Positions 1-33,975 of a DNA stretch of 33,975 bases are shown here, in pieces. The notes below the pieces were generated by a model that worked only from the letters and a program-made list of their open reading frames with translations, searched no databases and was not told the origin of the DNA. Source of the DNA: Desulfobacula sp. (lineage in GTDB: Bacteria > Desulfobacterota > Desulfobacteria > Desulfobacterales > Desulfobacteraceae); assembly GCF_030611305.1 (NCBI RefSeq), contig NZ_JAUWQB010000035.1, positions 1 to 33,975 on the forward strand, written 5' to 3'. Numbering within the stretch: position 1 is the first letter of the stretch; every line of letters begins with the position of its first letter. The translations under genes and the position numbers were made by a program.

Positions 1-171
1 CATGAAATCATCAGGGAAACGTTTTGCCTGCCTTTTTACCGCCTGGTTCAACACCCTGGTTTCAACTTCATAAAGCATTGCAAGGTCTCTATCAAGCATG
101 ACCTTTGTTCCCCTGATATGATAAATTCTCGTTGTTATTTGTTCTATTGTGGCAACACTATTTTCAATCAT
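1..171 (-). CDS. ORF6N-domain DNA-binding protein, 5' end only (runs off the left edge)
   Basis: The minus strand opens with ATG at 171 and reads 57 codons to the window edge without a stop. The visible residues include a segment reading [19 protein letters not shown], the typical start of the ORF6N domain (a phage-type DNA-binding domain related to the KilA-N/Rha group). A GGAG Shine-Dalgarno sequence at 177-180 sits five bases upstream and supports this start. Proteins of this family occur in prophages and mobile islands, and their precise roles are mostly unknown. The gene is preceded by three phased palindromes (183-294) that could be its operators. Only the N-terminus can be seen, so completeness and function cannot be judged. 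Confidence 0.85.
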
Positions 172-181
172 ATTGTCTCCA

Positions 182-294
182 ACTTGAGGTGCCAATTTGT
201 GACCTCAAGATTTAAATCGTTTTATTGGAGGTCACAATTTGTGATATCAAGATTAATATTTCTTGATTGGAGGTGGCAATTTGTGACCTCCAAT
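182..294. repeat. Three imperfect palindromes at a 42-bp period upstream of the ORF6N gene
   Basis: Three copies of a degenerate palindrome with core CAATTTG and outer arms of the type GGAGGT/ACCTCC are centred at 196, 238 and 280, exactly 42 bp apart. Copies 1 (183-209) and 3 (266-294) have long matching outer arms (CTTGAGGT/ACCTCAAG; ATTGGAGGT/ACCTCCAAT) with two mismatched pairs beside the core. Copy 2 (225-251) matches well inside but poorly outside. AT-rich spacers separate them. They fill the gap between the ORF6N start and the recombinase remnant, which suggests operators. A 42-bp period is four helical turns, so bound dimers would lie on one face of the DNA. A tandem-repeat origin is the alternative. 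Confidence 0.75.
221..250 (-). promoter_or_regulatory. Possible promoter of the ORF6N gene, straddling the middle palindrome
   Basis: On the minus strand TTGATA (250-245) and AATAAA (226-221) are separated by 18 bases, and the core of palindrome 2 lies in the spacer. Transcription would start near 214, upstream of palindrome 1 and the GGAG/ATG of the ORF6N gene. A repressor bound at the palindromes would block this promoter. The hexamers are imperfect, so this is a suggestion only. Confidence 0.35.
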
Positions 295-302
295 TTATGA
301 AT

Positions 303-833
303 TCATTTTTTGTGTCGGATATTAACAACTTTCTTTTCCTGTTTGGCATCTTTTTGTTGTTTGAAGATATCATCAATCTGACCAGCGCCACTCTTTAAAG
401 CATCATCCCTTAAATGTGCATATCTCTGCGTCATTTTGGGTGATTTATGAGTCATAAGCTTTTGCAATACATACATATTAACTTTGCCGGAAGATGCAAG
501 CATTGAAGCATAAACATGCCTTAAACCATGCATGGGGCGGAAGTCGTCTGGCAAGCCCGCATTCTTTCTTATTCTTCTTCCTGCAACACCGGTTGTGGTT
601 CTCATGCCGCCATCACGCCCGGGGAAAACATAAGGGCTTTTTGACCGGGTGATACTACTTAACAAGTTCCTGGCCATATCGTTTATGGGTATTTTCTGAT
701 CCGGCCCGCCTTTGGGATCTGCAAGCAATATAAATCCAGTATCAAGATTTACATTCTTCCATTGAAGCTTGAACATTTCCCCACGCCGCATGCCCGTGTA
801 AAGGGCCATTTTCATCATGTTACCCACGTCAAG
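303..833 (-). pseudogene. Tyrosine recombinase (phage integrase) remnant, catalytic domain only
   Basis: The C-terminal catalytic domain of a phage-type integrase is visible. It has the first active-site Arg in TGMRRGE, a beta-hairpin Lys region (DPKGGPDQK), the HGLRH box, a later His in LMTHKSP and the nucleophile Tyr in QRYAHL. The open frame runs up to 956, but codons upstream of about 833 overlap the 3' end of hipA in another frame and do not look like an integrase. The arm-binding and core-binding domains (about 150-200 residues) are therefore missing. The fragment begins exactly where hipA ends, as expected for a 5' deletion or recombination junction. It is probably inactive. The basic C-terminal tail looks intact. 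Confidence 0.75.
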
Positions 834-2049
834 GTTCTCCCAAAGAATCAATCCTTCTATTGATACTCCATTCAAGTCGCTGTATTTCAAGTTCAGGGAC
901 CTTATATTGTTGAAAGACATTTTTCCAACCAGATACTGCCTTTTGAACAGTATCAATTATCTGACTGGCCGTTTCAATGTTATGGGCGGCAGCCATACTT
1001 TGAAGTGTTTTTCTGCCTGGTGGCAGAAAGTCGGCTCCGGACGGGAAAGATAATGAATGCTCTCTTTTTTCGTATATATCCGGCAGCACATCATATACTG
1101 GTGACAGGCAGTAGCCGGATTTTTTATGGAGCATACAAAAGTTTTTAAGGTGATCATCCGTATTTCCGATTGCCACATTAAAAATCATCTGGCGGAATAA
1201 GAAGGGGACATCAATCGAAGGTTGATAACTATGGGCTTTCACCACATCAAACATATCATTATAACTTAAGAAATAATATCCTTGAGCCTGCAATAAGGTT
1301 TGCATACTGATCATATGATATCGACCACCATGACCTGAAATATCGAACCGCCTCACCAATAATGCCCTTTTTTTGCCTATATCCCGGATTTCAAATTCAG
1401 GAACAGGCAATCCAGAGCGCTTCGCCAATTCAAGCGTAGCAGCTTCAATAGACTCCACATGAAAGGTATCATTATGCCGGGGGAACTTTGCAATCCAAAG
1501 AGATCCCGTCTCTTTTCGGCAAAGGGCTTTTGGTCTTGCACCGCCAGGACTGCTTCCGCTTTGATATAACAATTGCAATTCTTCCTCATCTAAAGGCAAT
1601 CCTGATTCGTATCGTGAAGTCGCATTCAAAAGGGTTCCCAAATCTTTTATGCCGGCTGAAGGATCTAGTTTAGCAGGTCTATCCTGTTTCGATTCAAAGG
1701 ACAGGGCTCCTAATCCATTTGACCCCAAAATTTCAAGCAACCTCGGGATGGTCTGTTCGCCCCTTCCAAGCTTTGCTTTTTTAATCAAAAGATTTCTGCC
1801 CCAGTCATCGGGCAGAGCATCTTCAAAAACTGCATGCACCCCTTCCGGTCTATTTGTCTGGAATTCTTTTGAGCTTAAAGGCAGATTCACTGGATCTAAA
1901 GGGAAAGCAAGCGGGTGTTTAAGATACTCTGGGGCATATCGGAAAGCACCCTGTATGATTCCTCTGGGATCAGGCCGGGTGGTGACAATTTCACCGCAAG
2001 ACAATGTTTTATTGCTGGGAAGCGTAACGTTGACAAGCAATCGGATCAT
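829..2049 (-). CDS. hipA: HipA-family serine/threonine kinase toxin
   Basis: This 406-residue protein is the toxin half of a type II toxin-antitoxin pair. Members of the family phosphorylate target proteins (glutamyl-tRNA synthetase in E. coli HipA) and push cells into dormancy. Residues 1-110 resemble the N-terminal coupling domain. SSPGGARPKA (166-175) is the Gly-rich/Lys ATP-binding segment, NTDDHLKN (296-303) is the catalytic loop and YDVLPD (319-324) carries the metal-binding Asp. The length is normal for the family and all key motifs are present, so the toxin looks intact. ATG follows the hipB stop after one base, a tightly coupled two-gene operon. The 3' end abuts the truncated recombinase, which marks a mobile neighbourhood. 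The cellular target of this copy is unknown. Confidence 0.9.
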   Translation of the reverse strand: MIRLLVNVTLPSNKTLSCGEIVTTRPDPRGIIQGAFRYAPEYLKHPLAFPLDPVNLPLSSKEFQTNRPEGVHAVFEDALPDDWGRNLLIKKAKLGRGEQTIPRLLEILGSNGLGALSFESKQDRPAKLDPSAGIKDLGTLLNATSRYESGLPLDEEELQLLYQSGSSPGGARPKALCRKETGSLWIAKFPRHNDTFHVESIEAATLELAKRSGLPVPEFEIRDIGKKRALLVRRFDISGHGGRYHMISMQTLLQAQGYYFLSYNDMFDVVKAHSYQPSIDVPFLFRQMIFNVAIGNTDDHLKNFCMLHKKSGYCLSPVYDVLPDIYEKREHSLSFPSGADFLPPGRKTLQSMAAAHNIETASQIIDTVQKAVSGWKNVFQQYKVPELEIQRLEWSINRRIDSLGEP

Positions 2050-2050
2050 T

Positions 2051-2353
2051 CTATTTTTGCCTTCGTACCCGTTGCCGGGTTTTTGTTTTTTCTAAAACCT
2101 CATATCTTTCGAACAACGATTCTCTGGGTGCTATCAATTTTTCAAAATCATCCAGTTTGCCAAGCATGGATAAAGCTTTAACCCATGTGCCGATTGATAT
2201 GGAAGGATTTCCCTGTTCCATTTTGTAAAGGGTTGGAATGGATACCCCGATCCTGAATGCAAACTCTTTTTGTGGATCATTTAATTCTAACCTGGCGCTT
2301 TTCAGACGCTGCCCCAGTTTTTTCAAGATTTCATTTTCTTTAACATTAATCAT
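2051..2353 (-). CDS. hipB: HipB-like Xre-family antitoxin and repressor
   Basis: This 100-residue protein has a helix-turn-helix of the Cro/C1 (Xre) type at about residues 10-65. The segment FAFRIGVSIPTLYKMEQGNPSI reads as a recognition-helix region. Its position directly upstream of hipA, with one base between stop and start, fits the antitoxin that neutralises HipA and represses the operon. The C-terminal 15 residues are strongly basic (KTKTRQRVRRQK). There is no clear Shine-Dalgarno sequence before the ATG at 2353. Two near-identical 12-bp palindromic sequences at 2339-2350 and 2374-2385 are likely operators, one inside the first codons and one across the promoter. Confidence 0.85.
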   Translation of the reverse strand: MINVKENEILKKLGQRLKSARLELNDPQKEFAFRIGVSIPTLYKMEQGNPSISIGTWVKALSMLGKLDDFEKLIAPRESLFERYEVLEKTKTRQRVRRQK

Positions 2354-2389
2354 ATTTTGTTTTATCGCATGAATTTAACATTAAAGCAA
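2339..2389 (-). promoter_or_regulatory. hipBA promoter with two candidate HipB operators
   Basis: TTGCTT (2389-2384) and GATAAA (2366-2361) lie 17 bases apart on the minus strand, so transcription would begin near 2354, right at the hipB ATG. The near-palindrome TTTAACATTAAA (2374-2385) overlaps the -35 box and spacer. Its close copy TTTAACATTAAT (2339-2350) lies over hipB codons 2-5. The centres are 35 bp apart. Repeated operators around the promoter are the normal arrangement for hipBA autoregulation; the specific assignment is inferred. Confidence 0.5.
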
Positions 2390-2413
2390 ATTATATTTGG
2401 GGTCAAAGGGATC

Positions 2414-3434
2414 GGGGTCAGGCTTCGCTTATTGTGGTTATTGCATTATGGATATATGCATGGTATTTAAATAATTATGTCAAGGAAACCTCGCATACAC
2501 TACCCTGGAGCAATTTATCACGTAATGCTCAGGGGGAACGCAAAACAGACTATTTTTCATGGGGATGAAGAATACCGGTATTTTGAAGATATCCTGGCCC
2601 AGGGATTGGAGCAATACTCGCTTATGCTGTATGCATACTGCTGGATGAAAAATCATGTTCATATGGCGTTGCAGGTCACAGACAAACCACTTTCAAAACT
2701 GATGCAAAATATTTCCCAGCGATATACATACTGGCTCAATAAGCGGCATGATCGGGTCGGGCACCTGTTCCAGGGGCGGTACAAAGCCATTCTTGTGGAC
2801 AAAGATGGTTATTTGTCAGAGCTGATCCGCTATATTCATCTTAACCCGGTACGAGCTAATCTGGTAAGTGATGCCATTGATTATCCTATGAGCAGCCATG
2901 CTGCCTATGCCGGGCGTGTGAAATCACCCTGCTGGTTAAGCGTTGATCAGGGTCTGGGACAATTTGGCAAAACCAAATCTTCTGCACAAGCTTCGTATTT
3001 GCATTTTATGGGACAAATCACAGAGGAAGAACTTCTGGAGCAGCTCCGCCATGGCACCAAGCAGGGACGGATACTCGGCAATGAAGATTTTATTAAAGTT
3101 ACACTCAAACAAAACAAAGAAAAGGTTTCAGCACAGATTACAATTGAGCAGATAGTGGATGTAGTGGCACAGGCTTACCAAGTTTCACCTCGGGAAATGA
3201 CAAGTGCCAGTCGTGCGAGAAATCTGGCAGAAGCAAGAGCAATGACTGCAATGATCGGCATGGATCATTGCGATTATTTGCTGTCAAATTTTGCACTATA
3301 CTTTAACCGGAATATGCCATCAATGAGCAAGCTGGTCAGGGATGTACGTACCCGCCTTACAAAAAGCCAGTCAATGCATGAGAGAATGGAGCATATCAAA
3401 GATCAAATAACCACAATAAGCGAAGCCTGACCCC
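2414..3434 (+). mobile_element. RAYT-type element bounded by a perfect 29-bp inverted repeat
   Basis: The 29 bases at 2414-2442 and the 29 bases at 3406-3434 are exact reverse complements (outer end GGGGTCAGGCTTCGCTTATT). They enclose a single HUH transposase gene. The right copy encodes the last codons and stop of that gene. Extra GGGGTCA or TGACCCC words occur just outside both ends (2399-2405 and 3445-3451). Classic IS200/IS605 elements have subterminal hairpins rather than long terminal inverted repeats, so the boundaries are a reading of this sequence, not a known family definition. Confidence 0.6.
2477..3430 (+). CDS. REP-associated tyrosine transposase (RAYT, Y1_Tnp/HUH superfamily) with DnaA-like C-terminal domain
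   Basis: This 317-residue protein begins MSRKPRIHYPGAIYHVMLRG, the usual opening of RAYT proteins. Residues 60-62 form the HUH motif (NHVHMAL), followed by GHLFQGRYKA and the helix DGYLSELIRYIHLNPVRA, which carries the catalytic Tyr (Y112 or Y119). Residues from about 205 (ITIEQIVDVVAQAYQVSP...) resemble the helix-turn-helix domain found at the C-terminus of DnaA, a known add-on in long RAYTs. The enzymes cut single-stranded DNA at repeat hairpins. There is no clear ribosome binding site. The last residues are encoded inside the right 29-bp inverted repeat. It is full length and looks active. Confidence 0.85.
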   Translation: MSRKPRIHYPGAIYHVMLRGNAKQTIFHGDEEYRYFEDILAQGLEQYSLMLYAYCWMKNHVHMALQVTDKPLSKLMQNISQRYTYWLNKRHDRVGHLFQGRYKAILVDKDGYLSELIRYIHLNPVRANLVSDAIDYPMSSHAAYAGRVKSPCWLSVDQGLGQFGKTKSSAQASYLHFMGQITEEELLEQLRHGTKQGRILGNEDFIKVTLKQNKEKVSAQITIEQIVDVVAQAYQVSPREMTSASRARNLAEARAMTAMIGMDHCDYLLSNFALYFNRNMPSMSKLVRDVRTRLTKSQSMHERMEHIKDQITTISEA

Positions 3435-3461
3435 CTATATATCTTGACCCCCTATATATCT
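3428..3461. repeat. Perfect tandem duplication of a 17-bp unit at the right end of the RAYT element
   Basis: The unit TGACCCCCTATATATCT occurs twice with no gap (3428-3444 and 3445-3461). The first copy starts with the stop codon of the transposase gene and overlaps the outer end of the right inverted repeat. It may be a by-product of insertion or replication slippage. Confidence 0.8.
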
Positions 3462-3528
3462 ATTTATAAATAATTCAATATATTGTATAAGACAAAAAAG
3501 TTTTCGTTTAATTTTCGGAGGTTAAAAC

Positions 3529-4977
3529 ATGAAACCGGTTGTGGCCCTTCTGGGCAGACCTAATGTGGGGAAATCCACACTGTTTAACAGGATTATACGC
3601 TCAAGACAGGCGCTTGTTGATGATTTTCCGGGTGTGACAAGGGATAGACACTATGCTGATGCACTATGGGATGATATTGAGTTTACCGTGATCGATACGG
3701 GTGGGTTTTTAAGTTCGGATGATGATTATTTTGCCTCCCAGATTAAAGAGCAGTTGACAGTTGCAGCTGATCAGGCAGATGTCCTCATATTCATCATGGA
3801 TGGCCGGGCAGGATTGTCACCCTATGACCGGGAGCTGGCTGATTTTTTACGCAGGATGTCCAAGCCGGTGTTTTATCTGATCAATAAAATAGAAAGCACC
3901 AAACAATATGATGAGCTTTCAGAGTTTTATTCATTGGGCATTGATCAGTTTTATAAGATTTCAGCAGAACACGGTATTGGTGTGGGTGATTTTTTAGATG
4001 ATCTTATGGAAGCTCTGCCGGAATATGAGCAGGACGACGACGACGATGAATCCCTGATTAAAATTGCCATTGTCGGCCGGCCCAATGTGGGGAAATCTTC
4101 CCTTGCCAACAGGCTGTTTGGCGAACAGCGCCTGGTGGTCGATGAAAAGGCCGGTACCACACGGGATGCCATAGAACTCAGCGTTGAGCATAGAGGCAGG
4201 CAGTTTATCCTTGTGGATACGGCAGGTATCCGGCGTAAGGGCAAGGTCACTCAGAAAATTGAAAAATTTTCCATCCTGAAAGCATTGAAAACTCTTGATG
4301 AATGTGATGTGGCGTTAATTTTGATCGATTCGGATGAAGGGATTACAGATCAGGATATTACCATTGCAGGATATGCTGAGGACAGAGGATGTGGCGCCCT
4401 GTTCCTGTTAAACAAGTGGGATCTTCTGGATAAAGAACGAAAAAATATTAAAAAATATATGAAAGAATTAAGGGATAAGTCAAAATTTCTGTCCTACGCA
4501 CCTGCCATGACGGTTTCGGCCCTTACCGGACAGAGATGCCATAAGATTCTGGATGAAGTGGTCAAAATTTATAAAGAATATTGTCACAGAATTAACACTG
4601 GTGTTCTGAATCGGATTATCGAGGATGCGGTTTACAGGACAGAGCCCTCTTTGCATAAAGGAAAAAGATTAAAGTTTTTTTACTCCACACAGGTAGCGAC
4701 AAAACCGCCGTGCTTTGTCTGCTTTGTCAATTTTTCAAAAGCGGTTCATTTTTCCTATAAGCGATACCTGATCAATCAGTTAAGGCAGATGATTCCTTTG
4801 GAAAAAACGCCTATTAAACTCTATTTCAGAGAAAAAACAGGCAAGATTAAATTTTCCGGAAATTCAAAAGAAGACCAAAGAATTTTTCAGAAAAAGAAGA
4901 GACAGATGACCAAAAAACAAAAGCTGCGCAAAGAACAGAGCCAGAGAAAAAGAAAAAGGGATATGGACAACGCTTAA
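3529..4977 (+). CDS. der: Ribosome biogenesis GTPase Der (EngA)
   Basis: This 482-residue protein has two GTPase domains in tandem followed by a KH-like domain, the arrangement unique to Der, which assists 50S subunit assembly in the cytoplasm. The P-loops GRPNVGKS occur at residues 9-16 and again near 183-190, with DTGG and DTAG G3 motifs. G4 is canonical in the second domain (NKWD) but reads NKIE in the first, an Asp-to-Glu change. An acidic linker (EQDDDDDES) joins the domains. The C-terminal tail is a long Lys/Arg-rich extension (KKKRQMTKKQKLRK...), likely RNA-binding. CGGAGG sits a few bases before the ATG. rarA follows after only five bases, so the two are probably co-transcribed. Confidence 0.97.
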   Translation: MKPVVALLGRPNVGKSTLFNRIIRSRQALVDDFPGVTRDRHYADALWDDIEFTVIDTGGFLSSDDDYFASQIKEQLTVAADQADVLIFIMDGRAGLSPYDRELADFLRRMSKPVFYLINKIESTKQYDELSEFYSLGIDQFYKISAEHGIGVGDFLDDLMEALPEYEQDDDDDESLIKIAIVGRPNVGKSSLANRLFGEQRLVVDEKAGTTRDAIELSVEHRGRQFILVDTAGIRRKGKVTQKIEKFSILKALKTLDECDVALILIDSDEGITDQDITIAGYAEDRGCGALFLLNKWDLLDKERKNIKKYMKELRDKSKFLSYAPAMTVSALTGQRCHKILDEVVKIYKEYCHRINTGVLNRIIEDAVYRTEPSLHKGKRLKFFYSTQVATKPPCFVCFVNFSKAVHFSYKRYLINQLRQMIPLEKTPIKLYFREKTGKIKFSGNSKEDQRIFQKKKRQMTKKQKLRKEQSQRKRKRDMDNA

Positions 4978-4982
4978 ATAGA

Positions 4983-6314
4983 ATGGATCTTTTTGAATCT
5001 CATAAACCCCTGGATAAATCCTTATCCCGTCCTCTGGCTGACAGAATGCGCCCCAGAACTCTTGATGAGCTTGTGGGCCAGGAACATCTGACAGCCAAAG
5101 GAAGCCTTCTTCAAAAGGCCATTGAAGACGACAGGGTGTTTTCCATTCTTCTCTGGGGGCCGCCTGGATGCGGCAAGACAACCCTGGCAGGAATTATTGC
5201 CAATGAAACAAAATCAGAATTTGTAAAAATATCTGCTGTTCTGTCCGGGGTTAAAGATATCCGTCAGATTATCGAACAGGCCAAAAAAAGCCGGGCGTTG
5301 TATCAAAAACGAACCATTCTTTTTGTGGATGAAATCCACAGGTTCAATAAAGCCCAGCAGGACGCCTTTCTCCATCATGTGGAAAAAGGGCTGATTATTC
5401 TTGTGGGGGCCACCACGGAAAATCCTTCCTTTGAAGTCATTCCCGCCCTGGTATCCCGATGCAGGGTATTTACCCTTAAAAGTCTTGAAAAAGAAAGCAT
5501 CTTAATTATTTTAAACCGGGCATTGACAGATCCGGAAAACGGTCTGGATCTTAAGAAAAACAGGCTGTCCCATGATGCATTGGAGCACATGGCAAGGGTG
5601 TCTGACGGCGATGCCCGGATTGCTCTGATCAATCTTGAGACGGCAATGCTTCATTTTGCTCAAAAAAAACAGATTAATGTTCAGGATATTGAGACAGCCA
5701 TCGAAAAAAAATCATTATTATATGATAAGGCGGGCGAGGAACATTTTAATCTGATTTCTGCATTTATTAAGAGCATGCGGGGCAGTGACCCGGATGCAGC
5801 GGCTTACTGGCTTGAACGTATGCTCATGGCGGGAGATGATCCGTATTACATGCTCAGAAGAATGATCCGGTTTGCTACAGAAGATATTGGCATGGCTGAT
5901 CCGGGAGCGCTGACCATGGCCTTGAATGCCAGTGAATCTTTCCGGATTTTAGGCCACCCGGAAGGGGACGCCGTGCTCTTTCAGGCAGCCATCTATCTTG
6001 CAACCGCTCCCAAGAGCAATGCAGTTTATACAGCGCATAAACAGGTAAAAAAGACGATTCAAAAAATTGGTTATTCACCGGTTCCGCTTCATATCAGGAA
6101 TGCCCCGACAAAGTTGATGAAAGATTTGGATTACGGTAAAGGGTACAAGTATGCCCATGATTATAAGGATGCCTATATCCCTCAGTCCTATCTTCCGGAC
6201 GATCTTGGGCAGCAACGGTTTTATTTTCCAACGGATCGGGGATACGAGAAGACCGTAAAACATCGGATAGAGGCCTGGATAAAATTAAAAAAGAAAATAG
6301 ATAAACAGCCCTGA
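4983..6314 (+). CDS. rarA: Replication-associated recombination protein A (RarA/MgsA AAA+ ATPase)
   Basis: This 443-residue clamp-loader-like AAA+ ATPase acts at stalled replication forks. Visible motifs are Walker A GPPGCGKTT (about residue 58), Walker B with DEIH followed by RFNKAQQDAFLHHVE, and sensor 1 GATTENPSFEV. The C-terminal tetramerisation region contains YDKAGEEHFNLISAFIKS and the GSDPDAAAYWL stretch typical of the family. Length and composition match full-length RarA. It starts five bases after der and ends 29 bases from the convergent protease-fusion gene. No clear terminator is seen in that short gap. Confidence 0.96.
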   Translation: MDLFESHKPLDKSLSRPLADRMRPRTLDELVGQEHLTAKGSLLQKAIEDDRVFSILLWGPPGCGKTTLAGIIANETKSEFVKISAVLSGVKDIRQIIEQAKKSRALYQKRTILFVDEIHRFNKAQQDAFLHHVEKGLIILVGATTENPSFEVIPALVSRCRVFTLKSLEKESILIILNRALTDPENGLDLKKNRLSHDALEHMARVSDGDARIALINLETAMLHFAQKKQINVQDIETAIEKKSLLYDKAGEEHFNLISAFIKSMRGSDPDAAAYWLERMLMAGDDPYYMLRRMIRFATEDIGMADPGALTMALNASESFRILGHPEGDAVLFQAAIYLATAPKSNAVYTAHKQVKKTIQKIGYSPVPLHIRNAPTKLMKDLDYGKGYKYAHDYKDAYIPQSYLPDDLGQQRFYFPTDRGYEKTVKHRIEAWIKLKKKIDKQP

Positions 6315-6343
6315 TATGTATTGACCGGATGCTTTCCAATGAA

Positions 6344-9300
6344 TCAGTTAAGGGACTGCCTGAAATGCATGATTCTGCCAAGGGCCAGATCGTATTCGTT
6401 CCAGTCATCAAGATACGAGCTTAAGGCCTCCCTGTAATGGTGGGATGCTTTTTCCCTGTTTTGATCTCCTTCTGCCCACAAGCCCAGCGCCGTGTGCAGG
6501 GTAATTAATTTTTCAGGTTTCTTCCCGGAAAGTTTAATCAGCTTACTTTCTTTTATTTTGGAAACAAGGTGTTTGCTGATAATGCTGTACCAGGGGTTAT
6601 GAATTTCGTTTGAAAATTTCGTTAAGTGTTCCATTGATTCGGATCGTCTTCCCATGATATTCAGCATTTCTCCTTTTAATAATCCCAGACTGAGGCTTAA
6701 GGCAGATTCACGGGTGGGTTGCTTAAAATAGGCATCAATAAAGTCAATTGCCTTTTGCCATTCACTGTTCGTGGCATGGTAAAAAGCGATTCTTCCGACA
6801 ATGGTCCTGTTTTCCGGCGCCAGTTCAAGAAGTTTGATATAGCGTTGGATTTTTTTTTCATGGCTCAATTTGTCCGACTCAAACTCGTTAATCAATGCCG
6901 CCATCGTTGCCCTGTGTCCGACTGCCTGCTTTCTGTATTCTCTGGCTTTCTGCCGGAATGCTTCAACATCCTTTTTGTGCGGTTGTTTATCTTCCAGATA
7001 TGCCGCATGCTCTTCCTGGATACGATTCAGCCTTGAAAAAGAAAGAAAATAAACCCAATTATTGATACCGGCACTTAGAATAGATTGTTTAAACATTTTT
7101 CGGGCAGTGTCCAATTCATTATTTTTTTCTGAAATAAGCCCTTCGATAAACAGTCTCCAGCTTTTTTCGTCCCGGTTTTCATATTCAATAAATCCGGGGC
7201 TCATTCTTTTTTTATTTTTTAATACTTTTGCAAGATAACCTAAAAATTCATCCCCTTCATACCAGTCCATAGTAAAAAAGCTTTTTGTAAGGCCATTGGT
7301 TTTTTCACGGGTTTTTATCCAGTCGATAATATAGAGCATTAGCCTGGATGTTGTGTTTTCCTGTTCGATCAAGGAAATGGTTTTAAAAAAATGCCTGCTC
7401 TTATCAAGATTCCCGGTACAATAATTCAGCATTCCTGCTGAAAACAGCAGGACAGGGTCTTTGCTTGTTTTAAGCATGGTTTCACATAGATCGGCAGCTT
7501 CCTTGAATTTATTTTCAACCGCAAGGCTGGTAATCTGTTCAAGTTTGGAGTTCAAAGAAAAATCAAGAACCCCATCCCAATGGGGTTGGCCTGTTTTAAT
7601 CGATTCAATAAACTTTGCCGGTCTTGAAATGGGCAGTATGAGTCCAAAATCTGATAAGGGCGTGGTAACCTTAAAATATTCACTTATCTGATCTGTCACC
7701 ACTCCGGATGCAATCCCGATGACACGGCCTTTGTCATTGATAGCAGGCCCCCCGCTGTTTCCTTTATAAATCGAGGAGTCCACCTGGATGATTTCTCTGG
7801 ATGTTCTTCTGACATGCCCCCTGGTAATACTTGTATTAATATGGTCATCCTGAGTACGGTTTCCTAAGGGGAATCCTAAGATTACCACAGGTGAGAGGCG
7901 CTGGATATCATCGGAAGCAATTGTTGTTTCAAGGGGTAAAGGTTTCAGGCTGGAAGGCAGCGCATCTATCTTTAAAACCGCAAAATCATTTTTAAACGGA
8001 GACTTTATTATTTCGCCGGTTTTTACAGAAGACCTTGGAACCCCGGCGATCCTCAGGTTGCCTTCGCCACCAGTGCTGTATGCGGATGAAAGATAATAAG
8101 AATCCGATAATTCCCTGCTGTTTCTTAGTGCCGGCAAACGGTTAAACGCTTTTTCTCCTTCAAACCACAAAAACATCCTGTAATCAAAATTAAAGGTTTT
8201 TTTAAAAATGGCATACCGGTTATAAACCTGGAAAAGGGAGATGTCATCAAGCCATGGACAGGCGACATGACGATTGGTTAAAAGATATCCGTTGCTGTCC
8301 ACCAGAAAGGCCGTGCCCTCCACCTTATTTTTATATATAATTTGTTGGGTATCAGACAGCCAGTATTCCACCAGAAGAAATGCAACAGAACTGGCATAGG
8401 ATTCAACAAAATTAGAAAGTACCACTTCTTTTTTGTTTTTATCAAAATTGACATACAGCCATGAGATGGCACCAAAGGCAATGATTCCCATAATAATAAA
8501 AATCAGCAGGACCACCACCTTTTTAAACCACCGTAATTCTTTGAGCAGCCCGGTTTTTTTTATATATGATGATGGCTTCCGGTCTGAATAAGGCAGCCGG
8601 TCTAAAATACGTGATAATGCAGACACCACTTTGCCCATGGTTTGAGGACGCAGGTCCGGGTCGTCCGACAGCATGATTTTGATCAGGACAGCAAGTTCAG
8701 GGTCAAGGCCTTTCAGTTCATCAACCTTTGAGGAAAAGTCTTTCAGGTTGTGGTCTGCGGTTAAAAGTTCAATAAATATTTTTCCAAGAGACCAGATACC
8801 GCTTTTAAAATCAATGGCCCTCTGGTTGATGATGTCAGGATGGCATTCAAGCAGTTTTTGCAGCATGGGACCATGGTGGGTTGCCCTTGCATTCAGAAAC
8901 CTGGAAAGCTTATAGTTGATTTTTATATGGAGATTTTTTGCTTTTTCTTTGGGGATCAGGATATCATCAAGAATCAGGTAGGGCATAAAATGATCAGCTT
9001 TATGTAACATATCAAGTACGGATGCGATATTGTGAAAAAGGGTGACCACCCGGCGCTGGTCATTCAACAGATCCGACATAAAGATAGACCCCCAATCGCT
9101 TGCATCGACCCATTCACTGACCCTGTACCAGAGCCCTTTACTGCTTTTTTTGATGGCATAATGCTGAACAAAATGCTCGGAAGGCAGTTTGTTCAGCTCC
9201 TTAAGCTCTGCCATGAGCCGATGGGCAATGCGGGTATCTACGCCGGATGTTTCTGTGAATAATCTGATGGATACCGGCTTTTCATCCTGGCTTTTTACGG

Positions 9301-9454
9301 CTTTGCAAACAAGGGAGGAGCGGCCTTCATGAATGATAGCCAAAATCCTGTAGTCATCAATATATTTTATACCGCCTACAATATGGCTGCCGCAGGCCGG
9401 GCACATTGTAATTTTTTGAGAGAGAATTTGTCCGCATGATTTACATTGTTTCAT
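6344..9454 (-). CDS. Zinc-ribbon / pseudokinase / transmembrane / trypsin-like protease / TPR fusion protein
   Basis: The protein has 1036 residues. An N-terminal zinc ribbon (C4, C7, C18, C21) is followed by a protein-kinase-like fold at about 35-285. The kinase is degenerate: the glycine loop has one Gly, the VAIK Lys is Arg64, the HRD and DFG motifs are absent, and the usual D-x-W-S-L-G reads GIWSLG. It is therefore a predicted pseudokinase. A single membrane helix at about 311-335 precedes an S1-type serine protease domain with a complete triad: His396 (TNRHVA), Asp490 (KNDFAVLKI) and Ser567 (GNSGGP). From about 615 to the end it is alpha-helical and TPR-like. Topology suggests a cytoplasmic N-terminus and a periplasmic protease with TPR tail. 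It resembles a DegP-like sensor-effector, but its substrate is unknown. The gene stands alone, with a 9-bp inverted repeat upstream. Confidence 0.8.
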   Translation of the reverse strand: MKQCKSCGQILSQKITMCPACGSHIVGGIKYIDDYRILAIIHEGRSSLVCKAVKSQDEKPVSIRLFTETSGVDTRIAHRLMAELKELNKLPSEHFVQHYAIKKSSKGLWYRVSEWVDASDWGSIFMSDLLNDQRRVVTLFHNIASVLDMLHKADHFMPYLILDDILIPKEKAKNLHIKINYKLSRFLNARATHHGPMLQKLLECHPDIINQRAIDFKSGIWSLGKIFIELLTADHNLKDFSSKVDELKGLDPELAVLIKIMLSDDPDLRPQTMGKVVSALSRILDRLPYSDRKPSSYIKKTGLLKELRWFKKVVVLLIFIIMGIIAFGAISWLYVNFDKNKKEVVLSNFVESYASSVAFLLVEYWLSDTQQIIYKNKVEGTAFLVDSNGYLLTNRHVACPWLDDISLFQVYNRYAIFKKTFNFDYRMFLWFEGEKAFNRLPALRNSRELSDSYYLSSAYSTGGEGNLRIAGVPRSSVKTGEIIKSPFKNDFAVLKIDALPSSLKPLPLETTIASDDIQRLSPVVILGFPLGNRTQDDHINTSITRGHVRRTSREIIQVDSSIYKGNSGGPAINDKGRVIGIASGVVTDQISEYFKVTTPLSDFGLILPISRPAKFIESIKTGQPHWDGVLDFSLNSKLEQITSLAVENKFKEAADLCETMLKTSKDPVLLFSAGMLNYCTGNLDKSRHFFKTISLIEQENTTSRLMLYIIDWIKTREKTNGLTKSFFTMDWYEGDEFLGYLAKVLKNKKRMSPGFIEYENRDEKSWRLFIEGLISEKNNELDTARKMFKQSILSAGINNWVYFLSFSRLNRIQEEHAAYLEDKQPHKKDVEAFRQKAREYRKQAVGHRATMAALINEFESDKLSHEKKIQRYIKLLELAPENRTIVGRIAFYHATNSEWQKAIDFIDAYFKQPTRESALSLSLGLLKGEMLNIMGRRSESMEHLTKFSNEIHNPWYSIISKHLVSKIKESKLIKLSGKKPEKLITLHTALGLWAEGDQNREKASHHYREALSSYLDDWNEYDLALGRIMHFRQSLN

Positions 9455-9479
9455 AATTGGAACTCTTTATCGATTTTTT

Positions 9480-9508
9480 AAGTTTGCATGAAGGGTAATT
9501 GCAAACTT
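9480..9508. promoter_or_regulatory. Perfect 9-bp inverted repeat upstream of the pseudokinase-protease gene
   Basis: AAGTTTGCA (9480-9488) and TGCAAACTT (9500-9508) form a perfect inverted repeat with an 11-base loop, 26 bases upstream of the minus-strand start codon. Neither strand has a T-run after it, so a terminator is unlikely. It could be an operator or a 5'-leader hairpin. Confidence 0.45.
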
Positions 9509-9625
9509 GAGTTAGCCATCATAAAGATGCGGTATTTTTCTATTTATAATAGGGTGGTTACCAAAGATAGTCAAGAAAAAGGCAAGGTTAGAAAGAGCCA
9601 GAGATCTGGCGGATCAAATTTATTT

Positions 9626-9654
9626 CTTGACAGTCTGTGAGAATCGTTCTATTC
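9626..9654 (+). promoter_or_regulatory. Predicted sigma70-type promoter of the thiBPQ operon
   Basis: A perfect TTGACA (9626-9631) and TATTCA (9649-9654) are separated by 17 bases. Transcription would start near 9661, about ten bases before the TPP riboswitch. The remaining gap from 9509 to 9625 shows nothing else recognisable. Confidence 0.6.
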
Positions 9655-9671
9655 AGTATTAAGAAAAAAAT

Positions 9672-9760
9672 ATTTGTGCGGGAGCATGATTGTCATGCTG
9701 AGAGGGGTTTGCCCGACCGTTCATAACCTGATCCGGATAATGCCGGCGGAGGGAACGAAT
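9672..9760 (+). ncRNA. TPP (thiamine pyrophosphate) riboswitch, THI element
   Basis: Highly conserved riboswitch segments are present in order: ATGCTGAGAGG (near 9695-9705), then AACCTGATCCGGATAATGCC (9725-9744) followed by GGCGGAGGGAACG. The outer arms ATTTGTG (from 9672) and CGAAT (to 9760) can close helix P1. TPP binding normally turns the downstream genes off. The next genes are a thiamine-type ABC transporter, as expected. Helix pairings were judged by eye. Confidence 0.93.
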
Positions 9761-9770
9761 TTATTATTAA

Positions 9771-9816
9771 CCACCCTCTGACGATCAGATGTTTTCGTTC
9801 AGAAGATGGTTTTTTT
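9771..9816 (+). terminator. Candidate intrinsic terminator of the TPP riboswitch expression platform
   Basis: CCACCCTCTGA (9771-9781) can pair with TCAGAAGATGG (9799-9809) apart from two C-A mismatches, and seven T residues follow (9810-9816). The 5' arm can instead form the small hairpin TCTGA-CGA-TCAGA (9777-9789), which would compete with the terminator. This fits a transcriptional ON/OFF switch. It also shows that the ATG at 9789 lies inside the control region and is not the start of thiB. Confidence 0.55.
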
Positions 9817-9833
9817 ATTTTGGAGATGAGACA

Positions 9834-10910
9834 ATGAAGCCAAAGATTTTTTTGATTATAGTATGCTTAGTACTGATCAGCCTTTTTGCCTGCTCAAAAG
9901 AAGACCAAGATCAGGATGAAGCACAAACGACAATAACTGAGACTCAAACTGTAACTATTATGACCCATGACAGTTTCAGTGTCAGCAAAGAGGTTGTCTC
10001 AAAGTTTGAAGCCAGGTTTCATGCAAAAATTATCATTCTGAAATCGGGAGACGCGGGAGAAGCGCTTAACAAGGCGATTTTATCGAAGAACAATCCCCTT
10101 GCAGACATTTTTTACGGGGTGGACAATACGTTTTTAAGCCGGGCACTGGATGCCCAAATATTTGTCCCTTACGCACCTTTGCACCTGGATGCGGTTGATC
10201 CGGTATTGAGGCTGGACGCCTCAAACAGGCTTGTTCCGGTGGATTTTGGAGATGTCTGTTTAAATTATGATATTAAGTGGTTTAAGGAGAAGAATAAAGT
10301 GCCTCCCGCCATGCTGGAAGATTTAATTAAACCTGCATATAAAGGGTTAACCGTTGTTGAAAATCCTGCAACATCTTCTCCGGGACTGGCGTTTTTGCTG
10401 GCAACCATCAGCCGGTTCGGTCAGGACGGGTATATTGATTACTGGCAAAAACTTAAAGCCAATGAGGTTCTTGTGACCAATGGCTGGAAAGAAGCCTATT
10501 GGGGAAAATTTACTGCAGCATCGGATGGGGATAAACCCATTGTAGTCAGTTATGCATCAAGCCCGGCTGCTGAAGTCTTTTTTTCAGAAACAAAAATTGA
10601 TGAAGCCCCTACAGGCATAGTGATTGAAAACGGATCTGCATTCAGACAGATTGAGTTTGCAGGGATTTTAAAAGGGACTTCCAACATGGAACTTGCAAAA
10701 AAAACCATGGACTTTATCCTGTCAAAAGATTTCCAGGAAGATATACCCTTGCAGATGTTTGTCTTTCCGGCAAACAAAACTGCCGAACTGCCGGATGTAT
10801 TTAAAAAACATGCCGGTATAACAAAGGAACCGGCATTTTTGGATCCCCAATTAATCGACACCAAAAGGGATGTCTGGATCAGGGAATGGACAGAAGAAGT
10901 ACTCCAATAA
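9834..10910 (+). CDS. thiB: Thiamine ABC transporter, substrate-binding lipoprotein (ThiB/TbpA-like)
   Basis: This 358-residue periplasmic binding protein is predicted to capture thiamine, TMP or TPP. The chosen ATG at 9834 follows a strong GGAGATGAG (9822-9830). The upstream in-frame ATG at 9789 lies within the riboswitch terminator. The N-terminus is a lipoprotein signal ending LISLFAC, so the mature protein would be membrane-anchored. The body matches the iron/thiamine family (THDSFSVSKEVVSKFE, DIFYGVDNTFL, LDASNRLVPVDFGDVCLNYD). Specificity is supported by the TPP riboswitch upstream. The 3' end overlaps the thiP start by 25 bases, so the three genes form one operon. Confidence 0.92.
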   Translation: MKPKIFLIIVCLVLISLFACSKEDQDQDEAQTTITETQTVTIMTHDSFSVSKEVVSKFEARFHAKIIILKSGDAGEALNKAILSKNNPLADIFYGVDNTFLSRALDAQIFVPYAPLHLDAVDPVLRLDASNRLVPVDFGDVCLNYDIKWFKEKNKVPPAMLEDLIKPAYKGLTVVENPATSSPGLAFLLATISRFGQDGYIDYWQKLKANEVLVTNGWKEAYWGKFTAASDGDKPIVVSYASSPAAEVFFSETKIDEAPTGIVIENGSAFRQIEFAGILKGTSNMELAKKTMDFILSKDFQEDIPLQMFVFPANKTAELPDVFKKHAGITKEPAFLDPQLIDTKRDVWIREWTEEVLQ

Positions 10911-12556
10911 AAAAAAGGTTGCATATTCACCCCTATGCTCTGGCCGGCCTGGTTCCGGCCTGCTTTTTCCTGCTTTTTTATTTTTATCCCTTGTCCGGGA
11001 TTTTTTTGAAAAGCTTTTTCCAAAAAGGAAAGATAGATCTCTTTTTTCTGGATCAGGTCTTCGCCTCATCAAGGATGCTAAAAATCATTTGGTTTACCTT
11101 ATGGCAGGCAGGGCTTTCAACTTTATTAACTCTTATTTGCGCGCTGCCCTGCGCCTTTGTCCTGTCCCATTATGCATTTAAAGGGAAAAAAATAATTAAA
11201 ATTCTGGCTTCAATTCCATTTGTCCTCCCTGCAATTGTTGTGGCGACAGCACTTCAGGCTTGCTTTGGGAAAAATGGAATTTTTTTTGGGTTAAAGCTTG
11301 AACATCCGCTGGCATTAATCCTTCTGGCCCATGTCTTTTATAATTTTTCGGTGATGCTAAGGATTATTACAGGGTTCTGGTCTTCTCTCCAGGGTCGGAT
11401 CAGAGAAGCTGCCATGGTGCTGGGGGCCAGTCCTGTACAGGTATTTTTAACCATTACCCTGCCGTTATTAAAACCCGCCATATTTGCAGCGTCAACTCTG
11501 GTGTTTATTTTTTGTTTTTCCAGCTTTGGGATTATTCTGATTCTCGGGGGGCCTGGATTTTCTACGATTGAAGCAGAAATATACAGACAGGCCGCACATT
11601 TGTTTAACCTTCCCTTGGCATCTTTTCTGTCTTTAATTCAAATCGGGTTTACCTTTGCCTTGATGTGGATCTATACCTCGTTTACAAAAAGAGCCGCCAG
11701 ATTTTCTCCTGATGCTGAACAGGCGAATCTTAGAAAACCGGTTCACCTGTGGGAAAAAATGATCATTGCAAGTGTTATCATTTTTATCATCCTGTTGTGT
11801 GTTGTCCCGTTACTGGCACTTGTGATGAAGTCGTTGATCCATAACAATCAATTGTCATTTATTTTTTATAAAGCGCTGTTTGAGAATACGTCAGACTCCA
11901 TATTCTATATCCCGCCGGTTCATGCCATCAAATATTCTTTTCTGTTTGCAGGATCAGCCTTGGTGATCGCCGTTATCACGGGCGTGTGTGCTGCATTTTT
12001 TATCCGGTTCTGTGACCGGAAGATAGACAATAGATTGACATCATTTTTTGATCCCATTTTCATGCTGCCCTTATCCACTTCTGCTGTTACATTAGGGTTT
12101 GGGATTATTATAACCCTTGATAAACCGCCATTAAATTTAAGAACTTCCATTTTTTTAATTCCCATTGCCCATGCCCTGGTCGGGTTCCCATTTGTCTTAA
12201 GATCAATCCTGCCGGCGTTAAGGTCGATTCCTGAACAGCTTACTGATGCTGCATCCATGCTGGGGGCATCCCCCTTGAAAATATTTAAGGCGATTGATCT
12301 GCCGCTTATTTCAAAGGCTCTTGTGGCCGGTGCAATCTTTGCGTTTACCATCAGCCTGGGGGAGTTCGGGGCAACTATTTTTACTGCAAGGCCTGAAACA
12401 CCCACCATTCCGGTTGCTATTTACAGATTTCTGGGTCAGCCGGGAGCCATGAATTATGGACAGGCCATGGCCATTTCAACCATATTAATGATAGTGACGG
12501 CAATCGGTTTTGTTTTGATTGAAAATTTTAGAATAGGAAAATCAGAAGGATTCTAA
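10886..12556 (+). CDS. thiP: Thiamine ABC transporter, permease (ThiP)
   Basis: This 556-residue inner-membrane protein is a duplicated binding-protein-dependent permease with about twelve hydrophobic segments, the usual ThiP size. The two cytoplasmic EAA loops that contact the ATPase are clear: REAAMVLGASPVQVFLTITL in the first half and TDAASMLGASPLKIFKAIDL in the second. The start at 10886 overlaps the end of thiB and leaves a short basic N-terminus (KKRLHIHPY) before the first membrane helix. The stop codon shares one base with the thiQ start. It forms the channel for thiamine uptake with thiB and thiQ under TPP riboswitch control. Confidence 0.93.
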   Translation: MDRRSTPIKKRLHIHPYALAGLVPACFFLLFYFYPLSGIFLKSFFQKGKIDLFFLDQVFASSRMLKIIWFTLWQAGLSTLLTLICALPCAFVLSHYAFKGKKIIKILASIPFVLPAIVVATALQACFGKNGIFFGLKLEHPLALILLAHVFYNFSVMLRIITGFWSSLQGRIREAAMVLGASPVQVFLTITLPLLKPAIFAASTLVFIFCFSSFGIILILGGPGFSTIEAEIYRQAAHLFNLPLASFLSLIQIGFTFALMWIYTSFTKRAARFSPDAEQANLRKPVHLWEKMIIASVIIFIILLCVVPLLALVMKSLIHNNQLSFIFYKALFENTSDSIFYIPPVHAIKYSFLFAGSALVIAVITGVCAAFFIRFCDRKIDNRLTSFFDPIFMLPLSTSAVTLGFGIIITLDKPPLNLRTSIFLIPIAHALVGFPFVLRSILPALRSIPEQLTDAASMLGASPLKIFKAIDLPLISKALVAGAIFAFTISLGEFGATIFTARPETPTIPVAIYRFLGQPGAMNYGQAMAISTILMIVTAIGFVLIENFRIGKSEGF

Positions 12557-13272
12557 TGGAAAACGAACTTGTCCTTGAATATATCAATAAAAAATTTGAT
12601 GATGGAAGTCTTATTCTGAAAGACATTAATTTAAGATTACAGCCGGGTACGAAACTGTCTGTCCTTGGCCCATCCGGAAGTGGAAAAACCACATTATTGA
12701 GACTCATCGCCGGGCTGGAAAATCCAGATTCAGGCACTATTCTGTTTAACGGACAGCCAATGAATGACTGCCCTGCCCATAAAAGAAATTTTGGTATGAT
12801 GTTTCAGGAATTTGCCCTGTTTCCCCATCTGAATGTGTTTAATAATATTGCTTTTGGCCTGAAAATGAAAGGCATGGATAAAGCAGGAATAGCATCACGG
12901 GTCAAAGAGATGCTTTCGCTGACAGGCCTTGAAGGCTTTGGAACTCGACATATCGATGATCTCTCCGGCGGTGAACGCCAGAGGGTGGCCTTGGCCAGAA
13001 CACTGGCTCCCCAGCCAGGCTTGCTGATGTTGGACGAACCCTTAAGCTCCCTTGACAGGATATTAAGAAAACGTCTTTTAAAAGAACTGACAGATATTAT
13101 TTCAGAGCTCAACATCACAACGATTTTTGTCACCCATGACCATGAAGAAGCTTTTGCCGCAGGCGATATGATTATTATCATGAAGCAAGGGGAAATTGAG
13201 CAGAAAGGCACACCTGATGAACTTGTCCAAACCCCGAAAAATGAATGGGTTAAAGAATTTTTAGGACTTTAG
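12556..13272 (+). CDS. thiQ: Thiamine ABC transporter, ATP-binding protein (ThiQ)
   Basis: This 238-residue ABC ATPase energises the uptake system. Walker A is GPSGSGKTT (38-46), the Q-loop lies in MMFQEFALFPHLN, the signature is LSGGERQRVALA (136-147), and Walker B is LLMLDEPLSSLD, followed by the His switch in FVTHDHEEAF. The protein is short and lacks the C-terminal regulatory domain found in MalK-type ATPases, as is usual for ThiQ. Its ATG overlaps the thiP stop (TAATG), which implies translational coupling. The stop lies 12 bases from the convergent thiolase-like gene, and no terminator is evident in the gap. Confidence 0.92.
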   Translation: MENELVLEYINKKFDDGSLILKDINLRLQPGTKLSVLGPSGSGKTTLLRLIAGLENPDSGTILFNGQPMNDCPAHKRNFGMMFQEFALFPHLNVFNNIAFGLKMKGMDKAGIASRVKEMLSLTGLEGFGTRHIDDLSGGERQRVALARTLAPQPGLLMLDEPLSSLDRILRKRLLKELTDIISELNITTIFVTHDHEEAFAAGDMIIIMKQGEIEQKGTPDELVQTPKNEWVKEFLGL

Positions 13273-13284
13273 AATCGGAAATTA

Positions 13285-14781
13285 TTATGCCAAATCGGCA
13301 ATATTCATATTTATGGAAGAATCAAAGCGAATATTTACTTTTTGTCCAACCCTGTTTTTTAATGTGAGCTGTTTAAAGATATCCGGATGGTTTTGTGTTC
13401 TGGCGATAAATCTGAAATTGTCCCGGGTTTTTCCATAAAGCACAGCATAAGAGGGCCTCTGATCCAATGAATAGATAATAGTATAGGTTTCAATGGTTCC
13501 AGGACCGTTGACCTGATGTTTGATTATTATTGGATCATCTCCGGTAAAACAATCTTTCTGATCTGTTACATCATGGTCTTTGAATTCACCCTTTGAAGGC
13601 TCAGACCCATAGACGCCGGCCGCATGTTTATGCATAAACCAGCCAAGGGCCGTGACAAGGCCGTTTGATTTTTCTCCAATGGAAATCTTTTCAGCAAGGG
13701 TTGCCACCCCGTGGAGGCTGTAATTATTACCAGGTCCTCCAAAAAAGCTAAGTCCTCCGGTCAGGGTGAGTGATCTGGGGTCGTCCTCTTTTATCCCGAT
13801 CATTTTTTTTGCTATGGAAACAGCACAGGGAAAACATGAATAAAGATCAAAACAATCCAGGCTTTCCAAGGGCACGCAGGATCTTGCCAATGCTTTTTCA
13901 ACAGCGACTTTTAAAGGCGGGCTTGATGTGAAGTCAGATTTTTCAATCATAAAGCGCTGCCGGTCTTGAGCATACCCTCCGCCAAGGAAATAGACGATTT
14001 GCCGCCCCTTTTGGGAATATTTTTTAGCTGTCTCTTCTGACATTAATATTATTGCCGCACCCTGATCAACAGTAACAAATGAATTCATGAACTTGGTATA
14101 GGGGAAGGCAACGGGCCTGTTGGTCGGGCCGGGTGTGATGATTTCTCCGGGGGATTTCATGGATTTCGTCCAGGCATAGGGATGATCCACAGCCGTCTTG
14201 CTGAATTCAGACCACATCTTTCCGATTTTCATCAGGTAAGGTTGCAGATCCAGGCCGGATGCGGCCCATAGTGCAGTCTCAAAAAGCGGGAACCCCTGTA
14301 TGGGATGTTCAATACCATGTTGATTTTCCAAAGGGGTAGAACCGATAAGATCATCTCCGGTATAATCTTCTGGTATGCCCCTGAACAAGGCGTTTTCAAC
14401 TCTTTTTGAATTTTTATCTCTTTGAACGTAGGCTTCAGCGCCCACAACAAGAACAGAATCCAGTTCATTGCGGGCAATCATGCCGGCAGCGATGTTGATC
14501 ATCGTCTGGGGAGAGTTACCGCCAATCCCGGAAACATGGGTGAATTTTGGTGCTGCACCCAATTTTTGGGCAAGCTGTCTGGCAGGCGATGTGTAGTAGT
14601 GGCTTAATGTCCGGACGACCATGATTCCGTCCAGATCAGTCAGAACCTTCCCTGACTCCATCCTTTCAGCGGCTCTTTGGGATGCTTTGCTCATCAATCC
14701 CATGGGATCCTGCGGCGTTCTATTCAATTCTTTCGGCTGAGTGATCTGGCCCCATCCCGCAACAGCAACTCTTCGTTCCAT
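13285..14781 (-). CDS. Thiolase-like protein (acetyl-CoA acetyltransferase superfamily, TLP1/SCP2-thiolase-like)
   Basis: This 498-residue thiolase-fold protein has a C-terminal extension of about 90 residues (from TIETYTIIYSLDQRPSY) that resembles the OB-like domain of mycobacterial thiolase-like proteins. The usual nucleophile Cys is replaced: the segment reads SGIGGNSPQT with Ser90 at the Cys position. The HEAFA motif reads DLYSCFPCAV, and the Cys-Gly-Gly-Gly end motif is absent, replaced by a GGPGNNYSLH stretch. Normal Claisen chemistry is therefore doubtful. Related proteins are annotated acetyl-CoA acetyltransferases. It is divergent from a crotonase gene 211 bases away, so the two may share acyl-CoA metabolism. 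AAGGAT lies upstream as a weak ribosome binding site. Confidence 0.8.
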   Translation of the reverse strand: MERRVAVAGWGQITQPKELNRTPQDPMGLMSKASQRAAERMESGKVLTDLDGIMVVRTLSHYYTSPARQLAQKLGAAPKFTHVSGIGGNSPQTMINIAAGMIARNELDSVLVVGAEAYVQRDKNSKRVENALFRGIPEDYTGDDLIGSTPLENQHGIEHPIQGFPLFETALWAASGLDLQPYLMKIGKMWSEFSKTAVDHPYAWTKSMKSPGEIITPGPTNRPVAFPYTKFMNSFVTVDQGAAIILMSEETAKKYSQKGRQIVYFLGGGYAQDRQRFMIEKSDFTSSPPLKVAVEKALARSCVPLESLDCFDLYSCFPCAVSIAKKMIGIKEDDPRSLTLTGGLSFFGGPGNNYSLHGVATLAEKISIGEKSNGLVTALGWFMHKHAAGVYGSEPSKGEFKDHDVTDQKDCFTGDDPIIIKHQVNGPGTIETYTIIYSLDQRPSYAVLYGKTRDNFRFIARTQNHPDIFKQLTLKNRVGQKVNIRFDSSINMNIADLA

Positions 14782-14992
14782 AGCAAAAGAAATCCTTATT
14801 CAAAATCAGGTTTGTACAAGTGTTGCGTAAAATATATGATTTGTCAACTTTAATGGATACCACCATTCTTTGTGTTGTTATGATCACCTTTTTTTGATAT
14901 TTGCTCTGATATAAATAATATTAGCCCGTTTTGTTGACTAATAATTGTTATACGGAAAATAAAAATTCAAACCGCAGAAGGAAACAGGGAAT
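14782..14992. other. Intergenic region between the divergent thiolase-like and crotonase genes
   Basis: This 211-base AT-rich gap must hold both promoters. A TTGACA on the minus strand (14853-14848 region) is visible, but no convincing -10 hexamer sits at the right distance. An 8-bp palindrome TTGTACAA lies at 14812-14819. No repeat or RNA gene is seen. Confidence 0.3.
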
Positions 14993-15733
14993 ATGGGAAA
15001 ACCGGTATTGTTTGAAACTAAAGAAGGAATAGCGATGATTACTTTGAATCGACCGGAGAAGCGTAACGCCATTAACCGGGAACTTCTAATACATCTTTAT
15101 AATTACCTTGATGAGGTCTCAAGCAATGATAAGATCCGGGTTGCTATCATCACCGGAAACGGCAAATCATTTTGTGCGGGGCTTGATCTGTCTGTGATTG
15201 AAACAGAGAATCTTTTTGATCCCCGCGGCGATGGAAAAGACTTGCCCGATGTCATCGAAGATTGTAAAAAACCCATAATCGGAGCTATCAACGGTCATGC
15301 CATCACAGGCGGTTTTGAGATAGCCTTGAACTGTGATTTTCTTATTGCTTCGGAACGCGCTTCTTTTGCTGATACTCATGCAAAAGTGGGGATTCATCCG
15401 GGTTGGGGTATGACCCAACTTCTACAGCAGGCAGTGGGTCAGCGAATGGCCAAACAGCTGTCTTTTACCTGTCAATTTATTGGGACTGAAAAGGCCATGC
15501 AATGCGGTCTTGTAAATGAGGTGGTTCCTCATGAGGAACTTATACCCCGCGCTAAACAGATATCAACAGAAATCTGCGCTGTAAATCAGGAGATGCTGGG
15601 AGTTGTAAAAGACTTGATCAAGTATAAAAATCGTGTCACCCTGCAGGAAGCTTTTGCTCACGAACGTGAAGGATTCAGGACGTTTGCAAGAAAGTTCTTA
15701 AAGCATAGCAAAGCATTCCAAAAAAAAGTGTGA
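14993..15733 (+). CDS. Enoyl-CoA hydratase/isomerase family protein (crotonase fold)
   Basis: This 246-residue crotonase-superfamily protein acts on acyl-CoA thioesters in the cytoplasm. The CoA-binding and oxyanion-hole segments are present (RPEKRNAIN, SFCAGLDLS, INGHAITGGFE). Glu109 in GGFEIAL matches the first catalytic Glu of rat mitochondrial hydratase. The second Glu (PEI...G in that enzyme) is replaced by His129 (ADTHAKVGIHPGWGMTQ). Many annotated bacterial homologues share this THAKVG form, so it may not be a standard hydratase. The start ATG has a nearby AGGAAACAGGGA. The 167 bases after it, up to 15900, contain no gene or clear terminator. Confidence 0.88.
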   Translation: MGKPVLFETKEGIAMITLNRPEKRNAINRELLIHLYNYLDEVSSNDKIRVAIITGNGKSFCAGLDLSVIETENLFDPRGDGKDLPDVIEDCKKPIIGAINGHAITGGFEIALNCDFLIASERASFADTHAKVGIHPGWGMTQLLQQAVGQRMAKQLSFTCQFIGTEKAMQCGLVNEVVPHEELIPRAKQISTEICAVNQEMLGVVKDLIKYKNRVTLQEAFAHEREGFRTFARKFLKHSKAFQKKV

Positions 15734-15900
15734 AAGCTGCCCTGCATTGCACCCCAATAGCATCCCAAGCCATTCTTCCGCAATACACATTATATAACCA
15801 CCTTGTGTTGAAAAATTATTTATTAATCATAGCCAAAGTTAAATCACAATGGTATTGATTGCAATATAGAACGAACTGAAAAAATGTAAAAGGTCTTACT

Positions 15901-17070
15901 ATGAAGGGTTGTAATAGAATCAGTGCCATTGTTTTCTTATTTATTTTCTTGATTTTTTCATCTGTACTTGCAGCAGACAAGATGGATTTATCTATTAAAC
16001 CCCAAAAAAATAATCACCTGAAATGGAGAATTGGTTATTATGAAGGTGGAGAATTTCTTCATTATCAGCTCAATTTTATGGCGACAGTTAAAGGATTAAT
16101 GACATATGGTTGGATTGAACCCATTGATATTCCAGATCAGAAAGGTGAGCAAACCATTGAATTATGGAAGTGGTTGGTTAAGAATGTTAAAAGCGATTAT
16201 ATTGAATTTGTTAAGGATGCCCATTATACAGCAAATTGGGATGATTCTCTGATCGAAAAGGTTGTTGCAACAATCATTAATCGACTGAATACAAAAAAAG
16301 ATATCGATCTTATGATTGCAGCAGGTACGACAGCAGGCCGAGGTTTATCTAACAACAAACATCATACTCCGACTATTGTAATATCCTCATCAGATCCGAT
16401 AGGCGCTGGAATAGTAAAAAGTGCTGAAAATTCAGGATATGAGCATGTTTTGGCCCGTGTTGACCCATTTCGATATGAGCGGCAAATCCGTATTTTCCAT
16501 GAAATCATCGGATTTAAAAAATTAGGGGTGGCATATTCAGATACGCCTAATGGAAGAACCTATGCAGCAATCAGCGATATCGAAAAAATCTCAAAAGAGT
16601 ACGGATTTGAAATTGTCCGTTGTTACACCCAGGATGAAATTATGGATGTAAAAGTCTGTGAAGAGAGTGTTAAAAATTGTTTTCGTGAATTAAGCAATAA
16701 AACAGATGCCATCTATGTGACGGCACAAAATGGTGTCAACCCAAACAGTATCCCGGATTTGGTTGATATTGTAAACAAGGCACAAATTCCGACCTTTTCC
16801 CAATCAAGTTCCACCGAAGTGAAAGCCGGTTTTTTAATGAGTATTTCCCAGGCTACTTGGAAATATGCAGGTGACTTTTACGCAAAAACAATTGCCAAGA
16901 CGTTTAATGGAGCAAAAATTGGGCAATTAGAACAAGTATTTGAAGACCCGACAAAAATGACCATTAATCTGGAAAGTGCAAAAAAAATCAGTTTTCGATT
17001 TCCCCTTGATATTCTTGCTGGCGCCTTTGAGATATATGAAACGATTGAAGAACCTGAAAACCAGCAATGA
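15901..17070 (+). CDS. Periplasmic ABC-type substrate-binding protein (ABC_sub_bind family)
   Basis: This 389-residue protein has a Sec signal peptide (hydrophobic stretch to about residue 24, SSVLA-ADK). The two-lobed fold of the ABC_sub_bind/peripla_BP family is suggested by WRIGYYEGGEF, DLMIAAGTTAGRGL, TIVISSSDPIGAGIV and KKLGVAYSDTPNGR. Members of this family usually feed an ABC permease, but no permease or ATPase gene lies nearby. A hybrid sensor kinase starts 38 bases downstream, so this protein may act as the periplasmic ligand sensor for that kinase. The ligand cannot be told from sequence. No clear promoter was identified. Confidence 0.85.
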   Translation: MKGCNRISAIVFLFIFLIFSSVLAADKMDLSIKPQKNNHLKWRIGYYEGGEFLHYQLNFMATVKGLMTYGWIEPIDIPDQKGEQTIELWKWLVKNVKSDYIEFVKDAHYTANWDDSLIEKVVATIINRLNTKKDIDLMIAAGTTAGRGLSNNKHHTPTIVISSSDPIGAGIVKSAENSGYEHVLARVDPFRYERQIRIFHEIIGFKKLGVAYSDTPNGRTYAAISDIEKISKEYGFEIVRCYTQDEIMDVKVCEESVKNCFRELSNKTDAIYVTAQNGVNPNSIPDLVDIVNKAQIPTFSQSSSTEVKAGFLMSISQATWKYAGDFYAKTIAKTFNGAKIGQLEQVFEDPTKMTINLESAKKISFRFPLDILAGAFEIYETIEEPENQQ

Positions 17071-17108
17071 ATCATCTAAGATAGGGTTTTCATACCTGGG
17101 AAGCGTAT

Positions 17109-19634
17109 ATGTTCAAGACTATAAGATCAAAAATAATCCTGCTTGTTGTCGGGCTTATGGTTGCCACCTCAATATCGTTTATATTTATTACGACAACGCA
17201 TTATCAAGCCCAAATCAGTTCACAGCAATATAATTTAACCAAAGAGACGTTGGCATCGACAATTCGAATCATTGACAATGAGTTTAATGATATCCTGTCT
17301 TATGAAATCGATACCATAAAGAATCAACGGTCCGTTATGAAGAATATCGGTACCAGCCTCCTGTCCATGGTCGATTCGTTTCATGATCTGCATAAATCCG
17401 GAATATTAACCGAGCGGCTGGCAAAAGAAAAATGTCTGGACAGGATTGATACGTACCGTTATCAGGAAGACCACTATTCCTTTGTTTATGACTTAGGCTT
17501 GAACGGTATATCCCATCCCAACAAAGAGATGGTGGGTAAAAAATGGACCGGATTTGAAGACCTCAAGAAAAAAGATGCGTTAAAGCTGATTCGAGACGTT
17601 ATTAAAAATGAAAAAAAAGTATTTACCGTTTTTATGTGGCCGAGGCTTGAGGATATGAGGTTGGTAAAACATATGGGATTCTTTCTGTATTTCCCCCAGT
17701 GGGAATGGATTATCGGGGTAGCTCATGAGATGGTTGACATAGAAAAAAATTCTTTGACAAAAGAGAAATCAGCCCTTGTAAAATTGAGCAGGGTAATCAG
17801 CCAAACCAATTTGAATAAAATCGGTGGCATCCTTATTTTTGATGACAATGGAACGATTATCCTCAACACGTCCAAGCTAAAGGATATTGATTTTGGCAAG
17901 GTTGTGGTTTCGATTCGCAACAACACAAAAACACAATCGGGGAAAACCTTAAATAATTTTGGAGAACTTGTCGAATATAGATATACCAACAATCACCAAA
18001 AAGAATTAAAACAGACCGCCTATGCTTATTCTTATAAACACGTTAACTGGAATGTAGCCGCTTTTTTTGATTGGACTGAATTTAAAAAACTCAGTATTGT
18101 CATTGCTACCAGACAATTCCTCCTTTTATTCCTTGTTTCGATTACAGGTATTGCGGTTGCTGTTTTTATCAGTAGAAAGATCGCATTTTCTATCTCCAGA
18201 TTAGCTGAATACGCAAGGCAATTGCCAACCTACAACTTTGGGATGGACCAAAACCCGAAATTAGACTACATCACATCACATAACCGAGATGAGGACATCA
18301 AGGAACTGGTAAATGCCTTTTCATTCATGGAATTCCAACTTGGCAAATATATTCGCGAATTGGAAAGCCATAAGAAGAACCTTGAAGAATTGGTGAATAT
18401 CAGAACCAACGAATTACTCGAACTGAATGAAGAGCTTGTAATCAAAACAGAAGCAGCTGAAGCCGCAACCAAAACCAAATCCGAATTTCTGGCAAACATG
18501 AGCCATGAAATACGGACGCCTTTAAATGCATTGCTCGGATTCAGCGAATTATTGTCCATTGAGCTGAATGATCCTAGACAGAAAAACTATATTGATGCAA
18601 TGAAAACTGCCGGGAAAAGCCTTCTTATATTAATAAACGATATTCTTGATCTTTCAAAAATGGAAGCCTATAAAATGGTCTTCAAATATGAACCGGTGAA
18701 CCTTAAAATTTTATTTACGGAAATCGAGTATGTTTTTAAAGACAAAATTACCAACAAGGGCATTCGGTTCGTGGTGGATCTGGCAGAGGACCTGCCGATT
18801 CACCTGATTCTTGATGAAACCAGAATTAGGCAAATCCTTTTAAACCTTGTGGGCAATGCAGCCAAATTTACTGAAAAAGGATTGATCAAACTGACTGCCC
18901 AAAAACAGGCGACCCGGAACTTGGACACGATAGACCTGATCATCAAGGTTGAGGATACAGGTCTCGGGATTGAAGGAAAGGAAGTAAATTTAATATTTGA
19001 ATTATTTAAACAGTCTGATGGACAAATAAGCAAGAAGTATGGCGGGACAGGGCTTGGGCTTGCAATTTGTAAAAGGCTTACCGAGGCAATGGGCGGGCAG
19101 ATCAGTGTTATAAGTAAAAAAGGGGTTGGAAGCACATTTATAATCAACTTAAAAAATGTAAAGACTTCATCAGATGAAGTAGTAATTGTGGAAGAACAGA
19201 GGTCTACAAGCGAAAACGGTTCGCCTTATTTTGAAAAAAAGAGGATACTGATTGTCGATGATAATGAGTCCAATCGTTTCATGCTAAAGGAACTTTTAAG
19301 CAAATTCAACCAAGATGTTCTTGAAGCCTACAATGGTAACGAAGCACTTTTAATGGTAAGAGAAAATACACCGGATATCATTATTATGGATATCAGGATG
19401 CCGGTGATGGATGGGAACCAGGCCACTAAGGTACTCAAGTCAGATCCTAACACAAAACACATCCCAATTATTGCGTTTACAGGCGATATGGTGGCAAAGA
19501 CAAAAACAGGTGCTTTAAAAAAGGGATATGATGGATATCTCACCAAACCTGTTAAAATTCAGGAATTGACAAATGAATTATCTAAATACATAAGGGTGGC
19601 AACCCCTGATAGAGAGAAGACTAAACAGGATTAA
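17109..19634 (+). CDS. Cache-domain hybrid sensor histidine kinase with receiver
   Basis: This 841-residue membrane kinase starts with a helix at about 8-29. It is followed by a large periplasmic region (about 30-330) that looks like two Cache-type sensing units (DHYSFVYDLGLNGISHPN and ILIFDDNGTIILN). A second membrane helix lies at about 332-355 and a HAMP-like region follows. HisKA has phosphoacceptor His466 (MSHEIRTPLN). The ATPase domain has NLVGNAAKF, DTGLGI and GGTGLGLAI. The C-terminal receiver has DD (717-718), phospho-acceptor Asp761 (IIIMDIRMPVMDG) and Lys813. No separate output regulator is encoded next to it, so phosphotransfer must reach an unlinked partner. It likely forms an operon with the preceding binding protein. 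Confidence 0.93.
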   Translation: MFKTIRSKIILLVVGLMVATSISFIFITTTHYQAQISSQQYNLTKETLASTIRIIDNEFNDILSYEIDTIKNQRSVMKNIGTSLLSMVDSFHDLHKSGILTERLAKEKCLDRIDTYRYQEDHYSFVYDLGLNGISHPNKEMVGKKWTGFEDLKKKDALKLIRDVIKNEKKVFTVFMWPRLEDMRLVKHMGFFLYFPQWEWIIGVAHEMVDIEKNSLTKEKSALVKLSRVISQTNLNKIGGILIFDDNGTIILNTSKLKDIDFGKVVVSIRNNTKTQSGKTLNNFGELVEYRYTNNHQKELKQTAYAYSYKHVNWNVAAFFDWTEFKKLSIVIATRQFLLLFLVSITGIAVAVFISRKIAFSISRLAEYARQLPTYNFGMDQNPKLDYITSHNRDEDIKELVNAFSFMEFQLGKYIRELESHKKNLEELVNIRTNELLELNEELVIKTEAAEAATKTKSEFLANMSHEIRTPLNALLGFSELLSIELNDPRQKNYIDAMKTAGKSLLILINDILDLSKMEAYKMVFKYEPVNLKILFTEIEYVFKDKITNKGIRFVVDLAEDLPIHLILDETRIRQILLNLVGNAAKFTEKGLIKLTAQKQATRNLDTIDLIIKVEDTGLGIEGKEVNLIFELFKQSDGQISKKYGGTGLGLAICKRLTEAMGGQISVISKKGVGSTFIINLKNVKTSSDEVVIVEEQRSTSENGSPYFEKKRILIVDDNESNRFMLKELLSKFNQDVLEAYNGNEALLMVRENTPDIIIMDIRMPVMDGNQATKVLKSDPNTKHIPIIAFTGDMVAKTKTGALKKGYDGYLTKPVKIQELTNELSKYIRVATPDREKTKQD

Positions 19635-19665
19635 ACGTCAGACGCTCTCGTGGCGGAGGACGTTT
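19633..19665 (+). terminator. Weak candidate terminator after the hybrid kinase
   Basis: AAACGTC and GACGTTT form a perfect 7-bp stem around a 19-base loop, starting at the kinase stop codon. Only four T residues follow, so termination is uncertain. Confidence 0.3.
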
Positions 19666-19752
19666 TGCATCCTGTCGAACTTATATTAATTTTAAAAAAG
19701 GATATTCTTCCTTGAATAGCTGATCCGAAAATTTGAAAATCCGCTCAAAGTT

Positions 19753-20514
19753 TCAGGAAGTAATGGAAAACTGCCTGTCTGAATATTTTGAGTTGTTTTT
19801 AAGGTCATAGGTTCGTTCCGTGATTTCGATATGGCCATTTTTATCCATCAGCATCACAGTGGATGACCTTGTGCCGTAAATGTCATTTTGGATAAACAAG
19901 GGGGACAGGATTCTTTCCCATTCAAGTCCTACACCGGTATGGGGAAGCAGGCTGTCATCAGGGATGGATTGATCCGTGAGTATGGGAAAAAGGGACTCAG
20001 ACGAGATATTTTCATTGATAGCCTGTTCTAATGCTTTTTTCCCGGATGTCACCTTGGGCCAGGATGTGTCCAAAAATCGGTTGGAAACTCCGTGGATGCC
20101 CGGGTTTATTTTCTCAATCCGGTTTTTCAGGTTGGAGAACCAGAAGAGATCCTCTTTGTTGCCAAAAAGCAGATTAAATCCATTGTATGAATCTGCCTTT
20201 TTTTTGAACGCATTAAAATGGGTTTCAGAAGATTCACTGGATTCAAGAAAATCAATAATAATTTCACCCCTTGAGGGAGCATTTTGTTTGATTGAGGCAG
20301 GGTCCCGGTAATTTGTAAGGGCTGCAAATTTGCCATTTTTATGAACCCCGAACCAGGTGCCTCCCTGGTCGAGATCTTTTCCGGCAAGAATGGAGGGATT
20401 GTCCTGCCAGAAGCCCATCCGGGCAGTGGGCCTCTGATAAAATTCATCCCTGTTGGCAGCAAGAATTAAAGGATATTTCCTTGAAACTTTATATCCAAAG
20501 AGGATTAAACACAT
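19753..20514 (-). CDS. NRDE family protein (TANGO2 homologue)
   Basis: This 253-residue protein begins MCLILFGYKV and continues with LAANRDEFYQRPT, which holds the NRDE motif that names the family. The Cys right after the initiator Met is conserved and has been suggested as an N-terminal nucleophile. Human TANGO2 is linked to metabolic crises, and bacterial members are uncharacterised or proposed in haem handling. GGTWFGVHKNGKFAALTNYR also matches the family. AAGGAAAT precedes the ATG at 20514. It is transcribed away from the thiolase gene, with 103 bases between the two starts. Confidence 0.9.
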   Translation of the reverse strand: MCLILFGYKVSRKYPLILAANRDEFYQRPTARMGFWQDNPSILAGKDLDQGGTWFGVHKNGKFAALTNYRDPASIKQNAPSRGEIIIDFLESSESSETHFNAFKKKADSYNGFNLLFGNKEDLFWFSNLKNRIEKINPGIHGVSNRFLDTSWPKVTSGKKALEQAINENISSESLFPILTDQSIPDDSLLPHTGVGLEWERILSPLFIQNDIYGTRSSTVMLMDKNGHIEITERTYDLKNNSKYSDRQFSITS

Positions 20515-20549
20515 GCATATTTCCTTGTTTTTTATTTGTCTCTTTGTTA

Positions 20550-20578
20550 TTGATCCCGTGATGTAGTTAAAATATAAC
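20550..20578 (+). promoter_or_regulatory. Predicted sigma70-type promoter of the thiolase gene
   Basis: TTGATC (20550-20555) and TATAAC (20573-20578) are separated by 17 bases. The predicted start is about 33 bases before the thiolase ATG, with GGAGG of the ribosome binding site at 20606-20610. Confidence 0.5.
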
Positions 20579-20617
20579 TGCTAATAAAGAAAAAATCAAT
20601 ATTGATGGAGGCTTTAA

Positions 20618-21904
20618 ATGAAAGATGTTGTTATTGTCAGTGGTGTCAGAACGCCTGTAGGATCATTTGGCGGTTCCTTGAAAAGTGTACCTGTGGTTGA
20701 TCTGGGTACAATAGTAATGAAAGATGTTTTAAAAAGAGTCGGGTTAAAACCTGCTGTGGATGCATCCCAGGATGAATTTTCTCCGGATACATTAAAAGGT
20801 CAGGGCATGATCGATCTTGAAAAAAAGGGATATGATTATGATGATTCCCTGGCTCCTGTATTTATTGATGAAGTGATCATGGGCAATGTTTTGCAGGCCG
20901 GACAGGGCCAGAATACAGCCCGACAGGCCATGATCGCAGCAGGTATCTCAAGGCAGAGTCCTGCCTTTACAATAAATAAAATATGCGGTTCAGGCCTTAA
21001 AGCCATTGCTCTTGGTGCCCAGGCCATTATGGCAGGAGGGGCAGAAGTGATCCTTGCCGGCGGTCAGGAAAGCATGAGTAATGCCCCCATGGCATTGAAC
21101 AAAGCCAGATGGGGACATCGAATGGAACTGACCGGTATCGGACCTGTCCATGACTTGATGGTATTTGACGGATTATATGAGATTTTTTATGGATACCACA
21201 TGGGGCTCACTGCTGAAAATATTGTAGAAAAATATGGTATCTCAAGGGAAGAGCAGGATCAACTGGCTTTGTTGAGCCATGCAAGAGCGTTTGCTGCCGT
21301 GAATGATGGCACATTTGCTGAAGAAATCGTACCTGTGGTAATTAAATCCCGCAGAGGGGATACCATTGTTGATAAAGATGAGCGCCCCATGGAAACCAGT
21401 ATGGAGAAAATGGCAAAACTTCGTCCGGCATTTAAAAAAGACGGAAGCGTAACTGCAGGAAATGCATCCGGAATTAATGATGCGGCTGCAGCTGTTCTTC
21501 TGATGTCCGAAGAAAAGGCAGATGAACTTGGCCTTGAAAAACTGGCAAAAATAAAAGGTTTTTCAGCCGGTGGACTTGATCCGGCCTACATGGGTCTTGG
21601 CCCTGTTCCGGCGGTGAAAAAAGTGTTGAAACAGACCGGTATGAGTATTGATGATATTGACTTGATTGAACTGAACGAAGCCTTTGCTGCCCAGGCCATC
21701 GGATGTATGAGAGAGCTGAATATTGATGTGGAAAGGCCGAATGAGCTGGGATCAGGAGTTTCACTGGGTCATCCCATCGGATGCACAGGGGCAAGACAGA
21801 TGGTTACCGCCATTAACCAGATGAAAAGAAAATCCTATTCCACAGGTCTGATCTCCATGTGTATCGGTGGTGGTATGGGTATGGCAATGATAATAGAAAG
21901 ATAA
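20618..21904 (+). CDS. Acetyl-CoA C-acyltransferase (thiolase) with an extra N-terminal loop
   Basis: This 428-residue thiolase condenses or cleaves acyl-CoA. All catalytic parts are present: nucleophile Cys123 (NKICGSGLKA), the NEAFAAQA motif, His385 (GVSLGHPIGCTGAR) and Cys415 (CIGGGMGMAM). Typical bacterial thiolases have about 390-395 residues. The surplus is an acidic insertion at about residues 47-82 (between VGLKPA and DEVIMGNV) that interrupts an otherwise standard N-terminal domain. GGAGG is well placed before the ATG. Possible roles include fatty-acid or aromatic-acid beta-oxidation and acetoacetyl-CoA formation; the sequence alone does not decide. No other pathway genes follow directly. 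Confidence 0.92.
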   Translation: MKDVVIVSGVRTPVGSFGGSLKSVPVVDLGTIVMKDVLKRVGLKPAVDASQDEFSPDTLKGQGMIDLEKKGYDYDDSLAPVFIDEVIMGNVLQAGQGQNTARQAMIAAGISRQSPAFTINKICGSGLKAIALGAQAIMAGGAEVILAGGQESMSNAPMALNKARWGHRMELTGIGPVHDLMVFDGLYEIFYGYHMGLTAENIVEKYGISREEQDQLALLSHARAFAAVNDGTFAEEIVPVVIKSRRGDTIVDKDERPMETSMEKMAKLRPAFKKDGSVTAGNASGINDAAAAVLLMSEEKADELGLEKLAKIKGFSAGGLDPAYMGLGPVPAVKKVLKQTGMSIDDIDLIELNEAFAAQAIGCMRELNIDVERPNELGSGVSLGHPIGCTGARQMVTAINQMKRKSYSTGLISMCIGGGMGMAMIIER

Positions 21905-22005
21905 GTTTGTCCTTTACTTGGATTCATTAAAATGGTAAAAAACCTTAGAGTTTTATTGGGTTGTAATAATGTTTGAAATGAAAGGCATAAAGGGGTGTTT
22001 CTATT

Positions 22006-22161
22006 ATGGATATTCCTAGGAAATTAGGCATATTGATTTTTACAGCGGTACCAGCCATCGTAGGTGGCGGTATTGTATATCATTTTTTTGGAAGTTTTGT
22101 TCAAGTCATTATATTTGAGATACTTCTTGTTCTGGCAGCTCTTGGTTTAATCAGCAGCTAA
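22006..22161 (+). CDS. Small two-helix membrane protein, 51 residues, unknown function
   Basis: An ATG at 22006 preceded by AAGGGGTG opens a 51-codon frame ending in TAA at 22161. The product has two hydrophobic stretches (residues about 8-23 and 31-49) joined by YHFFGSF, and a basic N-terminus (MDIPRKLG), as in small inner-membrane proteins. It starts 101 bases after the thiolase gene and is closed by a strong terminator 21 bases after its stop. I do not recognise a family. The ribosome binding site, composition and terminator support a real gene. Confidence 0.55.
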   Translation: MDIPRKLGILIFTAVPAIVGGGIVYHFFGSFVQVIIFEILLVLAALGLISS

Positions 22162-22182
22162 AACAAGATGATTATTTGATTT

Positions 22183-22239
22183 ATGTAAAGCCGCATTTGT
22201 GCAAGTTACTTTGCATATTGTGGCTTTACATGGTTTTTT
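22183..22239 (+). terminator. Strong intrinsic terminator
   Basis: ATGTAAAGCCGCA (22183-22195) pairs with TGTGGCTTTACAT (22219-22231), a 13-pair stem with one G-T. An inner TGCAA/TTGCA pairing continues the hairpin, and GG plus six T residues follow. It separates the small membrane protein from the AI-2E family gene. Confidence 0.9.
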
Positions 22240-22278
22240 ACCCTTTCCTTTTCTCTAAAATTTAACAGGTTTGGTGAA

Positions 22279-23394
22279 ATGTTGGAGCAAAAATTTTCTC
22301 AAAGAGCGGTGTTTGTCTTTTTTATTGCTCTGTTCTGCATTGCGATTCTGCTTGCTGGCAAGCTGATGGCTCCTTTTTTTGCTATCATCATATTAGGGGT
22401 TGTCTCCACAGGGGTTTTTAACCCGGTTTTCAAGTTTTTTTCAAAAAAACTGACACCGAGACTGGCATCCGTTCTTACCTGCATCCTTGTTTTTTTTGTT
22501 GTATTTATTCCAGTTGTCTTTTTTTTCGGGGTACTTTCCAAGGAGGCGTTTAATCTTTATGTCATGGCCAGGGATGCAGTTTTTTCAAACCAGTTAAAGG
22601 ATCTGCTTGAAAGCACACAGGTTCTTGAACGGTTCAATGAACTCCTGCTAAGGGCAAGGATTGAAAAAGTGGTGACCTGGGATGAGTTGATCAGTCCTAT
22701 CTCAGAGCTTGGAAAGTTTGTGGGATTCTCATTGTTTGAACAGGCCAAATTTATCACATCCAATGTGTTTAATATTGTGCTGTATTTCTGTTTGATGCTG
22801 ATTGTGGTATTTTATATGCTCATAGATGGGAATAAGTTTATAAAATACATGTATAACCTGTCTCCTTTGCCGGATGAACATGATGATAAGCTTTTTGAAA
22901 AATTTAAGGGCATGGCGGGTGCCGTTCTTATCGGCAATGGCCTTGGCGGCTTGATTCAGGGGGTTGCAGGCGGAGTGCTTTTCCTGTTTTTAGGATGGAA
23001 TTCTCCATTTTTATGGGGTGTGATTATGGGCTTTCTGGCCTTTTTGCCCATTTTGGGGATCGGGATTATACTGATTCCTGCCGCGGCAATTTTGATGCTG
23101 AAATCGAAATTTGCAGCAGGAATTTTTGTCCTTGTTTTTTATGCCGTGCTTTCCTGGGGAGTCGAGTATATTTTTAAACCCAAAGTGGTTGGCGACAGGG
23201 TGAGAATGCATCCGTTAATCGTATTTTTTGCAATTATCGGAGGGCTAAAGGCATATGGTTTGCTGGGTATTATTTACGGACCGTTGATTGCCACCCTGTT
23301 TTTAACCCTTTCAGACATATATTTTTCAAGTTTTCAATTTATGGTTGAACCCGGAAAGGTTCATAAAGAGAAAGAATTGGAGTTTAAACGTTGA
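22279..23394 (+). CDS. AI-2E family transporter (PerM/YdiK-like membrane protein)
   Basis: This 371-residue polytopic inner-membrane protein of the autoinducer-2 exporter-like/PerM family has paired N-terminal helices ([30 protein letters not shown]). After a long hydrophilic middle segment come the conserved C-terminal helices with [28 protein letters not shown] and [18 protein letters not shown]. Substrates are known for few members (AI-2, Na+/H+, or none assigned), so no transport role is given here. It starts after the terminator at 22239. Its TGA stop overlaps the TTG start of gyrA (TTGA). Confidence 0.9.
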
Positions 23395-25898
23395 TTATTA
23401 ATAAAGAGATTAATGTGACCACCATTGAGAAGGAGATGAAACAATCCTATCTCGAATATGCAATGAGTGTCATTATCGGAAGGGCGCTTCCCGATGTTCG
23501 TGACGGACTGAAACCGGTTCACCGGCGTTCACTGTACGCCATGCAGCAAGTACGGAACGACTGGAATAAACCCTATAAGAAATCTGCCCGTATTGTCGGT
23601 GATGTGATGGGTAAGAATCATCCCCATGGTGATTCTGCTATATATGACACCATTGTCCGGATGGCTCAGCCTTTTTCGTTGCGATATATGTTGGTTGATG
23701 GTCAGGGTAACTTTGGATCGGTGGATGGTGATTCACCGGCTGCAATGAGGTATACGGAAATCAGGATGCGCAAGATTGCCCATCAGATGCTTGCCGATCT
23801 TGAAAAGGAAACCGTTGACTTTATTCCCAATTATGATGAAACTCTTAAAGAACCGTCAGTCTTACCGACTAAATTTCCTTCATTGCTGGTCAATGGCTCC
23901 TCTGGGATTGCCGTTGGAATGACAACCAATATCCCGCCGCATAACATAAAAGAGGTTATTACAGCGTTAAATCAACTGATTGATAACCCTTCAATGGACA
24001 TCGAAGATTTGATGGAATACATTCCCGGGCCTGACTTTCCAACCTATGGTCATATCTATGGCACCAAAGGAATCCATGAGGCCTATAGCACAGGGCGGGG
24101 GATTATTACTTTGCGTGCCAAGGTTGAGGTTGAGGTAAATAAAAAGAACGGTCAGGAAACCATTATTGTGACCGAGCTTCCCTACCAGGTCAACAAGGCA
24201 AAACTAGTTGAAAAAATAGCTGAACTCATGCGGGATAAGGTTATTACAGGCGCATCCTTTGTTCGGGATGAATCCGACCGTGACGGAATGAGAATTGCCA
24301 TAGGGCTTAAAAGGGACCAGATTAATGAAGTTGTGATTAATCAGCTTTATAAACATACAAACATGCAGACCAGTTTTGGAATTATCCTCCTTGCTATTGT
24401 CAATAACAGACCACAGCTTCTAACGTTAAAAGAGATCCTGAATCATTTTATCGGCCACCGCAGAAATGTCATTATCCGGAGAACAAGATTTGACTTAAGA
24501 AAGGCAGAAGAAAGAGCTCACATTTTAGAAGGCTTGAAAATTGCTCTGGATCATCTGGATGAAGCAGTGGCACTGATCCGGGCGTCACATTCCCCTGAAG
24601 AGGCCAAAAACGGGTTGATATCCACATTCAATCTTACAGCCATCCAGGCCCAGGCAATACTTGATATGCGCCTGCAAAGGCTTACAGGGCTTGAAAGGGA
24701 AAAAATTATTAGCGAATATGATGCTCTTTTAAAGGACATTGCCTGGTACAATGAAATTCTTTCAAGCGATGAAGTGGTCCTAGGGCTGATTAAGGATGAA
24801 CTGTCCGAGCTTGACGAAGAATTTGGTGACCAAAGGCGTACAATCATAGTCGAAAGTACAGCTGAAATCAGTATTGAAGACCTGATTGCCCAGGAAGATA
24901 TGGTTGTGACCGTGACCAGAAGCGGCTATATCAAGCGAAATCCGATTACTCTGTATTCAAGCCAGCACAGGGGCGGAAAAGGCAAAACCGCCATGGGAAC
25001 AAAGTCTGATGATTTTGTTGAACATCTTTTTGTTGCATCCACCCACGCCACCTTTCTGTTTATTACCAATTTTGGAAAAGTTTATCAGTCAAAGGTTTAT
25101 GAACTGCCTATGGCAGGACGCTCAAGTCTTGGGAAGGCCATTGTAAACCTGTTAAATTTTGATGAAGGTGAAAAACTTGCCACTGTGTTAACCGTTGATG
25201 CGTTTGTTGAGAATCAATATGTTGTCATGGCCACTAAAAAGGGAAGGGTGAAGAAAACCCTTCTGATGGCTTATTCAAGACGAAGATCCGGTGGTCTGAT
25301 CGGGATCAGGCTTGCAGAGGGCGATGAGTTGATTTCAGCCAGGATAACCGATGGGGATATGAATATTTTTCTTGGATCAGAAGGAGGTAAGGTGATTCGT
25401 TTCCGTGAAGGTGATGTCCGTACAACTGCAAGGGGCTCCATGGGTGTTCGCGGAATGAGAATCGATCAGGACTCAAGAGTTGTTGGAATGGAAGTCCTGG
25501 AATCTGAAGATACTCTCCTTACGGTAACCGAAAACGGATATGGAAAACGGTCTTTAATTGAGGATTATAGGATCCAGGGCCGTGGCGGGAAAGGCGTTTT
25601 TTCTATTAAGACCTCAAGGCGTAATGGTAAAATGGTCTCGTTGCTTCTTGTGGATGATAATGATGAACTCATGATGGTGACAGATAAAGGAAAGCTGATT
25701 CGAACATCCAATAAAAGCATCAATGTGATCAGCAGAAATACCCAGGGTGTTAGACTGATTAACCTGTCATCAGGTGAAAAGCTTATTGGAATCGCACGGC
25801 TCCCTGAAGAAGAAGAGGAAGAGGATCAGGAGGATATAAATCTGGAAGACCTTCCTGTGGATAAGGAGAATGGAGACGAAGAAGTCATCGACTCATAA
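23391..25898 (+). CDS. gyrA: DNA gyrase subunit A
   Basis: The 835-residue A subunit cuts and rejoins DNA with catalytic Tyr121 ([10 protein letters not shown]). The quinolone-determining loop has Ser82 and Asp86 (GDSAIYDTI), the usual susceptible residues. The C-terminal beta-pinwheel carries a GyrA box at 525-531 reading QHRGGKG (consensus QRRGGKG), which separates it from ParC. The C-terminus is a long acidic tail ([16 protein letters not shown]). The start is TTG at 23391 with GGAG eight bases upstream; it overlaps the stop of the preceding gene, and no earlier ATG exists in frame. The 3' end overlaps the radC start by 29 bases. gyrB is not in this window. Confidence 0.96.
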
Positions 25899-26595
25899 GG
25901 GAGAAGGACACAGAAAAAGGCTGCGGGACAAGTTTTTGGAAAGCGGCCTTCAAGGATTTCATGACTATGAAGTAATAGAGCTGCTACTTTCTCTGAACAC
26001 ACCGAGAAAGGACTGCAAACAGAGTGCAAAATTGCTTTTAAAACGGTTTAAGACGTTTCAGGCAGTTCTTTCGGCAAACCACGAATCTCTCTGTGAAATC
26101 CAAGGAGTGGGGCCGGCAAACAGTCTGGGCATTCGATTGATCAAAGAAGTGGCTGACAGATACCTTGAAGCCAGGATCATATCAAAGGATGTGGTTCAAA
26201 ATCCCAAGGACCTGATGGAGTATCTGAATCACACAATCGGACATAAAACAAAAGAAGTATTTGCCGGTATTTTCCTTGATGCCAAAAACAGGGTCCTGAC
26301 ATCTAAGATCCTTTTTACCGGAACATTGACGACCAGTTCGGTTTACCCAAGGGAAGTCATCATGAGTGCATTACAGCATAATGCCGCAGCTGTAATTTTT
26401 GCTCACAATCATCCTTCCGGAGATGCAGACCCTTCCGAAAGTGATATTCAGATCACAAGAAAACTCTTTTTTGCATTAAAATATGTGGGAATTATCTTGC
26501 ATGAGCATATGATCATTGGAAAGGAAGGTTTTTACAGTTTTGCGGCTCAGGGCCTGATATCAAAATTTAATAAAGAATTTGATGAATTTAAATGA
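25870..26595 (+). CDS. radC: RadC family protein (JAMM/MPN-domain, DNA repair-associated)
   Basis: This 241-residue protein has an N-terminal helix-hairpin-helix-like region ([33 protein letters not shown]) and a C-terminal MPN/JAMM domain. The metal site is complete: His179 and His181 ([15 protein letters not shown]), Asp192, and an upstream acidic position in FLDAKNRVL. The cellular role of RadC is still unclear, and the link to repair in E. coli was later questioned. The ATG at 25870 overlaps gyrA in another frame, and AAGGAGAATGG supplies a good ribosome binding site. It ends in ATGA overlap with the next small gene, so translation is coupled. Confidence 0.93.
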
Positions 26596-26855
26596 AGAAA
26601 GAAAATGAAAAGCGAGAGTGTTTTGGTGTTCTTGAAAAAGTATTTCCCATGACCGATAAGGGGTTAAGGCAGACCCCGGATGAATGCTTTTACCATTGTT
26701 CTGTTAAAACAAAATGCCTTCAGCAGGCCATGGCCTCAAAAGAGGGTGTTAAAGTGGAAGAAGAGATTATTGAAAGGGGAACTCAATCAGGTGTCATTAA
26801 TTTTTTTGAGCGCTGGTCCCGCAAAAAACAGGTGCACAGAAAAATAAAAAAATAA
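26592..26855 (+). CDS. Small four-cysteine hypothetical protein
   Basis: This 87-residue protein starts within the radC stop (ATGA overlap) and ends 14 bases before pgk, so it is part of the gyrA-radC-pgk run. Cys10, Cys32, Cys36 and Cys43 (ECFGVLE, DECFYHCSVKTKC) could bind zinc or an iron-sulfur cluster. The C-terminus is basic (RWSRKKQVHRKIKK), consistent with nucleic-acid contact. I do not recognise a named family. Tight packing and absence of rare features support a real gene. Confidence 0.75.
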   Translation: MKKENEKRECFGVLEKVFPMTDKGLRQTPDECFYHCSVKTKCLQQAMASKEGVKVEEEIIERGTQSGVINFFERWSRKKQVHRKIKK

Positions 26856-26869
26856 TTATCAAGGAATCA

Positions 26870-28045
26870 ATGAAATCCGTAAGAGATATTGATGTGACAT
26901 CAAAGGCAGTTTTTGTCAGGGTTGATTATAATGTACCGGTTGATGAAAATTTAAATATTACAGACGATAACAGGATATTGGCAACCCTGGATCTCATCTA
27001 TTACCTGTTGGAAAGAAACGCAAAAATCATTCTGGCCTCTCACATGGGCAGACCCAATGGCAAGAGGGATCCAAAATTCAGCCTGGCGCAGGTAGCTAAA
27101 AGATTGTCACGAATTTTAGAAACCCCGGTTTTGTTTGCAGATGATTGTATCGGTGAGAACGTCTCAAAAATGGTCAGTCAACTGGATAATGGTCAGATTC
27201 TGATGTTAGAGAATTTAAGATTTCATAACGAAGAAAAAGAGAATAATGAAGCGTTTGCAAAGAAACTTGCCGATCTTTGCGATGTATATGTGAATAATGC
27301 CTTTGCTGTTTCCCACCGGGATCAGGCATCTGTTACGGGCATCCCCAAATTAGTGTCTGAATCTGTGGCGGGTTTTTTACTTGAAAAAGAAGTTCAATCG
27401 TATTACGATCTGGTTGAAAATCCTAAAAGACCCTTGGTGGCAGTAATTGGCGGCGCAAAAGTGTTCGGCAAGCTTGCCGCCCTGGAGAACATGCTAAATT
27501 TTTTTGATAAACTGATCATCGGCGGCGTTATGGCCAATACGTTCTTAAAAAGCCAGGGATTTGATACCAAGGGATCAATGATTGAAGAAGATCTTTTGGA
27601 GACAGCGGCCGGTATCGTTAAAAAGGCAAAAGAAAAAAGAGTGGATTTTCTGCTTCCCCGGGATTTGGTTTGTGCTGAAAAGTTTGACAAAGATACCCGG
27701 GTAAAAGAAGCCATGGTAGATCAGATCCCGGATCAATGGATGGCCCTGGATATTGGTCCAAAGACTGCTTTAAGATATGCCAAAGCCATCGAGGATGCAG
27801 GAACCATTGTATGGAATGGCCCCATGGGGGTTTTTGAAATGGAAAAATTTATATCAGGAACCCAGGTTATAGCGGATGCCATTGCAGATTCTTCAGCATT
27901 TTCCATTGTTGGTGGGGGAGATACCGGACTTGCTGCAAAAAAATGTAATGTTGCAGATAAGGTCAGCTATGTTTCAACAGGCGGCGGTGCTTTTTTACAT
28001 TTAATGGAGGGCAAAAAGCTCCCTGGAGTGGTTGCCCTGGAATAA
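26870..28045 (+). CDS. pgk: Phosphoglycerate kinase
   Basis: This 391-residue glycolytic enzyme transfers phosphate between 1,3-bisphosphoglycerate and ADP in the cytoplasm. Visible motifs are FVRVDYNVP near the start, LASHMGRPNGK, ENLRFHNEEKENN, FAVSHRDQASVTG, VIGGAKVFGKL and the C-terminal GGGDTGLAAKK with STGGGAFLHLMEG. The size matches bacterial Pgk. AAGGAAT lies before the ATG. It follows the small Cys-rich gene by 14 bases and precedes a hypothetical gene by 32 bases. GapA and other glycolytic genes are not nearby. Confidence 0.97.
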   Translation: MKSVRDIDVTSKAVFVRVDYNVPVDENLNITDDNRILATLDLIYYLLERNAKIILASHMGRPNGKRDPKFSLAQVAKRLSRILETPVLFADDCIGENVSKMVSQLDNGQILMLENLRFHNEEKENNEAFAKKLADLCDVYVNNAFAVSHRDQASVTGIPKLVSESVAGFLLEKEVQSYYDLVENPKRPLVAVIGGAKVFGKLAALENMLNFFDKLIIGGVMANTFLKSQGFDTKGSMIEEDLLETAAGIVKKAKEKRVDFLLPRDLVCAEKFDKDTRVKEAMVDQIPDQWMALDIGPKTALRYAKAIEDAGTIVWNGPMGVFEMEKFISGTQVIADAIADSSAFSIVGGGDTGLAAKKCNVADKVSYVSTGGGAFLHLMEGKKLPGVVALE

Positions 28046-28077
28046 AATTCCAGAATAGACGATAAGAGGAAAATAGT

Positions 28078-29133
28078 GTGGTATTCTGCAAGCACAGAGA
28101 TTGTTTAAGCCGGGAAGAAAGACTTAGAAGGTCTTACTATGAGGTGTTGCGCGATGAACTGGATCAATTTGTTTTAAGCTACTCCCTTGTGGGGTCTTAT
28201 AATAATTTTCTTCGATTACAGATGCCCTATCCGTTTGTGGAATTAAGGGAGCTTAAGCCCAGAGCACGAATTCCTTCGGTTGAGTTTGATGCACAAAATT
28301 CATTTTTAATCATTTTTTCAGAAGATTTTATCGATAAAAAACATAAGAAATACATTCGATACTTTGACGTCAATAAGACGACAAAGGATAATTTATTAAA
28401 ACATAAATATTTCCCAAATGTGGAGAATTTTAACCGAAATCTCAAATTTTTTGAGACCAGTGAATTTTTCTCATTGTTAGGATCATTGCTCCCCATTGAT
28501 TATGCCTTGTTGATTCAAAGGAACCAGCGAACAAAGGTAAGATATGCCTTAACCCATTTCCATGTAAGGATAGACTGGCCCATAGCAGAAGCGTCTGAGG
28601 ACCTTGCCAGGGAGTTAAGGTATATTTCAAAAGATCTTTATGAAAAAGGGGATAAATATGCTGAAGATATTCAAAAAAAATTCTTTGAATACTATGGTGT
28701 TCCAATTATGTCCGGAGGGAGAAGAACCGCAGCCATAGTAGCCGCCCAATACTTCAGACAGTTCCCTGGAATTACAACGATTTATGTTTCTTCCAGTGAA
28801 TCAAGAAATCTTTTACGGATTGATGAAAGAGGGGTATGCAAATCCGTCCTGGTTAAACTGCCGGACAGTGAAATAAAAAAATTGGCCGGCACGGCAGGTA
28901 TTACCCAAAACAAATTTACAAAAAATTATGTGGTTGCACGGCAGCGTAAAAATTTTATCTGTATCTTAAATGTAAAATACGATTATACCAGTCATGCATT
29001 GCCCTCAGAGGGCGGAAGACTTCGGGAGTTAAACCCGGATACGAACTGGCTGACAGTATCCCAGGAGCATATATTACCGAAACCATCTACATTAATCCAT
29101 CCACCGATTCCCTATAAAATGGTATATTTATAA
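28078..29133 (+). CDS. Hypothetical protein, 351 residues, GTG start
   Basis: I do not recognise a family. GTG at 28078 is preceded by AGAGGA at a good distance, so this start is favoured; it begins MVFCKHRDCLSREERLRRSY. The protein looks soluble and globular, with no signal peptide or membrane helix. It is rich in aromatic and basic residues, and its second half has alternating short strands and helices (VPIMSGGRRTAAIVAAQYFRQ, GITTIYVSSSES). It follows pgk by 32 bases and may be co-transcribed. Its stop overlaps the convergent acetyltransferase gene by six bases. Confidence 0.8.
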   Translation: MVFCKHRDCLSREERLRRSYYEVLRDELDQFVLSYSLVGSYNNFLRLQMPYPFVELRELKPRARIPSVEFDAQNSFLIIFSEDFIDKKHKKYIRYFDVNKTTKDNLLKHKYFPNVENFNRNLKFFETSEFFSLLGSLLPIDYALLIQRNQRTKVRYALTHFHVRIDWPIAEASEDLARELRYISKDLYEKGDKYAEDIQKKFFEYYGVPIMSGGRRTAAIVAAQYFRQFPGITTIYVSSSESRNLLRIDERGVCKSVLVKLPDSEIKKLAGTAGITQNKFTKNYVVARQRKNFICILNVKYDYTSHALPSEGGRLRELNPDTNWLTVSQEHILPKPSTLIHPPIPYKMVYL

Positions 29134-29583
29134 TTTTTTAAGCAGGGCGATTTCATCACAATTAGGAAAACTGACACAACCGATACAATCGGACCAGACC
29201 TTGATGGGAAGCTCTTTCTTATCAATGGTTGAAAATCCGAATTGTTCAAAAAAGGTCGGCCGGTAGGTGAGAGTGAAAAGATCCTTGATTTTAAAATAAA
29301 ATGCTTCCTGGATGCTTCTTTCTGTGAGCGTAGAGCCGATTCCCCGACCTGTGAAATCATGATCAACTGCAAGGGATCGGATTTCTGCCATGTCTTCCCA
29401 GCAAAATTGCAGTGCACAGCATCCGACTATTTTTTTTTGCTTGGGATCTTCAAATACCCAGAAGTCTCTTAAATGGTCGTATAGTTTGCTAAGAGGCCTT
29501 GCTAAAAGTTCACCCTTAATATTATAGAATTGAAGTAATGCATGGATGGCCGGGACATCATCAAGTATTGCTTTTCTAATCAT
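29128..29583 (-). CDS. GNAT acetyltransferase, short N-acetylglutamate synthase (ArgA) type
   Basis: This 151-residue GNAT enzyme begins MIRKAILDDVPAIHALL. It has IVGCCALQF and AEIRSLAVDHDFTGRGIGSTL, where RGIGS forms the acetyl-CoA pyrophosphate loop. The ending FFEQFGFSTIDKKELPIKVWSDCIGCVSFPNCDE resembles the stand-alone GNAT-type ArgA proteins of deltaproteobacteria, which make N-acetylglutamate for arginine synthesis. No other arginine gene is nearby, so the substrate is inferred from similarity only. It is convergent with the upstream hypothetical gene and 131 bases downstream of the U32 gene. Confidence 0.8.
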   Translation of the reverse strand: MIRKAILDDVPAIHALLQFYNIKGELLARPLSKLYDHLRDFWVFEDPKQKKIVGCCALQFCWEDMAEIRSLAVDHDFTGRGIGSTLTERSIQEAFYFKIKDLFTLTYRPTFFEQFGFSTIDKKELPIKVWSDCIGCVSFPNCDEIALLKKL

Positions 29584-29713
29584 TGCAGTCCTTTATTTTC
29601 ATCAGTGCCTTGACTGATCACGAAGATTTTGTTTTTGTTGTTCTCCCAGTATCGGGATTCGAGTATACCATTTTTGTTTTGTCCGGTATATCAAAATATT
29701 GATATGATTTATT

Positions 29714-30934
29714 TTATATTTTGCGCACAATATCATTGGGTTGACATTGAATTTCAAGCGTAAGGATAGCAAGTGTATTTGGATGGGCATTATCAATCGG
29801 GTTTTTATTAATATCAAGCAGCTCTATGATTTTTGTTCTTTTGGAGCGACCTTTTGGAGACAGAATTTCAACTATATCACCTCTGCTGAGTTTGTTTCTA
29901 ATGCCTACCGTATAACTTTGATCTTCTGTGCTGCCGATTATTTTTCCAATGAAGCTGTGGATTTTCCCCTGGTGAATGTTGTTGTAATTGGGTAGCTGTT
30001 CACCCTGTTGATTAAAATAAAAACCCGTACAATATTCCCTGTGAAAAACCTGGTAAAGCTCGGCAAGCCAATCCGGATTCGTTTCAAATGTATCCGGGTC
30101 ATCAGCATAGGAGTCAATTGCATTTCTATATGTTTTAACCACAGAAGCAAGATAGTTAATACCCTTCATTCGGCCTTCTATCTTTAATGATGTTATGTTT
30201 GCATCAATGAGATCAGGGATGTTTTCGATCATACACAAATCTTTGGAGTTAAAGATATATGAGCCTCTGTCATCTTCCATAAGCGAATGATATTCGTTGG
30301 GGCGAAGTTCTTCCACTACTGAGTATTTCCATCGGCAGGGATGGCTGCAAAGACCTCTGTTGCTATCCCTGCCGCTTAAAAAACTACTTAGCAGGCATCG
30401 TCCGGAATATGATATACACATGGCACCGTGAATGAAGGTTTCTGTTTCTATTTTTGAACCTGTAGCGATTTCTTTTATTTCGTTCAGGGATAATTCCCTT
30501 GCAAGGTTGACCCTTTTTACCCCCATGCCGTGCCAGAACCTCGCGGCATTCAGGTTGGTTGTATTGGCCTGGGTGCTTAAGTGGATATCAATATTCGGGA
30601 TAATTTTTTTTGCCAGCATAATGATGCCCGGATCGGAGATAATAATTGCATCTGGATTGAGGCGGCCGGTTTTGTGTAAAAAGCTTTCAAGTTCTTTTTG
30701 TTCATGGTTTCTTGAGTAGATATTGCAGGCAAGATAGACTTTGACGTTATGAAGGTGGGCAAAGGTAACCGCATCAAATAGTTCTGTCTGTGTAAAATTG
30801 CCGGAGAAATTTCTCAGGCTGAAATCTTTGCCTGCAAGGTAGACCGCATCTGCACCATAGTGGATGGCAATTTCAAGCTTTTCAAAATTTCCGGCAGGTG
30901 CCAGAAGCTCAGGTTTAAAGGAACGTTTTTTCAT
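29714..30934 (-). CDS. Peptidase U32 family protein (TrhP/YegQ-like)
   Basis: This 406-residue U32 protein has the signature start ELLAPAGNFEKLEIAIHYGADAVYL, the segment HLSTQANTTN, and the cysteine cluster in HGAMCISYSGRCLLSSFL and NRGLCSHPCRW expected for an iron-sulfur site. In E. coli the relative TrhP is needed for 5-hydroxyuridine formation at position 34 of tRNAs, using prephenate; other U32 proteins act on rRNA or ubiquinone. The TrhP assignment is a best guess from length and N-terminus. It lies 16 bases downstream of tRNA-Arg on the same strand. A 7-bp inverted repeat (29688-29705) after the stop has no T-run. Confidence 0.88.
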   Translation of the reverse strand: MKKRSFKPELLAPAGNFEKLEIAIHYGADAVYLAGKDFSLRNFSGNFTQTELFDAVTFAHLHNVKVYLACNIYSRNHEQKELESFLHKTGRLNPDAIIISDPGIIMLAKKIIPNIDIHLSTQANTTNLNAARFWHGMGVKRVNLARELSLNEIKEIATGSKIETETFIHGAMCISYSGRCLLSSFLSGRDSNRGLCSHPCRWKYSVVEELRPNEYHSLMEDDRGSYIFNSKDLCMIENIPDLIDANITSLKIEGRMKGINYLASVVKTYRNAIDSYADDPDTFETNPDWLAELYQVFHREYCTGFYFNQQGEQLPNYNNIHQGKIHSFIGKIIGSTEDQSYTVGIRNKLSRGDIVEILSPKGRSKRTKIIELLDINKNPIDNAHPNTLAILTLEIQCQPNDIVRKI

Positions 30935-30950
30935 ACAGCCTGCATATAAG

Positions 30951-31025
30951 TGGTGCCCCCGGCAGGAATCGAACCTGCGCTCAAGGATTAGGAATCCTAT
31001 GCTCTATCCACTGAGCTACGGGGGC
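30951..31025 (-). tRNA. tRNA-Arg(CCT)
   Basis: Read on the minus strand, acceptor arms GCCCCCG/CGGGGGC, D-stem GCTC/GAGC, anticodon loop TTCCTAA (CCT, decoding AGG) and T-arm with GGTTCGATTCC are all present. CCA is encoded. It lies five bases after the mltD stop and 16 bases before the U32 gene start, so it is probably processed from a shared transcript. Confidence 0.95.
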
Positions 31026-31030
31026 AGGGT

Positions 31031-32914
31031 TTATTCAACGATTAATTTTTGCCCGGGAAAGATTTTACTTCTTTTACTCAAACGATTCAAGACAAGGAGT
31101 CGATTTAAACTCATATTATATTTTTTTGCAATTGAAAAAGGGCTGTCCCCTGACTGAACTTTGTATGTGGAAGTCCCTTTTTTTGCAATTTTGAATTGTT
31201 CTCTTGTCAATTGTTTTTTGGATGTAATATGAAGGGTTTGACCAATGCTCAATGTGGTGCCGGATAACCTGTTTGAAGCCATGATGTTTTTTGTTGTAGT
31301 GCTAAATTTTCTGGCAATATTCCAAAGATTATCGCCGCGTCGAACAGTGTATGTGAGAGTTTGCCCCGGTGATAGCGGCTGAGATGCAAGCGCATTGATC
31401 TTTGCTCCGCTGGTCCTGCTGGGTATTTTTAATATCTTGCCGGCAATGATTCTGTGTGATCTATTGATATGGTTGGCAACCGATATAGCACGGATGGATG
31501 TTTTATACTTTTTAGCGAGTCCGGATAAAGTATCTCCTCTTCTTACGCGATGGAATACAACCATTGGCGGAGGAGAATAAGTTGTTTTAATTTTATCAAT
31601 TTTTGAAAGGAAAATTTGGGCTTTATCTTCAGGAATTTTTAATAGATAAGGTTCCGGTGGAAGCAGTGCATACCTCAGTTCCGGATTTAAATCTTTTAAT
31701 ACGGCTGTCTTCACTCCGATTTCTTTTGCAATATCTTTGAGCCTGATCTGTTTTTTGATTTCATATGTTTTAAAAGCAATGGGTAATAAGGGGGTGTTAA
31801 TTTTGATATTATATTGGTCAAGATTGTTTATAATATGGAGTGTTGCTAAAAATCTGGGAACATACCGTGCGGTTTCCCTGGGCAAATTCTGGTAAAGATC
31901 CCAGAAGTTATCAAGATAGTTTATTCTTTGTTTTCGGATGGTTCTTAACACTCTGTTCTCTCCGCAATTATATGCAGCAAGGGCTGTTGTCCAGTCTCCG
32001 AAAAGATTGTGCAGTTCTTTTAGATAACTAATGGCGGCCATGGTCGCCTTGTGAGGGTCAAGACGCTCATCAATATAATAGTTGCGGTTTAATCCGAATT
32101 TGTATCCGGTAGAAGGAATAAACTGCCATAAACCCAGAGCTCTGGCTGGGGATAAGGCTCTGATCTTAAAGCCGCTTTCAATTAATGGAAGCCATGAGAT
32201 CTCTTCGGGCAGGCCAGCTTTTTTCAATTCAGAAACTATAAAAGGCCTAAACCTTTCAGATCGTTCAAGGGATTGTATGAAGAATTTACGTTCAGGTCCG
32301 GTAAGCCTTTTTATTTCATTTTGTACGTGTTTATTCAAAATGATTGGTATTTCATTGTGTTGTCCGTTTACCACTATCTGGCGGGATGCGTAAATTTCAA
32401 GAATTCGTTTTGATATCAGGTATCGGATGTCTTCTTTTTGCTGATTGAATTCAGGATAAACCTCCGAATCGATCTCGAGTATGGAGTAATAAGCAGAGTC
32501 AAGGTTGGTTACCGCTTCTTCTAATTTGCCTTTTTCCCACATCTGCTGGGCATAATTGCAAAGTTCAAGTGCCTGGTCGATTTTTTCCCGGGCAGTGAGC
32601 TCTGATTCCTGGTTTTGTTTTTCTGATTCTTTTTCAAGGTCTGATGTTAACGAATCTGTTTGGGTGGGATTCTGCAAAGAAGAATCTGAAATAGTGATGG
32701 CCTCTGTGGTGTCATCTCGTTCTTCACGGCTGTTGATAATCAAGTCTTTTTTATTTGAATCAGGGTGATCAGAAGTGGTGTCAGATTTCAGAACATCCGA
32801 AGAAATTGTTTGCTTTTTAACATATTGATCGGAGGTATTTTTATTGTATGAGTGTTGACAGCCTGCTGTGATCCAAAAAAGTATTAAGATTATAGCAAGT
32901 TTGGTTTTAAACAT
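31031..32914 (-). CDS. mltD: Membrane-bound lytic murein transglycosylase D-like lipoprotein with three LysM domains
   Basis: This 627-residue lipoprotein has signal sequence and lipobox ITAGC (Cys19). A low-complexity, Ser/Thr/Glu-rich spacer to about 110 precedes the SLT domain at about 225-345: catalytic Glu246 (LPLIESGFK), ALGLWQFIPSTGYKFGL and ALAAYNCGENRV. Three LysM peptidoglycan-binding domains lie at about 455-498, 522-564 and 584-626 (VRRGDTL, VRRGDNL, VQSGDSP). It cleaves glycan strands to 1,6-anhydro-muropeptides and would be anchored at the outer membrane. A likely promoter lies just upstream, and tRNA-Arg follows after five bases. Confidence 0.94.
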   Translation of the reverse strand: MFKTKLAIILILFWITAGCQHSYNKNTSDQYVKKQTISSDVLKSDTTSDHPDSNKKDLIINSREERDDTTEAITISDSSLQNPTQTDSLTSDLEKESEKQNQESELTAREKIDQALELCNYAQQMWEKGKLEEAVTNLDSAYYSILEIDSEVYPEFNQQKEDIRYLISKRILEIYASRQIVVNGQHNEIPIILNKHVQNEIKRLTGPERKFFIQSLERSERFRPFIVSELKKAGLPEEISWLPLIESGFKIRALSPARALGLWQFIPSTGYKFGLNRNYYIDERLDPHKATMAAISYLKELHNLFGDWTTALAAYNCGENRVLRTIRKQRINYLDNFWDLYQNLPRETARYVPRFLATLHIINNLDQYNIKINTPLLPIAFKTYEIKKQIRLKDIAKEIGVKTAVLKDLNPELRYALLPPEPYLLKIPEDKAQIFLSKIDKIKTTYSPPPMVVFHRVRRGDTLSGLAKKYKTSIRAISVANHINRSHRIIAGKILKIPSRTSGAKINALASQPLSPGQTLTYTVRRGDNLWNIARKFSTTTKNIMASNRLSGTTLSIGQTLHITSKKQLTREQFKIAKKGTSTYKVQSGDSPFSIAKKYNMSLNRLLVLNRLSKRSKIFPGQKLIVE

Positions 32915-32931
32915 TTTATTCCTTGGTGGTT

Positions 32932-32979
32932 ACGTTAACGTTTGGTGGATTAATTATAAAATTAAGAAAAACTTGTCAA
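32932..32979 (-). promoter_or_regulatory. Predicted mltD promoter with a 10-bp palindrome downstream
   Basis: On the minus strand a perfect TTGACA (32979-32974) is followed by TATAAT (32958-32953) at a short 15-base spacing, or by TAATTA at 17. The perfect palindrome ACGTTAACGT (32932-32941) lies in the 5' leader and is flanked by two TTGGTGG repeats, which may be a regulator site. Confidence 0.5.
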
Positions 32980-33280
32980 GGATATATATGCGTCTTTTAA
33001 TCCTCATTACCAGGTTTTTAATTTTTTATAGGTGTGGTTAAAAAGAGCGGGGTTAAAAATTTCTTGTAATTTTTATTTTATTTGTATATGTTGATAAGTT
33101 ATTGAATATTGAATATTGGTGTTTTTATTTTATAAAGATTTTTCCAGGCAGCCTGTTATTTTAAATATTGGATTAGGCTTAATTCAAAGGAAAGAATAAG
33201 GGAATCAGAGGGCAGGAAGGTTTTTGGAAATCCAATTCAAATATTTTAAGTTGGTGGTTGAAAATTTGTAAAATTTAGTG
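32980..33280. other. AT-rich gene-free stretch upstream of the tRNA cluster
   Basis: No plausible coding region, RNA gene or repeat array is seen. A 7-bp GAATATT tandem (near 33104) and a distant 8-bp inverted match (33167-33174 with 33229-33236) are within chance for such AT-rich DNA. The stretch may act as an upstream element for the strong tRNA promoter. Confidence 0.5.
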
Positions 33281-33309
33281 TTGATTATCTTGTTTTGTTC
33301 TGATACTAT
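33281..33309 (+). promoter_or_regulatory. Predicted promoter of the tRNA-tuf operon
   Basis: TTGATT (33281-33286), 17 bases, then TACTAT (33304-33309) with a TGA extended -10 (TGATACTAT). The segment after it (TTCTCGGTC) holds a GC-rich discriminator typical of stable-RNA promoters under stringent control. The start would be about 40 bases before the first tRNA. Confidence 0.65.
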
Positions 33310-33355
33310 TTCTCGGTCTTTTCGTCGTGACAAAATGTTGCGGATATTAAGATGG

Positions 33356-33431
33356 GCCGATATAGCTCAGTTGGTAGAGCATCTCACTTGTAATGAGAAT
33401 GTCCTCCGTTCGATTCGGGGTATCGGCTCCA
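33356..33431 (+). tRNA. tRNA-Thr(TGT)
   Basis: Acceptor GCCGATA/TATCGGC, D-stem GCTC/GAGC, anticodon loop CTTGTAA (TGT) and encoded CCA. It is first of four tRNAs ahead of tuf, equivalent to E. coli thrU. Confidence 0.96.
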
Positions 33432-33440
33432 AAATAAATC

Positions 33441-33525
33441 GGTGGGGTTCCCGAGTGGTCAAAGGGATCAGACTGTAAATCTGACGGCTCAGCCTTCGGA
33501 GGTTCAAATCCTCCCCCCACCACCA
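33441..33525 (+). tRNA. tRNA-Tyr(GTA)
   Basis: An 85-base class II tRNA with acceptor GGTGGGG/CCCCACC, a long variable arm (CGGCTCAGCCTTCGG), anticodon loop CTGTAAA (GTA) and encoded CCA. It lies nine bases after tRNA-Thr. Confidence 0.96.
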
Positions 33526-33557
33526 GTGTGTTGTGTAGGAGATCTTAAAATGTTGTT

Positions 33558-33614
33558 ATGGGGGATCGTTACTACATAGCTAATGGGTTAATTAGCTATT
33601 TTAGTTTCCCCTAT
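33558..33614 (+). other. Nested hairpin in the tRNA-Tyr to tRNA-Gly spacer
   Basis: An outer stem ATGGGGGA (33558-33565) with TCCCCTAT (33607-33614) encloses a perfect inner stem ATAGCTAAT (33576-33584) with ATTAGCTAT (33591-33599). The outer arm ends exactly one base before tRNA-Gly. It may guide processing of the precursor or partly terminate transcription. Confidence 0.5.
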
Positions 33615-33691
<77 letters not shown>

Positions 33692-33759
33692 TTTTTTCGA
33701 TCTCCAGAGGAATAATGGTTTGAGTTAAATATTTTAGTTAATTTGAATCGCATTTTCGG

Positions 33760-33975
<216 letters not shown>

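Follow-up and report, generated by a model that had tools for sequence, protein, structure and literature searches.

The window analysed here comprises 33,975 nucleotides of a Desulfobacula sp. contig (NZ_JAUWQB010000035.1, assembly GCF_030611305.1). It opens, on the minus strand, with the 5' end of an ORF6N-domain gene (positions 1-171), which has its ATG at 171-169 and runs for 57 codons until the contig ends. The first-pass annotation had placed an ORF6N gene beside three palindromes, and this is borne out by the match to PF10543 (63.4 bits, cut-off 27.8), which covers profile positions 2-44 of 86 up to the contig end. It is the only ORF6N match in this genome. The family belongs to the Bro/KilA-N network; its domain is matched by the window gene and also by the relatives that were compared. 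In the accessible text of the respective papers, ORF6N (PF10543) is one of the Pfam models given for the Bro network (PMC10111431) and is classed as an antirepressor in a phage (PMC6591296). On the other side of the palindromes an ORF with an integrase catalytic domain (303-956, minus strand; PF00589) adjoins them and overlaps the 3' end of a hipA-like gene (829-2049), which is preceded by a helix-turn-helix gene (2051-2353), so that the segment 829-2353 on the minus strand resembles a HipBA pair. Further on (2477-3430, plus strand), a Y1 (IS200-like) transposase domain and a DnaA C-terminal-like domain occur in a single protein.

The palindromes occupy the gap between the ORF6N start codon and the stop (303) of the integrase-type ORF. 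Palindrome 1 (183-209, centre 196) is nearest to the start codon, pairs at 11 of 13 positions and has the half-sites TCACA and TGCCA; palindrome 2 (225-251, centre 238) pairs at 9 of 13 positions with TCACA in both half-sites; and palindrome 3 (267-293, centre 280) pairs at 11 of 13 with TCACA and TGGCA. All three are thus imperfect, but each is 27 bp long and has the form that we define here, namely an odd palindrome with a CA-N3-TG core and arms of 13 nt, beside or inside an ORF6N gene. The CAATTTG core and the distance of exactly 42 bp between centres, both already annotated, were confirmed: the palindromes lie in a direct repeat of three copies (186-311, spacing 42 and 42), whose second unit is 76% and whose third is 67% identical to the first. 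Within the window, no 27-mer apart from the sites at 196 and 280 has 11 or more pairs; a mean of 0.53 such 27-mers was expected from 30 first-order Markov sequences. In the 3.57-Mb genome the common pattern GAGGTNNCAATTTGTGANNTC is matched exactly at three places, all in front of this ORF6N gene, and the further sites among the matches listed have three mismatches each. REP/RAYT elements, which have many dispersed intergenic copies, were rejected on this count (three exact copies in 3.57 Mb, at one gene), although a Y1 transposase domain is present in the window (2477-3430). A search of Rfam with positions 1-3000 gave no match up to E = 1. The promoter that had been proposed over the middle palindrome was not recovered, as the sole sigma-70-like match covers the first site instead (195 to 167), and one match is at chance level (mean 1.3 in shuffled sequences).

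A search for the 17-mer core of the palindrome in 84,980 species genomes yielded at least 116 stretches with at least 123 exact copies. Among the 123 copies listed, 78 were inside an ORF6N domain, 20 lay within about 600 bp upstream of one, 7 were elsewhere in an ORF6N-bearing stretch and 18 had no ORF6N domain in the fetched stretch. Within the phylum of the window (395 genomes), the 17-mer occurred 47 times in 39 genomes, while the same palindrome read backwards did not occur at all in the 395 genomes. ORF6N genes are patchy in this phylum (99 of 395 genomes, with several genomes holding many and up to 10), but a comparison of the two genome lists by eye gave an ORF6N match in 38 of the 39 genomes with the 17-mer; the exception (G393) is one of 296 genomes without such a match. 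For 30 of the 47 copies a stretch was available, and with the first profile 25 of these were in or near an ORF6N domain. A looser palindrome pattern was found in 44 of 60 ORF6N-bearing and in none of 60 ORF6N-free genomes picked from the 395. Of the copies that seemed to lie elsewhere (24 in 20 stretches), 18 turned out to lie within or close to an ORF6N domain that was divergent or partial, which left 6.

In most relatives the palindrome lies within the coding sequence itself. Among 118 genes found by domain search alone, a set that avoids the bias of choosing loci by the 17-mer, the palindrome is present internally in 107, with 8 or more of 10 pairs, and 48 of these have all ten. The same holds for 198 of 216 distinct full-length domains (derived from 309 matches, 235 of them full-length), in which the palindrome was sought only 140-235 nt into the domain. 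Its centre lies 171-174 nt into the domain in 174 of the 213 domains with at least seven pairs, and the named loci that contain it are assigned to 17 phyla, with many metagenome-assembled genomes among them. Pairing extends 13 bases in each direction and then falls: in 168 coding copies it goes from 0.82 to 0.46, in 55 upstream copies from 0.71 to 0.29; the fall is less sharp in 16 copies without ORF6N (0.62 to 0.44). When codons were drawn synonymously for the 114 of the 118 genes with at least 7 of 10 pairs, with amino acids fixed and codons drawn by their usage elsewhere in the domain, only 5.3 of 13 positions paired as against 11.9 observed, with P<=0.01 in 109 of the 114 genes. The arms co-vary as whole pairs, as is seen in the codon combinations TCA-GTG (47), TCG-GCG (22), TGC-GGC (10) and TTC-GGA (9). 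This covariation far exceeds what the protein needs, and the DNA itself is what is kept.

The same place is read in two frames, since 102 genes of the domain-search set encode an RSQIVTS-like and five an LVTNCDR-like peptide. Parsimony gave 20, 16 and 11 changes of frame on three trees, but well-supported branches force just 9 (FastTree) or 3 (IQ-TREE), and repeated switching was dropped as a candidate because a single origin is not rejected (AU p 0.089). Eleven of the 118 genes have fewer than eight pairs. Nine of these come from the family of the window, eight of them from one other genus of that family (L005, L008, L010 and L012-L016), in which the ORF6N protein is kept and the internal palindrome is mostly lost. 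Since the family genes without a good palindrome keep both the gene and a helix with glutamine, the site is dispensable there. The window contig stops short of the place where relatives bear the internal palindrome; a clear prediction is that one would be found in this gene beyond the contig end, with TCACA half-sites and its centre about 87 nt past the start of codon 43.

An AlphaFold model of a reference ORF6N protein (L114, from Polaribacter septentrionalilitoris, with Q45; mean pLDDT 83.7) has helices at residues 29-36 and 40-49. The palindrome encodes residues 69-78, which comprise the end of a helix and a loop of low confidence (mean 64 in block 71-80), and residues 41, 45 and 49 of the second helix are encoded about 75 bp before the palindrome. 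If residues encoded by the palindrome itself are set aside, the alignment column most strongly linked to base pair 4 from the centre is residue 45: glutamine goes with A (131 of 132 genes), glutamate with G (29 of 30), arginine with C (22 of 22) and lysine with C (9 of 9), together 191 of 193. At pair 5 the same residues go with C (Q, 134 of 134; E, 30 of 30), G (R, 14 of 15) and T (K, 9 of 9), so that Q, E, R and K at position 45 correspond to the letters CA, CG, GC and TC at pairs 4-5. These counts come from those of the 216 domains that have at least 8 of 10 pairs and symmetric letters at the given pair; at pair 4 this holds for 193 genes, with five asymmetric genes set aside, and the Q-A count is inflated because several groups of loci (L040-L155, L156-L232 and L263-L292) were chosen by a 17-mer containing TCACA. 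The helix could not be read by pattern in L220, L518, L519 and L524. For pair 7 the link is to residue 41, where K goes with G in 139 of 139 genes and R with A in 23 of 30. For pair 3, among six columns tallied, it is to residue 49, where all 193 genes with R have C and all four with N have A; the four N49 genes have almost identical helices. Residues 41 and 45 are jointly correct in 160 of 168 genes. No residue stood out for base pairs 8-13, for which the top columns are encoded in or near the palindrome.

In the model, residues 41, 45 and 49 (i, i+4, i+8) would lie on one face of a helix and follow the half-site from the outside inwards, as is expected of a helix in the major groove. Contacts of glutamine with A, of arginine or lysine with G and of asparagine with A are textbook pairs. 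Three plasmid-borne genes may be read in the same way: a Bacteroides uniformis plasmid has R41 and Q45 with the site AATCACA, a Legionella oakridgensis plasmid I41 and E45 with TATCGCA (8 of 12 pairs) and a Haliovirga abyssi plasmid Q45 with TCACA (9 of 12 pairs). Sequence search gave no convincing solved relative of ORF6N and Foldseek no match to the model with E < 0.001; VIA-align gave weak matches to folds of solved DNA-binding proteins, the scores being those for a Ski-like protein (6.7), a granulovirus protein (6.7), Dachshund (6.3), a ParA-type partition protein (5.2) and RacA (5.1).

In the window, the predicted recognition-helix codons lie at 31-57 on the minus strand and encode R39, Q43 and R47, which are equivalent to residues 41, 45 and 49 of the reference protein. 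This helix predicts TCACA half-sites, A or G at pair 7 and C at pair 3. TCACA is present in four of the six half-sites and at least once in each site, with TGCCA and TGGCA as the exceptions, and C is present at pair 3 in all six. Since four of six half-sites are as the helix predicts, the window palindromes fit as degenerate copies of a site for their own protein.

Related proteins may share both helix and palindrome through common descent, and the correspondence was therefore compared with kinship in several ways. When residue 45 was shuffled 2000 times within 25 clusters of related proteins, the code was followed by 116 genes on average and by no more than 137, against the observed 191 of 193. 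When each cluster at 80% identity is represented once, the two-letter code holds at 150 of 152 symmetric sites; it also holds for 35 of 35 representatives that are less than 65% identical (26 of these with Q). In 55 disjoint pairs of proteins that are at least 60% identical but differ at residue 45, both members fit the strict two-letter code in 44. On the tree, 40 changes are needed for the residue and 36 for the base. A count limited to independent pairs on well-supported branches (Q versus other) has only four pairs, of which on average 3.9 agree and none oppose (p 0.125). Lastly, 28 of 31 held-out genes follow the code at pairs 4-5, while two sites are asymmetric and one gene (L387, in which the domain is split over two stretches, see L405) contradicts it by having R with CA; some of the 31 are mutually related and some were fetched by palindrome patterns, but their choice was blind to residue 45. 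Held-out genes of the second reading frame, which encode a different peptide at the palindrome, follow the code in 10 of 10 cases (five E, five Q).

Palindrome, covariation and code can be read directly from the sequences, and on this basis we infer that ORF6N proteins very probably bind this palindrome as symmetric dimers. The first-pass annotation read the palindromes as DNA targets of an ORF6N protein, which the related genes, the genome survey and the helix code strongly support at the level of sequence; in general, the letters of upstream copies match the helix residue of the gene behind them no better than chance. We propose that an ORF6N dimer would read the 27-bp palindrome through its helix, with residue 41 contacting base pair 7 from the centre, residue 45 pairs 4-5 and residue 49 pair 3. 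Because in most genes the site would lie inside the protein's own coding sequence, in the part for the helix end and loop, gene and site would move and evolve jointly. Negative autoregulation is the most likely use, in which bound protein would stop transcription through the gene, and in some genes additional upstream copies could assist repression. In the window, three such copies just before the ORF6N start codon may have arisen by duplication of the 42-bp unit. As a whole this explanation is likely; that the internal site mainly serves to control its own gene is somewhat favoured, given the position of the site and what is known of intragenic operators.

Intragenic operators are exemplified by lac O2 in lacZ and the internal gal operator. 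They resemble the ORF6N case in being palindromic repressor sites within coding sequence that are paired with upstream sites. They differ in that the ORF6N gene carries the likely site of its own product, in the part coding for the DNA-binding domain, and does so at one place across many phyla with arms that co-vary. The literature searched, which lay mostly outside subscription journals, had no description of a DNA target, a palindrome or a recognition code of ORF6N, and no report of a KilA-N palindrome as judged by titles and the start of abstracts.

Four other readings need to be considered. The first concerns the spacing in the window, which the first-pass annotation had taken as a sign of a cooperative operator, with three sites phased at 42 bp and bound cooperatively on one face of the DNA helix. 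This is compatible with the explanation given above. It would agree with the exact spacing of 42 and 42 in the window and with two relatives of the same genus (L004 and L011), which have two palindromes each, spaced by 42 and 41, and share the order of integrase end, palindromes and ORF6N gene (integrase likeness judged by eye). ORF6N genes elsewhere with several upstream copies have irregular spacing, from 26 to 137 bp, and the helical phasing expected of cooperative sites was not conserved outside the genus. The window has one unit more than L004 and L011, palindrome 3 being the additional copy, and the equal spacing is therefore most simply a trace of duplication, since diverged duplicates of a 42-bp unit would be equally spaced in any case. 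The promoter match is not beyond chance either. With a spacing of 41-42 bp kept by two same-genus relatives only, the cooperative operator is unsupported and we consider it unlikely; it is similarly doubtful that the phasing matters in the window.

Secondly, ORF6N could bind the palindrome in its own gene for homing, copy-specific mobilisation, partition or silencing of the DNA that carries it, which we consider improbable. Such a use would explain why the match between protein and site is in cis and why the genes are patchy and up to 10 per genome, and ORF6N genes do occur on plasmids (21 records), two of which are of 3-4 kb and have only a replication gene annotated beside it. An association with integrases is hinted at by the window, L004, L011 and plasmids of Bacteroides ovatus and Legionella oakridgensis, but was not retained, because a tyrosine-integrase motif was present upstream of just 3 of 129 genes, by a motif that misses L011.

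Thirdly, the palindrome could be a selfish element that inserts into coding sequences, with template switching keeping the arms alike. Palindromes are tolerated in protein-coding genes in the case of Rickettsia palindromic elements and in mitochondrial genes of Nematomorpha, to which the ORF6N palindrome is alike in lying inside protein-coding genes; as described in the accessible part of that work, these are inserted elements in several genes or repeats of up to 284 bp at many places of mitochondrial genes (PMC6649704). In contrast, the ORF6N palindrome is confined to one gene family, one position and one 27-bp unit, and it matches residues of the protein. The two reading frames at one place, second copies in some domains (seen by eye, e.g. 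in L306 and L316), the copies in viral contigs without ORF6N and the 18 of 123 exact copies, among the matches listed, without ORF6N in the fetched stretch could all be explained by insertion. However, 105 of the 123 listed copies are in, upstream of or near ORF6N domains, and the looser pattern is absent from the 60 ORF6N-free genomes. A Rickettsia-type element, with insertions in many unrelated genes, was rejected because 98 of the 123 listed copies are in an ORF6N domain or precede one by up to about 600 bp. Template switching as described in the accessible parts of two papers (PMC8794818, PMC7202029) could maintain inverted repeats and may help to keep the arms of the palindrome equal, but it leaves the link to the helix residues, about 75 bp away, unexplained. 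We therefore regard the selfish element as very improbable.

Least probable is that the messenger forms a hairpin here, or a terminator, and that selection keeps its arms paired: the arms do pair and co-vary and T-runs flank about half of the distinct viral contexts of GGTCACAAATTGTGACC and GGTCGCAAATTGCGACC (28 of 57 and 24 of 55), but upstream copies have 12 G-U, 15 A-C and 13 other mismatches, seven pairs tallied in coding copies of the domain-search set gave 9 G-U versus 28 A-C, pair 4 is G-U in none of 88 sites of that set and in 1 of 129 over all loci though synonymous codons would permit it, the central base has no strand preference (A 56, T 58), Rfam gave no match and the helix code is left unexplained. 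That wobble pairs are not favoured points to DNA rather than RNA.

Under the preferred reading, in which an ORF6N dimer would bind a site in its own gene, the copies in front of ORF6N genes need a separate explanation. Most genes have none, with a relaxed count giving 15 of 117. Upstream half-sites match residue 45 of the gene behind them in 41 of 90 cases, as against 37.7 expected (p 0.30), and upstream arms are no more like the internal arms of the same gene than chance, with p 0.11 in a count that includes a few sites in a preceding ORF6N gene (L316) and p 0.15 in one that excludes these. Both halves have the same two letters, mostly CA or CG, in 39 of 45 upstream sites, which had been preselected for at least 8 of 9 pairs, a choice that favours symmetric letters. 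In loci that were not fetched by the 17-mer, with pair 4 ignored in the choice, that pair is symmetric in 96 of 99 sites, mostly coding ones. Most simply, many of the upstream copies would be bound by other ORF6N proteins. Within a genome, the arms of paralogues are slightly less alike than in shuffled sets (5.41 versus 5.70 of 10, 188 pairs, p 0.026). A private palindrome for each paralogue was nevertheless not retained as a finding, because identical pairs within a genome are not rarer than chance (2 versus 3.9, p 0.26); an earlier, smaller set had given p 0.08.

We think it probable that ORF6N genes form a self-addressed family, in which each gene would hold the site of its own protein and the two would be tied by a three-residue code. 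Joint changes of helix and palindrome could then create new specificities, so that one genome might hold mutually distinct self-regulators, with non-coding upstream copies of differing letters cross-wiring them. It is unusual that one stretch of DNA is both protein code and the likely binding site of that same protein, in two frames and in 17 named phyla. Since the match of helix and palindrome lets a target be read from the sequence of an ORF6N protein, the family is testable at once, and if each site is private, it would offer a natural collection of small DNA-binding switches that differ from one another.

ORF6N domains are found in bacteria, plasmids and phages. In viral contigs, GGTCACAAATTGTGACC was present in 77 stretches (L156-L232) and GGTCGCAAATTGCGACC in at least 80 (L410-L489), and 6 of 50 viral records with GGTCACAAATTGTGACC that were examined bear ORF6N. 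In three of these stretches (L217, L416 and L420), a phage protein of another kind apparently encodes the palindrome, and pair 4 is changed on both arms together, with KVTNCDL versus KVANCDL (both judged by eye). Control palindromes occurred in 0, 2 and 28 viral stretches, so that one control was not clean. The latter, GGTGTCAAATTGACACC (L490-L517), is often in similar GC-rich contexts and is possibly another recurrent phage site.

Some ORF6N proteins have additional parts. In a Bdellovibrionales genome (L113, 3306-4151, plus strand), the domain is fused to the C-terminal DNA-binding domain of DnaA (PF08299, 90 bits). Seven proteins of about 290-370 amino acids (L067, L081, L089, L057, L080, L142 and L050) have a C-terminal extension with HDRFLIID- and GASLKDLGKK-like motifs, as judged by eye; a Pfam scan of this extension in three of them (L067, L142 and L050) gave no match. 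Two plasmids of Segatella copri (L518 and L519; 4,140 and 2,955 bp) have two annotated genes each, one for ORF6N and one for replication, and in their internal palindromes A replaces C at pair 3.
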